Below, piece by piece: positions 1 to 64,000 of a stretch of DNA of 64,000 nt. How positions within the stretch are numbered: the first letter of the stretch is position 1; every line of letters starts with the position of its first letter. The notes under the pieces are model-generated. The model did not search any database. It saw nothing but the letters and a program-made list of their open reading frames with translations, and had not been told where the DNA came from. A program made the translations under genes and the position numbers. This DNA comes from a virus, in IMG/VR virus record IMGVR_UViG_3300043449_000987, positions 36,368 through 100,367 of that record. One strand, 5' to 3'.

Positions 1-150
1 TCTTTTATTATATGGTAAAGATGTTCCACCATATCTGTCTTTATAGTATGATGGATATGGGTTTACTTCGGATGGGTTGTGTTGCTCATCTATGAGAATT
101 GCTGCATCTTCTGGTGTTATAAAGTTTTCTACTACTGTTATTCTGTGCAT
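1..150 (-). CDS. 2OG-Fe(II) oxygenase, prolyl-4-hydroxylase-like (N-terminal part, runs off window)
   Basis: The first 50 codons are open to the window edge. The start is the ATG at 150, with a perfect AGGAGG site at 155-160 and an extended -10 box at 166-171. The N-terminus (MHRITVVENFITPEDAAILI) has the same opening as the oxygenase at 53728-54333 (MKIVNNFISTEDLKIV), typical of P4H-type proteins in phages. The later YYKDRYGG stretch also fits such proteins, from memory. The Fe-binding HxD and distal His would lie outside the window, so activity cannot be judged. It is the gene after the GlcNAc-transferase-like protein, 24 bases downstream, which suggests hydroxylation and glycosylation of a common target (inference). 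Confidence 0.6.
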   Translation of the reverse strand, partial: MHRITVVENFITPEDAAILIDEQHNPSEVNPYPSYYKDRYGGTSLPYNKR

Positions 151-165
151 ATTTCCTCCTTATTA

Positions 166-174
166 ATTATACCA
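166..174 (-). promoter_or_regulatory. Extended -10 promoter for the partial 2OG oxygenase
   Basis: Minus strand reads TGGTATAAT followed by a 15-base leader that contains AGGAGG before the ATG at 150. It lies in the only gap between the glycosyltransferase stop and this gene. No TTGACA-like -35 is evident. Confidence 0.55.
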
Positions 175-1044
175 CTAACTAATTTCTCGTGTTCTATCGA
201 TAAATCTACGTGCATCAATTTTGTTCATTTTTAGACTTTCTGGATCGTAAAGAACATCATTAGAAGGATAAGGCAACTTCTTTAATTGTTTCAGATTTAT
301 ATTGTGAAAAGCAATGAAGTCTTCAAGGGTTCTGGCCTGCTCTAATGCAGAAAAATATCTATTTTTACCATACTCTAATAAATCAACAACCTCATTATAG
401 TTATGATTTTTAGAAAATGGAACATATAGGGTTTTAATACTATTTTCACCAACAACTCTATATGATCCAGTTGGCATACCATATATGTCAATACCCCTGA
501 CAAACCAACTTAAAGAAAGGTGTTCTTCTTCTCCATTGTATTTTAAATATACTGGATATTTTACAATTTTTAAATGATCTCTTTTAGCAAAAATAAGTGC
601 TCTATCAACATAATTGTTTAATGTAAACGTATCAGAGTCAGAATAAACCTTTTTTAAATAAAAAATATTTTCAAACTCTAATGATATTTTACCCTGTCCA
701 GATACAACACAATTATTTTTTTCAACAAAATCTACTAGTGTAATGTCCCAGTTTTTTTCTAACAAAACGTTATCTTCAAGAAACAGTATGTAATCTGATT
801 TTGACCTGTTTAAAAATGAATATTTTTGTTGACATTGATTTGTTAGCCAATCCCAAAATACATGCTGATAGTAAACATTTGGCATATTACGAAAAGTCTC
901 AGACCTATCTAATGGATGCTGATCAATTACTGCTATATTAATATAACTGCTTTGGCTCTTATTAATAATTAAATTTTCAACAGTTTCTTTTAGATTTTTA
1001 CCCTTGTACGAATAAATTAAAACATCAATCTTGTTCATCGTCAT
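175..1044 (-). CDS. Glycosyltransferase, GlcNAc-transferase-like (Skp1 GnT1/PF11397-type)
   Basis: This 289-residue protein has a GT-A layout: an N-terminal strand and loop (DVLIYSYKGKNLKETVENL, residues 7-25), an acidic metal-binding-like segment at 84-100 (DYILFLEDNVLLEKNWD), and a later EEEHLSLSWFVRGIDIYG segment near 170-190. This order resembles the GlcNAc-transferase family that modifies hydroxyproline of Skp1 in protists; the match is from memory of the family. It would transfer a sugar from a nucleotide donor to a protein or glycan in the infected cell. The start overlaps the stop of the preceding gene (1025-1801); a second in-frame ATG at 1038 is possible. A 2OG hydroxylase follows it, which is the pairing expected for hydroxyproline-linked glycosylation. 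The acceptor is unknown. Confidence 0.6.
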   Translation of the reverse strand: MTMNKIDVLIYSYKGKNLKETVENLIINKSQSSYINIAVIDQHPLDRSETFRNMPNVYYQHVFWDWLTNQCQQKYSFLNRSKSDYILFLEDNVLLEKNWDITLVDFVEKNNCVVSGQGKISLEFENIFYLKKVYSDSDTFTLNNYVDRALIFAKRDHLKIVKYPVYLKYNGEEEHLSLSWFVRGIDIYGMPTGSYRVVGENSIKTLYVPFSKNHNYNEVVDLLEYGKNRYFSALEQARTLEDFIAFHNINLKQLKKLPYPSNDVLYDPESLKMNKIDARRFIDRTREIS

Positions 1045-1801
1045 GGTTTACCTGTCTAATATCTTTATTCTTTACACCAAAAATTTTTCTTCTCCATGCA
1101 GTTTGTTTGTAATACCCATACAGCCTAGATCTTCTATTCTCTGCCATCAATTCATGCCTATCTAATGCCTCATCGGTTTCTTCAACTTCTAGTTGCCACT
1201 CATCTCTTTTAAAAGGAATTATTTGAAAAATTGGAGTACCTTTGGGGATAATCCCCTGAAAATCTTTTTGCAGAAAAAACGCTGTAAAAACTGGTAAACC
1301 CCAAATATCAGACTCAACTATTCCAGACATAGTATAAAAAGGAAGATCGTACCTATTCATTGGGTGTGTAATTAAAACAGAATAACCAGGTGGTGTTTCA
1401 TAATACCAGTTCATTCTCCACCCGTAATGAATTGGGTGACAGTTATTTGGTACTGGCAACTCAATTGTTGGTCTCTTGTCAACAAGCATTACATCACCAC
1501 CCCATGATAATTTTGGCTTACCAAACTCATCTAATTCAACCAATATGTCTTCTTCAAGTACATAATGGTATCCCCCAGTAAGGGCATCAAAAAATGGCAT
1601 GCACATTTTGGTTGCTACCATTGCGCCATCTGCTCCTAGATTATTTTTTACACCCAGAGTAATATCATCATTTGATTTGTCAAATCTTGCAAGACTCCTA
1701 TACCATTCTGGTACCGTTGAAACGGCAGGAACTGGTGGTGTTAATCTACCATCATGTCCAACAAATCCTGGTGTAAATTTTATATCTAATGGTTTACTCA
1801 C
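1025..1801 (-). CDS. Unknown-function protein, paralogue 3 of a tandem trio (DUF6065-like layout)
   Basis: 258 residues. It shares an ordered set of motifs with the next upstream gene: a Pro-rich start with PAVSTVPEWYRSL, KMCMPFFDALTGGYHY, PPGYSVLITHPMNR, and KGTPIFQIIPFKRDEW near residue 200. The order (PEW near the N-terminus, 'PFFxxxTxGY', 'PPGYxxxxxxPxN', then 'GTPxxQxxPxxR') resembles DUF6065 proteins as I remember them; this is not verified. No catalytic motif, signal peptide or membrane segment is visible, so it is probably a soluble cytoplasmic protein. It overlaps the upstream paralogue by 4 bases and the glycosyltransferase downstream by 20, so it is co-translated with both. Confidence 0.55.
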   Translation of the reverse strand: MSKPLDIKFTPGFVGHDGRLTPPVPAVSTVPEWYRSLARFDKSNDDITLGVKNNLGADGAMVATKMCMPFFDALTGGYHYVLEEDILVELDEFGKPKLSWGGDVMLVDKRPTIELPVPNNCHPIHYGWRMNWYYETPPGYSVLITHPMNRYDLPFYTMSGIVESDIWGLPVFTAFFLQKDFQGIIPKGTPIFQIIPFKRDEWQLEVEETDEALDRHELMAENRRSRLYGYYKQTAWRRKIFGVKNKDIRQVNHDDEQD

Positions 1802-2520
1802 TTATATTCTTTCTTTGATCTGGATTTAATCTTGTATCCATTTACAAAGGTGCTTCGTACATTAAGTCTTTGTTTGGTAAACCGTTTAGATGCAATTTCG
1901 TTTGGAACAATTTCCATCTTCCAGTCTTCTCTTTTAATAGGAACTACCTGAACTAATGGTGTGCCCTGTTTAACAACACCCTTAAAACCTTTTTCAACCC
2001 AAAAGGATAGGTGACCATCTGAAATAAACTTATCAGTGTCAACAAAAGCACTTACAGCCTGAAACGGTGTAGGGTCTTTGTGTACTGGATTCATAAATAG
2101 TGTGCTATATCCCTCTGGTGTTTCAACTGCCCAAAAAGGCATGATTCTAAATAAATCTTTGTGAAACTTATCTTTATCATATGGCATTTCACTATATTGT
2201 TCACGTCCATGCTTTGCAAACATGTCACCCTCAAATTGTTTTAGTGGCATGGGTATAGAGAATGTAATTTTTTCTGGATCAGTAGAATCTATATAAATAT
2301 CGCAAGGGCTTAGAATTAAATATCCACTAGTCATAAGATCAAAGAATGGCATACAGCGCTTTACGGTTGAAGTAGCAAATCCCTGTTTAATTGTTTGCTC
2401 ATCATCAATTGATCCTGGCTGTCTTTTATACCACTCTGGAACCATTTTAGATGCTGGAACTGGTTCTGGTGTAAAACTTTGTGTTTTTTCACTAAACGGG
2501 TAAAACTTAATGTTGTTCAT
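1798..2520 (-). CDS. Unknown-function protein, paralogue 2 of the trio (DUF6065-like layout)
   Basis: 240 residues, clearly related to the product of 1025-1801: PVPASKMVPEWYKRQ near residue 20, KRCMPFFDLMTSGY near 60, ETPEGYSTLFMNPVHKDPTPF near 135 and KGFKGVVKQGTPLVQVVPIKREDW near 180. The conserved aromatic, acidic and Pro positions are spread over the whole protein, so the relationship is full length and arose by tandem duplication. The C-terminus is basic (KSRSKKEYK). Function is unknown. The ATG overlaps the upstream gene by 14 bases. Confidence 0.55.
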   Translation of the reverse strand: MNNIKFYPFSEKTQSFTPEPVPASKMVPEWYKRQPGSIDDEQTIKQGFATSTVKRCMPFFDLMTSGYLILSPCDIYIDSTDPEKITFSIPMPLKQFEGDMFAKHGREQYSEMPYDKDKFHKDLFRIMPFWAVETPEGYSTLFMNPVHKDPTPFQAVSAFVDTDKFISDGHLSFWVEKGFKGVVKQGTPLVQVVPIKREDWKMEIVPNEIASKRFTKQRLNVRSTFVNGYKIKSRSKKEYK

Positions 2521-3157
2521 AAAAGTCCTTTACTCTTTCTACTATTGTACCACTTCCTTCAAAAACAATATCAAACAGTGGGGTATTTAGTTTTATTTTA
2601 CCAAATTTATCACTCACCATGTGAGGGCCAACCCTTTTAAATTTAAAAGACACAAAATCTGGTTCTAAAATAGACTGATCTATCATCATCTTTTCTCTTT
2701 GCACACTTGTTTCATATATAAAAAACGGAGAATCTTCTTGTGGCTGCTCTATTGATATTTTAACATTTTCATCAATAACCCATGGTGTATAAAACTTATA
2801 GGTCGGATCAAAGCATCCGTCAACCTTTTCTGGATGCTCTTTAGTTTGATAGTATTGTCGCATCCAAGGTCTATCTAAATTAAAAAATTGATTGTGTCTT
2901 TTTTCTAAAAGAAAAAATTCTGCGTGATTATACTGTCTAAGTCTAATAATATTATCTGATATATCTATTAATTTTGGTTTTGGATATAAAACTTCAACAT
3001 ACCTATTAATTGGCTTTATGATTGTAGTCTTATAAACTAAACTTTTGTTTTCCTCAAAAGAATACCATTTAATGGGTATGCGTGAATTCCTAGATATCTC
3101 AGAAAAAACTGGATCGTAGGTTTCATACCATAGATTAAAATTATAATTTTCAGACAT
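2507..3157 (-). CDS. Unknown-function protein, divergent first member of the trio
   Basis: 216 residues with no recognised domain. It keeps a weak version of the layout of the two downstream genes: RIPIKWYSF near residue 30 in place of VPEWY, and FVSFKFKRVG followed by IKLNTPLFDIVF near 170-200 in place of the 'KGTPxxQxxP' strand. The central Cys-Met-Pro-Phe-Phe block is not evident, so homology is likely but not certain. The ATG lies only 9 bases after the 3' end of the tRNA-Asn gene and has no Shine-Dalgarno sequence. Processing of the tRNA 3' end would leave an almost leaderless message. Confidence 0.5.
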   Translation of the reverse strand: MSENYNFNLWYETYDPVFSEISRNSRIPIKWYSFEENKSLVYKTTIIKPINRYVEVLYPKPKLIDISDNIIRLRQYNHAEFFLLEKRHNQFFNLDRPWMRQYYQTKEHPEKVDGCFDPTYKFYTPWVIDENVKISIEQPQEDSPFFIYETSVQREKMMIDQSILEPDFVSFKFKRVGPHMVSDKFGKIKLNTPLFDIVFEGSGTIVERVKDFYEQH

Positions 3158-3166
3158 AATATTTTG

Positions 3167-3240
3167 CTGGCCTGGTAGGACTCGAACCTACAACCTGTCG
3201 ATTAACAGTCGACTGCAACTGCCAGTTGTGCTACAGGCCA
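3167..3240 (-). tRNA. tRNA-Asn (anticodon GTT)
   Basis: The minus strand folds as a full cloverleaf: 7-bp acceptor stem TGGCCTG/CAGGCCA (3234-3240 with 3168-3174), anticodon stem GTCGA/TCGAC around loop CTGTTAA (anticodon GTT), and T-arm GTAGG-TTCGAGT-CCTAC. The discriminator base is G at 3167. The following bases are CAA, so the CCA tail is not encoded and must be added by the host enzyme. It sits between a secreted protease gene and the unknown-function trio and shares their direction, so it is probably cut out of a polycistronic transcript. Confidence 0.95.
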
Positions 3241-3243
3241 ATG

Positions 3244-4704
3244 CTACTTCCTTTCTACCTTAATAACATCTCCAAAGGCACCAGCCTCTATAACAGTTAT
3301 CTTAATATTATTATATACTATATAGTCATTTAGTTTTAGCACTGAGTTTGATCCCTCAAATAGTGTGCTTCTTGTAGACCTATTTGATGGATTAAGCAAC
3401 ATCATTCCATCATTGTGGTCTGTTACAGTTTCGTCAATTAAATAAACTAAGGCGCCATGTGCTTCTTTCCCTAGTTTAAAGTTAAACCCATATGGCCTAA
3501 TTGATTCAATACCAATTGCTTTATTATTGCCTAGCGGTATCATAACAAGTTTAGTCTTACTTGATTTAACTGTTGACGGAACAACCCAACTAACCGATGT
3601 TGATGTTGGCGATTGACACTTAATTTGATCATTTGCATAAAATCCAAGTAACCATTTGTGCCAACCAAGCAAATCAGTCGTTGATCTCCCCATAATACCC
3701 CAATGCCCCATCGTTTGTGTTGGACCATCTGCTGTATCTGCAAGACCTAACCCAGTATGCCACATCTCATGTAGCCACCATGCTGGGTGTTTTAAACCAT
3801 AAAACATGTATCTTTTATTCTCAAAATTTGGAGCAGCCATAGCATCAACAATAATATTTCCTTCATTAGTATTAACTCTATCAAGACCTGACTGCTCAAA
3901 TATTGACTCAGGTGTTCCAGAAGGTACTAAGACAAGCGCCATATTAGCGCCAGCAAAATTAATAGAATTATCTACCTGAGAAATTAAAGCAGAAAGAAAG
4001 GTTGCTGCCTGCTCATTTGTTCTTAGGTGAGTTACATTATAATTTGACAATTTACCATTAAACTTAATATAGTTATCTGGAACCCTAAACTCTACGCTTG
4101 ATGGCACATCTGAGTTATATTCAAGATATTTTTTAACATAGTTAAAATATGCTGAGTAATCTTGCACAGGTGTATTGCCAGTTAATGGGGCATCTTCAGA
4201 GTAGATTGGAATAATTTGAAAAACTGTTTTTGGTGATGGATGTCTACTAGCAAAAAACCAATTGTCAGATCCGAAACCATTTGTACCTAGGTGTGATCTA
4301 CTATCTTGAATCATGCAACTATCTATAGGCATTAAGGCATCACTAGTGATTGTTGTTGGTGTTTCAGAGACTAAAGATGATTCAACAATGCGATATGGAC
4401 TACTGCATCCACCCAAACTTCTATACCAAGAATCAAATGCAAGCCACTCTTTTGGAGTTAATGGATCGACGTCGCATACACCAATTTCTGGTTTAGAAAT
4501 TTCAGTCTTGGGAACTTCTTGAGTTTTGGTTGTAGCAGGCTTTGGTAATTCTGTCCATCTATAAACATATCCTATTTTTTTACAAATTAACCCATTTTTA
4601 ATTTTATCTACTTGTTTATATGAACAAACCTTGGTTGTTGCTGCTTCTGCTGAAAATGTTGGAAATACTAGCGCTAAACTAATTAATACAACAAGTTTCT
4701 TCAT
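3244..4704 (-). CDS. Secreted zinc metalloprotease, M6-like (HEMWH)
   Basis: 486 residues. A signal peptide is clear (MKKLVVLISLALVFPTFSAEA, cut near residue 21-22), followed by a short Cys-containing segment and a Pro/Lys/Thr linker, then the protease domain. The zinc motif HEMWH is at residues 312-316, followed by GLGLAD and, about 20 residues later, GHWGIMG and LLGWHKWLLGF. That spacing is like the M6 (immune inhibitor A) family, where 'WDxMS' and 'aWxKxxLGW' follow HExxH. The protein should act outside the cell or in the envelope. Its ATG overlaps the stop of the preceding 67-residue gene (TAATG). It may remove host surface proteins, aid release, or be a host gene picked up by the phage; the sequence does not decide between these. 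Confidence 0.75.
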   Translation of the reverse strand: MKKLVVLISLALVFPTFSAEAATTKVCSYKQVDKIKNGLICKKIGYVYRWTELPKPATTKTQEVPKTEISKPEIGVCDVDPLTPKEWLAFDSWYRSLGGCSSPYRIVESSLVSETPTTITSDALMPIDSCMIQDSRSHLGTNGFGSDNWFFASRHPSPKTVFQIIPIYSEDAPLTGNTPVQDYSAYFNYVKKYLEYNSDVPSSVEFRVPDNYIKFNGKLSNYNVTHLRTNEQAATFLSALISQVDNSINFAGANMALVLVPSGTPESIFEQSGLDRVNTNEGNIIVDAMAAPNFENKRYMFYGLKHPAWWLHEMWHTGLGLADTADGPTQTMGHWGIMGRSTTDLLGWHKWLLGFYANDQIKCQSPTSTSVSWVVPSTVKSSKTKLVMIPLGNNKAIGIESIRPYGFNFKLGKEAHGALVYLIDETVTDHNDGMMLLNPSNRSTRSTLFEGSNSVLKLNDYIVYNNIKITVIEAGAFGDVIKVERK

Positions 4705-4907
4705 TAAATCATAATCCTAACTACATGACAACATGGGTCGCCTCCTGCTTCCCATTCTTCTAATTCTTCTTCCCCCATAAACTCATATCCACCATCATGA
4801 GTGTTACAGTATGGATCGGATACCCAGCCACGTTCAATACCGTTTGAAAGCCAAATACCAAATTCTTGTTCTTCTTGTGATAAGTCTTCACTATGTGTAT
4901 GATTCAT
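4704..4907 (-). CDS. Small acidic conserved phage protein
   Basis: 67 residues, strongly acidic in the first half, with Trp/Gly/Cys/His-containing blocks (GWVSDPYCNTHDG near residue 28 and GGDPCCHVVRI at the end). I recall similar short proteins in actinobacterial phages but no function. Cys and His positions could bind a metal, though no standard zinc-ribbon spacing is present. The gene has no Shine-Dalgarno site; its ATG is 6 bases after a TATACT box, so it is probably read from a leaderless message that continues into the metalloprotease. Confidence 0.6.
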   Translation of the reverse strand: MNHTHSEDLSQEEQEFGIWLSNGIERGWVSDPYCNTHDGGYEFMGEEELEEWEAGGDPCCHVVRIMI

Positions 4908-4913
4908 ATAATA

Positions 4914-4919
4914 AGTATA
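4914..4919 (-). promoter_or_regulatory. -10 box placing a leaderless start at 4907
   Basis: Minus strand CGGTATACT, then 6 bases, then ATG. Transcription would begin at or next to the ATG. There is no ribosome binding site in between. Confidence 0.55.
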
Positions 4920-4922
4920 CCG

Positions 4923-5447
4923 CTAAACACTTACTACGTCAACTGGACCCATGCATGATGGACTAAACTTAATTGCTGCATTAACAGCAGATACTACACG
5001 ATTTCTTGCATTTTTTTGTTTGTCGGTTGCATATAAAACACCATAGGCATATTCTGCGCCAGAACCCATTGCAAGATATGGAAGTGTGTATTTAGATAAA
5101 GACATATCTGCAGAACTGTGCTCATAGATTTCTCCACGAACACAAATAATTAATCCAAGATCTCCATCTTTAGATGTATCAACCCAAAACTCATTATAAA
5201 ATTCTTTAAGTTCTTTAATAAATTTAGTTTGCATAAACTTATCTGTATCTTTTATATTTGGTGCACTTGGTTTAAAGTTGTATCGAATTCTTTCACCATC
5301 CATTGCACCTGCATAGCCAATTAGATATGGACCAATCTTCCAAACTTTTGGTGCATCGAGTGCTAAAATTGTTCCATCATCAGATGCACCACGATCACCA
5401 GCCATATAAACTTTATCGTCTTGTTTTACTACAGCAATACAGGTCAT
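4923..5447 (-). CDS. HslV/20S proteasome beta-like Ntn hydrolase
   Basis: 174 residues, the length of HslV. After removal of Met the N-terminal residue is Thr1 (MTCIAVV), with Asp17 in MAGDRG and Lys33 in APKVWKI, the three catalytic positions of HslV and proteasome beta subunits. The strand YLIGYAGAMDGERI matches the conserved 'xxGFAGxxxD' region. This is a predicted threonine peptidase that would assemble into a ring in the cytoplasm. No HslU-like ATPase is seen in this window, so it either uses a host unfoldase, works alone on unfolded or small substrates, or is a scaffold-type protein. A promoter (TGGTATACT at 5478-5483) and a GGGG-type ribosome site precede it. Confidence 0.8.
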   Translation of the reverse strand: MTCIAVVKQDDKVYMAGDRGASDDGTILALDAPKVWKIGPYLIGYAGAMDGERIRYNFKPSAPNIKDTDKFMQTKFIKELKEFYNEFWVDTSKDGDLGLIICVRGEIYEHSSADMSLSKYTLPYLAMGSGAEYAYGVLYATDKQKNARNRVVSAVNAAIKFSPSCMGPVDVVSV

Positions 5448-5477
5448 GACAAACCCCTTCTAACAGTTAGAGTTATA

Positions 5478-5486
5478 AGTATACCA
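5478..5486 (-). promoter_or_regulatory. Extended -10 promoter for the HslV-like gene
   Basis: TGGTATACT on the minus strand, about 30 bases before the ATG at 5447, with AAGGGG as ribosome site between them. Confidence 0.55.
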
Positions 5487-5522
5487 TCTGTTGAAGGGGT
5501 GGGTCAAGCAAGCAAAATATGA

Positions 5523-5807
5523 TTAATTAGCCTTTTTATCTACAGTTTTAAACGCATCATTGATTTCTGTCAATGTGAGTTTTCCATCGTCCAAAAAAGC
5601 CCTTGCAAGCCTTTCAACGACCGTTGCTACGCCTAGTAAACCTGCAAGCATTACTGCCTGTATTGTATCAATTCCTACTACCGCTCCAGCACCAAGTACT
5701 GATAAACCAGAAGCAGCAAACACTGCTACAATACGCATTAATATATTTGTCAAAGCCTTTTGTGGGTGTTCTTTTTTAGTAGCCTCTACTATTTTTTTAG
5801 TTGCCAT
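5523..5807 (-). CDS. Putative holin (r1t-like actinophage type)
   Basis: 94 residues from the ATG at 5807, which has AGGAGG in front of it; a longer reading to 5879 lacks such a site. A basic start (MATKKIVEATKKE) is followed by two hydrophobic helices (MRIVAVFAASGLSVLGAGAV and AVMLAGLLGVATVV) and then ERLARAFLDDGKLTLTEINDAF, a tail that I associate with actinobacteriophage holins. It would form pores in the cytoplasmic membrane at lysis. It is the third of three consecutive small membrane proteins. No endolysin is recognised beside it. Confidence 0.65.
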   Translation of the reverse strand: MATKKIVEATKKEHPQKALTNILMRIVAVFAASGLSVLGAGAVVGIDTIQAVMLAGLLGVATVVERLARAFLDDGKLTLTEINDAFKTVDKKAN

Positions 5808-5808
5808 T

Positions 5809-6036
5809 TTAGTCCTCCTTATCCTTATTATTTGCCTTTGCTCCAAAGTATCCACCAATAATACCAATGAGACCTCCAAGAGCAGTTTGTACTAATGTCA
5901 TTACTTCTGCAGATACTTCTACTGGTTCCCCAGTTTTTTGTGTTTCAAGTGCTGCCGTTACGTAATCGCCAACAATTGCTGTAATGATTGCTAAACCAAC
6001 CATTATTGATAATGTATAAATTACTTTATCTTTCAT
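5809..6036 (-). CDS. Small two-helix membrane protein (lysis cassette)
   Basis: 75 residues from ATG 6036, preceded by GGAAG. Two membrane segments (VIYTLSIMVGLAIITAIVGDYV and TALGGLIGIIGGYFGA) flank a short polar loop and the C-terminus is charged (KANNKDKED). Size and topology suit a holin or antiholin. The start overlaps the stop of the 68-residue membrane protein upstream, so the two are translated together, and the next gene follows 1 base later. Confidence 0.55.
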   Translation of the reverse strand: MKDKVIYTLSIMVGLAIITAIVGDYVTAALETQKTGEPVEVSAEVMTLVQTALGGLIGIIGGYFGAKANNKDKED

Positions 6037-6242
6037 TAGTCTTCCTTTCTTAACGGAATTGTGATTAGCCAAATTATTGTTGTTGCAACTACAGCAATAC
6101 CAACAATGTCTCTTGCTGATCCCGTCAAAGTTAGCCATGCGATGAAGAAGCCAAGGAGAGTAAAGGCCTGTGCAATTACTTCCACCCCTGCATCTTTAAG
6201 CCATGTGAAGAATCCTTTCACAACTTTTTTGATTATTTTCAT
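6036..6242 (-). CDS. Small membrane protein (lysis cassette)
   Basis: 68 residues: an amphipathic basic start (MKIIKKVVKGFFTWLKDAG) and two hydrophobic stretches (AQAFTLLGFFIAWLTLTG and DIVGIAVVATTIIWLITI). Its SD sequence GGAGG lies inside the stop region of the large secreted protein. It is the first of three consecutive small membrane proteins; which is holin, antiholin or something else cannot be told from sequence. Confidence 0.55.
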   Translation of the reverse strand: MKIIKKVVKGFFTWLKDAGVEVIAQAFTLLGFFIAWLTLTGSARDIVGIAVVATTIIWLITIPLRKED

Positions 6243-6243
6243 A

Positions 6244-8253
6244 TTACCTCCTCATCCCAATTATTGTGCTTGCTATTTGTGAAACAATTACAACTGGTAT
6301 AACTACCTCTTGGGCCTTTTCCCTCTGATCGTCTGTCATATCGCTACCCAACTCAGAGAAATTAGATAGTAATTCTAGTGGGTCCACATTAAATAATGCT
6401 CCAAGTGGATCTGCCAAGAATGCTTCTGTTTGTACCTCTGTTACTGCATCTGCTAATGTAAATGGCATTGGGGTATCTCCTGCATCCTTTGCTCTTTCTG
6501 AGAACTCAACAAATGCTGATGCAAGTGTTGGATTAGACTTCATCTGGTCTGCAATCTTTGCAACTTCTCCTGCAGAAATACCAAGATTTCCAGCAATTTC
6601 TGCCTTTGCTTCTTGTGTTAAAGCCTTAAGTGTTTGACTAACTGCAGCAACTTGTTCTGGTGATAGTTTAACTAATTTGTTATCTTTGCTTGTAAGGTTA
6701 GCAATAACTCCAGATAAATCTTCTGTTGTTCCTGTTCCCTTTTCAGGAATTAATGCTGCCAATTCTTTATCTTGTATGATAGGATTATCTTGTGGTTCTT
6801 CAGAAGGTTCGGCAGGAGTTGGCTCTGGTTCAGGAGTTGGCTCTTGATCTATATCCGTTGACTGAGGTGAAGGCTCTGGTTCTGGCTCTTGAGAGGTCTC
6901 AGGCTCAGGGGTTGGCTCTGGAGTCGCCTCATGTGTGGTTTCAGGGGTTGGCTCTGGAGTGGGATCGACTTGTTGTGTTTGCTCAGGAGATGGTTCAATA
7001 GTAGGCTGATTTGCTGCAGCGTTTGCTGCTGCCTGTGCTATTGCAATTTGAATTTCTCTTTCTTTTTGTTCTTTATAATAGTCCCATGCATCATCAATAG
7101 AGTTGTTTAGGTTTACTAAAGACTGCTCATATGCTAATTCTGCAGCATTCTTGGCTGATAGAGAAGTTGTTAGATTTGTTTGAGCAGTTGTTAGGTTTTG
7201 TTCTGCAGTTGTTAGGTTTGTTTGTGCTGTTGTTAGGTTTTGAACTTCTTGATTGTATATAGATAGTTTGTCATTATAAACTTCTTGTGCTGATTGTTGT
7301 GCTGCAACTGCATTATTATATGCAGAAATTTGTGTTGCTGTTGGTCCAGATCCAGAAGAAAATGTATTTAAATTACAACTAAACCCTACTCCCCACCCAC
7401 CAGTATAATCACAACCAGCACCAGTCCATCCGCCAGGGATTGCCCATCCAAGATGATAAGATCCTGGACCTCCACCGTTATACCACCATATTTCTACATC
7501 TAAAGTTTTATCTTGACTAACATCATATACTGGAGAATATGCACTCCATCTAACTCCTTGCTCTACCCAGTTGTTAATAGCAAGTTGTCCATTAACGTAC
7601 ATTTTAAAACCATCATCTGTATAGCCTGCAAAATAAGTTGATGTCCAATGTGAAGGAACTGTAATAGTTCCAGTAAACTTTACAACAATATTTTCATATC
7701 TGTTTCCACAAACTGGCAATTGCATTGAATTTGAATTCCAAGTTCCAGAACAAATAACAGAATCTGGTGTTGCTATACTTGGCCATGTTCTTACTAAATT
7801 ATAAACAGTATAAGAAAGTCCTTGTCCACTGGCTGATTGCATGTTTGCCTGTGTTGTTTGAACATTTAGGTTTGCAATATCTAACGCATCCTGAGCATTA
7901 TTTTTATTAGTTAGGGCTGTGGCTACCGTAATAGTTTGTCCATCTACTGTTGATTGTGCTAAGGTCTTTGCTTCAACTGCCGTGGCTTCTGCCTCAACTG
8001 CATTATTATAGGCTGCTGTAGCACTATCTTGTGCTATTTTTGCTGAGTAAGCAATATCATATTTATCCTCTGCGACCTCAATTAGCCCATTAAACTCATC
8101 CTTATAGTTAAGGTCATCAGCACTGTCTTTAAGGTCTTGTATTTCTTGGGCAGCAACTGCTAGTGGATCATCAGAATGTGCGTCTGTAGGGGCTATTAGG
8201 AGCCACCCAAAGGCTAATATAGTGGCTGTTGCTATGCGGAATAATCGCTTTAT
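6244..8253 (-). CDS. Large secreted PA14/coiled-coil surface protein with apparent ATA start
   Basis: The first ATG (7842) lies in the middle of a longer open frame. Upstream the frame stays open and encodes a textbook signal peptide (KRLFRIATATILAFGWLLIAP, cut after TDAHS) with no ATG, GTG or TTG. A strong AGGAGG (8261-8266) sits 7 bases before an ATA codon at 8251-8253, so I place the start there (669 residues). After the signal come an Ala-rich coiled coil (to about residue 135), a PA14-like domain (YTDDGFKMYVNG), a second coiled coil with NLTTAQT repeats, a Pro-Glu-Thr-rich segment with PEPTPEP repeats, and an Ala/Gly-rich end with a short hydrophobic stretch (VVIPVVIVSQIASTIIGMRR). It should be exported, perhaps as an adhesin or spanin-like envelope protein. 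Its three neighbours downstream are membrane proteins. Confidence 0.65.
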   Translation of the reverse strand: MKRLFRIATATILAFGWLLIAPTDAHSDDPLAVAAQEIQDLKDSADDLNYKDEFNGLIEVAEDKYDIAYSAKIAQDSATAAYNNAVEAEATAVEAKTLAQSTVDGQTITVATALTNKNNAQDALDIANLNVQTTQANMQSASGQGLSYTVYNLVRTWPSIATPDSVICSGTWNSNSMQLPVCGNRYENIVVKFTGTITVPSHWTSTYFAGYTDDGFKMYVNGQLAINNWVEQGVRWSAYSPVYDVSQDKTLDVEIWWYNGGGPGSYHLGWAIPGGWTGAGCDYTGGWGVGFSCNLNTFSSGSGPTATQISAYNNAVAAQQSAQEVYNDKLSIYNQEVQNLTTAQTNLTTAEQNLTTAQTNLTTSLSAKNAAELAYEQSLVNLNNSIDDAWDYYKEQKEREIQIAIAQAAANAAANQPTIEPSPEQTQQVDPTPEPTPETTHEATPEPTPEPETSQEPEPEPSPQSTDIDQEPTPEPEPTPAEPSEEPQDNPIIQDKELAALIPEKGTGTTEDLSGVIANLTSKDNKLVKLSPEQVAAVSQTLKALTQEAKAEIAGNLGISAGEVAKIADQMKSNPTLASAFVEFSERAKDAGDTPMPFTLADAVTEVQTEAFLADPLGALFNVDPLELLSNFSELGSDMTDDQREKAQEVVIPVVIVSQIASTIIGMRR

Positions 8254-8260
8254 TTGCCTT

Positions 8261-8266
8261 CCTCCT
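8261..8266 (-). promoter_or_regulatory. Ribosome binding site that selects an ATA start
   Basis: AGGAGG on the minus strand with 7 bases to ATA AAG CGA. The downstream residues form a signal peptide, which supports initiation here rather than at the ATG 137 codons later. Confidence 0.55.
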
Positions 8267-8291
8267 CGCAGACTAGATGTCTGATAGGATG

Positions 8292-8300
8292 ATTATACCA
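8292..8300 (-). promoter_or_regulatory. Extended -10 promoter after the surface-protein terminator
   Basis: TGGTATAAT on the minus strand between an intrinsic terminator and the PA14 protein gene; leader of about 38 bases with AGGAGG. Confidence 0.6.
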
Positions 8301-8311
8301 TTTTATTGCAT

Positions 8312-8343
8312 AAAAAAGAGGGCCAGTGTATAACTGACCCTCT
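8312..8343 (-). terminator. Intrinsic terminator after the host-like surface protein
   Basis: On the minus strand an 11-bp stem (AGAGGGTCAGT with ACTGGCCCTCT, one G-U pair, 5-base loop) is followed directly by a run of six T. It lies 15 bases after the stop of the 360-residue secreted protein. Confidence 0.9.
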
Positions 8344-8357
8344 AATTTATAAGTTAA

Positions 8358-9440
8358 TTACTTAACTAGTGTAACCTTTGACTTTGGATTAGCCTTGTTC
8401 CACTTTGTAGCAAGTGCATTGAATGCTTTCTTAATTGCAGCAAGTGCAGCAGCATTATCTGCCTTTAACTTTGCAATTTCTGCATCCTTAGCAGCGATTG
8501 TTGCTGTTGCAGAGTCTGTTGCAGACTTTAGATCTGCTGCAGCCTTAGTTGCTGCTGCTGCTGCGTTAGCATTTGCGGTTGCAAGAGCAGCATCTGCTAC
8601 AGCCTTGGCAGCAACTGCTGCATCTGCAATAGCCTTTTGTGCTGCAAGTTCAGAAAGAAGATCACGAACTGTGATTGTCTTTACTACGCTTGAGGTTACT
8701 GTGTTGAATCCTGCTACTGCAGTTGCAACATCAGATGCGTTGGTAACAGAAACAACAAGTGTTGAAGAACCTGTTGCTGGAAGTGTTACCTTAAATTCTG
8801 CTTGACCAAAATTGGTTAGAGTTGAACCAGTTGTAGCAGTAGTTGTATCAAGGGTTCCGCCAACAACAAGTGCTGTTAGGCCCTTACCTGATACCTTATT
8901 TCCAAATACGTCTGTTGCTGTTACTGTTGCAGTTACAACGCTTGAAGTTGTTCCGCCATCGGCAGCAGAAACTGATACGGTATTAATCTTACCTGCAGTT
9001 CCTTGTACGTAATATGTAAGTGTTGTTCCGCCATTTGTAATTGCAACTGTTCCAATTGCGGTTGTCTTTGTATAGACATAAAATGTTGCGGTTGTTCCTG
9101 TACCAGTTGCAATTGTCAAGGATGATGATCCTGATGATGCAGATACTGGTGCAGCAGATGTGTGTAGTGCAGACACGATTGTTGCATTAGTAGTTACTAC
9201 AGAAACATTTGTTCCTGTATCAACTGTTGCGACGAACTTTAGTGCGTCAGCAGCATCAACTGTATTGTCTGCAGGGACTGGCAATGCAGCAGGAGTAGCA
9301 ATTGCGGAAGCGGTTGTATTAGCCGTTCCGTCAAGAGATACAGCGACTGTCATTACAGCAGCACTTGCAGGTGATGCCACGATTGTTGCGGTAGTCATGG
9401 CTGCAACCACGGCTAGAGCGATTTTCTTAAATGACTTCAT
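8358..9440 (-). CDS. Host-like secreted surface protein, Ig-like repeats plus C-terminal coiled coil
   Basis: 360 residues. The signal peptide is clear (MKSFKKIALAVVAAMTTATIVASPASA). The mature part is almost wholly Ala/Thr/Val/Ser/Gly and forms Ig-like beta domains (about residues 28-250, including VVTATVTATDVFGNKVSG, as in bacterial Ig-like/invasin repeats), followed by an Ala-rich coiled coil (about 260-335) and a basic end (ALATKWNKANPKSKVTLVK). I recall proteins of this plan as major surface proteins of planktonic acI-type actinobacteria. Its DNA is visibly richer in G/C than the flanking genes, which points to transfer from the host. It has a GGA ribosome site and its own strong terminator, so high expression is likely. 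It may mask or replace the host surface, block superinfection, or be a virion decoration. Confidence 0.7.
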   Translation of the reverse strand: MKSFKKIALAVVAAMTTATIVASPASAAVMTVAVSLDGTANTTASAIATPAALPVPADNTVDAADALKFVATVDTGTNVSVVTTNATIVSALHTSAAPVSASSGSSSLTIATGTGTTATFYVYTKTTAIGTVAITNGGTTLTYYVQGTAGKINTVSVSAADGGTTSSVVTATVTATDVFGNKVSGKGLTALVVGGTLDTTTATTGSTLTNFGQAEFKVTLPATGSSTLVVSVTNASDVATAVAGFNTVTSSVVKTITVRDLLSELAAQKAIADAAVAAKAVADAALATANANAAAAATKAAADLKSATDSATATIAAKDAEIAKLKADNAAALAAIKKAFNALATKWNKANPKSKVTLVK

Positions 9441-9458
9441 TTAATTTATTCCTTTTCT

Positions 9459-11234
9459 TTATATTAGATTGAACCTATCCAGATAATCTTTTACATCATC
9501 AGGCATAGGTTTATATTGTATCACGTTCTCTGGTAGTGGGTCAAGTTTCTGCCTAGATCTATCTCTAAATGTGTGAATCTCGACCTCCTCATCCGTATTT
9601 TTTGGCGTATTTGCTATAGCACCAAAAATTGCACCACACACGGCATCTGCTAAGTCTTTAGAAGATTTACGTGGATGGTCAACTCTATTATTTTTCATTA
9701 TTTTTAACTCTGTTAATTCTTCGAACAAAAGTTCGATTGCTGGCATCACTAGTCTTTCTTCATAAACAAGCATAGCCATATCTTCATAATGCTTTTTAGC
9801 AACAGAAACAGTATCAGTTCTCATTCCAACCTGCTTTAATTCATTTTGAATATCAAATGATTGCCAACGGTCAAATGTGACAAGGCCAATATCAAAACCG
9901 TATCTTCTTAGATTTTGAATCCACAACTTGACTTCTGATAAATTAACTGGACCTTCTATTTTTGGTTCCCAATATACTACTGCATCTACCACTACAACTG
10001 GTGCAACTTGTTGATAATCTTTAATTACCTGAATATTTACCCACTTTTCTACGTGAGCAATTGCAACGGCGCACTTGTCATGTTTTTGTGCAAGGTCAGC
10101 ATGCACATAATATTTTTTATTTGGATCAGGCTTAAATGTTTCATCAAATCGTTTATGGGCGTCAATCGGATTTCGTATTGTCATACAAGCACGTACTTTA
10201 TCAACCTGCTTAAAAAATGCATCTGTTGAGTATGTTGGCACACATGCAAAACGTTGCATAGCATCACCTAGGTCTGTCATAAATGCAATTTTAAAGTCAT
10301 TAATTTTTCTTGTTGGATTTACTTCCCATGTTGGTCTTTTTAATGCAAACACACCAGGATATTTATATGAAACAATTGTATCTTCATCCCATTCAATATC
10401 GAAAGAATTTCCTTCCATATCTGCAGGAAGTTCTTCATTAATAATAAAAGTATGTTTTTTGTGTACAACTTCTTTTTCTAAAATTACTTTATCATATTGA
10501 GTTGAAATAAAGTCTCCTGGATAACGAGGAAATGAAAGCAGTGCTACCTTGCCAAGATCTGGAAAACGAGAATCTACCGAAGCACGAAAGGCTTTGTATA
10601 TGTTGTCAGCAGTTTTACCTTGATCATTACCAGTACCAACCTCACTTGCAAAGCCAGAAATCTCGTCGAGTACTGCAAGCAATAAGTTCAAACCCTCATG
10701 CGACTCTCTTTCTGAGTGACCAGAATAAACTGTGATTGATTTATTAAACTCAATGCTTTCTGCTTTGGCATAAAACTTTCCTGCAAACCAAGGAGATTTT
10801 TCAATCTTGGTTTTAAAACCTTTAAAGAAAACGTTTTTGGCTTGTTGAGCGTTAATAGCAACGTTAATAATATCTATGGCATCTCCACTGGGCTTACCAA
10901 AATATCTTGCTGGGTCCTTAAGGCATAGTAACTTATACACAATGTAAGCACAAGCAACAGTAGAAGTAAAATCTTTTCCACTACCCTTGCCAAGTTGGAG
11001 GATAATTTCATTTTTAGTATATTTCTTATAATATCTTGCACCTTCTTCTTCACCCATAAGATCTACAAGATCTTCTTTTTTATAAATTTGGCTCATTGCT
11101 TCAATAATGTCATACTGGGTTTGTGATAGTGGTGGTTGGGCCAAATACTCTTCACCCTCAACAAACGTACGGGCATCTACTGGAGTTTCCTCAAAGTTGT
11201 TATTTTTTAAAGCCTCTAAAAATTCATCAAACAT
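9459..11234 (-). CDS. terL: Terminase large subunit (packaging ATPase-nuclease)
   Basis: 591 residues. Walker A GKGSGKD at 82-88, Walker B with catalytic acid LLLAVLDE ending at residue 191, and a C-terminal RNase H-like nuclease with HADLAQKHD, GLVTFDRWQS and KDLADAVCGAI supplying the acidic residues. It packages DNA into proheads by ATP hydrolysis and cuts concatemers. It overlaps the small subunit gene by 8 bases. The gene lies more than 36 kb downstream of the portal in transcription order, beyond the replication block. Confidence 0.9.
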   Translation of the reverse strand: MFDEFLEALKNNNFEETPVDARTFVEGEEYLAQPPLSQTQYDIIEAMSQIYKKEDLVDLMGEEEGARYYKKYTKNEIILQLGKGSGKDFTSTVACAYIVYKLLCLKDPARYFGKPSGDAIDIINVAINAQQAKNVFFKGFKTKIEKSPWFAGKFYAKAESIEFNKSITVYSGHSERESHEGLNLLLAVLDEISGFASEVGTGNDQGKTADNIYKAFRASVDSRFPDLGKVALLSFPRYPGDFISTQYDKVILEKEVVHKKHTFIINEELPADMEGNSFDIEWDEDTIVSYKYPGVFALKRPTWEVNPTRKINDFKIAFMTDLGDAMQRFACVPTYSTDAFFKQVDKVRACMTIRNPIDAHKRFDETFKPDPNKKYYVHADLAQKHDKCAVAIAHVEKWVNIQVIKDYQQVAPVVVVDAVVYWEPKIEGPVNLSEVKLWIQNLRRYGFDIGLVTFDRWQSFDIQNELKQVGMRTDTVSVAKKHYEDMAMLVYEERLVMPAIELLFEELTELKIMKNNRVDHPRKSSKDLADAVCGAIFGAIANTPKNTDEEVEIHTFRDRSRQKLDPLPENVIQYKPMPDDVKDYLDRFNLI

Positions 11235-11760
11235 CGTGGACTACCGTAATTACTTCATCCTTTTTTGAAATTGCAGAAAGTCTTTTCATAATTTCATCAC
11301 GCACTTGTGGGTATTCAGAGGCAATGTCTCTTAGAATACTCATAAGCACTTGCTGTCTATTTTCAATTTCAACCATTTCTTCTGCTAACTCTTTATTTTC
11401 TAGTAAGCCAGCCTTTTGAAGCATGTCAATTCTTTTTGATTCAATGTCCATTACAAGTTTAATTGCAGCAGTTTTTGCACTAAGATTATTAGTCATGGAT
11501 GCCTCATCAATGACCTCGTAAGATCTAGATATTAGTTTGCCGTAATGAGCATCTGCTGCAGCAAGCGCTTCTTTTGCACGAGCACGAATAGCATCATTGG
11601 CAGAAGCCATTACCTTCCATTCGTTAATTAACTGTACAACACGAGTTCTTGGAATGCTTAATTCTTTGGAAATAACTGTTGGGTCATTACCCTTTAGGTA
11701 TTCTTCTACAACGTTATTAACTTCATCTAAATGCTTTACAAGATCATCTTCAGTTGACAT
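11227..11760 (-). CDS. terS: Terminase small subunit (candidate)
   Basis: 177 residues. An N-terminal helix-turn-helix is visible (EYLKGNDPTVISKELSIPRTRVVQLINEW, about 18-46), followed by long charged helices suited to oligomer formation (residues 55-165). Position just upstream of, and overlapping, the large terminase, together with this plan, indicates the DNA-recognition subunit that selects packaging sites and presents DNA to TerL. No sequence motif proves it. Confidence 0.75.
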   Translation of the reverse strand: MSTEDDLVKHLDEVNNVVEEYLKGNDPTVISKELSIPRTRVVQLINEWKVMASANDAIRARAKEALAAADAHYGKLISRSYEVIDEASMTNNLSAKTAAIKLVMDIESKRIDMLQKAGLLENKELAEEMVEIENRQQVLMSILRDIASEYPQVRDEIMKRLSAISKKDEVITVVHDV

Positions 11761-12022
11761 TATTTAGTTCCCTTGCAATTTTTAATAAAATTAAATAACC
11801 AATCAAATCATCAATGTCATTATCGCCAATAAATGACCCACCTCTAGTAATTCTAGATAGTTTGTCATCAATTCTTACATGTAGTTGCTCAACATTATCT
11901 GCTGTTGCAAAAATTCTAACTGGATTTAGTGCTGAATCACCATAAGATTTATTTTTTGCAATTAGCATTGCCTTAATTTCGTCACAGACTTGTGCAATAG
12001 TAAACTGTGTCTCTTCACTCAT
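11750..12022 (-). CDS. Nmad1/DUF1599-like nucleotide modification associated protein
   Basis: 90 residues from the ATG at 12022 (MSEETQFTIAQ). The conserved series KNKSYGDSALNPV near residue 26 and RIDDKLSRITRG followed by DIDDLIGYLILLKIA near 55-85 matches my memory of the DUF1599 (Nmad1) domain, a small helical family common in phages and linked with MazG-like pyrophosphatase folds or modified nucleotides. A longer reading to 12088 would start inside the upstream membrane peptide and is unlikely. ATG overlaps the upstream stop by 8 bases. Confidence 0.7.
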   Translation of the reverse strand: MSEETQFTIAQVCDEIKAMLIAKNKSYGDSALNPVRIFATADNVEQLHVRIDDKLSRITRGGSFIGDNDIDDLIGYLILLKIARELNNVN

Positions 12023-12149
12023 CGTTTTCATCCTCATCCATGTCCCATTCAAAAGCGTCAGGAAGACCACGCAATGTGAAGAGCGCATAACTTATGCCTA
12101 CTGCACCAACAATGGTTGCAACAAGCAAAGACTTTTTTATTTTATTCAT
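12015..12149 (-). CDS. Small single-pass membrane protein
   Basis: 44 residues. Basic start (MNKIKKS), one hydrophobic segment (LLVATIVGAVGISYALFTL) and a strongly acidic tail (WDMDEDENDE). This looks like an inner-membrane peptide with the C-terminus outside or in the cytoplasm depending on insertion. It overlaps both neighbours (ATGA with the HTH gene; ATGAGTGA with the Nmad1 gene), which is good evidence that it is a real translated gene. Function unknown. Confidence 0.65.
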   Translation of the reverse strand: MNKIKKSLLVATIVGAVGISYALFTLRGLPDAFEWDMDEDENDE

Positions 12150-12301
12150 CGTTTTGACTTCCTAAGATTAAATTTTGCAAGGTAAACGTATATAGTTTCA
12201 ACACTAGTTCCGCACTCCTTTGCAATTTCTTGTGGAGTCTTTTTATCCATAACAAAACGTTTACGAAGCCAAGACTCACTAGTATATAGTTTAGCACCCA
12301 T
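12146..12301 (-). CDS. Small helix-turn-helix DNA-binding protein
   Basis: 51 residues from ATG 12301 (MGAKLYTSESWLRKRFV). The helix-turn-helix is KTPQEIAKECGTSVETIYVYLAKFNL (about 21-46), close to the Sigma-70 region 4/transposase-type or homing-endonuclease-associated HTH seen in phages. The tail is basic (RKSKR). A longer reading to 12379 would run through the RuvC gene in another frame and is rejected. Possible transcription regulator or DNA-targeting factor. Confidence 0.65.
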   Translation of the reverse strand: MGAKLYTSESWLRKRFVMDKKTPQEIAKECGTSVETIYVYLAKFNLRKSKR

Positions 12302-12305
12302 CAGA

Positions 12306-12872
12306 CTATTTGTCAACTCCAATCGCCTTACCCCAATTATTGATAGCCCAATGACCAATACCACAGGCATCTGCAACATCGTGATCCGTTATATTTCTAT
12401 CATAATAAACATTTATTAGTTTTATTGTTCTTTCTTTTCTAAAGTTACGCTCAAATGTTTTATACCAGGAATCTGTTTTGCCAGGATTACTAAATCTGAT
12501 AGCAAGTTGTTCATCTTTATTTAATTTTTTATTTCCAATGTAATTTTGCCATGTTATTGGAGCCACCTTTCCAATAATTTTTGTTCCAGATTGGCCAGCA
12601 GCACCCAAAATTGCACCTTGAACTAAAGCAAGATCTGCAGCAGTTTTGGGACTATTCATAAATACTGTATGCTCAATCACTATAGCCTCAAATCCACCAT
12701 AATACTCAAAGAAGGCCCTTACCTTTTTACCAGCATCCATAACCTTCTCGTAAGTATCATTACCAGAAAAATTAATCTTTCCAACAGTGCCCAACGCTTT
12801 TTGTTGGGTATCAAACAAAGCAAAAGCAAGGCTGTTAGTACTGGCATCAATAGAACATATTGTAGATGGCAT
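12306..12872 (-). CDS. RuvC-like Holliday junction resolvase
   Basis: 188 residues from ATG 12872 (MPSTICSIDASTNSL), which has GAGG just ahead; an upstream ATG at 12902 is also in frame. The RNase H-fold acids are in place: Asp in CSIDAST at residue 9, Glu in AIVIEHTVF near 60, and Asp in the C-terminal DHDVADACGIGHW. It would cut branched recombination and replication intermediates before packaging. It sits among Cas4-like, RecA and PD-(D/E)XK genes. Confidence 0.8.
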   Translation of the reverse strand: MPSTICSIDASTNSLAFALFDTQQKALGTVGKINFSGNDTYEKVMDAGKKVRAFFEYYGGFEAIVIEHTVFMNSPKTAADLALVQGAILGAAGQSGTKIIGKVAPITWQNYIGNKKLNKDEQLAIRFSNPGKTDSWYKTFERNFRKERTIKLINVYYDRNITDHDVADACGIGHWAINNWGKAIGVDK

Positions 12873-12888
12873 GGCCTCTAAACCCCAT

Positions 12889-13176
12889 TTATTTTTTACC
12901 ATTTGACAAACCCTTAATCTGCTTTAACACTTTTTTAACATCCACTGGATTTATACTACACTGATTGCACAGTGGATCATCATTATATATAGATAAATCT
13001 TCTCCACAGGACTTGCACTTTCGCACCTTGTTTTTTCTTTTTTGTCTTCTTGTTATTAAATAACGTGCTGCAATTTTTTCTTTTGTAGCAGAGTCTCTAC
13101 ACTCTACTGAACAGTAGATCTGATAACTTACTTCTGTAGTAAATTCGGCATCACACCATCGACAGTGTTTCATCAA
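12889..13176 (-). CDS. Double zinc-ribbon protein
   Basis: 95 residues with two metal-binding modules: CRWCDAEF...YCSVECRDS (residues 5-28) and CKSCGEDL...CNQCS (about 54-74), separated by a basic helix (RRQKRKNKVRK). It resembles small phage zinc proteins that bind nucleic acid or act as adaptors. It overlaps the Cas4-like gene by 26 bases. Exact role not recognisable. Confidence 0.65.
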   Translation of the reverse strand: MMKHCRWCDAEFTTEVSYQIYCSVECRDSATKEKIAARYLITRRQKRKNKVRKCKSCGEDLSIYNDDPLCNQCSINPVDVKKVLKQIKGLSNGKK

Positions 13177-13954
13177 TTGGCTCCAGAGATTTCAACTTTA
13201 TTGTTCCATCTCCAGCAGCAGCACAAGCCTTTTGAACTGGACAAGTTTTGCATATTTTAGAGTTGGATCTATAGTTTTTACTAGGCAAAGTTCTATCAAC
13301 CCATGCCTTACGAACTTCTCTCATCCAATCAAATGCTTGGTCTACCCACCGAACATAATAATCATTTACTTCTACAGGAAGAATTAATAACTCGTGATTA
13401 TTTTTATTTTCATAAATAAACACTGCATTCTTCTTCTTAAGAATTTTCATATAAATAAGCAACTGAATTAAATGCCCAGTCTTTGGCTTACCAGATGCTT
13501 TTCTATATTCAAAAGCCTCACTCATCATTGTTTTAATTTCACCAAGTAATGGCTCTCCCTGCCAATTTAACATTACATCCCCATAACCAAAAATTGGTGG
13601 ATCGACGTATGTTATTTTAAATTCATCTTCAATTAATATTCCAGCATCACGCATTGCCTTTTGAATTCTTCCATGAGACAGTGTTCCAGATGTCATATTA
13701 GCAACACCGTATGCATCAGAATTATCTTCAAAATCTGCACCATCAAATGCTATATACCAATATCTTGCACATTCTCCATGCGAGTATGCAAGTGTAGAAG
13801 GAGCAAAAGTTTTCTTTGTAGTAAACTTAGTTCCTCTTTCTGCAATATACCCGTGCTGAATTGCCTTAACTAGCCCATCTGGGTCAATTGCGTTTTCCTT
13901 TTTATCTTTAGGTACACCCTTAAGCATAACCTGTTGTAATAAACTTTTTGTCAT
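13151..13954 (-). CDS. Cas4-like PD-(D/E)XK exonuclease with Fe-S cluster
   Basis: 267 residues. Nuclease core: GDVML with Asp126, then LLGEIK with Glu139 and Lys141, followed by a Gln-containing helix (HLIQLLIYMKIL). Four cysteines match a Cas4/AddB-type cluster: Cys62 (SHGECARYWY) and Cys235, Cys238, Cys244 (CKTCPVQKAC). Predicted to degrade or trim DNA ends during recombination. No cas1, cas2 or CRISPR array is present, so this is the phage replication/recombination type. An extended -10 box (13978-13983) and GAAGAG site precede it. Confidence 0.8.
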   Translation of the reverse strand: MTKSLLQQVMLKGVPKDKKENAIDPDGLVKAIQHGYIAERGTKFTTKKTFAPSTLAYSHGECARYWYIAFDGADFEDNSDAYGVANMTSGTLSHGRIQKAMRDAGILIEDEFKITYVDPPIFGYGDVMLNWQGEPLLGEIKTMMSEAFEYRKASGKPKTGHLIQLLIYMKILKKKNAVFIYENKNNHELLILPVEVNDYYVRWVDQAFDWMREVRKAWVDRTLPSKNYRSNSKICKTCPVQKACAAAGDGTIKLKSLEPIDETLSMV

Positions 13955-13977
13955 TTTAACTCTTCTCTATTCATATA

Positions 13978-13986
13978 AGTATAGCA
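13978..13986 (-). promoter_or_regulatory. Extended -10 promoter for the Cas4-like nuclease gene
   Basis: TGCTATACT on the minus strand, 23 bases before the ATG at 13954, overlapping the end of the upstream 101-residue gene. Confidence 0.55.
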
Positions 13987-13988
13987 GA

Positions 13989-14294
13989 TTACCTTGTAAT
14001 ATACTTTAGTGCCGAAACCAAATTATTAATTGATTCGGCTGCTGTGTAGTAAAGATTCTTTTTAGCACGATCACCCTTATCAACATTTGCCATCCAAGTT
14101 GCCTTTAAAGACATTTTGGCTGCGATTGCCTGAAGCCTGACTATCTCAATTGTAACAACATTAAGAGGCACATCAGGTTTTAAAATTACCTTTGCAATGA
14201 AGGTAAGTGCTGTATTCAGTTCTTCATCTTGCATGTAGTCAGCAATTTCTGATAAACCACTGATCATATCTATTGTTGGTTGTGTTTGTTCCAT
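13989..14294 (-). CDS. Conserved hypothetical phage protein, all-helical
   Basis: 101 residues, predicted mostly helical (ISGLSEIADYMQDEELNTAL, then VVTIEIVRLQAIAAKMSLKA and YYTAAESINNLVSALKYI). No motif is recognised. It begins 2 bases after the stop of the upstream 2OG oxygenase, so it belongs to that operon, and it ends just before the Cas4 promoter. I have the impression that proteins of this plan occur near replication genes of actinophages. Confidence 0.5.
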   Translation of the reverse strand: MEQTQPTIDMISGLSEIADYMQDEELNTALTFIAKVILKPDVPLNVVTIEIVRLQAIAAKMSLKATWMANVDKGDRAKKNLYYTAAESINNLVSALKYITR

Positions 14295-14296
14295 TA

Positions 14297-15103
14297 TTAT
14301 CCCATCGACCTTATATCAATACCATCTTTAACCCCGTCGTCATTCCACAACTTAAAGGCAGCCATCATATCATCTCTAGACTGTAGTTCGTCCAAATACT
14401 GTTTTCTTCTCTCTGGAAAATGTTCTGGATCTATTGGATTTAATTCTCCAGTAAACCTATAACTATTGGTTCTACAATAGTCCATACTAATAATCTCGCA
14501 AAACTCGCCCTCTGCAAATTTACGTTTTGGTCTCCAATGTATTTGATTTACAGCACTAAACACAATTGTCTGACCTGCTCCAAGAGAATACTTTGTAAAA
14601 TTTTTAGTATCATTCCAATTACTTACATACAAATCCCATTCAATATTTGTATCTAAACAATAATTTATTGTAACTAAATTTTCATCAGCATCCAGATGAG
14701 GTGGGAGGGCAGGAGAATTATCTCCATAGCCATGCTTGATATTATAATCAATGTAGTTCCAATGACATAGTGCTATATCATCATTGTATAGTGGCTTTGC
14801 TATTGCATCTAATTTATCTTCAAGGTGTTTTGGCATGTCGAACTCAATTAAAGTACGAGACATGTTCTTTGCAATTTTAGGCTGATACCTACTACGAAAC
14901 TCTGAGTTACGAATATAGCCATCCTCAACTCTGTCGCCAATAATAAAAGGCTCAATAAGTCTATTTGTTTCGATGATTTCTCTTAATTGATTTCTATCTT
15001 CTTCTGAAAATAAATTGTCAATATAAAAAGGCAAGGGCCTAGAGTAATTATCAAATCCAGTTAAGTATTTGTGCAGCCCAGGGATGTTAGTCTGATGCGT
15101 CAT
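14297..15103 (-). CDS. 2OG-Fe(II) oxygenase (HxD...QIHWR subfamily), largest of tandem trio
   Basis: 268 residues from ATG 15103, which has GGGGG 9 bases upstream; the reading to 15145 is not needed. The double-stranded beta-helix core shows PHLDAD (Fe ligands His and Asp) and NQIHWRPK (distal His), with basic residues after it to hold 2-oxoglutarate. The N-terminal third (FYIDNLFSEEDRNQLREII) is the usual helical lead-in. The reaction would be hydroxylation of an unknown protein, nucleotide or small molecule with 2OG, O2 and Fe(II). The QIHWR signature is shared with the next two genes upstream. Confidence 0.75.
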   Translation of the reverse strand: MTHQTNIPGLHKYLTGFDNYSRPLPFYIDNLFSEEDRNQLREIIETNRLIEPFIIGDRVEDGYIRNSEFRSRYQPKIAKNMSRTLIEFDMPKHLEDKLDAIAKPLYNDDIALCHWNYIDYNIKHGYGDNSPALPPHLDADENLVTINYCLDTNIEWDLYVSNWNDTKNFTKYSLGAGQTIVFSAVNQIHWRPKRKFAEGEFCEIISMDYCRTNSYRFTGELNPIDPEHFPERRKQYLDELQSRDDMMAAFKLWNDDGVKDGIDIRSMG

Positions 15104-15704
15104 TCGTAAATCCCCCATTAGCAAAAAATACCTTCTTGTATTCACTTGCCTTTGCGTTCATTATTGAATTTACTTCTTCACCCTTTGGTGCAGCACCTGG
15201 TTCTGAAAAATGGAAAAACACCATTTCTACAAACTGGTCGTCTGCAAAATCTTGTGGCTTTCTCCAATGTATTTGATGTGTGCCACTAAATGTAACAGCC
15301 TCATTATTTTTTAGTGTAAATTCTTTATCTGGTTCAACAATTAATGGCCAATCAATATTGCCATTGATCTGGTAATCAAAAGTAAATCTTGGCTCTTTAA
15401 ATGTTTCATCATAATGAGGAAACAGTGAAGGCTTGTAGTGATATTTTCCACAATTGCTTGTGACGTTATTATATCTAGCATGACAATATTCTGTGACTTC
15501 AATCTTGTCATTACCGCTTAACTCTCTGGCAATTTTAGTTACCTTATCAATAATGTTTTGTGGCAACGAAATAAAGGTGTTTGCTTGTGCGTGAACCTTA
15601 ACAAAGTCTCCACCAGAATTATTTTGTACAGCCTTATAGATTTCATTAATCTCATCTCTTGTAAATACATCTTTAACAATTGTATTTATTTCATCGTATT
15701 TCAT
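15087..15704 (-). CDS. 2OG-Fe(II) oxygenase (HxD...QIHWR subfamily), second of tandem trio
   Basis: 205 residues. PHYDETF gives His and Asp ligands, THQIHWRK the distal His and adjacent Arg, in the same order and spacing as in its two neighbours. The N-terminus (NTIVKDVFTRDEINEIYKAV) matches the neighbour at 15726 (RATNIFTKAQIDEIYEKV), so the pair is a tandem duplication. Preceded by AAAGGAG and a TATAAT box at 15725-15730, so it can be transcribed independently of the gene upstream. Substrate unknown. Confidence 0.75.
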   Translation of the reverse strand: MKYDEINTIVKDVFTRDEINEIYKAVQNNSGGDFVKVHAQANTFISLPQNIIDKVTKIARELSGNDKIEVTEYCHARYNNVTSNCGKYHYKPSLFPHYDETFKEPRFTFDYQINGNIDWPLIVEPDKEFTLKNNEAVTFSGTHQIHWRKPQDFADDQFVEMVFFHFSEPGAAPKGEEVNSIMNAKASEYKKVFFANGGFTNDASD

Positions 15705-15724
15705 AGTATTACTCCTTTATATAT

Positions 15725-15730
15725 ATTATA
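15725..15730 (-). promoter_or_regulatory. -10 box for the second 2OG oxygenase
   Basis: GTGTATAAT on the minus strand, 20 bases before ATG 15704, with AAAGGAG between. The box overlaps the stop of the preceding oxygenase gene. Confidence 0.5.
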
Positions 15731-16373
15731 CACTATACTTCTGAACACCATTATTAATGCCTGTGTGATCCATTAAAAACCTTGAACGCTCTTCCAAAAC
15801 CTCTTTTTGGCCTGGGTCAAGTGGGGTTGGATCGACATACTGTAAATGACAAAAAATCATATCGATCTTTGTATTTGGTTGTAGTTTTTTATTTTCTCTC
15901 CAATGTATTTGCTGTGTTCCAGCAAAAATTAATGCTTCATTATTATTTAAATAATATGTATTATTTTCGACAACAATACCCCATGGTTCATCTGCATTTA
16001 ATTGAATATCAAAGGTTATGCGTTGGGTTTCTCTAGTATCATAATGTGGAAATAACTTACACTCAAATCCATACTCTGGGGTGTATCTTGCAAAAGAATA
16101 ATCACCGTCTAATTTAATATGATTGCCAAGTATTGATTGTGCAGACCTGGTTATTGCATCCTCAATCTCTTTAGAAAATTTGATGTCCCATGCTCTATGA
16201 CCTGCCCACTCTTGAAGTCTTGTACTATCAAGACTAGTGCTATTTACTTTTTCATAAATTTCATCAATTTGCGCTTTTGTAAAAATATTAGTAGCCCTTT
16301 TTACTTCAAAATCTTGATTGCTTATTGGTTGTTGGGTAGCCCTTAAAGAGTTGTAATCATTAATATAGTTCAT
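15726..16373 (-). CDS. 2OG-Fe(II) oxygenase (HxD...QIHWR subfamily), first of tandem trio
   Basis: 215 residues from ATG 16373 (MNYINDYNSLRAT). The in-frame ATG at 16391 lies inside the preceding gene. Core motifs: PHYDTRE for the His/Asp ligands and TQQIHWRE for the distal His. There is no Shine-Dalgarno site; the ATG is exactly 6 bases after TATAAT (16380-16385), so the message is probably leaderless. It may be expressed at another time from the two oxygenases after it. Confidence 0.75.
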   Translation of the reverse strand: MNYINDYNSLRATQQPISNQDFEVKRATNIFTKAQIDEIYEKVNSTSLDSTRLQEWAGHRAWDIKFSKEIEDAITRSAQSILGNHIKLDGDYSFARYTPEYGFECKLFPHYDTRETQRITFDIQLNADEPWGIVVENNTYYLNNNEALIFAGTQQIHWRENKKLQPNTKIDMIFCHLQYVDPTPLDPGQKEVLEERSRFLMDHTGINNGVQKYSV

Positions 16374-16379
16374 GGTTTT

Positions 16380-16385
16380 ATTATA
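16380..16385 (-). promoter_or_regulatory. -10 box placing a leaderless start at 16373
   Basis: TATAAT, 6 bases, ATG on the minus strand; the box overlaps the stop codon of the upstream nuclease gene. Confidence 0.55.
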
Positions 16386-16665
16386 CACCATCTACCAATT
16401 GCTCTAATATCGACATTTCAATAATTGCAAGGCGAACCTTTGTGTTTCCATCGCCAATTACAACAATAATTGCTGGATCATTTCCATTTCTAATGGCATC
16501 AGTTGTGGCCTTGGCCCAAACCTCTTTGTTTAATGTAAAAGATTTACCAACCTCTTTAAAGTCTACCGTAAAGTTTTCCCACGAAGCATCTCCTTTGTGT
16601 GTTCCTCTGCCAGAATTTTTATGCTGTTTAGCACCTATTCTCTTTGATTCACTCGTTTCCGTCAA
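16381..16665 (-). CDS. Small PD-(D/E)XK nuclease (resolvase-like), TTG start
   Basis: 94 residues; the start is TTG with GAAGGA ahead, overlapping the stop of the zinc-ribbon gene upstream. NSGRGTHKGDASWENFTVDFKEV (about 16-38) supplies the acidic and D-x-K residues of a PD-(D/E)XK site, followed by SFTLNKEVWAKATTDAIRNGNDPAIIVVI. This order matches small phage endonucleases often annotated as Holliday junction resolvases. Adjacent to recA, so a recombination role fits. A second junction nuclease beside the RuvC-like gene suggests different substrates. Confidence 0.65.
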   Translation of the reverse strand: MTETSESKRIGAKQHKNSGRGTHKGDASWENFTVDFKEVGKSFTLNKEVWAKATTDAIRNGNDPAIIVVIGDGNTKVRLAIIEMSILEQLVDGV

Positions 16666-16825
16666 AATCCTTCTTCTTTCTTTTGCCTAAATATACAGTA
16701 GTCAAATGTTTTTCTTTACACATCCAAGTAAGCATTTTTGTTTCCGCATAACATCTCAATGTTGGAACAATTGCCTTACAAGTATGGCAAACCCACTGAC
16801 CACTATAAACAGTATAACTAGCCAT
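16649..16825 (-). CDS. Small zinc-ribbon protein between recA and nuclease genes
   Basis: 58 residues. Four cysteines in two pairs (Cys13-x-x-Cys16 and Cys25 ... Cys36) suit a single zinc site, with a basic tail (KRKKKDFDGNE). Its ATG overlaps the end of recA by 8 bases and its stop overlaps the start of the PD-(D/E)XK gene by 17, so it is translationally coupled to both. Role unknown; a DNA-binding accessory is the simplest guess. Confidence 0.65.
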   Translation of the reverse strand: MASYTVYSGQWVCHTCKAIVPTLRCYAETKMLTWMCKEKHLTTVYLGKRKKKDFDGNE

Positions 16826-17825
16826 TTAATTGCGACTTGATAGATTCTTGCAAGTCAAGATCCTCTCTGACACGATTAACAAATGCTTCTTTACCCTGAA
16901 CCTTTGTGCCATCTGGAAGAATATACCATGCCCCAGTTCTTTCTACAATACCATTAAGTTCTGCTGTAGTTACAAGGTCACCAATTACATCGAGACCAAC
17001 TTCATCGCCTCTAAAATAAAAATCATATTCGCCAGATTGAAACCCTGGAGATGTTTTTGAAAATTGCAATTCCCATCTTACGGTTCTTCCAACTTTTTCT
17101 TCAATTAACTTATCTCCAACTTTAATCTTGCCTTTAATTGCCTGATTATCTGATTCAGAACTAAAAAGTTTAATTACACATGAAGAATAAAACTTAGTAG
17201 CCTGCCCACCAGAAGGTTGCTGACTGGTATACATGGCATTAATATTGTTGCGAGACTGACTAATAAGAACAAGTAGCGTAGGCTTAACCTTATTGTTAGC
17301 ATAGTTAAGCATTTTCCATGCATTACTAAAATCTCTAGACTCTGCACCAATCTGCTTTGTATTTTCCAAAGCCTTCATTTCATCAGTGTCCTTTTCAAAA
17401 TAAATTGCAGGAAGCATTGATGTAATAGAATCCACCACAATTAAATCTACGCCAGCGTTCATCAGTGCAACGCCAACGTCAACCATGTCGCTAATTGTCC
17501 TTGCTTGTGAGTAAATTAGTTTTGTTGGATCTACTCCAAGTTGTCTTGCCCAATCTTCAGAATAGGACATTTCTGAGTCTATCCATGCACAAACCTTGCC
17601 CTCTTTTTGTGCCATACCAATCATTTGTAAACACATAGAAGACTTTGCTGATGACTTACTGCCCCAAATCAATACCTGTCGACCATAGGGTAGTCCACCA
17701 CCTAGTGCACGATTTAAACCAAAACTAGGTGTGGGTTGATACTCAAAAGTCACACCTTCGCCAGTTCCTAACTTTTTACGCAACTTGGGGTCAAGTTGTG
17801 CCATTACCTCTTCTACGCTAAGCAT
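16818..17825 (-). CDS. recA: RecA-like recombinase
   Basis: 335 residues, slightly shorter than bacterial RecA. Walker A GSKSSAKSS at 55-63, acid-rich CAWIDSEMSYSEDWARQLGVD, Walker B VDLIVVDSITSMLP, then the DNA-contacting loop region with SQSRNNINAMYTSQQPSGGQATKFYSS. It forms ATP-dependent filaments on ssDNA and pairs strands for recombination-dependent replication and repair. It overlaps dnaE by 8 bases. Confidence 0.92.
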   Translation of the reverse strand: MLSVEEVMAQLDPKLRKKLGTGEGVTFEYQPTPSFGLNRALGGGLPYGRQVLIWGSKSSAKSSMCLQMIGMAQKEGKVCAWIDSEMSYSEDWARQLGVDPTKLIYSQARTISDMVDVGVALMNAGVDLIVVDSITSMLPAIYFEKDTDEMKALENTKQIGAESRDFSNAWKMLNYANNKVKPTLLVLISQSRNNINAMYTSQQPSGGQATKFYSSCVIKLFSSESDNQAIKGKIKVGDKLIEEKVGRTVRWELQFSKTSPGFQSGEYDFYFRGDEVGLDVIGDLVTTAELNGIVERTGAWYILPDGTKVQGKEAFVNRVREDLDLQESIKSQLNG

Positions 17826-20800
17826 TTATATCCTCCAATATAACTGTTCCATCTTTTGTTTTACCAAGTTCAAATTTATATGCATGACCCTCTTCAATTT
17901 TCATATATGCCTTTGCAAATGCTGTTGGGAATACAGTAATTGAGTGAAGATCTCTAGCCGTATCTGCAACAGTTAATGATGCCATCTTTTTACCAGCCTT
18001 TGTAATTCTTGGCTTAAATGAAACAACAAACATTTCATCATCTTTATATGGCAACTGTTTATAATTTAAAAATTTCACAACACCTGCACTAGATGTTTTG
18101 ATTGAATCTACAGGCACAGCAGAAAGAATCCGATTATCATTAGCAAGAATGATATACGATACGCCTGCTTCAATAGTTGTTTGTTCGTCATCAAAAATAC
18201 CTACACTTCCTGTTTTATCTAGCACTTCTACTCTTGACCAACCTTTTGCTCTCTTAATAGATTTTACCATACCCATTAAAATAAAGGAACCCTTTTCTTC
18301 ATAATCTTCAATTGGACTTATAAAGGCATGATAGTGTGATGGTACGGTAATATTAAATTCTGGAAGATTTAAATATTCATATAAATTTTCTTTAATTTCT
18401 TGTTCATTTCTTGGATTGTCTGCAAAAGTTGCTGCACCAATAACTCTCAATGCTTGAAGTGCACGAGAATTTACTCCGTTTCCTTTTGTAAAGGTGAACT
18501 CTTCAAGTTCTTTATACGAATTGAACGGTCTAGCAGATATGTATCTTTCACCAACTTTGTCAGATATGAACTTGATAGCACTGAGTCCAAACCGAATGCC
18601 CTTACCCTCAATCTTAAAATCAATATCCGAATCGTTAATGTGAGGTAGTTTAATGCTAATCCCCATTCTTTTTGCTTCAATAAGATATTCAGTTCTTGCA
18701 TCTTTGTCCTTTTCATTTTTTAATAGTGAATACATAAACTCAAGTGGGTAATGATACTTTAGCCATGCCGTCCAATACGAGAGCGTAGAGTAAGCAACCG
18801 CATGAGACTTGTTGAACGAGTAGCCTGCATGCGCCTCAAAGTCATGCCAAAGATCACGAGCCGTATTGGGACTAATATAGGCAGAAGCACCTTTAATGAA
18901 TTGTTCTTGGTATACGTCAAACTCTTTAGCATCTTTTTTCTTACCAATGATTTTTCTAACTTTATCTGCTTCCGACATGGACATACCTCCAAGGTATACG
19001 CATGCTTGCATAACTTGTTCCTGGTAAAGAATGCAGCCATATGTGTCCTCCGTAAATTCTTTTAGTATTTGATGAGTATACCCAATATTTTGACGACCAT
19101 GCTTACGTTCAATATAATCTTTACCAATTGTATTCATTGCGCCTGGGCGAACTAGAGCATTTGAAGCAGCCAGTTCAGATAAATTCTTTACACCCATTTT
19201 AACAAGAAGGTTGGTATACGGTGCTGCTTCACACTGAAACACTCCCTTTGTATAGCCATCAGACAGCATCTGATAAACATTTGCATCGTCCATTGGAATG
19301 CTAAGTGGATCAATAGTTTTACCATCTCGTTCTTTAATAATATCTAATGCATCTTTAACAACACTTAGTGTTTTAAGTCCAAGTGCGTCGATCTTGATAA
19401 GACCAATCTTTTCAGCCTCTTCCATGTCCACCGCAACAACAGGAATACGCTCATCACTGCCAGTAGCAGAACGTGTCTCCATTGGTGCGTACCTAAAAAT
19501 AGGATCTTTACTAGTGACAACACCAGCAGCATGAATGCCAGTACCTCTAATACGACCACGTAATTGTTCGCCATAAATTTCTACCTCTGGATATTTCTCA
19601 CGGAATTCCCGTGTTGTCTTAGATGTGCAAAACTCATCCCACGTATCCACAAGTTTAAGCACCTTGTTTACATCTGTGAGTGGAATATTTAATACTCGTG
19701 CAACATCTCTTACTACGCCCTTATCTTTAAAAGAAAGGAATGTAGCAATAGATGCAACATGTCTATATTGTCTAACAAGATAATCTTTAACTTCTTCACG
19801 ACGAGAGTCTTGAATATCTGTATCAATATCAGGAAAGTCATTGCGCTCTGGATTAATAAATCTAAAGAAAAGCAGTTTATGCTTAATCGGATCAATGTCT
19901 GTGATTTTTAGTGCATAACATAATAAAGATCCAGCAGCAGAACCACGACCTGGACCTACCATGATTCCTTCTTTTTTTGCCCATGTGATCATATTACGCA
20001 CAACAAGAAAGTATGGACCAAACTTTTTATCTTTAATTACTTTAAGTTCTTCATCAAGTCTGTCTAAGTATTCTTGATTATCTGCAAGGCCTCGCTCCTT
20101 TAATCCCTCAAGTGCGAGTTCCTTAAGTTCTTTATCTGGATGCTTATATTGTACTGGCAGTAAATCAAGACCTTCTTGAATTCCATAGTCCATAACTTTT
20201 TCAGCAATGGAAAGAGTATTGGAATAAATGTCTGGTCTATCAATACCCTGTGCTTCCATTGCAGACTTCATCTCTTCGTATGAAAGAAGATGAATGTCAA
20301 ACTCATTAAATGTAATTTGGCGATCATGTCCGTATAGGTAATCCAAGCGATCCATCATATTGTCAAACTTCTTTGACTTTTCAAATGTATGCTCTTTGTC
20401 TATTTTGACATGTGTATTTAACAGAAGTTTAAACTCTTGGATTTCTTTCTGATCAACAGAACTATGGTGGCAGTCAGGGGTAACAACAACCTGAACTCCA
20501 AACTCGTCTGCCAATTGAATTAACTGCTTATTAATTTCTGCCTGATTGTGTGGCATCACCTCAATATAGTAGTCATCATTAAATACTCGCTTAAACCATT
20601 CAATGTGCTTCTTTGCTACTGCAAATTCATTATTCTCAAGAGCCTTTACAAGTACGCTACTTGGGCATGCAGAAGTAACAATAATACCCTCTGAATATTT
20701 CTCAAGAATCTCAAAGTCAAACCTTGGCTTCTTGAAGTAACCTTCTGTCCATGCAATCTCATTAATTTTGTTAAGGTTCTCTAGACCAATTTGGTTCTTG

Positions 20801-21090
20801 GCGAGAAGAACTATATGGTTGTAGACTAGATCTAGATCTCCATCTCTTTCAGACTTATCTCTAGTATCAAATCTATCTTGACACATATAGCCTTCTACAC
20901 CAAGTATAGGCTTAATACCCTTCGCTTTTGCAATACGGTGCAGTTCCCTATGCCCAGATAAAGTACCGTGGTCAGTGATGGCAATTGCTGGCATCCCCAA
21001 CGCAACTGCACGGTCGATGTATTCTTCTGGAGTAGCGATCCCGTCAAACAGGGAATAGTGGGTATGTACGTGTAAGCCTACGTAAGACAT
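17818..21090 (-). CDS. dnaE: DNA polymerase III alpha subunit (DnaE-type, C family)
   Basis: 1090 residues. The N-terminal PHP domain is intact: HVHTHYSLFDG, ITDHGTLSG, GVEGY, YNHIVLLAK, TSACPSS and TPDCHH carry the metal ligands, so PHP 3'-5' proofreading is plausible, as for actinobacterial DnaE1. The polymerase palm follows with GPGRGSAAGSLLCY and the catalytic PDIDTDIQD, then fingers (GIHAAGVV, EAHAGYSFNKSHAVAY) and a C-terminal OB-fold-like region (GSFILMGMVKSIKRAKGWSRVEV). No separate epsilon-type exonuclease is seen. Phages with their own DnaE are a minority; this one also carries helicase, primase and SSB, so it can build most of its own fork. Confidence 0.95.
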   Translation of the reverse strand: MSYVGLHVHTHYSLFDGIATPEEYIDRAVALGMPAIAITDHGTLSGHRELHRIAKAKGIKPILGVEGYMCQDRFDTRDKSERDGDLDLVYNHIVLLAKNQIGLENLNKINEIAWTEGYFKKPRFDFEILEKYSEGIIVTSACPSSVLVKALENNEFAVAKKHIEWFKRVFNDDYYIEVMPHNQAEINKQLIQLADEFGVQVVVTPDCHHSSVDQKEIQEFKLLLNTHVKIDKEHTFEKSKKFDNMMDRLDYLYGHDRQITFNEFDIHLLSYEEMKSAMEAQGIDRPDIYSNTLSIAEKVMDYGIQEGLDLLPVQYKHPDKELKELALEGLKERGLADNQEYLDRLDEELKVIKDKKFGPYFLVVRNMITWAKKEGIMVGPGRGSAAGSLLCYALKITDIDPIKHKLLFFRFINPERNDFPDIDTDIQDSRREEVKDYLVRQYRHVASIATFLSFKDKGVVRDVARVLNIPLTDVNKVLKLVDTWDEFCTSKTTREFREKYPEVEIYGEQLRGRIRGTGIHAAGVVTSKDPIFRYAPMETRSATGSDERIPVVAVDMEEAEKIGLIKIDALGLKTLSVVKDALDIIKERDGKTIDPLSIPMDDANVYQMLSDGYTKGVFQCEAAPYTNLLVKMGVKNLSELAASNALVRPGAMNTIGKDYIERKHGRQNIGYTHQILKEFTEDTYGCILYQEQVMQACVYLGGMSMSEADKVRKIIGKKKDAKEFDVYQEQFIKGASAYISPNTARDLWHDFEAHAGYSFNKSHAVAYSTLSYWTAWLKYHYPLEFMYSLLKNEKDKDARTEYLIEAKRMGISIKLPHINDSDIDFKIEGKGIRFGLSAIKFISDKVGERYISARPFNSYKELEEFTFTKGNGVNSRALQALRVIGAATFADNPRNEQEIKENLYEYLNLPEFNITVPSHYHAFISPIEDYEEKGSFILMGMVKSIKRAKGWSRVEVLDKTGSVGIFDDEQTTIEAGVSYIILANDNRILSAVPVDSIKTSSAGVVKFLNYKQLPYKDDEMFVVSFKPRITKAGKKMASLTVADTARDLHSITVFPTAFAKAYMKIEEGHAYKFELGKTKDGTVILEDINA

Positions 21091-21093
21091 CTA

Positions 21094-21747
21094 TTACCAG
21101 TCAATATTTGTGCTGGTAACAGAAGGTGTGTCAAATCCAAAGTAGAATGCTTCTTGCTCTGGATATGGAACCTCACGAACAACCTTTTCTAGGTTGAATG
21201 ATTCAAATCCATCCCACTTAAATGGTTCTGAATCTGGCTTTGATGGCAGAAGTGTGTAATTAGTTTCAGTTCCCTGACCATTACGCTTTAACTTCCACTC
21301 AAGATTTGAGATGCTACCTGTATCAAGTGCATACTCACGGATATTATTAAATGCTGATTGCTTGCTGATGCCTTGTGACCAAACAGCAATGTATGGATCT
21401 TCTAGTCCATCATCAACAAGAACGTTGCAATAGAAACGAAGTCTTGCTCTCCAACCAGACTTTGGCTCCTTACGTGCCATCTCACAACCAAAACAGCGTC
21501 CTTCTGATTCCATTGTGCAAGCAGCCTTGCGCTTATAATCTTTTGGATTTGTGTGTTCTGATACTACAACAGATAGTCCACGACTTTCTGCATAGTTTGC
21601 TGAGTCAGAATCTAGTTCTTCAACAAAACGAACCTTTGCTGACTGACCATCCGCTAGTTTGACCCAGCGAACCTTTTGTCCTGTACTTTCATATTTTGGC
21701 TTTTCGAGTAGGGCGTTTATATCTTTTAATCCCTTAATTACACTCAT
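21094..21747 (-). CDS. Single-stranded DNA-binding protein, zinc-containing gp32-like
   Basis: 217 residues. An OB-fold core is suggested by KVRWVKLADGQSAKVRFVEEL and RARLRFYCNVLV. A zinc-site candidate lies in the middle: His65, Cys77, Cys85, Cys88 (SEHTNPKDYKRKAAC...GRCFGCE), as in T4-type gp32 proteins. The C-terminal part is less conserved. It would coat ssDNA at the fork and during RecA-driven recombination. Preceded by AAAGGAG and a TGCTAAAAT box; next genes are dnaE and recA. Confidence 0.75.
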   Translation of the reverse strand: MSVIKGLKDINALLEKPKYESTGQKVRWVKLADGQSAKVRFVEELDSDSANYAESRGLSVVVSEHTNPKDYKRKAACTMESEGRCFGCEMARKEPKSGWRARLRFYCNVLVDDGLEDPYIAVWSQGISKQSAFNNIREYALDTGSISNLEWKLKRNGQGTETNYTLLPSKPDSEPFKWDGFESFNLEKVVREVPYPEQEAFYFGFDTPSVTSTNIDW

Positions 21748-21771
21748 TGTTTCTCCTTTATGTTGTTTATA

Positions 21772-22716
21772 TTATTTTAGCATAGACTGTATTGATTTGT
21801 CAAATTGGAATTCAAGTGCTTTGATAGACTCGTCATCCATATCTCCAATGTCTTTATATTGCTTATTCAATTGTATCACAGAGACACGAGAGCCAAGTTT
21901 TTCAATTATCTTATCTTTCATGTTTCCGCCTGCCTCATCATTATCGGCAATAACAATTATGTTATTGAAATATTTTTGAAGCAATTCTATTTGTGTATTA
22001 GATACATTAGATCCAAGTGTTGCAACTGCTGGAAAACCAACCTGATCCAGTCTAATTGCATCAAATGACGATTCCACTACATACACCCTATCTGCTGTTT
22101 TTACTCTATTTAAATTAAACAGTGTTTTGGCTTTTGGAAGCCCTGGAGTATTCTTGAACTCTTTTCCTTCTACAGATCTTCCTACAAATCCAACTGGCAT
22201 TCCATCTGGACTATGAACTGGAACAGTAACCATATCTTGTTTTTCAGAATACCCTAAAGAAAATTTTGCCCATGAAAGAGTATTAATCTTTCTATAATTA
22301 AAATAATTTTTTGCACGTTCTGATATAAGTAAATTATTATATAAACGCTTTAATATTAATTCGTCAAACTGGACAAACTCTGGCTTTTGTACTAACTTCT
22401 GATTAATGTCACGCTCTAGGTCCTGCTCTGTTTCTTTGCTTTTAATAAATCTAATTGATTCAAAATATGTTCTGCCAGTCATATGCATTACAAACTCGAT
22501 AAGATCAGCAATTTTGTGACAAGCAAAACAAAAAAATGTTCCATTTGTTTTATCAATTTCGCCTGCTGGCGTTCTGTTATTATTGTGAAATGGACAAAAG
22601 ATTATATAGTCGGAGTCTACCTCAGACTCAACTGTTACACCTGCTCCTGAGAGTACTCTTTTGATTTGCTCTTTTGTATATAGATTGGCTTGTTTACGTC
22701 TATCCCTAAGATCCAT
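21772..22716 (-). CDS. dnaG: DnaG-type primase
   Basis: 314 residues, about half of a bacterial DnaG because it lacks the C-terminal helicase-binding domain. Zinc-binding domain with Cys41, His44, Cys63, Cys66 (CPFHNNNRTP ... FFCFACH), then the catalytic core with YVVESSFDAIRL (TOPRIM Glu) and NNIIVIADNDEAGG (DxD). It makes RNA primers for DnaE. ATG 22716 has GAGG 9 bases upstream and overlaps the preceding gene by 82 bases, a long overlap for this genome. Confidence 0.9.
   Translation of the reverse strand: MDLRDRRKQANLYTKEQIKRVLSGAGVTVESEVDSDYIIFCPFHNNNRTPAGEIDKTNGTFFCFACHKIADLIEFVMHMTGRTYFESIRFIKSKETEQDLERDINQKLVQKPEFVQFDELILKRLYNNLLISERAKNYFNYRKINTLSWAKFSLGYSEKQDMVTVPVHSPDGMPVGFVGRSVEGKEFKNTPGLPKAKTLFNLNRVKTADRVYVVESSFDAIRLDQVGFPAVATLGSNVSNTQIELLQKYFNNIIVIADNDEAGGNMKDKIIEKLGSRVSVIQLNKQYKDIGDMDDESIKALEFQFDKSIQSMLK
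21774..21782 (-). promoter_or_regulatory. Putative extended -10 promoter for the SSB gene
   Basis: TGCTAAAAT on the minus strand, overlapping the end of the primase gene, 26 bases before the SSB ATG at 21747; AAAGGAG lies in the leader. One mismatch to TATAAT, so less certain than the others. Confidence 0.4.
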
Positions 22717-22961
22717 TCACTTTTCCTCTTCCCTGCGTATACTCCATGTACTGATATTTCAAACTCAAAATACTGCTTCTTTTCATTATAGTCTATCGTA
22801 AAATCTGGGTCAATGTCAATTCTTGGCACATATCCACAATTCCGCATTTCTGAAATGAGTAGGCGTGTATACTCATTTTTGAGTCTACCAAGCGCAGATT
22901 CATCATGTATTACCCCGTCCAAACGGAATATCTTAATGGGCTTGTGGTGAAAATTTTCCAT
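22635..22961 (-). CDS. Conserved hypothetical protein between helicase and primase
   Basis: 108 residues, mixed alpha/beta, with a run of acidic positions (RIDIDPDFTIDYNEKKQYFEFEI in the middle). No motif is recognised. It sits between dnaB and dnaG in the replication operon, so an accessory replication role is possible. No Shine-Dalgarno site; ATG is 5 bases after TATAAT (22967-22972), pointing to a leaderless start. Confidence 0.55.
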   Translation of the reverse strand: MENFHHKPIKIFRLDGVIHDESALGRLKNEYTRLLISEMRNCGYVPRIDIDPDFTIDYNEKKQYFEFEISVHGVYAGKRKSEWILGIDVNKPIYIQKSKSKEYSQEQV

Positions 22962-22966
22962 GCCAT

Positions 22967-22972
22967 ATTATA
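22967..22972 (-). promoter_or_regulatory. -10 box placing a leaderless start at 22961
   Basis: TTATAAT, 5 bases, ATG on the minus strand, in the 12-base gap after the helicase gene. Confidence 0.45.
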
Positions 22973-22973
22973 A

Positions 22974-24194
22974 CTACTTATCTTCAAAGTCTTTATAACG
23001 GTAATAACCCTTGTCAAAATCAACCTGAACTAAAAAATCACCCATAAACCCGTTACGGTTTTTTCTAAAAGCACACTCAATAACATCACTATTCTGGCTT
23101 CGTCCAAGAGCAATAACCCAGTCTGCATCGTAGGCAATTTGTCTAGACCAAGCAGTTTGCCCTAATGTTGGAACAGTAGACAGATCATTAACATCATCAG
23201 GTGTTGCAGATGAAATTGCAATAATTGGCACTTCTTCACCAATAGCCATAAGTTTAAGTTCTCGTGAAAGGTTCTTCATTCGTACCGTTTCATTATCTGA
23301 CTTTTGATTAGGAGCCATTAACTGCAAGTAGTCAACGATTACAAAGTCTGGCTTATATTGGTCAATCTTTCCACGAAGAACTGATGGGTTAATTTCTCCA
23401 CCCTGATCATTAGATATAATATGAAACTCTGGTTTTCCTGCAAGATGCTTGGCATGCCACATTTTCAAAGTATCTAATTCAACTTCACCATTAGATAATT
23501 TTCTATGTGACCATAGACCCTCACCCATAATTGTAAAGACACGATTTCTAACTTCTGTTTCAGACATTTCTAATGAAATAATTAATGGCGACTTTCCCTG
23601 CTTCCATGCTTGAACAGCAAAATAAAGCGCCATCCAAGACTTACCAATTCCAGGATATGCAAGGAAGACTCCAAGTTGTCCTGGCATAATTCCTGCTGGT
23701 AAGTAATTATCAAACCCTGGTAGGTTTGTTTTAATTCCAACTTTGCCAAGTGCCTGTTGTTCTTTTACTGACTCAAAGTAGGCAACTGCAGACTCTAAGT
23801 CTGTTACATCAATATCCCTGATTGCAGAAGTATTCTTTTTTAATTCAGATGTTTGTGTGATTAAAACTTCTAGCGCTTGGTTTCCATTGCCCTGTTGTAC
23901 TTCTGTAGCAGCAGATCTAAGAATATCCTTTAAACTGTCTGTTAAATATTCTGTCTGCAATTCTTCTAGATGGTGCTTTGTTGCTCCAATACCATCAATA
24001 GGCTGAAAGTCTCTAAACTTTTCAACAACCAATGATGTTGGTGGAACTGAACTATTGTGCTCAAAATAATTTCTAATAAATTGCCACACGTCATTATGGG
24101 TTCTTAATAAATTATCGACGTTAGCCTGAAGAAGTACATGAACCTGCTTGTCTGTTAGTACGGCAGAAATTAGTTTTGCTTCTGTGTTATTCAC
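22974..24194 (-). CDS. dnaB: Replicative DNA helicase, DnaB-like
   Basis: 406 residues. A short N-terminal helical domain (residues 1-130) precedes the RecA-type motor: Walker A PGIGKS at 181-186, LIISLEMSETEVRNR (H1a), Walker B FVIVDYLQLM, then LSRELKLMA, and the C-terminal RKNRNGFMG arginine-finger region. It unwinds DNA 5'-3' ahead of the polymerase. It overlaps the next upstream gene by 8 bases, whose product may be its loader. Confidence 0.92.
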   Translation of the reverse strand: MNNTEAKLISAVLTDKQVHVLLQANVDNLLRTHNDVWQFIRNYFEHNSSVPPTSLVVEKFRDFQPIDGIGATKHHLEELQTEYLTDSLKDILRSAATEVQQGNGNQALEVLITQTSELKKNTSAIRDIDVTDLESAVAYFESVKEQQALGKVGIKTNLPGFDNYLPAGIMPGQLGVFLAYPGIGKSWMALYFAVQAWKQGKSPLIISLEMSETEVRNRVFTIMGEGLWSHRKLSNGEVELDTLKMWHAKHLAGKPEFHIISNDQGGEINPSVLRGKIDQYKPDFVIVDYLQLMAPNQKSDNETVRMKNLSRELKLMAIGEEVPIIAISSATPDDVNDLSTVPTLGQTAWSRQIAYDADWVIALGRSQNSDVIECAFRKNRNGFMGDFLVQVDFDKGYYRYKDFEDK

Positions 24195-24495
24195 TTAGCC
24201 ACTTCCTTGCCATTTTTCTTCTTTCTGCTCTTTCAGAGTCGTCTTTTTCTTTTTCTAATTTTGCTTGTAATATTTTTTCTGTATTGTACGCAAAGTAATT
24301 CCAACTAGGAGACTGAGCGACATTAAAATAATAACTAAGTAGATCATAGCAAACTCCTATTCCATACGATTCAATGAGTGCATCTGCTGCCCATTGTTCT
24401 ACGTTTAAGTTTAAAGATGGCTTAATCTCATACTTACTAGTATGGTGCTTGCTATAACGACTGAGCAAAGCCATTCGGTCTTTGCGTTCTGCCAT
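24187..24495 (-). CDS. Hypothetical protein, candidate helicase loader or cofactor
   Basis: 102 residues, helical, with a conserved-looking aromatic core (WAADALIESYGIGVCYDLLSYYFNVAQSPSWNYFAYN) and a charged tail (EKEKDDSERAERRKMARKWL). No known domain. The overlap with dnaB suggests co-translation and perhaps physical interaction, as with phage helicase loaders; this is inference from position and size only. Confidence 0.5.
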   Translation of the reverse strand: MAERKDRMALLSRYSKHHTSKYEIKPSLNLNVEQWAADALIESYGIGVCYDLLSYYFNVAQSPSWNYFAYNTEKILQAKLEKEKDDSERAERRKMARKWLSE

Positions 24496-24704
24496 TATCC
24501 TTCTGCAGCCTCCGCTTGAGCCTCTTTAATCTTTTCCGTTAGTTTATCTTCAACAAACTTATAAACACGCTCAAAAGCCTGGTCAGTGTTTTCGCCATCT
24601 CTCTTGTTGTCTACAACACCAAGGTCTAGTCTAAGAGATTGGAAATTTCCAAGATTAAGCGTATAGCCTAAAGTAACAGATACTTTAGTTTCTTCCATGT
24701 TCAT
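24495..24704 (-). CDS. Small conserved phage protein (gp-type beta/alpha, replication region)
   Basis: 69 residues: a beta-rich start (VSVTLGYTLNLGNFQSLRLDLGVV) and a helical acidic tail (FERVYKFVEDKLTEKIKEAQAE). Proteins of this shape occur in other phages, usually without a function. Preceded by AAAGGGG. It ends one base into the next gene, so it is part of the replication operon. Confidence 0.55.
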   Translation of the reverse strand: MNMEETKVSVTLGYTLNLGNFQSLRLDLGVVDNKRDGENTDQAFERVYKFVEDKLTEKIKEAQAEAAEG

Positions 24705-24713
24705 ACCCCTTTG

Positions 24714-25256
24714 TTATATAGATTCGTTCCAAATTGGAACAAACCGTCCATCTTCTGTCTTCGTATATGTAAGTATACCATCACCCATACGACGTGTCAA
24801 CTCAGCCTTTGTGGGTGTAATATCATTTGTTATTAAATTATCTTTTCTTGGTCTACCAATATGGTATGTAGCAAGTATATCACGAATCTCTCTTACTTGC
24901 GACTCAGAGTAGTATGATCTTACTTGAAAACCTCTAGCCCCACCCTTTTGCGATCCTGTGGGAAATGGAATGACTCCTCGTTTCATTAATGATGGCATAT
25001 ACTTTTTATGTCTATTCACTAATTCCGCAGTTTCTCCAACAGTGTATGCACGTTCTCTTTTATTTTTAAAATCACTAATTAAACAACTTTCAATTCTATC
25101 TTGAGTAATATTATAAACAGACATTATGCCATTTGATTTATTAAAGTGATGAACTCTAACTAAATCATTATTCAAAAACCAAACCTTTTTATTTCCAGGA
25201 ATTACAGGTTTGAGATTGTAGCCTTCGCTCTCTGTTGTTCCTTTTTTAGTAGCCAT
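24714..25256 (-). CDS. Putative DNA-binding regulator with winged-helix/MerR-like HTH
   Basis: 180 residues from ATG 25256, which has GAGGG ahead; the reading to 25316 has no site. Two blocks are visible: an N-terminal part (KVWFLNNDLVRVHHFNKSNG) and a central HTH-like segment, YTVGETAELVNRHKKYMPSLMKRGVIPFPTGS, with the order of a MerR-type excisionase domain, followed by YYSESQVREIRDIL. It may control early genes or the switch to replication; no operator is identified. Confidence 0.55.
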   Translation of the reverse strand: MATKKGTTESEGYNLKPVIPGNKKVWFLNNDLVRVHHFNKSNGIMSVYNITQDRIESCLISDFKNKRERAYTVGETAELVNRHKKYMPSLMKRGVIPFPTGSQKGGARGFQVRSYYSESQVREIRDILATYHIGRPRKDNLITNDITPTKAELTRRMGDGILTYTKTEDGRFVPIWNESI

Positions 25257-25396
25257 AGTCCCTCTTGTGAGTCTTGCGGTGGATGAAAGAATCTTCTTGA
25301 TCCACAATAAAGGCAATATGCCTCAAGATGATCTGGTTTTGTATATTGCCGATCAACAAACATTCTTCGTGTACATTTTAAACAATTTATTGTCAA
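25202..25396 (-). CDS. Small zinc-ribbon protein, TTG start
   Basis: 64 residues with two CxxC pairs (CLKC at 5-8 and CLYC near 28-31), the pattern of a rubredoxin-like zinc ribbon. A TTG at 25396 is needed to keep the first pair; GGA lies just upstream in the end of the preceding gene. It overlaps the HTH gene downstream by 55 bases. Probably a nucleic-acid-binding accessory. Confidence 0.6.
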   Translation of the reverse strand: MTINCLKCTRRMFVDRQYTKPDHLEAYCLYCGSRRFFHPPQDSQEGLWLLKKEQQRAKATISNL

Positions 25397-25836
25397 TTAG
25401 GTATTCCAATTACGATTATGTTAACTGCTACAGAAAGATCTCCAGTAGAATTAAATCTTACAACTCCTTCAACTTTTGAAGTAGTAACAGTTTTTAAAAT
25501 AACAGAAACATTTTTACCTGCGTCTGTACCACCAACGTTAATAGGTGTAACTGTTGCAATTGGGGCATACTTAAAATCTGTTGGAAAGTCATAAGAGAAA
25601 GACACTTCATTGCCAGCACTCTTAGTTGCACTATTTACTACATCAATATATCCGCCAAGAATTCTGGCTTCAGATGCCTTAACACTTTGCTTTCCTGTAT
25701 TTGGCGTATCAATAGTAACATATTTATAGTTTGATGGTGAAACTTGCGACGCAAGGTCATTTAAAGCCTTTGCTAGTTGAGAAATATAGGACACATCTAG
25801 GGGTTGTCCTCTGTCGGGTAGTGGTACTTTAGCCAT
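25393..25836 (-). CDS. Minor tail/baseplate protein
   Basis: 147 residues. A short N-terminal helix (LDVSYISQLAKALNDLASQV) leads to a beta-sandwich-like domain (SVKASEARILGGYIDV, FPTDFKYAPIATVTPIN, GVVRFNSTGDLSVAVNIIVIGIP) of the kind seen in receptor-binding or collar proteins. It is the last gene of the tail block. No Shine-Dalgarno; the ATG is 6 bases after TATAAT, so it has its own leaderless transcript. Confidence 0.6.
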   Translation of the reverse strand: MAKVPLPDRGQPLDVSYISQLAKALNDLASQVSPSNYKYVTIDTPNTGKQSVKASEARILGGYIDVVNSATKSAGNEVSFSYDFPTDFKYAPIATVTPINVGGTDAGKNVSVILKTVTTSKVEGVVRFNSTGDLSVAVNIIVIGIPN

Positions 25837-25842
25837 ATATCA

Positions 25843-25851
25843 ATTATACCA
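25843..25851 (-). promoter_or_regulatory. Extended -10 box placing a leaderless start at 25836
   Basis: TGGTATAAT, 6 bases, ATG on the minus strand, in the gap after the preceding tail gene. Confidence 0.6.
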
Positions 25852-26280
25852 TTAAACGTTCGTAAGTGGGATCTCAAATAAGGTGGCGCCAGCAAATCTC
25901 TGTTTAGGAAATGTTGGTACCTGAACGGCAACTTGAATATGGTCATGTCCAGTTGTTAACGCTGCATATGATGTAGTTGCAACCGTTGTTATATAATTCC
26001 ATGCTGCATTATCCCATTTGACATAAATATCATATTCTGTAACATCTTTAACATTTTCCCATACAACTGTTGCAGTGTGATGAGGATTATCAACATTGAT
26101 TGAATAGTTAATTGGTGCTTGAGATGCAGCAGAAAGTTTGTATTGTGGTGACCAGTGAGATGTTCTATTTTTATCTTCTGACACAATTCTATATCTGACA
26201 ATATATTTTTGTTCTGTACCAAAATATGATGGCAAAGATGCTTTTGGTATAATTACCTTTTGAATTCCAGCATCTGCCAT
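25852..26280 (-). CDS. Tail protein with fibronectin type III-like domain
   Basis: 142 residues. The pattern KYIVRYRIVSEDKNRTSHWSPQY, then VVWENVKDVTEYDIYVKWDNAAWNYITTVATTSYAAL is that of an FN3 beta sandwich. FN3 modules are common on phage tail surfaces, where they bind carbohydrates loosely. The ATG overlaps the upstream gene by one base. Distal tail position by context. Confidence 0.65.
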   Translation of the reverse strand: MADAGIQKVIIPKASLPSYFGTEQKYIVRYRIVSEDKNRTSHWSPQYKLSAASQAPINYSINVDNPHHTATVVWENVKDVTEYDIYVKWDNAAWNYITTVATTSYAALTTGHDHIQVAVQVPTFPKQRFAGATLFEIPLTNV

Positions 26281-27401
26281 TACTGCACATCCATAGCAAA
26301 TCTAAATTCAATATAGTTTGTTGTGTTTGCTGGCTTAACAATTGTTTCAGCATTATGACTTTTAATTACCGAATACCCAGTCATTCCATACAAAGGACTT
26401 GATGTTCCTTTATTTTCAAATCTGATTGCATCTAAACAAACATAAAAATCTTCTGAAGGAACTCCATTATTAATAACAGACGCATAAATTTTAACAACGT
26501 CAATACTCTTCCAAGTAAATCCACTACTTTTAATTAATTCTTGAAGTTGTTTTGTTTCAACAAAATATCGATTTGTAGAAAAATTATAATCTTCTGCATT
26601 TAAGATAACCTCAAATTTTGCATACTCTCCAGTATTAACAAGATCAGTAGAGGCAAACTCAAGAAGAATTCTTACCTCGTCTGGAGTTGCGCTAGACCCA
26701 CCATCTTTGTTGGCAATGGAAAATGCAAACTTTAACTCATCTATTGCAGAATTTTTATTAAAATCTAGGGTGGCTCCAGTTAAATGTATATGCTCTGAAT
26801 TCGCACCAACCTCTAAATGATTTGATCCATCTAGAGTTAAGTTAGCAGAATTGCCAGCAAGCATAACGGTATTGTTAAAAAACCTACATCTTTCATATCT
26901 GACAAGTCTGTTTGTATTAGTAAAAATTCTATTATCAGCATTTGTTTGAAAAACAGAATATGGCTGATCTATCACATTGTCATCGAGTTCGCTGTCAAGC
27001 GGTGTATATATGATTGGAATTGCAGTAGCAACTGTTGATGTGTGGTGTTCCCAATTTTCATCTTGTGTAAAAGCATACAGTGTTTTGCTGTCATACGCCC
27101 CTGCTGCTGGATTTGATCCTGCTGAATAAATACCAATTTCTGAAATCTCGTACCGCTCTTCTGATGGCAATTCTGCTGTCAAAACAATTTTTGAAACATT
27201 GTTTTCCTTAACATACCCACGAGAAGTAATTGGTACACGAAACATCTCAAAATCCAAACTATCCTTCAGAGAATAATCTCCAAGCACAGAGTCAGTATTT
27301 ACTGGCTTTGCACCGCAACCAACGGCAATATATGACGCATAGGCTGGTGCTTGACCAATTAAATATTTTGCAAGTATATTTTTTCCATCATTAGTTATCA
27401 T
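26280..27401 (-). CDS. Baseplate/tail tip protein
   Basis: 373 residues. The N-terminus (TNDGKNILAKYLIGQAPAYASYIAVGCG) is a module I associate with tail fibre or baseplate proteins of actinophages and cyanophages; the remainder is predicted beta-rich, with a jelly-roll-like segment near 170-340 (FNNTVMLAGNSANLTLDGS ... FYVCLDAIRFEN). Overlaps the genes on both sides. Likely part of the tail tip. Confidence 0.6.
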   Translation of the reverse strand: MITNDGKNILAKYLIGQAPAYASYIAVGCGAKPVNTDSVLGDYSLKDSLDFEMFRVPITSRGYVKENNVSKIVLTAELPSEERYEISEIGIYSAGSNPAAGAYDSKTLYAFTQDENWEHHTSTVATAIPIIYTPLDSELDDNVIDQPYSVFQTNADNRIFTNTNRLVRYERCRFFNNTVMLAGNSANLTLDGSNHLEVGANSEHIHLTGATLDFNKNSAIDELKFAFSIANKDGGSSATPDEVRILLEFASTDLVNTGEYAKFEVILNAEDYNFSTNRYFVETKQLQELIKSSGFTWKSIDVVKIYASVINNGVPSEDFYVCLDAIRFENKGTSSPLYGMTGYSVIKSHNAETIVKPANTTNYIEFRFAMDVQ

Positions 27402-27892
27402 TAATTTTCCACCTCATATATTGTATCATTAAAAATAGATCCACCATTAAGAATTTCTACTTCAACTTGCTCATCATCAGCAAGATTAATAACATTAATA
27501 ATGATATTTCCAGTATCAGTATCTATATAAACAATCTCACCAAATGGTCCAGTTCCCTCAGTTGGGATTTTATCCTCCAACTTTATAGGAAACTTTTTAA
27601 AATATTCATTTGATGTATTCTGTAGTCCTAAAATGTTTTGTGGGTTATATTGTAAATAAAGACTGGTTAAATTTTTAATTGGTTGATAAATAACATTCTG
27701 TCCATTAATAATATCATTTCTTGCAATATTAATAATTTCTTGACCACCGATTTCTTCAAATATCAAATCGGTCATTACCTCGATTGGTGTAGACTCATCA
27801 TTATAAAGAATTATATCTTTGGTTGGTATTTTTACACCAGAGGTAGACGATGATGGAACTATCTTAGGTACACTTGGTACTGGATCAACCAT
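27401..27892 (-). CDS. Tail tip protein of unknown function
   Basis: 163 residues, Ile/Asn-rich, no recognised motif. It lies between the 1432-residue tail protein and the baseplate protein, overlapping both by single bases, so it belongs to the same assembly set. Beta structure is likely in the C-terminal half (GEIVYIDTDTGNIIINVINL). Confidence 0.5.
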   Translation of the reverse strand: MVDPVPSVPKIVPSSSTSGVKIPTKDIILYNDESTPIEVMTDLIFEEIGGQEIINIARNDIINGQNVIYQPIKNLTSLYLQYNPQNILGLQNTSNEYFKKFPIKLEDKIPTEGTGPFGEIVYIDTDTGNIIINVINLADDEQVEVEILNGGSIFNDTIYEVEN

Positions 27893-30800
27893 TATGCCAC
27901 CTCACTTAAATGAATAGTCATTTCTGGGCCTTCTGCAGTTTTTGCATACTCTATATTATATACTACAAACCTTGTTGTTGACGGTGCTATCTGGTTAACG
28001 CCATTTTCATCTTTATACTCAATATTAACAATATCACCCAATTGAATTGTTGGTGTACTAAAAATTCTCAAACCAACAGACTTTCTAGGCTTCATAATCT
28101 TTGAAATAATCCAAGCCATCAAAGATTCGGCATCATCTGTTGTTTGTATATATGGCGCATTTAAAGAAAAATCATTTTTGCCATAAGTCATTCTGCTAAC
28201 TTTAATATCTTCATAATCACTGTCATATCTAATTGGAGACTTTGATAACTGAGTATTAGCAAATTCAGTATTTGTAAAGTCACTCATTTTTTTAAAATAT
28301 CCGTCCACAGTAATTTCATTGGATGATTGCTGTGTAAAGGTAACCCCCTGAATTCTTAAATAATTTCCAGTTGTCTCATCTAAACTTAACGCTGTGTCTG
28401 TAGAATTAAAAATCAAAAATTCTGCGCCATATGAACCAGACATAAAACCAGAAACAGTATAGCCCTTGATTCTATTAAATGTAGGAGAAATCTTAGAATA
28501 TAATGCTGGATAGGCTTTGTCATATCTAATATTAAAGTATGCTGCCTCTCTCATTATAGTTCCAAACTCATCAAAATATATATTATACTGCGGAGGTTCT
28601 GATGGACTAAGACCAGAAAGATATGTAGATTGAATAATTCCACTCATGGCATATTTGCTGAATGATTCGTTTGCATTGATCTCTTCATCTTGAATTGCAG
28701 TAAGTGCAGGTGTATCAAGACTGAATGTGGTATTTTGTGAATAGTTATTAGTTAAAGCGTAAACATTTTCAAACATACATCTAGATGCACCTCTAGTAAA
28801 AATAGCCATATTATTATAAATAGGCATTGGGTTTATATCATCTACTGTTGTAATAAGTTTATTGTTTACGTATAAATAAAATCTTCTTATAGACCCAATG
28901 TCTTGATACTCTACTGCAAGATCGTATACCGTTGGATTTTGCTCCCCAACCATTCTATACTGACCAGTAAATTTACCATCATCGACAATTACATTAGATA
29001 GACCACCCCAAAGTTTAATAGGTATAGCCTGGCTAGAGGAAGGATCTTTTGCAATTTTATAAAAGATAATATTATGAATTGTATCTGACCCACTTGTATA
29101 ATTATTAATATTGTTTTCTGTTAGTGCAATTAGTTCAAAGTAGTAGCCGTTATTTGTTTCTGGATTTACCATGACAGCAAGACCACCAGAACCACCACCA
29201 ATATTAACGCCCTGATCTGGTTTTGAGCCAGTAACAACATAATATGTTTCACTACCAATAGGGGTTTGTCCACGAGTTTCATTGTTTTCAATTTTTCCAA
29301 TAATTCTCATTCTAGTACCAAAATGTCTATACTTATTTGTTAGTGGCTTGTAAACATAAGAAATAAAATCAAGTGGTGCTTCTGTTGTTCCAAATGGTGG
29401 GCCATTTAGTACTAAAGCAGAAGACTGAATGCTACCAGTCTGTGTAGATAAAAGTTTATTGACATCGGATTCGCTTATGTAACTGTTTGCTAAAAAGTTT
29501 TTAATAATTCCATTTCTTGATGATTTAATTGCAAGCGAATTATTAATACCAGCAGCACCTAATGAATATGGAGTTGTTTGATTTGATTGGTTGTTTATAC
29601 TAAAAAGATTTTCAGATTTCATTGTACAACCACGAACGTTTGCATTGTCTGACCAATAAGAATTAATTCCTGCACTATGGTTAACAATTGCACTGCCAAA
29701 TTGACCTCTACCGTGTTTTGCAACTGGTCCATTTTTTAAAACATATATATCATTAATAACTTCATAGTTTGGTTCAGCATAGATTCTTATCAGACCAGTT
29801 GGATAGATTTTTCCGTTAAAACTAATCTTTGAAAAATAATCTTGGTATTCTTGTCCATTTTTAATCCATACATTTCCAACACCAGAAACGTTGTATTGCA
29901 CTGCATCATATTTAATTACTTCGCCATTTGCATAAAAATATCCTGAGTTTCTTGTTAACCAATAAATGCCTTCGCCAAGATCCATAGTATTATTAATAAG
30001 TTTATTTCCAGAAACATATGGAATAGCATCAGTTAAATTAGAATTAAGTGGTATTGCGCTTAACACATAACTGGACTGCGTACCCACCTGATCATTAACA
30101 GACTTTGTTGATTGTGAACCAGAAACCTCCCACAAAAGAACTGGCTTATATACCCAAGTTTTATCTTGATCAATCATGCTTGCCTGTCTGAGTGATCCAA
30201 AAGTTTTTTGAATATATCTTGTTTCATATGATATAGCGCCAGCATTAAAAACAGAGTTTTCCTGTGATGCAACTTCAATAATGTTTGCAAGTTTTGTGTT
30301 TGTTGTTTTATTTTCGACTAGCCCAGAATCTTCAAAATCTATAGATCCATACAGCGTTAAATCGGTTTCTCTCTGTGATTCTGACGGCATTAAATAATCT
30401 TTGGTCATCATAACAAAATTATTATATTCATCAAAAAACATTGCTGTTTGTGTTGATACTGCTAAATCATTAAGTACTTGTGCAACACTTTGATCTGGCG
30501 CAATATAAAAATATGGAATAATTAATTCTGGCTCATCATCAATTCTCTTAAATACATAATTTGAAAAACCAATACTATCTAACAATATTGCAATTGCAGA
30601 ACTTAAAGAAGCATCTGTTAAAAGTATTTGTGGAGCAGTTTGTGATTCAAAATAAAAGTACATATCTCTTAAATTTAAAGTAACTTGTCTATCGTAGGTG
30701 CTTGTTGATGGGAACCCTTCAGAGTAAAGCGTTTTGATTGGTACAAAATAATCATATCCATCAACATCAACAACTATGTCATAAAACTTAATTTGTATAT

Positions 30801-32190
30801 TATTTGTAATATATTTATTTACAATACTTGATTCGTTGTTTGTATTAAAGGCTTGGTCATAGTCAAAAAGTGTTATTGATCCTGTAGAAGCCAAAAGTTG
30901 ACCTACTGGTAATCCTGCTGTACCCAAGTCTCCAGCAGTCTTATTAATACTTGCGTCAAGCGTTTTATCAGATAGATCTACCGCTAATCTTGGAGACAAC
31001 TCAATTAAATCAAAAGTTGAATCCTGCTTGTTCATTGTATCAACAACAATCCTAATTCCTGATAAATACTCAAACTCACGATATGAGTTTTTTTGAGTCA
31101 AAGGATTTTGATATATAATTGGTGATGTTAAATCTGTAACAAAATTTGTTAAACGATCTACAGTTTCTTCTTGAAGGTACCAACCATATGTTGGGGTAAA
31201 GGTCTGATAGGCACCATCAAACCATACATAATACTTTCCAATATCTGTTTCATTTTCTTTAATTAGATAGGCATATCCATTAACTGATTGCTCTGGCAAT
31301 AAAGCAATTGACGAATATTCTTCTGCTTTAACAAACACATCTAAATATTTTTCTGGAATGATTAATCCATAAGCAAGTTCTACATACCCGTCAGACTTAA
31401 TAATGTTTGTACCATCCAAGCGCTTGGAAGAACTATTAAAAGAAATTAAATCAACCCATGTGTTGTTTTGTAAAGACTGAACTTTCCATCTAACTGGAGT
31501 TGTGCTATTTGCATCACCAAACAATGGATCTGAGAATGAACCTGCAGCGTTTGAAAATGGACCAAGGTCAACAGACCCCACATTTGTTTGCATTTTAATA
31601 ATAATTCTGTTTGCTGGAATAACATCTTTATAAACAATAAAGGGACAAGCATCATCAATATAGTTTTGTCCGTTTATAAAGTGGTTTGCAATTCCATACT
31701 CAACTCCACTTTCAGTTCTATATGATGACCAATATTTAAACTGATCTTCTTTTTCTGACATATAGTATCTTGGTCTTTGCGACATGCTTTTATTAACATG
31801 ATGAATTTTGCTTCCTTCAAAAAAACGTGCCTTATTAATGCCAGATCGTGGTCTAAACTTTTTAAAACAATCTTCTAAAGAATAAAGCATTTTAATTTTA
31901 TCTTTGGTTGATACAAAAGAAATTGGCATATCGGAGTTATCATATCCACCATCAACAACAACGTCAGCATCTGTAGCACCAGTATAAAAAGACCCAGTAT
32001 CATTGGGGTCAAAATTATTTACAATATTTTTGTATTTTGTTCCATCTGCATCTGTTGGTCTATATCTATAGTTTCCAATTCTAAAAATATTGTTTGCAAT
32101 ATTCATATTCCATTCTGCAATAATTGCAGACTGAGTTCTTACAACTGAAGATGTTTCTATAAAATTTTTAAGTTCGGCATTTTGAAACAC
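27892..32190 (-). CDS. Large minor tail protein (Tal-like, tail tip)
   Basis: 1432 residues. The N-terminal ~600 residues contain the kind of beta-rich and small alpha/beta segments found in gp27/Tal-type tail hub proteins (RQVTLNLRDMYFYFES; APDQSVAQVLNDLAVSTQTAMFFDEYNNFVMMTKDYLMPSE), followed by LamG-like beta sandwiches (about 930-1180) and a C-terminal hub piece (RIFSTPTIQLGDIVNIEYKDENG ... FVVYNIEYAKTAEGPEMTIHLSEV). The position after the tape measure and Dit-like genes supports a tail-tip hub that carries receptor-binding parts. No peptidoglycan hydrolase motif is recognised. Confidence 0.7.
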   Translation of the reverse strand: MFQNAELKNFIETSSVVRTQSAIIAEWNMNIANNIFRIGNYRYRPTDADGTKYKNIVNNFDPNDTGSFYTGATDADVVVDGGYDNSDMPISFVSTKDKIKMLYSLEDCFKKFRPRSGINKARFFEGSKIHHVNKSMSQRPRYYMSEKEDQFKYWSSYRTESGVEYGIANHFINGQNYIDDACPFIVYKDVIPANRIIIKMQTNVGSVDLGPFSNAAGSFSDPLFGDANSTTPVRWKVQSLQNNTWVDLISFNSSSKRLDGTNIIKSDGYVELAYGLIIPEKYLDVFVKAEEYSSIALLPEQSVNGYAYLIKENETDIGKYYVWFDGAYQTFTPTYGWYLQEETVDRLTNFVTDLTSPIIYQNPLTQKNSYREFEYLSGIRIVVDTMNKQDSTFDLIELSPRLAVDLSDKTLDASINKTAGDLGTAGLPVGQLLASTGSITLFDYDQAFNTNNESSIVNKYITNNIQIKFYDIVVDVDGYDYFVPIKTLYSEGFPSTSTYDRQVTLNLRDMYFYFESQTAPQILLTDASLSSAIAILLDSIGFSNYVFKRIDDEPELIIPYFYIAPDQSVAQVLNDLAVSTQTAMFFDEYNNFVMMTKDYLMPSESQRETDLTLYGSIDFEDSGLVENKTTNTKLANIIEVASQENSVFNAGAISYETRYIQKTFGSLRQASMIDQDKTWVYKPVLLWEVSGSQSTKSVNDQVGTQSSYVLSAIPLNSNLTDAIPYVSGNKLINNTMDLGEGIYWLTRNSGYFYANGEVIKYDAVQYNVSGVGNVWIKNGQEYQDYFSKISFNGKIYPTGLIRIYAEPNYEVINDIYVLKNGPVAKHGRGQFGSAIVNHSAGINSYWSDNANVRGCTMKSENLFSINNQSNQTTPYSLGAAGINNSLAIKSSRNGIIKNFLANSYISESDVNKLLSTQTGSIQSSALVLNGPPFGTTEAPLDFISYVYKPLTNKYRHFGTRMRIIGKIENNETRGQTPIGSETYYVVTGSKPDQGVNIGGGSGGLAVMVNPETNNGYYFELIALTENNINNYTSGSDTIHNIIFYKIAKDPSSSQAIPIKLWGGLSNVIVDDGKFTGQYRMVGEQNPTVYDLAVEYQDIGSIRRFYLYVNNKLITTVDDINPMPIYNNMAIFTRGASRCMFENVYALTNNYSQNTTFSLDTPALTAIQDEEINANESFSKYAMSGIIQSTYLSGLSPSEPPQYNIYFDEFGTIMREAAYFNIRYDKAYPALYSKISPTFNRIKGYTVSGFMSGSYGAEFLIFNSTDTALSLDETTGNYLRIQGVTFTQQSSNEITVDGYFKKMSDFTNTEFANTQLSKSPIRYDSDYEDIKVSRMTYGKNDFSLNAPYIQTTDDAESLMAWIISKIMKPRKSVGLRIFSTPTIQLGDIVNIEYKDENGVNQIAPSTTRFVVYNIEYAKTAEGPEMTIHLSEVA

Positions 32191-32191
32191 A

Positions 32192-32833
32192 TTATACCTC
32201 TTCCAACGTTACAGATATATTCCAAAGATCAAAATTTGATCCGCCTCTTTTTTCAATACTATAATTAAAATTTGAAAAGAAAACTTCTACTAGTTCATTA
32301 TATTGACCAAGATGTCCGTAGGCAGGATCATCTTTTCCAAAATTAGAATACTTATCGTATGATAGAAAAACCCAAAAGGATCCCTTATGATTTTCATACC
32401 AATCCAAAATTTCTACTCCTCCTGCGCCACCGTCAGATGTGTACTCAAAAGAATTATTTCCAGTATAAACAGATTTGCCATTTGTAGAGTTAAAGTCTGG
32501 ATTAGTATAGTGTGACCTTGATGGTAGCAATGTCCAGTTTGTTGAAATAGTTAATTTATCTGCAATATGATAAGACCTCATTCTGCCATTAATCATTCGC
32601 TCTCTTTTTTCAATTCTTGTTGGTGACATAGAAATTGGATCACGATTATCGTCAGACAAAATTAAAAACTGATTAAAAAGGGTTGTGTCAGCCTCTGCAC
32701 CAGTATCTGAATTAATCTCATAGCCATTAGGAACGTATAGTCCATTAGTAAGTGTGCCAGAGTTTTCTGACCAAAGCATTGCTTGTGGTCTAGCATACTT
32801 TCTTCTTCCAGCCATGTATGATGATGATGCCAT
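32192..32833 (-). CDS. Distal tail protein (Dit-like)
   Basis: 213 residues, immediately after the tape measure, which is the usual place of the distal tail protein. Predicted beta-rich (SPTRIEKRERMINGRMRSYHIADKLTISTNWTLLPSR; DLWNISVTLEEV). It would form the hexameric ring that joins the tail tube to the tip. Assignment rests on position and size. Confidence 0.6.
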   Translation of the reverse strand: MASSSYMAGRRKYARPQAMLWSENSGTLTNGLYVPNGYEINSDTGAEADTTLFNQFLILSDDNRDPISMSPTRIEKRERMINGRMRSYHIADKLTISTNWTLLPSRSHYTNPDFNSTNGKSVYTGNNSFEYTSDGGAGGVEILDWYENHKGSFWVFLSYDKYSNFGKDDPAYGHLGQYNELVEVFFSNFNYSIEKRGGSNFDLWNISVTLEEV

Positions 32834-35800
32834 TACTTTCTAATCCCCCTAATTCTTTGTGAATCAATTTGCTTAATCTGAGCAATTACTGTTTGAGCAA
32901 TTTCATTTGGATTTGCGTCAGACTTAACATTAACATTTAAGTTATAAGTATACACTGAATCGCCAACACTTTGACCATTATTCATTGCTTTTAGAGTGCC
33001 AACTCCATGTGTATTTACGGCATACCTGCTCATAACAAATTCTCCAGGAGTTAACATTGCTGGAACAGTATCTGTTCCTCTTGCATACCCACCAGCAACA
33101 AAGTATTTTGGAATAATCCCACCACTTGATCGATAGTAGGAATCGATCTTTTCTGCTTTTGCAGCAGCCTCTGCTCTTTTAAGATTTTGAAGTGCTTCTG
33201 CTTGTTTTTCTGCTGCTGCTTGTTGTGCATAGTACTGAATTGCTTGACCAGTATATCGTGCTGATGACATAACTCCAGCAACACCACCAAGCGCTGCTGT
33301 GGCTGCCTTATCTTTTAGTAAGGAATCAGCCATTTGATTTGCAATTTGACCTGCTGTAAGATTGGTCTGGGTTCCACTCTTAATTGCAGTAATTAATGTA
33401 TTTGTTTGATCCGTAACTGTTTTATTTACAGTGTCAATATTTCCAGGGTTGCCACCACCACCACCGCCACCACCACCGCCACCAGTGGCTGTTACTGATT
33501 TTGCTCCAGTCATTGCTGCTTGTGCTGCTGCTGCAGCCTGTATAGCAGCAAGAACCTTTTTCCATGCATCTTCAATACTAAGTACACCTGACGCAATATC
33601 ATCTCCTAGCCCAAGCAAACCTTCTTCTCCAAGCCATTCTGCTGTTGTATCAATTACAGCATTAATTGCTTCCCACTCTGCCTTACTTCTACCTTGAGCA
33701 TCAACAATATTATTAATTGCATTTGTCATATCAAAATTATATTTATCAATAATTTCTTGCATTTTGTCAATTTCTTGTTGTTTTTTATCTAAAAGATCTT
33801 GTGCTGGTTTTAATCTTAATTGCTCAATATTATAAATATTGTCTTCTTTAGACTGAATCAAATCTTGTAGTTCAGTACGAGTATAAAGTTTTCCATTAAT
33901 TTCAACTTGAATTGCATCTATTTCTTTTTGCTTCTTTAACTCTAAAGCATCTTTTTGTTTTCCGAGATTAGATATTAATGCATCTTGTGAATTTTGTGCT
34001 GAGGCTGATCGCATTTCCTGTGCAATTCTTGCTGCTGCACCAATATCACCAGAACTTAAAGCACCAGCCAAATCTGTTTGCTTATTTTGTTGATCAAGTA
34101 TCTGTTGGTTAACCTTTTTAACATCTTCAAGTGCTGAAACTTGATCATCAATTGCTTTGAGTTTTTCATCATAAGCCTTATTAATCTTGTCTTCTTCTCT
34201 GCCAATTAAATCAAGACCACGGTTATATTTAGATACCAGTTCTTGTTCAGCATCAATCTCTTTTTGAATTCCATCAACAACTGTCTGTTGTGCTTTTGCC
34301 TCTTGTTGTTTTGCAGCAATTGCTTGTTCATATTTTTCTGGAGACATTCCTTGTGCTGCAACAAAATTTTGTCTTTGTTGCATTCTGACAATTGCTTCTT
34401 GTGCTGCAAAATATTGATCGAGTTTGTCTGCTGCCGTTTCTTTTTGCTGTGCATCTTGGAACTGAAGAATTTTTAATGTTTTACCAAGTTCTTTTACATT
34501 TGAATCTGCTTCTTTTGCACCCTTTATAAAATCTTTAAAATCTTGACTATCAACCTTTTCTGCGTTTAGTGCTGCGACCAATGCATCATTTCCTAGTATT
34601 TCCATAATTTTGGAAGCACTTAAACCAGATCCTGCCAACTTAGTATAAACAGAAACTTGTTGTTGTGCATTTTTAACAATATTTTGTTGTTGATCTACAA
34701 ATGTTCCAAATTCAATTTCTTTAGTAAACTTTAATATAGCCTGACCAAGATCTCCAAATATTACCTTGCCATCTTTACCAAGAGCATATAGTCTATTTTT
34801 TGTTCCATTAACAGCCTTAAAGGTTTTTGCATCAAGTCCACCTACAATGTCAATAAAGGACTGTGTAGCCCCACCTGCACGTAATAACTCATCAGTTCCT
34901 TTAAACCCTGTTAAATCACCCTTAAGGGCCTTAATAAAGGCACCTACACCACCAGTAGCATTAATAGAAGCCAGTCTAACTCTCTTCAACTTCATTAATA
35001 GATCATCAATAAATGCAAATGGATTGGTTCCACTTCCAGAGTTATCATTAATTCCCTTTGTGCCTGGAGTTTCAGGTGAATCTGGTGTTACCTTGCCACC
35101 ATTTTCAATTGCTTTAGTTAATGCCTCAACTTCTTTTCTTGCCTGTGCTGCACGATAAGCATATCCACCAAGAGCCTTACCACCCTTAGTTTTTGCTGCT
35201 GTATAAAGTGCATCTGCTGTTGCTTGCTTTTCTAATGCAACACTTAGTTGTAATTGCAATCTTAGTGCCTCAGAAATACCAGTAAGATCTGCAACAAATT
35301 TAATTTTTTGCTCAGTAGTTTTTCCATTCATTTCTTTAAGAATAGTATCAATTTGTAAAATGTCTGCTGGACTTAAACTTCCTTGTGCATAAGCAATAAG
35401 AATTTCGCTTCGCATATTTTTTGGTATGCTTTTTGTAATTGTTTCTTTTAATAATTTAGCAACTTTTTTATTTGTTTTTTCAAGTGATGCAAAAACTTGA
35501 TCTGCTAAATCTGATAGTGCAGCCTCAGATGCTTTTCCAGTTGAGTCAACAGCGTCCAACGATTTAACAAGATCATCAGTTGCTTTTTTGATGTTTTGGA
35601 AAACAACCATTTGTGCTGCATAGGCTGTATTATATTGCTCTACGCTAATTTTTCCATCCACATACATTCCATTAAGAAGTGCTAATGAATTTTTTTGATC
35701 CTCAATGGCTAGAGTAAGTGCTACTGTAGCAAACTTTGTATTTTTAATTTTTGTTTCTATAGCATCTCTTCCTGCTTGGTTTGCTGCATCAGCATCCTTA

Positions 35801-38800
35801 GTTTTAGCATAGTTTTCTGAAACAGCAACAGAATATGGTTTAATCTGACTAATTTTTCTTTGAATAACTGCTAAACTTGCCTCAGATGCCTTGCTTAAAT
35901 AATTAATACGTGCATCAATCGACAGTGGTTCTTTAGTGATGTCTTTGCCATCTTTACTCAACAACTCTTGAACTTTGGCCTTAAGTTTAATCTCACTTAC
36001 ACCACTAAGTTCTGCTGCTGCTTTAATGTTGGCAGCAATGTCTGCTGGACCAAGACCAAATGTTGCTGCTCTTTTTGCAACATCTGTAGCCGAAATATCT
36101 AGTGCGTTTGCTTTGCCAACTCTTCCAGAAAGTTGCTGACCAACTGCTTTTCCTTCTTCTGCATAAAACTTTCTAAAGTTTGCTGCTTTTGCTAGATCAG
36201 CATCAATAAAGCGTTTATCTCCTACACGATTAAACTGGCGCTCAGAAGGTAGGGCTTTATCTCCAACATATCTTGAGTATGCATTAATTGACTCAATATT
36301 TCCAAGTCGTGCTTCTGCTTCTTTTTTACCAGCATCCTCTAAATGTTTGATATATTCTTGTTGCTTTTTACGTAAGAAGAAGAATCCTGCAGCAACTGCA
36401 GCCACTCCTGCTACCGCTAAACCAACTGGATTAGTTAGCATTGGCAGAGCCATGGCCAATGATTGAATCCCCATAACTGCTGGTGCTGCTGCTTGAGCAA
36501 TTTGTCCAATTGGGCCAGGCATCATTGATGCAGCAAGCATTGCTCCTGATGCAACCATGCCACCACGCATAGCGCCACCTGAAATCATTTGTGCTTTTGC
36601 TTTTATTGGTTGTGCTTTAAAATTTCTGTATGCCCCTGTCATCTTGCCACGCAAAGATTGTTTTGGTTGAGGCCCAAACATAACATCTTCGCTATATGTT
36701 GCAGGAGATTCACCAGGTCGAAGTGTTAGTCCACCACCTGTAGAACTGACTGTTCCCCTTGGAACAATAAGTCCAGATGCAGTTTGTTCAAATTGAGTTA
36801 CTGCTCCTGATGCAACCTTTGCTGCTGCTGCAGCAACTGCACCAGATCTTTTTTCCATACCAATAATTAATCCATTATCAATATCTTGACCAGTTTGATC
36901 AGTGAAATGTGATGGAGAATTTGTTCCTGCTCCACGAGCAACTGCTCCAACTGCCACTCGACCAACCTGCATGGCTTGTTGCTCAATTAAAACTTGTCCC
37001 TCTTTAAATATTGCACCATTTCTTAATTGCTGCATAACCTGTTGCTCAATTGCAGATCCTGCACCTGCTTTTTTACGTAAGAATGGTTCTACATAATTTG
37101 TTGTGGCTGGTGAATATGGAACGTGTGCAAATTGATAAGATCCTGGATAATCTTGAGGCATTGGTAAACCTCTCATAGCAAGTTCTGATCCAAATGATCT
37201 TCTTATTTGCTCTTTATAACTTACTCCAAATCTTTCTGTAGAGGCTCTCTTAACAATATGTTCTCCAGCCTCATTAATTGATAGTTCTACTCGTTGTAGA
37301 TTTTGTTGAGTTAAATCACTTTCTAATGGGTCAAGCAACTTACGAACAGCAATAGACATTGACTGCATGTCTCTTGCAGTAATTTGTCCTGATTGTGCCA
37401 TTTCTTCAATACTTCTGATAATTAATGGGTATTGAGTTTTACCAACTTGAGCAACATTTGTTACATCTGCTGTAACGCCATCTCTAAATATTGAAAAAAT
37501 ATTATCTAAAACTGGTGTTAAATCTTGACCAAACTTTTTATAGTTTGCTTGTGTAACCTTAATATCTTGTTCCATCATCATTGCTGTTTTAATTGATGCA
37601 GCAAAAGATGCTTTGGCCTCTTCACTTGAAGTAAGCCATTCTCTATCCATACCAAATCCACCAGGAGTGTTTCCTGGAGCCATCATTGCTACTGGAGAAT
37701 ATCTTCTTGATTTAAATGTTCCACCAAGTACAGTTCCCAATGTTGGGAAAAGTCCTCCAGCAAATCCTGGAATATTTCCAGATACCAAAGAATTAACCAA
37801 GTCTGGATGTCTAGCAACAGACTTTGCTGGAATAATTGCTTCACCATTAGAAACTCTGGCAACAATAGAATCTGATGTTCCAGTTCCTGGACCACGAACA
37901 ATTCCACCATCTGCAAATTTCTTTGGTTGTCTAGATTGTGGAATCATCATGCCTGGATTATTAAATGCAAATCTTGATCCTGCTGCTGCTGCTTCAATAT
38001 AGGCATTTCTCAAATTCATTACTGCATCTGCTTCAACTGTAAATCTTTGTGTTAGTCTTGCATGAACCTGATCAAGTGAGTGTGCTACGGCCTCTGCCTG
38101 AATTTGTTCATTAGTTAAATATTGGGTTTGTTCTCCAAGATACTTAGACTGCCCAGTTAATTTTAAATAACCATTTCTCAATAAACCAAACATCTTTAAA
38201 AGTTGTCCACCAAAGTTAGCAACAAGACCAACAAGCATTAGAACAACTGGTCCAACACCTGCAAATAATGTAACAAGGGTCGTTACTACTTTTTTAGTAC
38301 CATCGGAAAGATTATTAAACTTGTCTGCAATCTTTGTAAAAAACTCAATAATTGGTGTAACAACTTTGAGGAACGCTTCTCCAACTGGAGCAAGAGATGC
38401 TCTTAGTGATTGAACTGCTGCGCTAAATTTAGTTGCAGCATTTTCTTCAATAGCATTTAATTCTTTATTGGCAATTGCTGCAAGATCTTGGGATGACATC
38501 TTTACTAATTCAAGTGCTTGAGATGCTTGTGATCCTGATTTTGCAATATTATCAAACAATGCAGATACTCTTGCAAACTGGAACTTACCGAATAGTTGCT
38601 CTAAAATTCTTTGTCTTGCTAAAGGTGTTAACTGTTTCATTGCATCAGCAAGGTCAAGGACTGTACGCATGATGTTTCCTTCATTTCTAGAAACAATAGC
38701 GTTAAGATCAATATTGACACCATTAAGCATTTCTCTTGCTGCCTTGCTTGGATTAATCATAGAAGCAAGAGCAGACTTTAAACCGTTTGCTGCTTCTGCA

Positions 38801-39915
38801 GCATTAACTCCACCTTCTTGCATTGCAGCAAGAAAAACAGACATGTCTTTAATATCTCCACCAAGACCCTGGATAACTGGAGCAACTCTTGGAATAGCAT
38901 CTGTAAGATTTTGAAGACTTACAACAGATTGGTTTTCTACTGCGTTTAAGAAATTAATAGATTCTGCAAGTTGATCGCTATTCATCTTAAATGCTGTTTG
39001 CATAGCAATTGTTGCAGAAAGTGCTTGTTGTTTGTCTACCTCACCAAGAACAGAAAGTTTTGTTGCTGCTTTTACTTGCTCTGCAAGTTTTTGTCCCTGA
39101 AAGCCTGCTGCTGCAGCATCTGCTGCAATAGACATAGTATCTGCAATTGCTACACCATATTTAGTAAATTCATCGGCAAGTCCACGAATAACAGTTATGT
39201 TAGCCTGTGTTTCTGAAGGTAGTGTAAACAAATCACCATAAACTCTTTTAAATCTAATGACTTGCTTTTCTAAATCCATAAAGGCTTTGGCTGCGGTTGA
39301 GCCAAAAATACTTAAAGGAATTGTAAAACCAACCATCAACTGGCGTCCTGCCCACTGAGTGTTCTTACCAAAGTTAACTAGATTGGTTGTTCCCTGTGAA
39401 AGCAGTTGGTTAAATAATTGTTGGCGCTGTGCTGCTATCTGTGTTTTAGTTCCAAGATCTTGCATATCAAGGGTAAGAGGTGTGACGGCAATAGCCTTCA
39501 TTGCTCCAGAGGCATCTCTGCCCATCTTAATATACTGAGTCTGAAGTTTCTTTACACGTTCTTCAGCAACCTTATTAATGGTTTCAAACTCTGTTTTAAA
39601 AACCTTACCAAATGTTTTAGAAGAGGCAATTCCATATCTAAAGTATTCACGCATTGAGAATTTATTTTTCTCAAGTGAGTTGGTAAATGATTCAGCAGAT
39701 GTCCGAATTGTCTGCATTCGAGCAGCAAACTGACCAGTTGAATTAATAGAGTTAATAAACTCCTGTTGCAAATTTCTTTGTGCTATTGTTGCTGATGCAC
39801 TAGATTTTGCAATCGATGAGTGGAATTGAGATATCTGGCGTTGTAGATTTTTTAATTCCGAGAGGGCGCCAGACGTGTCAATATTAACGCTGATATTAGC
39901 ATTAACATCTGACAT
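32833..39915 (-). CDS. Tape measure protein
   Basis: 2360 residues, by far the longest gene. Long helical and coiled-coil stretches, two hydrophobic regions (VVTTLVTLFAGVGPVVLMLV near 550; an Ala/Gly/Met-rich stretch near 1120-1190), and the TMP-type motif GGIVRGPGTGTSDSIVARVSNGEAIIPA near 685, echoed at the C-terminus by GGYARGTDTVPAMLTPGEFVM. An eleven-Gly run occurs near 2150 (DNA 33450-33485). At about 0.15 nm per residue, the tail would be near 350 nm long. It sets tail length and is ejected with the DNA; hydrophobic parts may cross the host membrane. GGGGTGG is its ribosome site. Confidence 0.92.
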   Translation of the reverse strand: MSDVNANISVNIDTSGALSELKNLQRQISQFHSSIAKSSASATIAQRNLQQEFINSINSTGQFAARMQTIRTSAESFTNSLEKNKFSMREYFRYGIASSKTFGKVFKTEFETINKVAEERVKKLQTQYIKMGRDASGAMKAIAVTPLTLDMQDLGTKTQIAAQRQQLFNQLLSQGTTNLVNFGKNTQWAGRQLMVGFTIPLSIFGSTAAKAFMDLEKQVIRFKRVYGDLFTLPSETQANITVIRGLADEFTKYGVAIADTMSIAADAAAAGFQGQKLAEQVKAATKLSVLGEVDKQQALSATIAMQTAFKMNSDQLAESINFLNAVENQSVVSLQNLTDAIPRVAPVIQGLGGDIKDMSVFLAAMQEGGVNAAEAANGLKSALASMINPSKAAREMLNGVNIDLNAIVSRNEGNIMRTVLDLADAMKQLTPLARQRILEQLFGKFQFARVSALFDNIAKSGSQASQALELVKMSSQDLAAIANKELNAIEENAATKFSAAVQSLRASLAPVGEAFLKVVTPIIEFFTKIADKFNNLSDGTKKVVTTLVTLFAGVGPVVLMLVGLVANFGGQLLKMFGLLRNGYLKLTGQSKYLGEQTQYLTNEQIQAEAVAHSLDQVHARLTQRFTVEADAVMNLRNAYIEAAAAGSRFAFNNPGMMIPQSRQPKKFADGGIVRGPGTGTSDSIVARVSNGEAIIPAKSVARHPDLVNSLVSGNIPGFAGGLFPTLGTVLGGTFKSRRYSPVAMMAPGNTPGGFGMDREWLTSSEEAKASFAASIKTAMMMEQDIKVTQANYKKFGQDLTPVLDNIFSIFRDGVTADVTNVAQVGKTQYPLIIRSIEEMAQSGQITARDMQSMSIAVRKLLDPLESDLTQQNLQRVELSINEAGEHIVKRASTERFGVSYKEQIRRSFGSELAMRGLPMPQDYPGSYQFAHVPYSPATTNYVEPFLRKKAGAGSAIEQQVMQQLRNGAIFKEGQVLIEQQAMQVGRVAVGAVARGAGTNSPSHFTDQTGQDIDNGLIIGMEKRSGAVAAAAAKVASGAVTQFEQTASGLIVPRGTVSSTGGGLTLRPGESPATYSEDVMFGPQPKQSLRGKMTGAYRNFKAQPIKAKAQMISGGAMRGGMVASGAMLAASMMPGPIGQIAQAAAPAVMGIQSLAMALPMLTNPVGLAVAGVAAVAAGFFFLRKKQQEYIKHLEDAGKKEAEARLGNIESINAYSRYVGDKALPSERQFNRVGDKRFIDADLAKAANFRKFYAEEGKAVGQQLSGRVGKANALDISATDVAKRAATFGLGPADIAANIKAAAELSGVSEIKLKAKVQELLSKDGKDITKEPLSIDARINYLSKASEASLAVIQRKISQIKPYSVAVSENYAKTKDADAANQAGRDAIETKIKNTKFATVALTLAIEDQKNSLALLNGMYVDGKISVEQYNTAYAAQMVVFQNIKKATDDLVKSLDAVDSTGKASEAALSDLADQVFASLEKTNKKVAKLLKETITKSIPKNMRSEILIAYAQGSLSPADILQIDTILKEMNGKTTEQKIKFVADLTGISEALRLQLQLSVALEKQATADALYTAAKTKGGKALGGYAYRAAQARKEVEALTKAIENGGKVTPDSPETPGTKGINDNSGSGTNPFAFIDDLLMKLKRVRLASINATGGVGAFIKALKGDLTGFKGTDELLRAGGATQSFIDIVGGLDAKTFKAVNGTKNRLYALGKDGKVIFGDLGQAILKFTKEIEFGTFVDQQQNIVKNAQQQVSVYTKLAGSGLSASKIMEILGNDALVAALNAEKVDSQDFKDFIKGAKEADSNVKELGKTLKILQFQDAQQKETAADKLDQYFAAQEAIVRMQQRQNFVAAQGMSPEKYEQAIAAKQQEAKAQQTVVDGIQKEIDAEQELVSKYNRGLDLIGREEDKINKAYDEKLKAIDDQVSALEDVKKVNQQILDQQNKQTDLAGALSSGDIGAAARIAQEMRSASAQNSQDALISNLGKQKDALELKKQKEIDAIQVEINGKLYTRTELQDLIQSKEDNIYNIEQLRLKPAQDLLDKKQQEIDKMQEIIDKYNFDMTNAINNIVDAQGRSKAEWEAINAVIDTTAEWLGEEGLLGLGDDIASGVLSIEDAWKKVLAAIQAAAAAQAAMTGAKSVTATGGGGGGGGGGGNPGNIDTVNKTVTDQTNTLITAIKSGTQTNLTAGQIANQMADSLLKDKAATAALGGVAGVMSSARYTGQAIQYYAQQAAAEKQAEALQNLKRAEAAAKAEKIDSYYRSSGGIIPKYFVAGGYARGTDTVPAMLTPGEFVMSRYAVNTHGVGTLKAMNNGQSVGDSVYTYNLNVNVKSDANPNEIAQTVIAQIKQIDSQRIRGIRK

Positions 39916-39942
39916 TCATTTCCACCCCTTTTTGCTTACATA

Positions 39943-40278
39943 TTAGGCATTGTTTGAAACTAGTGCATTATTCAAAAATGAATCTTCACCAAGTTTAATA
40001 CCTGAAGCGACATCCACAATCTTATAGACTGTTGGAAGATCAATATTTTGCTCTAGTGCTGCAGCATCCTTAGCCAATTCTGGCTTATACTGCTCTAGTG
40101 CAATTTGTACACATTCCATCAATACGGTCATTGACTTATCATTGTCATCTGCGACCTTTGCAATCTTGTCAAAATTCTTCATAAACTTACGCAATAGCGA
40201 AATGCTAAGTGGCTTAAGTTCTAGTTCTGTTCCATCAATTAGTTTTACTTTTTGTACTTCATATACTGTAGTAGTCAT
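39943..40278 (-). CDS. Tail assembly chaperone, short paralogue
   Basis: 111 residues. It is related to the N-terminal ~110 residues of the gene before it: LKPLSISLLRKFMKNFDKIA versus VPLKIKYMRPFMDLFSKVS, then IALEQYKPEL versus IALEQYAPGK, then LPTVYKIVDVASGIK versus LKTIYKILEYAAEIK. That region is the 'G' part of lambda-type tail chaperones. The position just before the tape measure fits. It has its own promoter and GGAGG site, and no frameshift is needed to make it. Confidence 0.75.
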   Translation of the reverse strand: MTTTVYEVQKVKLIDGTELELKPLSISLLRKFMKNFDKIAKVADDNDKSMTVLMECVQIALEQYKPELAKDAAALEQNIDLPTVYKIVDVASGIKLGEDSFLNNALVSNNA

Positions 40279-40304
40279 TTTTCCTCCATTTTTTGACTTT
40301 ACTA

Positions 40305-40313
40305 ATTATAGCA
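40305..40313 (-). promoter_or_regulatory. Extended -10 promoter for the short tail chaperone
   Basis: TGCTATAAT on the minus strand, 26 bases before ATG 40278; GGAGG in the leader. Confidence 0.6.
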
Positions 40314-40322
40314 TAGTTACGC

Positions 40323-41000
40323 TCAAGATTTAGTTAAATCTTCGTAATCTAAGCCCATGCCAATTCCAAACCCTGCTTTTGCAGCATTAGCACCCTGTAA
40401 GGCTAATATATCATTTCCATCGTTTGTTTTGCCACCACTAAATACTCTAGCCTTCATTTCTTCCCAAGCATTAGATTTATTACCTTCTTCTAAATCTACA
40501 CCCTGCATAGCAGCATCAAATTTTTTCTGTTGATAATCAAGATCTCTTTTTGTGGATAATAAAAGGGTAAGTTCTGGCATAGATAAAGACTCTTCAAGTT
40601 CTTCAAAATTTTTCCAAATACCCGTCAAAAATGCTTCTGCCTCAAGTGCTGGCAAGTCTAACGTTTCCCAAGTTTCACCATCGCTTTGTGCTTTTGTTGT
40701 GCCCTCTGTTTTTTCTGATTTGATTTCTGCTGCATATTCTAAAATTTTATATATGGTTTTGAGATCAAACATTGACTCAACATCATTTTTTGTTTTATAC
40801 TTACCTGGAGCATATTGTTCTAATGCAATGTGTGCACAAGATATAACATAATCTAATGATTCATCCTCATCTTTTGCATCACTTACTTTACTAAATAAAT
40901 CCATAAAGGGCCTCATGTATTTAATCTTTAATGGGACCGCACTAATAATGTCACCATTAATATCAAAAATTTCTCCAGAGTTGTAAACCTTTTTTGCCAT
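40323..41000 (-). CDS. Tail assembly chaperone, long paralogue (GT-like)
   Basis: 225 residues from ATG 41000 (MAKKVYNSGEIFDING); a reading to 41045 runs through a terminator and is rejected. Residues 1-110 match the short chaperone; residues 125-225 (LDLPALEAEAFLTGIWKNFEELEESLSMPELTLLLSTKRD...) form the extra C-terminal domain found in frameshifted GT products of other siphoviruses. Here the long and short forms are separate genes. ATG is 6 bases after TATACT and there is no ribosome site, so it is read from a leaderless message. Confidence 0.75.
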   Translation of the reverse strand: MAKKVYNSGEIFDINGDIISAVPLKIKYMRPFMDLFSKVSDAKDEDESLDYVISCAHIALEQYAPGKYKTKNDVESMFDLKTIYKILEYAAEIKSEKTEGTTKAQSDGETWETLDLPALEAEAFLTGIWKNFEELEESLSMPELTLLLSTKRDLDYQQKKFDAAMQGVDLEEGNKSNAWEEMKARVFSGGKTNDGNDILALQGANAAKAGFGIGMGLDYEDLTKS

Positions 41001-41006
41001 ATTAAC

Positions 41007-41015
41007 AGTATACCA
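41007..41015 (-). promoter_or_regulatory. Extended -10 box placing a leaderless start at 41000
   Basis: TGGTATACT, 6 bases, ATG on the minus strand, directly downstream of the tail tube terminator. Confidence 0.6.
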
Positions 41016-41024
41016 AAAAGAAAA

Positions 41025-41056
41025 TAGAAAAACCCAGCCTTTCAAGGGGCTGGGTT
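41025..41056 (-). terminator. Intrinsic terminator after the tail tube gene
   Basis: Minus strand: AACCCAGCC, 8-base loop, GGCTGGGTT (perfect 9-bp stem, 41048-41056 with 41031-41039) followed by a T-run. It lies 19 bases after the stop of the major tail protein. Confidence 0.92.
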
Positions 41057-41074
41057 AATCTTATTAAGTTTTTG

Positions 41075-41698
41075 TTATGCGACGTCTACAGTGCGATCAA
41101 CGATCTTACCATATGACGCATTGTCGTTTGGAAGAAGGCGGAAAGATACTTCAAACATTGTTGCTGCATCTCTCTTAGCAGATACTGTTACGCTTTCAAT
41201 TGAAAGAGCACGGTATGCTGCATAAATTCTTTCCAAATTAGATCCTTCTGCACAATCGCCAGTTCCTGGACCAACTGCAACAAGACCACGCTCTACTGGA
41301 CATTCGCCAATATCGCCTGCTGACATGTTGAGTGTAGGATTTCCTGACACAGTGGTTAGATCTGCATCCTTGCCTGCAAGTGCAAACAAAAGATTTTCAA
41401 GTGTTGATTCTGCGAATGCGGTCTTTAGATTAACCTTCATTCCCTGCTTAAACAGTTTAGCAGCATCGAGTACTTGGTCGACTGCAACCTCAGCAAAGTC
41501 TGGTTGGAATTGTAGTTCCAAACCATTCATTGTGTAACCTACGTTACGGAAATCTGCATCAGAAGACAATGTCTCCTTGTAAGATACCGCATCAACGTAG
41601 GCTGGAAGGTCAGCGTCTGAAAGTGTTCCTGCTTCATATGTGAAAAGTGCTGCTGCACCCACGATAATGTTAGCGTTCGAACCTCTTGTATATGCCAT
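41075..41698 (-). CDS. Major tail (tube) protein
   Basis: 207 residues, beta-rich with GLELQFQPDFAEVAVDQVLDA, MKVNLKTAFAESTLENLLFALAG and a C-terminal SIESVTVSAKRDAATMFEVSFRLLPNDN, a layout common to siphovirus tail tube proteins. Position between the tail terminator and the chaperones is the standard one. It has its own promoter, a 55-base leader with AGAGGTGA, and a strong terminator, as expected for one of the most abundant virion proteins. Confidence 0.85.
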   Translation of the reverse strand: MAYTRGSNANIIVGAAALFTYEAGTLSDADLPAYVDAVSYKETLSSDADFRNVGYTMNGLELQFQPDFAEVAVDQVLDAAKLFKQGMKVNLKTAFAESTLENLLFALAGKDADLTTVSGNPTLNMSAGDIGECPVERGLVAVGPGTGDCAEGSNLERIYAAYRALSIESVTVSAKRDAATMFEVSFRLLPNDNASYGKIVDRTVDVA

Positions 41699-41753
41699 AT
41701 TTTCACCTCTTTTTTTTCTATAGAAATAAAAGGCGTTTGTTTCCTCAAGGTAA

Positions 41754-41762
41754 AGTATAACA
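41754..41762 (-). promoter_or_regulatory. Extended -10 promoter for the major tail protein
   Basis: TGTTATACT on the minus strand, 55 bases before ATG 41698. The -10 box lies inside a weak inverted repeat, AAAAGGC (41763-41769) with GCCTTTT (41728-41734), which would put a hairpin at the start of the leader or act as a weak terminator for the genes upstream. Confidence 0.6.
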
Positions 41763-41774
41763 GCCTTTTTAAAC

Positions 41775-42407
41775 TCAAATGATTATTTTAGTAGCCAGTT
41801 TTGGTTCTGGGACCCAGTCAGCATTGGCTAAATCTGACATTTGATGATAGTCAAAATCAATAATTATCTTATTTCCACCATAGGTTCTGGCTGTTCCAAA
41901 ATCAATAATGTCTCTGGTTTCTTCTAATTGGTATACCTTAAAATTATGAAAATAAAACTTACAGTCAATTACAGTGTTATCATCAATACGTATCTGTCTA
42001 TTTCTGGTCCAGTTATTGATTTCCTCTGCTGTTTCATCAAACCTGTCCATAAGCCTTAGAACGGTCTCTTGAATTACTACCATTCTTTCAATTGGGCTAT
42101 CACCAGTTGCATAGAAATAATACAAAAGTTGCTCACATTTTATGTGTGGAAATCCAGTTCTATTCATTTTAATTAATCTATCCCAAGTTGCTGCAACACT
42201 CTGAGTGCTTTGTCCAAAATACTCTGTTAGATCATCAATTGTTGATGGCGTTGATGGAAAAAATGGCATTTGTGCTCCAAATATTTCACCCTCCCCAAAC
42301 TCTTTTACTAAAACTTCTGTAATTTTTTCTTGAAGATATTTATTTATCCATAAAACAGGAGTGTTTAGTGTTCCTGTAGACCCCATCCACAATTCTCCGT
42401 AAGTCAT
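41775..42407 (-). CDS. Tail terminator/completion protein (candidate)
   Basis: 210 residues, mixed alpha/beta (HIKCEQLLYYFYATGDSPIERMVVIQETVLRLMDRFDETAEEIN; FHNFKVYQLEETRDIIDFG; KIIIDFDYHQM). The place just before the tail tube gene and after the gp10-like gene is that of the tail terminator in HK97-like gene orders. The ATG overlaps the upstream stop (TAATG). Sequence alone does not prove the role. Confidence 0.6.
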   Translation of the reverse strand: MTYGELWMGSTGTLNTPVLWINKYLQEKITEVLVKEFGEGEIFGAQMPFFPSTPSTIDDLTEYFGQSTQSVAATWDRLIKMNRTGFPHIKCEQLLYYFYATGDSPIERMVVIQETVLRLMDRFDETAEEINNWTRNRQIRIDDNTVIDCKFYFHNFKVYQLEETRDIIDFGTARTYGGNKIIIDFDYHQMSDLANADWVPEPKLATKIII

Positions 42408-43081
42408 TATGCCACCACCCTAGCATTTGCGATCCAACGATATCCAGTTTCAACACCCTTACTACGGCCAAATGTTTTACCTGCTGGAAGATTTTTCTTA
42501 TAAACTGTTGCATTCTCTAACTCTTTTAACATGCCACTCTTTCTTAAAAATGCCTGTGTAAAGTATCTTGAAAAAAATTGATCAAATGTTTTTCCAAACT
42601 TTCCTTCTGTATTGCCACCAGGATTATCAACTAATACTGGTTGCTTTGTAAATACCTCTTCGTTACCAATTTCAAACCTTAATGCCTTTGCCTTTGTTGG
42701 CTTAATTACTACTGGTATACCTTGCTCCATAATTCTTGCTTTGTCATAAAATGGGACCTTTGAACCATTTTTAATTGATGTTGACTGTGAAAAAGAAGAT
42801 CTAAAAGAGAGGCCCAGATTGCTTACTGTATATGTAATATCAAATAATCTTGCATCTGGGCTTCCCGTTTGGCTCCACTCATAAACATGATGTAATGTTT
42901 GTGGACTTACTCTTGCACTTGAATCTATATATTCTTTCATTAGTTCAATCGTATCTTTACCCAAATTTTCTAAAAATATATTTTTTCCAGAATGTATTCC
43001 ATCAAGAAATCCCTGAGAGTAATTGATTATATTTGTCATCTCTTTCATAAATAAATTGCTATCTAGTTTAATTGATATCAT
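42407..43081 (-). CDS. Head-tail joining/tail completion protein (HK97 gp10-like, by position)
   Basis: 224 residues. Helical N-terminus (MISIKLDSNLFMKEMTNIINYSQGF), central YEWSQTGSPDARLFDITYTV and a basic C-terminus (KTFGRSKGVETGYRWIANARVVA). Gene order (adaptor, stopper, this gene, terminator, tube) matches HK97-type heads and tails. It overlaps the previous gene by 4 bases. Confidence 0.6.
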   Translation of the reverse strand: MISIKLDSNLFMKEMTNIINYSQGFLDGIHSGKNIFLENLGKDTIELMKEYIDSSARVSPQTLHHVYEWSQTGSPDARLFDITYTVSNLGLSFRSSFSQSTSIKNGSKVPFYDKARIMEQGIPVVIKPTKAKALRFEIGNEEVFTKQPVLVDNPGGNTEGKFGKTFDQFFSRYFTQAFLRKSGMLKELENATVYKKNLPAGKTFGRSKGVETGYRWIANARVVA

Positions 43082-43524
43082 ATATCTACCGCCTGATTTT
43101 GTGAACGACGCAAAACTAATTTATAATACTCGACCTTTCCAAATGGTCCCATGAGTGGCTCCTGCGACGCTACCTCAAATATAGTAGATTTTCCTGCTCT
43201 TGGTCCTGCAGTCTCTATATATACTGGGTTGCAGTTTCTATCTTGAATATTGCTTAAAATGACATTGGTAATTGCATTATTTGAATCTGTTTCTGATATA
43301 CGAATATCTGCCTTAACTCGTCCAATTAAAAGTGTGTCCTGAGTTATGTTTATATTAGGCTGTATCTCTTCTTTAATTTTTGATCCTGCAGTTGTAAAAT
43401 GACAAGCAATTGTTTTGTTATGCATCCAATTTTTTTTGACATTACCATATGCACCCTGTTCTACAGTTGGATAAAATACATCTACTTGCATTGGGAACAT
43501 GAAGTCTTTACCTTCACAGGTCAT
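43078..43524 (-). CDS. Head closure (stopper) protein
   Basis: 148 residues, predicted beta barrel (MFPMQVDVFYPTVEQGAYGNVKKNW; TLLIGRVKADIRI; STIFEVASQEPLMGPFGKVEYYKLVLRRSQ). The short beta-rich form and its position after the adaptor fit a stopper that closes the capsid after packaging. Overlaps both neighbours. Confidence 0.6.
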   Translation of the reverse strand: MTCEGKDFMFPMQVDVFYPTVEQGAYGNVKKNWMHNKTIACHFTTAGSKIKEEIQPNINITQDTLLIGRVKADIRISETDSNNAITNVILSNIQDRNCNPVYIETAGPRAGKSTIFEVASQEPLMGPFGKVEYYKLVLRRSQNQAVDI

Positions 43525-44438
43525 TATAAAATTCCAGGCTTGGTTATTGTTAATGTATATTTATCTAAGATCTTATCAACAATCATATTGCCCGTTCCCT
43601 CAAGCATCTTCTTGTCGAATTGAACTCTAAACTGATCAGTATTGTAAGATGCTACGTAACGAGAATAGTAATCTAATTTGCCACAACTAATGTCTTCCAT
43701 AAGCAATCTTGTTGCAAGTTCAATATCTGCTGGAACTGTTTTATATCCAACATCAAGAACAAAACTGTAGTCATATCCTTTTGGAAAATCAACATATCTC
43801 TCTGGTCCGTAGTGAGCAAGATCTCCATATGCTGGTAAAGTACTCATTAGTCCCTGCTCAACACGATTATAAACGTCTGTTACAACTCTCTCAATCGCAG
43901 ATCTATCTAATGTTAATCTATAATCAATAGCGTTTAATTCTGGTGTATCTGCATCATAAACTAACACGTTATTTTCGTAAACTTTTAATACCTTGTTGAC
44001 AGGCTCCCAAATACTATAATAATCATTACCTTGTCCAATTCCCTGCACAATATGCTTTTCATTGTAAAAACCATCTGTAATAGAACTGTCAATAATTGAT
44101 CTTGCAAATAATTCTAATCTTTCATATTCTGCTATTTCTGAAGCAGTTGTACCACCATATGTATATGGGTTAACGTATGGTCTAACAATATCTAAATTCT
44201 CTTCATATAAAATATGTTCATGCTCTGAATCATAAAATCTAATAAGAAACTTTCTATCAAAATTTACCTTGGCAATTGGAAGTTCATAAATTAAAACCCC
44301 GTCTGCATCCGATGTCATTACTGACTCTTCTACTGAGTGGTCCACCAAATCCTCAACATAAACGTTGTACTGGTAACTAGCAATTGGCAGTTTCCAAGTA
44401 GTTGTAAGAGGATAAGGTGGAACTCTCAAGACCTGCAT
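43524..44438 (-). CDS. Head-tail adaptor protein
   Basis: 304 residues, larger than usual adaptors. A beta-rich N-terminal domain (about 1-85) is followed by a helical region (TTASEIAEYERLELFARSIIDSSI ... ADIELATRLLMEDISCGKLDYYSRYVASYNTDQF), which is the adaptor-like part. A beta stretch between the helices (YSIWEPVNKVLKVYENNVLVYDADT) may be an insertion. It lies 3 bases after the preceding gene. Assignment mainly from position. Confidence 0.6.
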   Translation of the reverse strand: MQVLRVPPYPLTTTWKLPIASYQYNVYVEDLVDHSVEESVMTSDADGVLIYELPIAKVNFDRKFLIRFYDSEHEHILYEENLDIVRPYVNPYTYGGTTASEIAEYERLELFARSIIDSSITDGFYNEKHIVQGIGQGNDYYSIWEPVNKVLKVYENNVLVYDADTPELNAIDYRLTLDRSAIERVVTDVYNRVEQGLMSTLPAYGDLAHYGPERYVDFPKGYDYSFVLDVGYKTVPADIELATRLLMEDISCGKLDYYSRYVASYNTDQFRVQFDKKMLEGTGNMIVDKILDKYTLTITKPGIL

Positions 44439-44441
44439 ATT

Positions 44442-44861
44442 TTACTTACCGTATTCCTTTGCCACTTCTTCAGGTGTAGCGAGACGGCAGTGGTCACGAG
44501 TTAGCCACTTGTCTGCATCATCTTTAGCAACAATATTGAATCCACGATAAACCTTGCCAACTCCAGCCCAAGTTACGTTACGTGATGAGTGGATGGCAAC
44601 TGTGTCCTTCTTTGCTGTAGACTTCTTTGATGCTGCCTTCTTTACTTCCTTGACAACATTTGCTACGCCAATTGCACCATTTCCTACTGGGCCTAGGGCC
44701 TGAACTGTAACTGGTTCTTCTTTTGGCTCTTCTACAACAACTGGCTCTACAACTGGTGCTTCCTCTACAATTGGATCATTCTTTGATTCTTCAATCACTG
44801 AATCTTCTGGTGTAGGTGCTGACCATGTTGTGGAATCTTCGTTATTAAACATATCTGACAT
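44442..44861 (-). CDS. Head-associated protein with acidic linker and basic C-terminal domain
   Basis: 139 residues. The first half is Glu/Pro/Val-rich and disordered (EESKNDPIVEEAPVVEPVVVEEPKEEP); a Lys/Ala-rich stretch (KEVKKAASKKSTAKK) follows, then a small compact domain (VTWAGVGKVYRGFNIVAKDDADKWLTRDHCRLATPEEVAKEYG). I recall this C-terminal domain in head genes next to the capsid gene of actinophages. It has its own promoter and an AAGGAGG site right after the capsid terminator, so it is set apart from capsid expression. Possible capsid decoration. Confidence 0.6.
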   Translation of the reverse strand: MSDMFNNEDSTTWSAPTPEDSVIEESKNDPIVEEAPVVEPVVVEEPKEEPVTVQALGPVGNGAIGVANVVKEVKKAASKKSTAKKDTVAIHSSRNVTWAGVGKVYRGFNIVAKDDADKWLTRDHCRLATPEEVAKEYGK

Positions 44862-44882
44862 AATTCCTCCTTGTTTTACTAT

Positions 44883-44891
44883 ATTATAACA
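44883..44891 (-). promoter_or_regulatory. Extended -10 promoter downstream of the capsid terminator
   Basis: TGTTATAAT on the minus strand, 21 bases before ATG 44861, with AAGGAGG in the leader. Confidence 0.65.
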
Positions 44892-44898
44892 GATTAAT

Positions 44899-44934
44899 TA
44901 AAAAGGAGGCAGGAGACGAACTCCTGCCCCCCTT
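44899..44934 (-). terminator. Intrinsic terminator after the major capsid gene
   Basis: Minus strand: AAGGGGGGCAGGAG, 5-base loop TTCGT, CTCCTGCCTCCTT, then a run of T. The stem is 13-14 bp with two G-U pairs. It lies 19 bases after the stop of the capsid gene. Confidence 0.93.
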
Positions 44935-44952
44935 AAAGGTACTGATTACAGA

Positions 44953-46092
44953 TTATGCATCTGCAGCAGCGTCTGCGAAAGCAATGGCATCTTCTTCTTC
45001 CCATTGAATACCAAAACGAACGAATACTGTGTATTCGATTGTGTCCTTCTTAGGACGGTATTCACGGTTGACAGTGATGTCACGTTGGAATCCCCAAACA
45101 CGGTTCTGTGGGAATGTCAAATCGACATATCCTGCAGGGTAGTAAGGAACTTCCTGAACGTCTACTCCGAGAACACGAGTTGTACGTGCTCCACCGAATG
45201 TCTGTCCATTTCCATCAAGGTATGCTTGACGGTTTGCAGGTGTACCTGCTGGAGTGCCAGCAAATGCTTCTGCGATAGCATCAGCGAGTGTACCGTTGTG
45301 CTTTACGATACCTTGGAAGGCATCTGTACCAGCATAGAACTTAAGATTGTTCTTAAGTGCACGATACTTACGTGGCATTGCAAGAATGATGTTTTGCATA
45401 ACTTCTGTTGTCCAAGCATTATCTGCTACAGTAACAACTGATTCATGTGCATCTCCATCTTTAGCCTTCTTGACAAAGCCAGTCATGATGTTAAGGAATG
45501 GTGCTGTTGCGCCATCACCATTGATTGCTAGATCTTCGATGTCATTTGCAAATGCATTTGTCATCAAGCGAACTAGGTGATCTTCTAGTGCTGCGCCTTC
45601 AATACCATCCTCAAGTGATTCTGCAGAAACTTCCCAGTCAAGACGAATCTTCTTTGTAGTCAATTCAACCTTTGAGAATGTTGCTCCTGCATTTGTGTAA
45701 TCGCCAAGTGCCTGTGCAGCAGAGCGAATAACACGCTCACCGACATTTACCTTTTCGAGTTCCATGGTGTTTGCTCTCATGGTTACTCTGCGACCGTCTT
45801 GGGCGAGAACTGTTGCATCCCACACGTAATCAATAAAACGACGTGCTTGCTCTGGGCGTAGGATACCTGATCCAGCCTCACCTGAAGGATTTACTGCGTT
45901 TGGTCCTGATGTTGATCCAAATGTTGCATTTGGAATATTTCCGATAACACCGCCATTAGCGTAGTTACCAGGAACATTAGTACCTGCTTCTGAACCTGAT
46001 GCAAATGCTCCTTGACCTTGATATAGGCCAGGTGCTGTTCCACCTAGTTCTCCAGCCTCTCCTGGCTGGTTCTTTATAATTTCTTCCGACAT
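44953..46092 (-). CDS. Major capsid protein
   Basis: 379 residues, HK97-fold by layout: a flexible Gly/Asn/Ala-rich N-terminal arm (1-75), then an alpha/beta core (VGERVIRSAAQALGDYTNAGATFSKVELTTKKIRLDWEVSAESLED; LMTNAFANDIEDLAINGDG; MQNIILAMPRKYRALKNNLKFYAG) and a C-terminal FPQNRVWGFQRDITVNREYRPKKDTIEYTVFVRFGIQWE. It follows the protease-scaffold gene. The ribosome site is AGGAGGTGA (46097-46105), the full anti-SD complement, and a very strong terminator follows, as expected for the most abundant protein. Confidence 0.9.
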   Translation of the reverse strand: MSEEIIKNQPGEAGELGGTAPGLYQGQGAFASGSEAGTNVPGNYANGGVIGNIPNATFGSTSGPNAVNPSGEAGSGILRPEQARRFIDYVWDATVLAQDGRRVTMRANTMELEKVNVGERVIRSAAQALGDYTNAGATFSKVELTTKKIRLDWEVSAESLEDGIEGAALEDHLVRLMTNAFANDIEDLAINGDGATAPFLNIMTGFVKKAKDGDAHESVVTVADNAWTTEVMQNIILAMPRKYRALKNNLKFYAGTDAFQGIVKHNGTLADAIAEAFAGTPAGTPANRQAYLDGNGQTFGGARTTRVLGVDVQEVPYYPAGYVDLTFPQNRVWGFQRDITVNREYRPKKDTIEYTVFVRFGIQWEEEDAIAFADAAADA

Positions 46093-46096
46093 ATTG

Positions 46097-46105
46097 TCAC
46101 CTCCT
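46097..46105 (-). promoter_or_regulatory. Full-length Shine-Dalgarno sequence of the capsid gene
   Basis: AGGAGGTGA on the minus strand, 4 bases before ATG 46092. It is the longest match to the 16S rRNA 3' end seen in this window. Confidence 0.8.
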
Positions 46106-46120
46106 GTGATTTTTACTTAT

Positions 46121-47461
46121 TTATTTTGCGAATAAGTCGGCTGTTTTGAGGAAACTACCGCCCCATAGGGATTTTTCAACCATTACTGGTTGATCCTGAA
46201 CAATCTCGCCTAGATCGCCAGACTTTCGGAAAGCAGTGTCTGCTTCTACTGCGTCTACTCTCTTTCCAAACTCATTAAACTGTTCTCTTGCTGCAGCAAT
46301 ATCTTTGGCGACTGCATCAAATGAAACTTTTGCTGCATCTAGATCAACCTTTGTAGACTTAAGCATTTCTACTTCTGCCTGCAAAGACTTGACTGTTGCA
46401 ACTAGATCGCTAAAGGCTGATGTAATGGTGTTTCTGATTTCAGCAATTGACTCAGCAACTACATCATCGGACTTGGACACATCTGTAGCCTCTGCTACTG
46501 ATTCTGTTGCAACTTCTTCTGACTTTGCAACTTCTTCGGTAGTAGTCTCAACTGTTGCTTCTGCTGGTAGGGCTTCATCGGCCTTAACAACTTCTTCAAC
46601 AACTGTTTCAACTACGGCATCTGCCTCTGGAGCGACCTCTGACTTTGTTACTTCTGCAACTGCTTCTGTTTCAATAACTTCTGCAACTGTATTTGTATCT
46701 TCTGTCATAGGACTTACCTCCTTGTTAATCTTAGATGTATTAATGCCTTTAGCACTATCAACTAAGAACTTTATCATTGTGGTTTTTTCATTATCCGTTT
46801 TTTCAACGAACCCTATATTCTTCATCTCTGATCCAGATACTGGGCTTACCTCTGAATCATTTTCTGATACCATGACTATACCAGATTCTGCGTCATAAAA
46901 AACATTTTCTAATACTGTTTCATCTGCCTTAACAACTTCAACGCCGTCAACCTTTTCAACAGAAACAATATTTGCAAATTGATTTGCTGGTGAATCTACA
47001 AGACTCAACTCTACCAAATCATATTCCTTAATAATTCTAATTTGTGTATCTGACTTTTCGTCATAACCGTCATCCCACTTATTCATACGACCACCAATAG
47101 AGAATCCTGTTAGTGTTCCATCCAAAACTTTTTCCCATGTATCTTGAGCGCCCTTTGAAACATATGCAGAAACAAATACTCCGTTATAAAACTTTTTTGT
47201 TTCTGGATCAAAATACTTTTCTGCTTTAAAATTGACCATCTTACCAACTGCAAGTGGTTGATGCATTTCACGAATGTTTCCACGAAACTTTGCAAATGCT
47301 TGCATAGATGCTTCTGCAGTGACAATATCATTTTGCTTATCAATATTATCTAATGATGCAAAACCTGAAACAATACGGCGTTCCTTGTCAACCTTGCTAA
47401 AAGGCATTGATAGGCGAACGTTGTCGCCCTCTGTATTCCAATGGGCTTTAGAGATAGTCAT
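46121..47461 (-). CDS. Prohead protease fused to scaffold (XkdF-like)
   Basis: 446 residues. Residues 25-175 are a phage serine protease of the XkdF/prohead type: RRIVSGFASLDNIDKQNDIVTAEA, His67 in REMHQPLAVG, Ser121 in LTGFSIGGR, and YDLVELSLVDSPAN. The rest is Ala/Glu/Val-rich low-complexity sequence and a long coiled coil (about 340-420), which serves as scaffold and is degraded on maturation. Lacking a Shine-Dalgarno site, the ATG is 4-9 bases after overlapping TATAAT boxes (47466-47476), so it is probably leaderless and transcribed with the capsid gene. Confidence 0.85.
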   Translation of the reverse strand: MTISKAHWNTEGDNVRLSMPFSKVDKERRIVSGFASLDNIDKQNDIVTAEASMQAFAKFRGNIREMHQPLAVGKMVNFKAEKYFDPETKKFYNGVFVSAYVSKGAQDTWEKVLDGTLTGFSIGGRMNKWDDGYDEKSDTQIRIIKEYDLVELSLVDSPANQFANIVSVEKVDGVEVVKADETVLENVFYDAESGIVMVSENDSEVSPVSGSEMKNIGFVEKTDNEKTTMIKFLVDSAKGINTSKINKEVSPMTEDTNTVAEVIETEAVAEVTKSEVAPEADAVVETVVEEVVKADEALPAEATVETTTEEVAKSEEVATESVAEATDVSKSDDVVAESIAEIRNTITSAFSDLVATVKSLQAEVEMLKSTKVDLDAAKVSFDAVAKDIAAAREQFNEFGKRVDAVEADTAFRKSGDLGEIVQDQPVMVEKSLWGGSFLKTADLFAK

Positions 47462-47465
47462 GGTG

Positions 47466-47476
47466 ATTATATTATA
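47466..47476 (-). promoter_or_regulatory. Overlapping -10 boxes placing a leaderless start at 47461
   Basis: Minus strand TATAATATAAT, 4 bases, ATG. Either TATAAT would place the start site within a few bases of the ATG. Confidence 0.55.
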
Positions 47477-47499
47477 TACCCTTTTTATACGCTTCTCAC

Positions 47500-49098
47500 C
47501 TATTGAGATGCTCGACCCTCACCCTTTGGATTACGTCCAGAGACTGTTGCTGGTCCATCGGATTGATTGTTTGAACGTTCTGCATCTCTTGCACGATTTG
47601 CATTATCGTTTGCTGCCTGATCTGGCTTTGGTTGGAATGGCTCATCGCCACCGTCTCTTTGTGGTAAACCAAGAACTTGTCTTGCTTCATTTGGAAGCAT
47701 AACCTGTGTCTTGACATATCTTTCAAGAATCTGAGACTGTGCAATTTCGTCTGTAAGAGTAAGTTCGTTAAACTTAAAATCCAATATATCTGTTTTTTCA
47801 CGAACAATTTTGTTAATCATTTTTTCCAAATTTCTTTGTGCTGGTCTAGCGACCTGCTCTTTAAACGTTCTATCTTGTGCTAGTGCTGCTGCGATGGCAG
47901 ATGAGTCACCGCCACCAAGTTTGGAAAGCGGAACCTGATGTGCTACCAAAATGTCATCTCTGTTTGCCTTACGATATTTTTCAAACGATGCTTCTTGAAC
48001 ACCATTCTCAATTGGGTTCATATTAAACTCAACTTTATTTGTATCAGAATCTCCTGGCAAAGGGATGTAAAGCGTTCTATGGTTTTGCCCCTTCATTCCT
48101 GTTTGTAAAAATCTAAACAGTTTATCCTCTGCATCACCAGAAAGTTTTGCACCCTTTAAAGTAACGACATATCTTGGAACAGCCTTATTGCTAAAATAAT
48201 CAATATTATATTGTGATGCAAGCATATCTCCTTGTAGTGCCGTAATTGCCGAAATAATATCTGGTACTCCATAAAAAGTATTTAATGGTGAGTACTGCTT
48301 AAAATGAATAATTTCATTTGGTCTTGTATCTGAAGTTATTGGGTTAGGATTTTGTGCACCAAAATTTCTAAAATAAACAACCTTGTTTCCAATAATTTGT
48401 ACGTACCCATCTTTAACACGGCGCACACGCATTGTGGTTGCAGGAATATGTCCTACATATCCAATCTCTCCACGAGTTGTGCGACCAATTTCTAAATAAC
48501 CATTTCCGATGGCTTGTAAATCTGTATAAACTTTTTCCATTGTTGTGGTAAAAGAGTCATCGCTATTAAGGCTTTCTAGCCAATCTCTAAGTTCAATCTT
48601 TGCTCTTTCAATTCTATTTCTTGCACGACCAACAGCATCTTGATCTGCGGATGACTCCAACTTAAGCATTGTTCTTGCTGAAACTTCAAAGTCATATCCA
48701 AGCCCAACAATATTTTCTACTTTTGCATCAATTGCAGCATGGTTAGAAAAAGAAGTATCATAGTAACTTGCAAGTTCATAAACATTCCATGGTGGAGTAA
48801 TAACATCAAAGAGACCATATCCATTTCTATAGATAGTGCCTGGATTAATTTCTTTTGAATGTGCTCCATCTAATCCTGTCCGCTCAACAAGTGCTGAGTT
48901 AGCATATGCAGATGTAAGTTCGCCTTTAACTACTCGATTAGTTCTTCTTTTAAAGTTATTCTCTAGTCCGTTTAAATTTTTAAGATCGTCCCAACTTTTT
49001 ATAAAAGGGTCTTGAGATTTAAATAAATCTTCTACAACTGGAGCATTGTCTACTCTTGCTTGAATATAATAATCTTTATAATCTGCTTCTTCGCTCAT
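47500..49098 (-). CDS. Portal protein
   Basis: 532 residues, typical of HK97-family portals: YASYYDTSFSNHAAIDAKVENIVGLGYDFEV near 115-150, EKVYTDLQAIGNGYLEIGRTTRGEIG in the wing, PNEIIHFKQYSPLNTFYGVPDIISAI and SQYNIDYFSNKAVPRYVV in the crown and stem, and LSKLGGGDSSAIAAALAQDRTFKEQVARPAQRNLEKMINKIV. The C-terminus is polar and disordered. It forms the dodecameric DNA entry ring. It overlaps the upstream 128-residue gene by one base. Confidence 0.9.
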   Translation of the reverse strand: MSEEADYKDYYIQARVDNAPVVEDLFKSQDPFIKSWDDLKNLNGLENNFKRRTNRVVKGELTSAYANSALVERTGLDGAHSKEINPGTIYRNGYGLFDVITPPWNVYELASYYDTSFSNHAAIDAKVENIVGLGYDFEVSARTMLKLESSADQDAVGRARNRIERAKIELRDWLESLNSDDSFTTTMEKVYTDLQAIGNGYLEIGRTTRGEIGYVGHIPATTMRVRRVKDGYVQIIGNKVVYFRNFGAQNPNPITSDTRPNEIIHFKQYSPLNTFYGVPDIISAITALQGDMLASQYNIDYFSNKAVPRYVVTLKGAKLSGDAEDKLFRFLQTGMKGQNHRTLYIPLPGDSDTNKVEFNMNPIENGVQEASFEKYRKANRDDILVAHQVPLSKLGGGDSSAIAAALAQDRTFKEQVARPAQRNLEKMINKIVREKTDILDFKFNELTLTDEIAQSQILERYVKTQVMLPNEARQVLGLPQRDGGDEPFQPKPDQAANDNANRARDAERSNNQSDGPATVSGRNPKGEGRASQ

Positions 49099-49484
49099 TA
49101 GTCTTCACTTCCATATTTAGCGATTGTATCTTTTGCAGCCTGTACTGCACCCAAGTCATTCATGGATGGAATCAATCCATTCTTCATTCTATCCATTTGC
49201 TCTGAATACTCTTCATCAGAAATTCTTGTAAGCCCTGGAACAAACACTGCTTCTCCGTCACCTGGATCACCAAAATGCTTGGCTGCAAGTTTTAATTTTG
49301 CAATTTGATTAATGTCTCCTTTTTCAGAAGGAATGTTTAAAACAGAGCCGTGCCCGTCTGTAAACCATTTACCATTTGACTTTTTGTATACGTAAAGACC
49401 CCAATCATACATTTTATCAATGACTTGACGTCTAACATTATTTACAATTGGCTTACCAGTTTCAGGGTTAATTAATGAATCCAT
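49098..49484 (-). CDS. Conserved phage protein upstream of the portal
   Basis: 128 residues from ATG 49484. The ATG at 49490 lies one base from the -10 box and could not be on the transcript. Block VIDKMYDWGLYVYKKSNGKWFTDGHGSVLNIPS is conserved-looking; the rest is helical. No function recognised; position suggests a head assembly role. TATACT is 7 bases before the ATG and there is no ribosome site, so it starts a leaderless head operon. Confidence 0.55.
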   Translation of the reverse strand: MDSLINPETGKPIVNNVRRQVIDKMYDWGLYVYKKSNGKWFTDGHGSVLNIPSEKGDINQIAKLKLAAKHFGDPGDGEAVFVPGLTRISDEEYSEQMDRMKNGLIPSMNDLGAVQAAKDTIAKYGSED

Positions 49485-49491
49485 AACCATT

Positions 49492-49500
49492 AGTATACCA
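49492..49500 (-). promoter_or_regulatory. Extended -10 box placing a leaderless start at 49484
   Basis: TGGTATACT, 7 bases, ATG on the minus strand, in the short gap after the 1235-residue structural gene. Confidence 0.6.
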
Positions 49501-49502
49501 TA

Positions 49503-52500
49503 CTATACTGCATTTACAGTTCTACTTTGCCAAGAAACATCGGAGTAAACATTATACTCGTAGGATCCAAACGATAAAACCTTTGGATTAGCCTCTAGGG
49601 CATTATAGTCATCAACAATAATCTTGTTTGTTCCTGTGTATGACTTATAAATATCTGATGGTTTTACACCATAATAACTGGTTGATGATAGAACAAGAAC
49701 ACCATTCCAGATGTATGAGGAATTCCAGTACTGCCAGTCTAATTCAACTGGGCCAGAAAACCTAACCTTAAACCATGGTCGTTTTGTAACAGTTTGAACC
49801 TCTTGAAGATTTGTAGACTGATAATGAGAAATTAAATTAGTTAAAATTGGACCATTAATTTTAAATGATCCTAGATAGTTATTAAAGTTTAGGACATTAG
49901 AAAAGGAAATACCTATAAATGCCCATTGACGAGTTGTAATAACTGGCTCTCTAACAATATTACCATTTAAATAAAAAGTAATACCATTTTCAATCCTACC
50001 AGTATTAGCATTAATTGCATATATTCTTGCACGATCACCCGTTGGACTATTAGCCTCCATAAAAAACTTTAATAAAGATCCCTTGCTATCTACCTCAAAA
50101 ATTTGTGTTGCTGCAAATGGAAATAAATCTTGATCGTATCTAACTGCCACCTGCATTGCCATTACTTGATAATTTGAAGCAAGTCCAGAATTAATAGGAA
50201 TTGCAACACCACGATTAATTAGTGGGTCATACGTTCCCTTTACTTGTATTCCGCTATATCGTGTTAAATATAAATAAGGACTACTTCCCTTGTATATAGA
50301 ATATGGGTTTGGATTTTTGTAATCGTAGTAAAAACCATTTTTACGATATGGATACATTGGTACACCAAAACGAGTTCCAATTTCTGTAATTGAAGATTCG
50401 TTTAGTGATTGAGAAGCCAACTGTAATTTTTTAATTTTTACAGAGTTACGCAAAATTCCTTTTACACTAAAATCTAAATGTACAACAAGAGACAGATCAT
50501 TGAAGTCTGCACCTGACGGTGGATACAAAATCATATTATCAACAACTTCGTACTTTGAAGTAATCCAGTCAGAACCTGGTTCTACAATTCCTCCAGATCG
50601 TGCTGGATATGTTGTATTAAAATAATTACTTCTTGCATTTGCACCAGTCGATGTATATTGAAAAGAAATATAAGATCTTACAACAGATTTAGATGTGTCA
50701 TAATAATAAATCTTGTCTGCCCTATTTTGTAAATCAACATAATCTTGATATCCAGTATATAATTCATTATCTAGAGAAGAATAGTCTCGTTGTATTGGGT
50801 TTCCATATTCCGCCTGTAACTGTGAATATGTCCAAGAAGAATTAATTGATCGCTCTTCAAAGTTAGACGGTGCTGGATAGTTTAAATTAAACTGAATAAA
50901 ATCTAAATCATATTTTTGATTTCCACTTTTATCCTGAATGTATTTTGCAAAATATGTAAGTGGTAAGTTATCTTCCCAATATCCACTCACATTAATATCA
51001 AGCCCAAAATTATCAAAATATTCATATGGGACTAAAGTATAACTTGCAACGTGGTCCTTAATTCTTCTAGTTAGTTCATATCTCCAGTCTTCCCAATCTC
51101 CACCATCAAGAGTTTGCTCAACATAGTGCATATATAATCCTGCGTCAAACTCTACGCCCTGAGTATACGCATCAAACACGTTTTCATACTCTACTGGAAC
51201 TCCATAAGAGTTAAACAGTTCTGAAATTAAAGAAAAGTTTCTTTCATTACAAAGACCAACATTATAAATTTTTCCAAGAAATGTCTGTGTCATATTTCTG
51301 GTTCCAGCAACATACATTTTTAACGCAGTCTTATTTCCTAAAAATGCAAGAGCATCTCCTCCAGCATAAAGAGCAAAGTCTTGAAAATTCATTCCGACTG
51401 AAAAAATTTCTCCAACACCAATTCCATAAGAAGTGTATACATTTTTAAATTCATTATTATACAAAAGGTTATATTCAATATCTGAGTTTACAATATCAAT
51501 TGAAAAATAATTACCGTTGTTTTGATCTTCTAATCTCAATAATGTTTGTCTTGATGAACTTAAAGAAGTAATCTTAAACGTTCCATAAAAAGCAACTGTT
51601 TGATCATTAATTTGGTTTGTATCATTAAAAAATAAATACCCATTTTCATTTGACCAAGAACTATTTGGTCGCAAAGTTATAAACAAATCATCTTCACTTT
51701 GAACTGCCTTACAATCAGCATACAGGTCTTCTTTTGTTTTTGATTGCAACACAATTTCTGGCAAAGCATAGTTTGGTGTAGATAAAATATTATTCTGTAT
51801 ATAAAGGTTGTCAACAAGACCTTGATCCCATTTTCCTAAATCTGGATAGTTATAATTATTTGTATAGTTTGCAAACGGATAATCAATTACAGCAGATGTT
51901 CCACTATAAGCACTATTAATATTTTCTGGTAATTCAACTCCCTGACCATATACAAAACGTTTTTTTGCAACAAGAGATGGAACGCTATATGTGTATATAG
52001 CAACACAGTCGACTTCTATTGGTGATGCATCAACATAGGAATAAAACCCAAGCCAATCTTGATTTTTACTGTTTTCATATTCTAATGGAAATGATAGATT
52101 GTCTGTAATAAAACTTAATGAGATTACTTGATCTCCATTAATTAATAAACTTGCAGAATCTTTTGTAATTCTAATGTGAACAAGCATAGGTCTAGTCCAC
52201 TCACCAACATAATGAGACCCTACATTATTATCAATTTTTAATACCAAAAATGGTCCATCAACATATAGACCGTCAGTAGATCCTATCGGTCCAAATATTC
52301 TTTTTGGTTCTGTTGTACTGGCATTAATTCTTAGCCACATCTCACATGTATACTCATTATACTTTCCAACATCATTTAAAAATCCATGTCCAGGCAAAAT
52401 TAAAGATGGGTAGTTATTATCATTTGGGACCATAACAGTAACATTAGATGAACCATAAACCATAGGAACTCCAGAATTTTTTGAAGATAGAGATGATTCA

Positions 52501-53210
52501 TCTAAAATATAATAACCAGTGCTTTCTAAAAGACCATAGGCTTTTGCTTCAATACCGTATAGTGTTGGCAAATTAATTGTAGACGGAATTTGTACTGGTT
52601 GAATTCCCAAAGAAACTGCATTAAACTCTTCAGACCACTGACCAACAGTAACTCCATTAATAAGAAAGTGATAATCATTTTGATTTTCAGAAGCGTTGAG
52701 ATAAGAGATAGCAATTACAGCCCTCATAGTGGTGTTATCTTGTGGTACTGAAAAAGTTTCAGACACAAAAGTCCATGCGTCATATACTGATGTATTAAAG
52801 TTTTTTAAATTACGAACTACTTCTCCAGTTGTTACATCATTGTACTCATACCCAATCTGAATGCTTGCAATATATGGAGAAAGGGAATATATATATGTTC
52901 CAACCGCAAAGGTTCCATATTCACGATTAAGAGTATTAAAATTAACTAAATCATCGCTCACACAAATAACTGTATTTAATTCTTCTGTTGGAATATCTCC
53001 AATTATTTTTGATGTTGGGGCGTTAATAAATGGTTCGTCCAATACTGAGGGAAAATTAATTACTGTGCCGTTTTTAATGTCCCAAGTAGTAAGATCTCTT
53101 TGCTGATTGGTTATTAAAGAAATGTAGTCTGCTTTATCATCTAAAGCCCACAAAACCGTTGGGTGTTCAGAAAACACCTTTTCTGCATATAGGTTTGATG
53201 GGCTAGACAT
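49503..53210 (-). CDS. Giant LamG/jelly-roll-like virion structural protein
   Basis: 1235 residues, rich in Asn, Tyr and Ser, predicted almost all beta. Two or three LamG-like modules are seen: YTCEMWLRINASTTEPKRIFGP ... VHIRITKDSASLLINGDQVISL near 285-365; VAFYGTFKITSLSSSRQTLLRLEDQNNGNYFSIDIV near 530-590; and near 1040-1140. Such proteins bind sugars or decorate tails or capsids. It stands alone between the accessory genes and the head genes. A TGATAAAAT box 9 bases before the ATG and the lack of a ribosome site suggest a leaderless message. Role as whisker, fibre or decoration is inference. Confidence 0.6.
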   Translation of the reverse strand: MSSPSNLYAEKVFSEHPTVLWALDDKADYISLITNQQRDLTTWDIKNGTVINFPSVLDEPFINAPTSKIIGDIPTEELNTVICVSDDLVNFNTLNREYGTFAVGTYIYSLSPYIASIQIGYEYNDVTTGEVVRNLKNFNTSVYDAWTFVSETFSVPQDNTTMRAVIAISYLNASENQNDYHFLINGVTVGQWSEEFNAVSLGIQPVQIPSTINLPTLYGIEAKAYGLLESTGYYILDESSLSSKNSGVPMVYGSSNVTVMVPNDNNYPSLILPGHGFLNDVGKYNEYTCEMWLRINASTTEPKRIFGPIGSTDGLYVDGPFLVLKIDNNVGSHYVGEWTRPMLVHIRITKDSASLLINGDQVISLSFITDNLSFPLEYENSKNQDWLGFYSYVDASPIEVDCVAIYTYSVPSLVAKKRFVYGQGVELPENINSAYSGTSAVIDYPFANYTNNYNYPDLGKWDQGLVDNLYIQNNILSTPNYALPEIVLQSKTKEDLYADCKAVQSEDDLFITLRPNSSWSNENGYLFFNDTNQINDQTVAFYGTFKITSLSSSRQTLLRLEDQNNGNYFSIDIVNSDIEYNLLYNNEFKNVYTSYGIGVGEIFSVGMNFQDFALYAGGDALAFLGNKTALKMYVAGTRNMTQTFLGKIYNVGLCNERNFSLISELFNSYGVPVEYENVFDAYTQGVEFDAGLYMHYVEQTLDGGDWEDWRYELTRRIKDHVASYTLVPYEYFDNFGLDINVSGYWEDNLPLTYFAKYIQDKSGNQKYDLDFIQFNLNYPAPSNFEERSINSSWTYSQLQAEYGNPIQRDYSSLDNELYTGYQDYVDLQNRADKIYYYDTSKSVVRSYISFQYTSTGANARSNYFNTTYPARSGGIVEPGSDWITSKYEVVDNMILYPPSGADFNDLSLVVHLDFSVKGILRNSVKIKKLQLASQSLNESSITEIGTRFGVPMYPYRKNGFYYDYKNPNPYSIYKGSSPYLYLTRYSGIQVKGTYDPLINRGVAIPINSGLASNYQVMAMQVAVRYDQDLFPFAATQIFEVDSKGSLLKFFMEANSPTGDRARIYAINANTGRIENGITFYLNGNIVREPVITTRQWAFIGISFSNVLNFNNYLGSFKINGPILTNLISHYQSTNLQEVQTVTKRPWFKVRFSGPVELDWQYWNSSYIWNGVLVLSSTSYYGVKPSDIYKSYTGTNKIIVDDYNALEANPKVLSFGSYEYNVYSDVSWQSRTVNAV

Positions 53211-53219
53211 AATAAGTCT

Positions 53220-53228
53220 ATTTTATCA
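53220..53228 (-). promoter_or_regulatory. Putative extended -10 box for the giant structural gene
   Basis: TGATAAAAT, 9 bases, ATG 53210 on the minus strand; one mismatch from TATAAT. Confidence 0.4.
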
Positions 53229-53735
53229 CACTATGCGTGTGAACCAGCGTGGTATTGTGTATCTAGTTCCATTAAGAATAGGCTTAACACCATGAACAAA
53301 ATCTGGTGTATCTGGAAAACAAACCAAATCTCCTGCTCCTGGTTTAAAGTTTATATTATGATCTGGAAAATATATTTCTCCGCCTTCATAATCCGTATTT
53401 ATATAAATGAGAGTAGCAATATCATTTGGCTTTGTAGAGTCAAAATGCTCATGCATCCCAAACCCCTCCTGAAATCTTGCAATGTGTGTTTTTGTTTTAT
53501 CATAGTCGGAAAATGGTCCAGGATAGTTATCTCTAACAAACTTTAAAACATCTACTCCGTAATCATTAATTAAATCAGCGACTTCATCACTATTAAATGA
53601 GGCATGAAATGTAAATTCTTTTTCTCCATTACCATACTCAAGAAACTCATCATCATATTTTTTTGCATAACTAGTAATCGTTTCTGCATGTTCAACTGAC
53701 ATAAACCCTGGAATTATTTTGATTAAATCACTCAT
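53226..53735 (-). CDS. 2OG-Fe(II) oxygenase, prolyl-4-hydroxylase type
   Basis: 169 residues from ATG 53735, which has AAGGA 5 bases upstream and overlaps the previous stop. Core motifs: HEHFDS (His and Asp ligands), YEGGEIYFPDHNINFKPGAGDLVCFP, FVHGV (distal His) and GTRYTIPRWF (Arg for the 2OG carboxylate). All expected active-site residues are present, so an active hydroxylase is likely. Paired with the more divergent oxygenase next to it. Substrate unknown; proline or another side chain of a virion or host protein is possible. Confidence 0.85.
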   Translation of the reverse strand: MSDLIKIIPGFMSVEHAETITSYAKKYDDEFLEYGNGEKEFTFHASFNSDEVADLINDYGVDVLKFVRDNYPGPFSDYDKTKTHIARFQEGFGMHEHFDSTKPNDIATLIYINTDYEGGEIYFPDHNINFKPGAGDLVCFPDTPDFVHGVKPILNGTRYTIPRWFTRIV

Positions 53736-54333
53736 AGAATCCTTTAATTTCCCAATCATCCCAAGATGTCTCTTCATAAGATGTTCTATTTGGCATAAAG
53801 TGCTGTCCCTTTTTACCCATCCATGCTTCTGACAAAAATAGAAACCCTGAAGTTATCTCAGAAAGTCCGTGAAGGTTGTCTTTATTATCTTTAAAGTAAA
53901 TAAGATCTCCAGGATTTGGCTTAAAGGTTTTGCCTAATTTTGAAAAAACAAACTCTCCACCCTCGTCAGCATTTTTCCATACGATATAAGATACATAGGT
54001 TCCCTCTGGCTTTGAGTCTTCGTTATGATGCTGTGGCTCAGATGTTCCTGGTCTATATCTTAAAATGTAATGCTTTGAAAACATTGGAGGATGATACTCT
54101 GATTCATTTTCAGACTGAACTAATTCGTAGTACCCCTTTGAATATTTAGAAAAGATTTCTAAGATGTGGTCTGGCATTTCTCCACGAGTATGAATATCAA
54201 ATGGTGCTCCACCATTGTACAAGTCATCGTGTAGTGGCACGTGCTCTTCTTTTGTATGAAAAGCAATAGTGTCGATGTAGTCTTGAACAATTTTTAAATC
54301 TTCTGTGGAAATAAAGTTATTTACAATTTTCAT
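53728..54333 (-). CDS. 2OG-Fe(II) oxygenase-like, divergent active site
   Basis: 201 residues with the P4H plan: KIVNNFISTEDLKIVQDYI at the start, QHHNEDSKPEGTYVSYIVW, EGGEFVFSKLGKTFKPNPGDLIYF and NLHGLSEITSG. The Fe-binding triad reads HHNED where HxD is usual, and the Arg that binds 2OG is not evident after the distal His (SGFLFLSEAW). It may use another arrangement, or may be a regulatory or inactive partner of the gene that follows. The ATG overlaps the stop of the ribonucleotide reductase gene by one base. Confidence 0.7.
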   Translation of the reverse strand: MKIVNNFISTEDLKIVQDYIDTIAFHTKEEHVPLHDDLYNGGAPFDIHTRGEMPDHILEIFSKYSKGYYELVQSENESEYHPPMFSKHYILRYRPGTSEPQHHNEDSKPEGTYVSYIVWKNADEGGEFVFSKLGKTFKPNPGDLIYFKDNKDNLHGLSEITSGFLFLSEAWMGKKGQHFMPNRTSYEETSWDDWEIKGFYE

Positions 54334-56363
54334 TACTTTACCTTAATTTCACAGTAGTCTGTTGTGCAATATGCCTCACCCTGAGCCTCAAGATTATCTA
54401 CACCATCGTAGATTGCCCCAAAGTCAATGTGCTTCAACTTGCCAACATATGACTCATACTCTTCTTCAGTAATTTGAGTATATGGCTGTTGTGGATAAAC
54501 AGTATTCCCCATTGGTAGAAATGAAACTGCCTTTAATTGTCCCTCGTACATATGTAATGCTGGAACAACATGCTTTGACTCTGTTTCCTTGTCAAATGAA
54601 AGAGTTACAGAAACACCGTTATCTGACCAGTACTTTTGAGCAGTTGCAGCAAGTGCAATCTTTTCAAACAATGTGACATCCTTTTCAGACCTTGGATGAC
54701 CTGACTTGATTGGAAAGTATACAACTGATGTATTTGCTGACACTACGTCATCTTCAATTGTGTACCCTGCTGCTTTGAATAGATGCATCATTGGATCTGT
54801 GTTTCCAAATCGAACTGCACGAAGGAAGAAGTTTCCTCCAGGTCCCCAGTGAACTCCAGGAGTTGCACCAGAAAGAATTGATACAGATCCTGATGGCTTA
54901 ACTGTTGTTACACGAATTGATTCACGAACACATAGCCATTCTGAATAGGAATGGTCATACTTGCGAATTGTAGTATAGCCCTCATCCATCCACTCACGAA
55001 CTGTTGGCAAGCCCTTTTGGTCTGCAAATGATGCAATGCCAGTAAGTGATGTACCAATGCGACGATTGCGTTGCATAATTCCATTTGTCTGCTGCCAGTG
55101 TGTTGGAACAAGGGTTACAGTCTTTCCATATAAATATGCAAACTTCAGGGTACGCAGGAAGTCCTCCTTAGACTCATGACGATTTAAGTGCACCTCTACA
55201 AGTGTACATAATTCGTATGACTCCAATGGCTGCTCCGCACATGGGTTAAAGCCCATCACACGATAGTCTTTACCGTCTGGCGCATCCTTTAGTCTGCCAT
55301 AATTACGAGCAACGTCAAGCCAGATAAAACCTGGTTCTCCGTTTTCTGTAATTAAATCTACATAATCTTCATATTTTGTTCCTACCTCTGCTGAGATAGA
55401 GTTATTAGACATCCAGGCCCATCCTGGGTTTTCTGGATCAAACGAGTTGCGCTCTGGAAACACATCTGAGTTTTTTAAGTTCATAAATGTTTCATCTCCC
55501 TCACTACCTAAAGCAAGAGTTGCAGAACGTCTAACATTTCCTGATACCACACAAGTACCAATTAGGTTTACTAAGTCTACAATAGCACGAGAGTCCAGCG
55601 TTTCACCTGCTCTGGAGCCGATTACACGGTCAATCTGCTCATGTAACTTAATAAGTGGTGCTGGTCCAGATGCAACCCCACCAAAGCCCTTAATGGGCGC
55701 TCCCAATGGTCTAATTAAATCATAATTAAATTTTTGAATACTTTGATTTGCTCGTAGATAAGAGTTAATTAAAAGTCTAACCGACTCTACCCAGCCTTCA
55801 CGAGTGTCTGGAATTTCAAAGATCTCTTCTGGCTCAGTTGGCGCATAGATTGGAAAATTCTTATCCTGTCCAACAGTATCAAAACCTACACCAATTCCAA
55901 GCATCAATGCATCCATTACCCAAGCAAACAAGGCTCCTGGATCATTTTTATCAAGGTCTTTTGTTGAAACCATTGCACAGTTTTGTAATGCTGCTGAGTT
56001 CTTCTTCTCCATAGTCATAGGAGTTCCAAACGCCCACATGCCACGACCTGGTGGTGTCCACTTTAATTCGAACATTCTTTGGAATGCTTCTTGTGCTGAC
56101 TTCTGAGCCTTGTAGTCATTCCATGGCAAACGGTTTTCCTTAGCATGATTCTTTTGTACTGAATACATACCCTCGATTACTCGACGGCAAACTTCATGCC
56201 AACGCTCTTTAGTACCGTCTTCCTTCATTCGAGAATAAGTACGAATAAAAGTAATTTCTCCAAGTGAGTTTTCTGCTGCATCTTTAAATCCAAATGGGCT
56301 TTCTACATTTTTATACTTTTCTACAAAATCTTCTGGAAGCCTAAAACTAAAAAAATCTGACAT
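54333..56363 (-). CDS. nrdJ: Adenosylcobalamin-dependent (class II) ribonucleotide reductase
   Basis: 676 residues, monomeric RTPR type. Active-site Cys375 and Glu377 in NPCAEQ, redox pair Cys129 (NCAMVS) and Cys386 (YELCTLVEVH), TCVVSGNVRRSATLAL near 271, and a C-terminal shuttle pair Cys666/Cys671 (CTTDYC). It converts ribonucleoside triphosphates to deoxy forms with B12 as radical source, so it needs neither O2 nor a second subunit. This supplies dNTPs for replication. It depends on host cobalamin and thioredoxin; no phage thioredoxin gene is seen. Own promoter (56397-56402) and AAAGGA site. Confidence 0.95.
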   Translation of the reverse strand: MSDFFSFRLPEDFVEKYKNVESPFGFKDAAENSLGEITFIRTYSRMKEDGTKERWHEVCRRVIEGMYSVQKNHAKENRLPWNDYKAQKSAQEAFQRMFELKWTPPGRGMWAFGTPMTMEKKNSAALQNCAMVSTKDLDKNDPGALFAWVMDALMLGIGVGFDTVGQDKNFPIYAPTEPEEIFEIPDTREGWVESVRLLINSYLRANQSIQKFNYDLIRPLGAPIKGFGGVASGPAPLIKLHEQIDRVIGSRAGETLDSRAIVDLVNLIGTCVVSGNVRRSATLALGSEGDETFMNLKNSDVFPERNSFDPENPGWAWMSNNSISAEVGTKYEDYVDLITENGEPGFIWLDVARNYGRLKDAPDGKDYRVMGFNPCAEQPLESYELCTLVEVHLNRHESKEDFLRTLKFAYLYGKTVTLVPTHWQQTNGIMQRNRRIGTSLTGIASFADQKGLPTVREWMDEGYTTIRKYDHSYSEWLCVRESIRVTTVKPSGSVSILSGATPGVHWGPGGNFFLRAVRFGNTDPMMHLFKAAGYTIEDDVVSANTSVVYFPIKSGHPRSEKDVTLFEKIALAATAQKYWSDNGVSVTLSFDKETESKHVVPALHMYEGQLKAVSFLPMGNTVYPQQPYTQITEEEYESYVGKLKHIDFGAIYDGVDNLEAQGEAYCTTDYCEIKVK

Positions 56364-56396
56364 GTGTATCGTCCTTTCAAAAACGTGATGAAGTTA

Positions 56397-56405
56397 ATTA
56401 TAACA
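56397..56405 (-). promoter_or_regulatory. Extended -10 promoter for nrdJ
   Basis: TGTTATAAT on the minus strand, 33 bases before ATG 56363. It abuts an 8-bp inverted repeat on its upstream side. Confidence 0.65.
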
Positions 56406-56429
56406 GAGTTTTCTTAAAAGTAAAACTCT
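56405..56429 (-). repeat. Inverted repeat in the nrdJ upstream region
   Basis: AGAGTTTT (56422-56429 on the minus strand), 9-base spacer, AAAACTCT (56405-56412); the two arms are perfect complements. It occupies the place of a -35 region next to the nrdJ -10 box. It could be an operator or a weak hairpin after the small Cys-rich gene; the low G/C and lack of a T-run speak against a strong terminator. Confidence 0.5.
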
Positions 56430-56450
56430 ACCTAAATGTTTACTTTAGAG

Positions 56451-56597
56451 TTATGAAAAACTCATACCTCTAGTATGGTTTTTTGGAAAACATCTTTCAC
56501 AAACTGTATAAGAAAATCCAGTATATGGACATCCTACTGTTTTTTCTTTATGACCGAATATAAAACAAATTGTTTTTTTAATCAAAGTGGTATCCAT
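56451..56597 (-). CDS. Small Cys/His-rich protein upstream of nrdJ
   Basis: 48 residues from ATG 56597. Cys11, His16, Cys23, Cys33, Cys36 and His41 are spread so that a zinc site (for example Cys23/Cys33/Cys36/His41) is possible (GCPYTGFSYTVCERCFPKNH). It overlaps the end of the oxygenase-like gene by 16 bases, and a weak GGGG site precedes it. The CERCFP motif and even spacing of Cys make a chance ORF less likely. Role unknown; a redox or metal-binding partner near nrdJ is only a guess. Confidence 0.5.
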   Translation of the reverse strand: MDTTLIKKTICFIFGHKEKTVGCPYTGFSYTVCERCFPKNHTRGMSFS

Positions 56598-57241
56598 ATG
56601 TTTTCATTTACCCCACTTGCTTTTGGTGCAATGTCGTAAGCAATAGTAATACGTGGTTTATCTTCAAACCAATCATCTCGTCCATGTGGATGTCCAGTTT
56701 CTGAAATAATTGCACGATTATTTTTATTATGATTTTCAAACAAATCTGTTCCATAAATTTCATAATAAGTAATTGATGGCTCAGCATTTACACAATAATA
56801 GCCATGAAATACTGGTGCACCTTCTCCACCCATATGATCATGCATAAAGCGTTTATTCTTAACTGGGTTTACTCCAGACCCACCCTCTGTTTTAGGGTCA
56901 TAGTTATACCAGCCATGGATCATATAGGACTTATCATCAAAGGACATATTGTAATACTCACACGCTTCTTTGGTTGCCTCTCTAAGGGCATCCTGAAGGC
57001 TTTTAATGCCTATATGATCAAAGTTAAAGACATTATATTCCATTCCAAGTTGTGTGGTTACACCATTTTTCTTATTAAATGCAGCCAATCTGGATGGCTC
57101 AATATTAAATAGTTTTCCTTCAAGCATTAAGTCTTGTTGCAATTCTAGATAATTGTACAAATCATCAAGATCTGTATTTAAAAATCTTTCAAAAAATTTA
57201 TGTGGTGGCTTTGTCATTGCAATCATGCTAGAGGTATCCAA
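56582..57241 (-). CDS. 2OG-Fe(II) oxygenase-like protein (2OG-FeII_Oxy_5-type), second of pair
   Basis: 219 residues, a close paralogue of the gene at 57223-57885. Shared blocks: KFFERFLN..., ACEYYN..., MIHGWYNYD, HDHMGGEGAPVFHGYYCVNAEPSITYYE, NNRAIISETGHPHGRDDW and PRITIAYDI. The HxH motif, second His-rich loop and R-I-T-I-A-Y match the beta-helix layout of the 2OG-FeII_Oxy_5 group, from memory. The exact Fe ligands are not certain. It overlaps its paralogue by 19 bases. Confidence 0.65.
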   Translation of the reverse strand: MDTSSMIAMTKPPHKFFERFLNTDLDDLYNYLELQQDLMLEGKLFNIEPSRLAAFNKKNGVTTQLGMEYNVFNFDHIGIKSLQDALREATKEACEYYNMSFDDKSYMIHGWYNYDPKTEGGSGVNPVKNKRFMHDHMGGEGAPVFHGYYCVNAEPSITYYEIYGTDLFENHNKNNRAIISETGHPHGRDDWFEDKPRITIAYDIAPKASGVNENIWIPL

Positions 57242-57885
57242 TGCTGTTCTTGATCCATTGCAAATCTTTGAAGATCTCTTAATGGTATAACGTCATAGGC
57301 AATAGTAATTCTTGGACCATCCCAATCCCAGTCTGCCTGTGCATGTGGATGCCCCATCTCAGACAAAACTGCACGATTATTAATGTTTTGATTCTCTACT
57401 TCATTATCAAATACTTTGTAGTGTGTTACAGATGGTTCAGCGCTTACACAGTAATAACCATGAAAATTTGGAGCGCCAGTTGGACCATGATCGTGCCAAT
57501 CTAGTTTTCCCTTTTTAGTGTAATTAATATTAAACCATCCCTGTAGCATAAACTTTTCTTTTTCAAAGTCAAGGTCGTAGTAGGAGCATGCCTCTTGTGT
57601 CATTTCTTTTACTGCCTTATATAAATTATATATTCCTATTGAGTGGAACTGAAAAACATTGTATTGGCGCCATTTCATAGTAGAAACACTGTTTGATTCT
57701 TTCCATAAATCTTTGTCTGTAACTGGTGTTACACCAGTAATTTTTGCCTGCTCAATTTTTTCATATCTATTTTGTAATTCTGAAGATAAGATCAACAGGT
57801 TGTTGTCTAGATTTCTTTCAAAGAATTTGTGTGGCTGAGGCGACTTGCTAACACTTTTCATGCTTGTGTTATACTTGCTTTCCAT
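57223..57885 (-). CDS. 2OG-Fe(II) oxygenase-like protein (2OG-FeII_Oxy_5-type), first of pair
   Basis: 220 residues. Blocks HKFFERNLDNN, ACSYYDLDFEKEKFMLQGWFNINY, DWHDHGPTGAPNFHGYYCVSAEPSVTHY, NNRAVLSEMGHPHAQADWDWDG and PRITIAYDVIPL are shared in order with its downstream neighbour, showing a tandem duplication. Likely Fe(II)/2OG hydroxylase; substrate unknown. Own promoter (TGCTATAAT at 57908-57913) and GGAGC site. The pair lies between a sulfotransferase and nrdJ. Confidence 0.65.
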   Translation of the reverse strand: MESKYNTSMKSVSKSPQPHKFFERNLDNNLLILSSELQNRYEKIEQAKITGVTPVTDKDLWKESNSVSTMKWRQYNVFQFHSIGIYNLYKAVKEMTQEACSYYDLDFEKEKFMLQGWFNINYTKKGKLDWHDHGPTGAPNFHGYYCVSAEPSVTHYKVFDNEVENQNINNRAVLSEMGHPHAQADWDWDGPRITIAYDVIPLRDLQRFAMDQEQHWIPLA

Positions 57886-57907
57886 TTTTGCTCCATTCGT
57901 TTTTATT

Positions 57908-57916
57908 ATTATAGCA
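57908..57916 (-). promoter_or_regulatory. Extended -10 promoter for the oxygenase pair
   Basis: TGCTATAAT on the minus strand, 22 bases before ATG 57885, overlapping no gene. Confidence 0.6.
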
Positions 57917-57923
57917 CAAAAAA

Positions 57924-58658
57924 TTATTCAACAAAACCATGTTTGTCAATGGCATAATCGTATATCTCTAAGTCTATACTGTTTAACTCAATAATTCTTT
58001 CATACTGGGAGTTTGATATTTTAAAATCTGTTGGGCTGCTTTGATTAATAGGATTTTTAAACAAAAATGGGTTAACGTTAAGTAATTTTGGTAAACCAGA
58101 AATAATTCCATCAATATCTTCTATAAAAAAAATATGGTGGCTATCTATAAACTTAAAAGCATCCTCTTTTGTTTTTTCATTATTATTAATAAACCAGTTA
58201 TTTTCAATCATGGGCTTTTTTTGCAACATTTTACCCTGAATAAAAAATGGACTATTTTTTACAACATCATTATAACTATCAACATCGATTGTTCCAGTTA
58301 AAAATTTAAACTGTGTGTTTGAGTTTAACTCAGACATCAAAGGATTATAGAGCCAATAATCTAGTAATTCTTCACTAGAAATTTCTGGAAACATGAATTT
58401 TGTATATTTAACAGTACTCAAAAATCTATCTACTGGATTTCTTAATATAGTAAAAACTAATGGATTTTTCATATACTGAATAGGATAATTTCCCCAATGT
58501 CCAGCCACATAATAAGAGTTAGAAATAATATCTTTGTTTAACTCAGTGTTATGATTAGACAGATAACCTTTGTTAGCAAACTCATTTTTTAAATGTGTCT
58601 TAACAAAGGTTCCGCCCGTTCGTGGAATATGAGAATGATATATACTATCAAACATCAT
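57924..58658 (-). CDS. PAPS-dependent sulfotransferase-like protein
   Basis: 244 residues. The 5'-phosphosulfate-binding loop HIPRTGGTFVKTHL is at residues 9-22 and the 3'-phosphate-binding segment FTILRNPVDRFLSTVKY near 70-86, the two hallmark motifs of carbohydrate sulfotransferases. It would move a sulfate from PAPS to a sugar or protein. No PAPS synthesis gene is seen, so donor comes from the host. Placed right after the adhesin with a Hint domain. Its start follows the upstream stop by 10 bases and lacks a clear ribosome site, and MM at the start leaves the exact ATG open. Confidence 0.75.
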   Translation of the reverse strand: MMFDSIYHSHIPRTGGTFVKTHLKNEFANKGYLSNHNTELNKDIISNSYYVAGHWGNYPIQYMKNPLVFTILRNPVDRFLSTVKYTKFMFPEISSEELLDYWLYNPLMSELNSNTQFKFLTGTIDVDSYNDVVKNSPFFIQGKMLQKKPMIENNWFINNNEKTKEDAFKFIDSHHIFFIEDIDGIISGLPKLLNVNPFLFKNPINQSSPTDFKISNSQYERIIELNSIDLEIYDYAIDKHGFVE

Positions 58659-58668
58659 ATCTTAACTT

Positions 58669-59988
58669 TTAGTAGTACTTAAGGTTGTGTACAAACAAGT
58701 TACCAGCAATCAAGGTGTCTGTAGGCTCGCAGTCAAACTTGTAGACTGTTGCATCTCCGTCAATTACCTCAATAGATTCTACAAGAACTTCTGAGAATGT
58801 CATTGACTCTGGATTGAAAGCAATAACATAATCTCCAACTTCTAGTCCTTCTGTAACTTTATAAGAATAAACGTTTCCACGCTTAACAAAAATACCCTGC
58901 TCTAATGAGTACTTCTTTGAAGGATCATTGTTAATTGTCATTATCTTATTAACTTGCTTTGACTGAAGATTTGCAATACGTGTTGAAACAGTTGTCATAT
59001 TTGTAACTGACTCTGTTGTCCAAGAATATGGATCTGCAATAGACTCGTCCACGTTCTCATCAAATGTTCCTGCCCAAACACGATCATTTACAACACAATC
59101 CTTGGCTGCCTTTGTTGCAAGACCTCCGTCTTCAGTTTGTACTGTAATTAATGTATCTTCGTGAATACATCCTGGTGAGAATCCAAATGGTGAGAATCCA
59201 AATGGAGAGAATCCAAATGGAGAGAATCCGAATGGTGAGAAGCCGAATGGAGAGAACCCAAACACGCTAAATGGTGAGAACCCAAATGGTGAGAAGCCAA
59301 ACACTGAAAACGGTGAAAAGCCAAACACTGAGAACGGTGAGAAGCCAAACACTGAGAACGGAACAAACGAAAATGTAGTAGTTACGCTATCAGAGTAGTC
59401 AGACCAGTCTCCAGAACCAAGAGCATTGTTTGCACGAACACGATATTGCTGTGCTGTTCCTTGCTCTTGACCTACTGAAACTGATGTGCTGCTTGTATTT
59501 CCTGACTTTCCATCTGTTGCTTCCCAATCATAACTTGTAATTGCAGATCCACCATTATCTGGTGCTGACCAGGATACTGAGTCATTACCTGCTGAAGGCG
59601 ATGATACTGAAGGCTTTCCAACTTTATTTGGAACTGTTGTTACGCTTTCGGCATTAGATGATACTTCTGTTGAAGAACCAATTGATGAATTAGCCTTAAT
59701 TTTAAATGTATAACTTCTATTACTTAGTAATCCAGTTACACGATATGGAGAAGATGTTGCTGTAAAGTTTACATCGGCAATTCCTGAAGAAGATGCTGTG
59801 ATTGTAAAACTTGTAGCAGTAGAACCAATACCTGTACCTGCTACATATGTAATGTCATATTGAGCATTATTATAGCCATATCCTACTTTTTGAACATTGG
59901 TAATTGTTGGTTCTGCTGGAGCAATACCCCAGTATCTGATTGTCTGCTTAGCAGACTTTCCTGATTTACCACCTCTACGAATTGCCAT
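58669..59988 (-). CDS. FN3 adhesin with FSPF repeats and C-terminal Hint (intein-like) domain
   Basis: 439 residues in four parts: a basic start (RRGGKSGKSAK); two FN3 domains (about 25-118 and 120-205); a repeat tract of FSPFG and FSVFG units (207-272); and a Hint domain from Cys274 (CIHEDTLITVQTEDGG) to His434-Asn435 (LFVHN), followed only by LKYY. Block A Cys, the VGDYV strand and the terminal HN are typical for Hint or bacterial intein-like domains. The block B TxxH appears as SLEQ and the block F His as Asp, so the chemistry may be reduced to one cleavage. It probably sits on the tail fibre, where the Hint could process or couple the C-terminus. Confidence 0.8.
   Translation of the reverse strand: MAIRRGGKSGKSAKQTIRYWGIAPAEPTITNVQKVGYGYNNAQYDITYVAGTGIGSTATSFTITASSSGIADVNFTATSSPYRVTGLLSNRSYTFKIKANSSIGSSTEVSSNAESVTTVPNKVGKPSVSSPSAGNDSVSWSAPDNGGSAITSYDWEATDGKSGNTSSTSVSVGQEQGTAQQYRVRANNALGSGDWSDYSDSVTTTFSFVPFSVFGFSPFSVFGFSPFSVFGFSPFGFSPFSVFGFSPFGFSPFGFSPFGFSPFGFSPFGFSPGCIHEDTLITVQTEDGGLATKAAKDCVVNDRVWAGTFDENVDESIADPYSWTTESVTNMTTVSTRIANLQSKQVNKIMTINNDPSKKYSLEQGIFVKRGNVYSYKVTEGLEVGDYVIAFNPESMTFSEVLVESIEVIDGDATVYKFDCEPTDTLIAGNLFVHNLKYY
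59163..59365 (-). repeat. Tandem FSPF/FSVFG-coding repeats
   Basis: About a dozen near-identical 15-24-base units (GGATTCTCACCATTT and variants) encode GFSPF and SVFGFSPF. They sit between the FN3 domains and the Hint domain. Such repeats can change copy number by slippage or recombination. Confidence 0.85.
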
Positions 59989-60020
59989 TTATATCTCCTC
60001 TATTCTTTATTAAATTAATA

Positions 60021-61502
60021 TTACGCTGTTAGGTCGCCAGTTAAGATCCAAGTATCAGTTGAACGCTTAACTAACGTTGCTGCTGAATACTGTGCACGTA
60101 ACTTCAAACCAGGTGTATAGTAAACAGTTACTCCTGCTGCTGCAGCAATTGTAACTTGTCCTGTACCCTTTTGGAAAATATCAACAGACGATCCTACGGG
60201 GAAGGCAACTGTTGCATTTGTTGGAACTGTAACAGTAGTTGAAGAAGATGAATCCATTTCAACTAAGTTGGTTGAATCTGTTAAAGCAAGAGTATAACTT
60301 GATGTCTTATTATTAAAGGATACTAACATTGCTGCATTTAGATCTGCTGTGCTTGCCTTTGATGCAAGAGCAGTTGTTACTGTTGAAGCAAAGTTAGCAT
60401 CATCACCAAGTGCTGCTGCAAGTTCATCAAGTGTATTTAGTGCTGCAGGTGCTGATGCAACAAGATTTGCCACTGCTGTTCCAACGAACTCTGTTGTAGC
60501 AATCTGTGTTGTATTTGTTCCTGCTGCTGCTGTTGGTGCTGTTGGTGTTCCAGTTAGTGCTGGAGATACAAGTGCTGCCTTAGCAGCAAGATCTGTTGTA
60601 AGATTTACAATAGATGATTGTGAAAGACCATTTGCATCAATCTTTGCATCTGTAACTGATCCATCTGATGGTGTTCTTGTATCAGAAAGACGTGAGTCTC
60701 CTGTGTATACCAGGTTTGCTGAATCTGTAATGCCATGTACATTTGTTGTGTCAGAATTGTGATCTGAAACCTTTGTATCTGCTGCAGATCCTGCTGCTGA
60801 AATTGCTGCGGTTTGTGCATCTGAAGCCTTTAATTCTGCATAAGCCTTTGTTGCAAGTAGGGATGTATCTCCAATACCGTGCACATTTGTTGTTGCATCA
60901 TTATGATCAGATACTGACTCTGCAATTGCGTTGTTGCGATTTGTTACTTCGTCTGCAATCTTACCATCTGTATATGAATTTGCAGAAGTTTCTGCTGTCT
61001 CAATTGCTGTATTAAGACTGGTTGCTTGTGCAGTAAGTGCAGCATTACGGTCTGTAACATTTTGAGCAAGAGCATCAGTCAAATCATCAGTGTATACAAT
61101 GTTTGCAGTATTTGTAATACCGTGAACATTTTCTGTTAGAATTCCGTGATTGCTTACAGCATTATCTACTGTATTAACAAAATCGCCAATTTCCTTAAGT
61201 GTATTTAGTGTTTCTGGTGCTCCATCAATAAGTGCACCAAGTTGGCTAATAGGAATATTGCCATTTGCTGTAAGGGTAGCAACACCATTTGGTTGTCCCT
61301 TTTCTGAGTCTAGAACAAAGCCATTGCCGTCTAGATCTCCAAAATCTTTGAATATACCAAGAGAAGACCAGTTGTTAACGCCGTCACCAATTTTGAATTG
61401 TCCAGTGTCGGTTACAAATCCGATTTCTCCTGCTGCTAAAATTGGGTTTGCTGCATCCCATTGTGCTGCAGTACCTCTGCGTTGTTGCATTCTTGTTGCC
61501 AT
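60021..61502 (-). CDS. Tail fibre protein with Mtd-like N-terminal domain and repeated shaft
   Basis: 493 residues. The start RMQQRRGTAAQWDAANPILAAGEIGFVTDTGQFKIGDG is the classic N-terminal module of phage tail fibres (Mtd N-domain type). The shaft has repeated NVHGI(T/G)DTAN blocks with helical spacers (TSLNTAIETAETSANSYTDGK), a coiled-coil region, and a C-terminal beta domain (SYTLALTDSTNLVEMDSSSSTTVTVPTN ... DTWILTGDL). It would attach at the tail tip and bind the host. AAGGAG site and own promoter at 61546-61551. Confidence 0.8.
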   Translation of the reverse strand: MATRMQQRRGTAAQWDAANPILAAGEIGFVTDTGQFKIGDGVNNWSSLGIFKDFGDLDGNGFVLDSEKGQPNGVATLTANGNIPISQLGALIDGAPETLNTLKEIGDFVNTVDNAVSNHGILTENVHGITNTANIVYTDDLTDALAQNVTDRNAALTAQATSLNTAIETAETSANSYTDGKIADEVTNRNNAIAESVSDHNDATTNVHGIGDTSLLATKAYAELKASDAQTAAISAAGSAADTKVSDHNSDTTNVHGITDSANLVYTGDSRLSDTRTPSDGSVTDAKIDANGLSQSSIVNLTTDLAAKAALVSPALTGTPTAPTAAAGTNTTQIATTEFVGTAVANLVASAPAALNTLDELAAALGDDANFASTVTTALASKASTADLNAAMLVSFNNKTSSYTLALTDSTNLVEMDSSSSTTVTVPTNATVAFPVGSSVDIFQKGTGQVTIAAAAGVTVYYTPGLKLRAQYSAATLVKRSTDTWILTGDLTA

Positions 61503-61545
61503 CTAGTTTTCTCCTTATGGGGGCTACCCAATGTTTTTCTGTCTT

Positions 61546-61554
61546 ATTATAACA
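61546..61554 (-). promoter_or_regulatory. Extended -10 promoter for the Mtd-like fibre gene
   Basis: TGTTATAAT on the minus strand, 43 bases before ATG 61502; AAGGAG in the leader. Confidence 0.6.
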
Positions 61555-61560
61555 TCAATT

Positions 61561-62019
61561 TTAATTGAAGTTATCTATTGCTGTTCCACCGTCAAATGAG
61601 AATTCCCAAGTATTATCGCTTGGAGATCCACCATCTAATCCTGTGCCTTGTGGGCTATTAAAACTACCACCTTCACGGAAAGTAGTAACAATAAATCCAG
61701 TTCCGTCGATTGCTGTATCGTGGATGTGGTCTGGAAGATTTAAGGTATCATCGATTGTTGCAATTGTTAACCATGAACCACCATAGTAAACATTAATTCT
61801 TTGAGTTAATGTGTCAAACCATTGTGTTCCATTTGTTGGAGAAGAAGGAGGGGTGTTGCTTACTGTCATGGATCCAGTTAATGAATCTACATACGCCTTA
61901 GTAGCAACATGGTTATCAAGAGTTGGTGAACCTGATACCTCTATTGTTCCTCCGAAACTAGCAGATCCATTGACCTGTAGTCCATTCTTTACTTTGAAGT
62001 CTTTATTGACTGTTGCCAA
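61561..62019 (-). CDS. Tail fibre-type protein, short
   Basis: 152 residues. N-terminus MATVNKDFKVKNGLQVNGSASFGG is shared with the next gene upstream (MATVTKNFKVKSGLIVEGATATVGG), so they have a common attachment or assembly module. The rest has fibre-type sequence (ATKAYVDSLTGSM; PPSSPTNGTQWFDTLTQRINVYYGGSW) ending in a Gly-rich tip. Probably a minor fibre or cap protein. Confidence 0.65.
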   Translation of the reverse strand: MATVNKDFKVKNGLQVNGSASFGGTIEVSGSPTLDNHVATKAYVDSLTGSMTVSNTPPSSPTNGTQWFDTLTQRINVYYGGSWLTIATIDDTLNLPDHIHDTAIDGTGFIVTTFREGGSFNSPQGTGLDGGSPSDNTWEFSFDGGTAIDNFN

Positions 62020-62052
62020 TTTTAACCCCTCCCTCTATCCTTTTATTTTTTA

Positions 62053-63399
62053 TTAAATTAGTGTTCCTGCAACAACAACTGTGCTGTTATTGTTTGCAGT
62101 TGTAACAATTAATCGTACGTTTGATCCAGAAACATCTGCAGAGATTGTTGAAAGTGCTCCATTTGTTCCTACCATTGCGTATTCTGTAATTGCTACGTTA
62201 TCAGATGTATCAAGAGTTACAAGAACTTCTGAAACATCTGTGTGTGATCCGCTTGCTACCTTTACAAGGAATTTTCCTGAGCGATATTCATCCTTTGACC
62301 ATGAGTATGCTGTTGCTGCTGATGCAGTTGCAACTGATGTTGTTGCTGCAATTTGCTTTGATACTGAGTTAAGTTCAACTTCAGTAAAGTTTGGAACTAC
62401 TGCCTCAAGAGCAGATACTGCACGAGCATCTGTGAAGTAAAGATTGGCTCCTGGGCCAGTTCCTTCAGCAAGATCATTTGTTGTTGAATCTGCAACACCG
62501 TTTTCTGCGGTAATTGTAAGATTATTTGATCCATCTTTAGTAATTGTAATATTTGTCTTTGTAGCGTTTGCAAGCAATGATGCTGCTTCTGCTTTTGCAC
62601 GAGCATCTGTATAGTAAAGGTTTGAGCCTTCTTCAATGTCTGATGTGCTAAGAGCATTAATTGCATTTGTTGCAAATGTTTCAGCATTTGATTGTGCATC
62701 TGATGCATAGCCTTGTGCTGCTGTATCAAGATCTGAAATCTCGCTATCAACATAGATTGTATTTGCCTTTGTTGAAAGTGCTGAGGTCATATCTGTTGCA
62801 TAATTTGGGTTGTCAGCGATTGCTGCAGCCAACTCATTAAGTGTGTCAAGCATTGCTGGTGCTGCATCTACAAGATTTGCAACTGCAGTATCTGTATATT
62901 GAGTTGCTTCTAACTTAGCAGCAGCAATTGCAGTGTTACGATTTGTAACTTCTGTGCTAATTGCTGAAGAAATTGCATTGTCACGATCTGTGACCTCTGT
63001 GCTAATTGCTGAAGCAAGTTCGCTATCTGTTGCAAAATCTCCATCAATTGTTGCTGTGATTTGAACATTTTGTGAACCGTCAAACATAACTTCACCAGTT
63101 ACATCTCCAACAAGTTCAATTTTTCTTGAGGTCTCAAGAGTTGTTGCTGTATCTGCATTACCAGTTACATCGCCAACAAGATCTGCTGTGATTGTACCTG
63201 CTGCAAAATTTCCATTTCCATCACGCTTAACTACTGAGTTTGCAGTATTTGCTGATGTTGAAGTACCACCAATAAGACCAACAATATAATCTTGGTCATC
63301 TTGCTTCTTAGTAAGAACGTCTTGTCCGCCAACTGTTGCTGTTGCACCTTCAACGATAAGGCCACTCTTTACTTTAAAGTTTTTTGTTACTGTTGCCAT
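62053..63399 (-). CDS. Long tail fibre protein with FTDARA repeats
   Basis: 448 residues. The attachment module (1-25) is followed by VVKRDGNGNFAAGTITADLVGDVTGNADTATTL, alternating Ala-rich helical repeats (EVTDRDNAISSAI, EVTNRNTAIAAAK) and NLYFTDARA/NLYYTDARA repeats, common in trimeric tail fibres. The C-terminal ~85 residues form a beta domain related to that of the next gene. Trimeric shaft with a receptor-binding or capping tip is likely. Confidence 0.75.
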   Translation of the reverse strand: MATVTKNFKVKSGLIVEGATATVGGQDVLTKKQDDQDYIVGLIGGTSTSANTANSVVKRDGNGNFAAGTITADLVGDVTGNADTATTLETSRKIELVGDVTGEVMFDGSQNVQITATIDGDFATDSELASAISTEVTDRDNAISSAISTEVTNRNTAIAAAKLEATQYTDTAVANLVDAAPAMLDTLNELAAAIADNPNYATDMTSALSTKANTIYVDSEISDLDTAAQGYASDAQSNAETFATNAINALSTSDIEEGSNLYYTDARAKAEAASLLANATKTNITITKDGSNNLTITAENGVADSTTNDLAEGTGPGANLYFTDARAVSALEAVVPNFTEVELNSVSKQIAATTSVATASAATAYSWSKDEYRSGKFLVKVASGSHTDVSEVLVTLDTSDNVAITEYAMVGTNGALSTISADVSGSNVRLIVTTANNNSTVVVAGTLI

Positions 63400-63417
63400 T
63401 TTTATTATCTCCTTTTA

Positions 63418-63864
63418 TTATGCCTTAAGTCCTATACGTGCAAAACGTGCAGTGACTGGCTTATGTGCAGGATCTGGAGTGACTGTTAAAGCCACGGTAT
63501 TTCCAGTCCGTGAGACGCTTATGGTGCCAATATTCCCATCGTTGTCTATTGTTCCATATTCGCTAACTGATACATCTGTACCATCAACCAATATGGTCAA
63601 TTCTGTTGCATAGAATTTATTATCTCCTGCTGTAGTCTTAGATAGTGAAACAATATATTTCACCATTCTCCATACAGTAGCATCAAAGTTGTCGATAACT
63701 GTTACGTTCTCAATTCCGTTGATTGTATTTTCATTATTACCTGCTGTGCCAAGTTCATTTCCTGAACCTGCCAGCGTATCAATCAAATCTTCGTAATCGC
63801 CTTGTGTTGGACGGTCACCTGTTTGAAATTTTGATTTGACTTGTGCAATTGTTAGTTTTGCCAT
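63418..63864 (-). CDS. Tail fibre-associated protein
   Basis: 148 residues. Short helical start (KLTIAQVKSKFQTGDRPTQGDYEDLIDTLAG) and a C-terminal beta domain (VWRMVKYIVSLSKTTAGDNKFYATELTILVDGTDVSVSEYG) that resembles the C-terminus of the 448-residue fibre. It heads the fibre operon: TATAAT is 6 bases before the ATG with no ribosome site, so the transcript is probably leaderless. Confidence 0.6.
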   Translation of the reverse strand: MAKLTIAQVKSKFQTGDRPTQGDYEDLIDTLAGSGNELGTAGNNENTINGIENVTVIDNFDATVWRMVKYIVSLSKTTAGDNKFYATELTILVDGTDVSVSEYGTIDNDGNIGTISVSRTGNTVALTVTPDPAHKPVTARFARIGLKA

Positions 63865-63870
63865 AGATGT

Positions 63871-63879
63871 ATTATAACA
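63871..63879 (-). promoter_or_regulatory. Extended -10 box placing a leaderless start at 63864
   Basis: TGTTATAAT, 6 bases, ATG on the minus strand, in the 22-base gap after the preceding gene's stop. Confidence 0.65.
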
Positions 63880-63886
63880 TTATTTT

Positions 63887-64000
63887 TCATAGTATGTAGT
63901 TACTATGTCCAATAATTGCCACTCCAATCGGTGCTGGATTTTCCCTGGTATAACCAGAGAGACCTATATTTTCTATTCTCAACCTAAATGGGAGATGTTC
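63887..64000 (-). CDS. C-terminal end of an unidentified gene (runs off window)
   Basis: 37 codons and a TGA, the only frame open to the edge. The sequence is beta-type (LPFRLRIENIGLSGY ... PIGVAIIGHSNYIL). Given the fibre genes after it, a structural protein is likely, but there is too little to name it. Confidence 0.45.
   Translation of the reverse strand, partial: EHLPFRLRIENIGLSGYTRENPAPIGVAIIGHSNYIL

Follow-up and report, generated by a model that had tools for sequence, protein, structure and literature searches.

A viral gene encoding 439 residues ends in a domain that resembles the Hint fold, placed directly behind an aromatic repeat tract on a putative tail protein, and raises the question of whether a fibre tip may process itself. 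Inteins, Hedgehog proteins and bacterial intein-like (BIL) domains are known settings of Hint chemistry. The gene lies in a window of 64,000 nucleotides (positions 36,368 to 100,367 of IMG/VR record IMGVR_UViG_3300043449_000987), and all coordinates below refer to this window, in which every feature described is on the minus strand.

Gene layout and identification of the Hint domain

The gene is a single ORF at 58669–59988, located after a run of tail-fibre genes. An adjoining tail-fibre gene with an Mtd_N N-terminus (60021–61502) is immediately upstream, and the order of Mtd_N gene followed by Hint gene was common to loci L012, L022 and L024. Judged by this neighbour and gene order, the Hint gene closes a tail-fibre module. 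One Hint copy was found in the 100-kb source virus record, to the end of which the window extends.

The protein consists of two FN3 domains at about residues 27–204 (59377–59910; Pfam fn3 6.1e-8 in two stretches, boundaries approximate), an aromatic FSPF/FSVF tract at residues 204–273 (59170–59379) and the Hint domain from Cys274 to Asn435 (58684–59169), the layout proposed in the initial annotation. The tract of 70 residues contains 26 Phe, with 9 FSPF and 4 FSVF units, and none of 2000 composition shuffles gave at least three units of this type. It closes with FSPG, which directly abuts Cys274 (codon 59167–59169), the predicted nucleophile at a Gly273/Cys274 junction. The earlier claim of a tract that stops precisely at the splice point holds for the window copy and does not extend to other family members, which have short linkers of differing residues between tract and Cys1. 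Block B reads SLEQ (residues 361–364, 58897–58908) where canonical Hint domains have TxxH, and Asp424 (58717–58719) occupies the block F His position; both replacements had been read from the sequence and agree with the alignment to 2lwy. The domain closes with VHN, of which His434-Asn435 is block G (58684–58689), and the remaining four residues, as first described, are LKYY (residues 436–439, 58672–58683), including Lys437 (58678–58680), the proposed acyl acceptor.

The window protein on its own was searched against Pfam, NCBIfam and PHROGs, and matched PF14890 in Pfam with E=0.055 for the whole protein and 0.0043 for the Hint domain only. A profile of the 28-member family alignment (A3) was compared with the PDB, where the best solved match was the bacterial intein-like domain 2lwy (E=2.2e-9), followed by the KlbA and RadA inteins. 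Family members matched PT-HINT, Intein_splicing and Hint_2 in Pfam. Since the lone-protein scores are weak and the family scores strong, the Hint call, which the HMM comparison upheld, rests on the family. Within A3, Ser361 is invariant and position 364 is Gln or His. A search of genome contigs with the first family alignment (A1) found no relative.

AlphaFold2 modelled the Hint domain with a pLDDT of 93.1 and a pTM of 0.87. Foldseek against the PDB returned 58 matches at E<=0.001, the top one being BIL2 of Tetrahymena BUBL1 (1.4e-7), and the 50 matches listed were all inteins, BILs or Hedgehog, 2lwy included. Family profile and predicted fold identify the C-terminal domain of the window protein as Hint/BIL-type, and the model is closest to a type A bacterial intein-like domain.

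The next gene on the downstream side is sulfotransferase-like (57924–58658; PF03567, E=1e-4); relatives of it were found at 8 loci, each of which is a Hint locus. Also downstream are two genes that resemble 2OG-Fe(II) oxygenases (53226–54333 and 56582–57885; PF13640, the second just under the cut-off), along with a paralogous gene pair that has no Pfam match. The oxygenases were considered as a marker of Hint loci and as candidates for prolyl hydroxylation of the tract; they were rejected as a marker because they are equally common at Hint-less tract loci (63/107 vs 84/116), a frequency that also bears on the hydroxylation idea.

Comparison with known Hint systems

The window copy ends in His434-Asn435-Leu436, that is, in the C-terminal His-Asn with no +1 nucleophile that defines type A BILs. 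It shares Cys1 and this ending with its best profile match, the C. thermocellum BIL (2lwy), and its best fold match is the Tetrahymena BUBL1 BIL2 (6y75, 6tmm), for which a lysine acceptor has been reported. Unlike type A BILs, it has SxxQ at the block B TxxH position and is placed on a phage fibre protein behind an aromatic tract; where BILs have a C-terminal flanking domain, 1–4 residues follow the His-Asn here.

With class 1 inteins the window copy has in common the Hint fold, an N-terminal nucleophile and the block G His-Asn. It differs in having Leu436 at +1 in place of Cys/Ser/Thr and, beyond LKYY, no C-extein, and class 1 splicing was rejected for this copy for want of the +1 nucleophile. 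The +1 nucleophile occurs only in a sister clade that begins with Ser (Ser1), which shares the +1 Ser and terminal Asp as further class 1 features. Class 3 inteins, which have no residue 1 nucleophile, do not match, as Cys274 is present. The Hedgehog Hog domain (1at0) has the same fold and C-terminal position and uses only the N-terminal thioester; the window domain differs in ending with His-Asn and in having no potential sterol-binding region after it. Hedgehog-like lipid transfer was rejected on the latter ground, there being no sterol-recognition region and only 4 residues after Asn435. In Pfam, the window protein had no match to a self-cleaving phage fibre chaperone (Peptidase_S74, G2).

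Hint domains on phage tail proteins are already known from automatic annotation. Tail proteins of three isolated phages carry a C-terminal Hint domain, namely phage NCTB (BN7874_136, 'contains intein domain'), Yersinia phage fHe-Yen9-02 and Erwinia phage pEa_SNUABM_33. These begin with Gly-Cys and end with His-Asn plus 7–10 residues, and differ from the window protein in their collagen-like repeats in place of FSPF, canonical TxxH and longer tail after Asn. Two BFVD entries from uncultured Caudovirales phages have the same Hint structure, A0A6J5MFV5 (Fibronectin type III; TM 0.94, 34% identity) and A0A6J7WKC1 (Hint domain containing protein; TM 0.91, 32% identity), and both names were assigned automatically. 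The literature search found no paper on the function of Hint-bearing phage tail proteins and no report of Hint chemistry working in a virion; in open-licence literature, what matched a query on tail fibres with a Hint or intein-like domain was ordinary inteins (e.g. terminase) or unrelated work. As far as searched, there is no earlier description of the coupling of tract and Hint, of the two catalytic configurations or of the lysine.

Distribution and conservation among tract proteins

To avoid choosing relatives by their Cys1 peptide, IMG/VR was scanned for tract DNA alone, blind to Hint. Aromatic tracts were common on phage fibre proteins. Of the 75 ORFs that have an FGF(S/T)P tract and a genuine 3' end, 61 carried a Hint domain, 2 a degenerate Hint, and 11 ended at the tract. 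The FFPPFFP-tract ORFs (107, a sample from among the matches listed) included 12 with Hint, 44 ending at the tract and 34 with a Cys-rich tip. Most tract proteins that have no Hint terminate at the tract or shortly beyond. Close homologues with and without Hint were 83% identical over 300 aa (L147 vs L161), 90% over 204 aa (L246 vs L264) and 92% over 176 aa (L224 vs L214); the Hint-less partners of the first two pairs terminate shortly past the tract, and Hint-less L224 has a Cys-rich tip at its end.

Such small Cys-rich tips were seen on about 34 FFPPFFP-tract proteins among the matches listed, one example being SGCSGCIRSYCWQACPSCCGSCGC. Seven proteins among the same listed matches have a YSSxRFK tail at their end. 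Both kinds of tip (L168, L186, L199, L201, L261 and others) look like exchangeable tip cassettes.

Residue 1 was Cys or Ser in 97/97 unique Hint copies, most of them from the Hint-blind scan (in 4/97, with an alignment gap at this position, it was read by eye). Degenerate copies that have no residue 1 nucleophile stand outside this set (L085/L103, L280). In the Cys1 copies, 44/51 aligned sequences end in His-Asn, the next residue is usually Lys or Leu, there is no +1 nucleophile, and the block B His is replaced by Gln in 32/51 as well as in the window copy. The Ser1 copies have the block B His in 42/42, Asp (His-Asp) in 41/42 and the +1 Ser in 36/42, with longer tails after block G. By these residues the Cys1 copies are type A BIL-like and the Ser1 copies class 1 intein-like. 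A Lys within three residues after block G was present in 41/47 Cys1 copies vs 2/27 Ser1 copies, against a baseline of 29% of unrelated ORFs with Lys among the last three residues. Five Cys1 copies in which HI, HT, GS or AS replaces HN (Asn to I, T or S) retain the lysine.

On a tree of 74 non-redundant Hint copies, Ser1 formed one clade (support 100/97). As Cys1/Ser1 is a single change on this tree, the covariation between residue 1 and the domain end counts as one event and not as many independent ones. Parsimony placed seven changes at block B, all inside Cys1 and mostly between Gln and His. Profile alignment of the Ser1 clade (hhalign 99.6%, E=1e-24), its AlphaFold2 model (pLDDT 85) and its best Foldseek match, 2lwy, mark it as a true Hint relative. 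Over the Hint domain, dN/dS was 0.08–0.25 in most close pairs and 0.49 in one pair (the L063/L064 pair has too few changes for a dN/dS reading), and the domain is under purifying selection.

Further Hint-like frames were encountered beside the family. Stand-alone Hint ORFs directly downstream of tail-protein Hint genes were found at L018:5953-6483, L021:2275-2772 (also L007) and L010:4483-4944; in L018 and L021, stand-alone Hint and tract-Hint both lack the terminal Asn (GSK, ASK; HTK) and keep Cys1 and Lys. Diverged Hint-like downstream ORFs that have no Cys1 occur at L016:6500-7129 and at about 3490-4069 in L037 and L038, that of L038 recognised by a weak HMM match (E=1.8e-4) and those of L016 and L037 by eye. 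A 1303-aa DnaE polymerase-like frame (L062:1834-5742) contains the block A CIHEDTLIS, nearly identical to the first residues of the Hint family, and probably holds an ordinary phage intein.

Proposed self-processing and its alternatives

Type A BILs have no +1 nucleophile, and an N-terminal thioester followed by C-terminal Asn cyclisation has been proposed for them (PMC4031507). BIL2 is reported to form a lysine isopeptide bond in which the N-flank is joined to a lysine (PMC8616854). The Hint family keeps the parts that match the BILs, the junction-side lysine included, which led us to propose that the protein is a fibre-tip subunit whose Hint domain, of type A BIL-like kind, processes it. Once the protein has folded, Cys274 would attack the Gly273-Cys274 bond, so that the FSPF tract would end in a thioester. 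The acyl group would pass to an amine, most likely Lys437 of the LKYY of its own or a neighbouring chain, and Asn435 would cyclise and release the Hint domain. The predicted mature product is an FN3-tract tip capped by a short basic-aromatic tail. We infer each of these chemical steps, as well as lysine as the acceptor and the form of the mature tip, from the sequence and its conservation, the fold prediction, the surrounding genes and the Hint-less homologues.

Some autoprocessing at Cys274 is more likely than not. The fuller reading, in which it is followed by transfer to an amine, is given a probability of roughly 0.4; the choice of Lys437 as acceptor is tentative and less likely still. The C-terminal Lys could alternatively serve structure or termination. 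As BIL2 is reported to join its N-flank to a lysine and the Hint family keeps one just after His-Asn, an amine is a likelier acceptor than a lipid or circularisation, both of which the initial annotation had entertained and for which no evidence was found; what stands of its self-processing idea is a C-terminal Hint/BIL-type domain on a tail-module protein, its junction placed where the aromatic tract stops and its residue 1 Cys or Ser in all relatives. The main doubt about the predicted chemistry is the Gln at block B in the window copy; the block B His is also missing in some active inteins (PMC7664689). Pro directly before Cys1 in some relatives counts as well. A Pro at this position would be expected to donate its acyl group poorly.

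The covariation of residue 1 with the C-terminal end of the domain argues for live chemistry, and it bears on the suggestion that the Hint fold has no catalytic activity and is a receptor-binding tip, belonging to a set of cassettes that can replace one another after the tract. What follows the tract clearly changes from protein to protein (no tip at all, or a Cys-rich, YSSxRFK, FN3 or Hint one), block B has Gln, and a few Hint copies have no Asn or look degenerate; a binding tip, however, has no need of an invariable Cys/Ser at residue 1 or of covarying ends, and we regard this explanation as unlikely. An equally unlikely alternative keeps part of the chemistry: the Hint would be a removable cap that holds the hydrophobic tract soluble through folding and assembly and is then lost by thioester hydrolysis, with the lysine chemically idle, much as other phage fibres lose a C-terminal chaperone that cleaves itself off. 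The C-terminal position of the Hint, the hydrophobic tract and the Hint-less homologues that terminate at the tract or shortly beyond fit such a cap, as does the report that BILs yield mainly cleavage products (PMC4031507). It leaves unexplained the Lys kept after block G and why the Ser1 clade has a +1 Ser and longer tails, and many homologues do without any cap.

A decaying selfish mini-intein, by chance near the gene end, would account for the presence and absence of Hint among close homologues and recalls the CIHEDTLIS block A in the DnaE-like phage polymerase. Purifying selection on the Hint, its retention across very diverged copies, a length of about 162 residues that leaves no room for a homing endonuclease and a Cys1 clade with no C-extein to protect make this very improbable. 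We give as little weight to a chemical harpoon, with the Hint in place of a thioester adhesin domain, in which the thioester would persist until host contact and a surface amine or hydroxyl would displace the Hint, attaching the virion covalently via the aromatic tract.

The preferred reading, self-processing with transfer to an amine, concerns a fibre-tip family that is widespread and occurs with two sets of catalytic residues, Cys1/Asn/Lys and Ser1/Asp/Ser. The residues predicted for self-cutting are kept in almost a hundred relatives, which suggests that phages may chemically finish their own fibre tips. If this is true, phages would produce fibres whose tips are chemically modified or spliced, type A BILs would gain a concrete biological job, and the family would be a source of new ligation domains.
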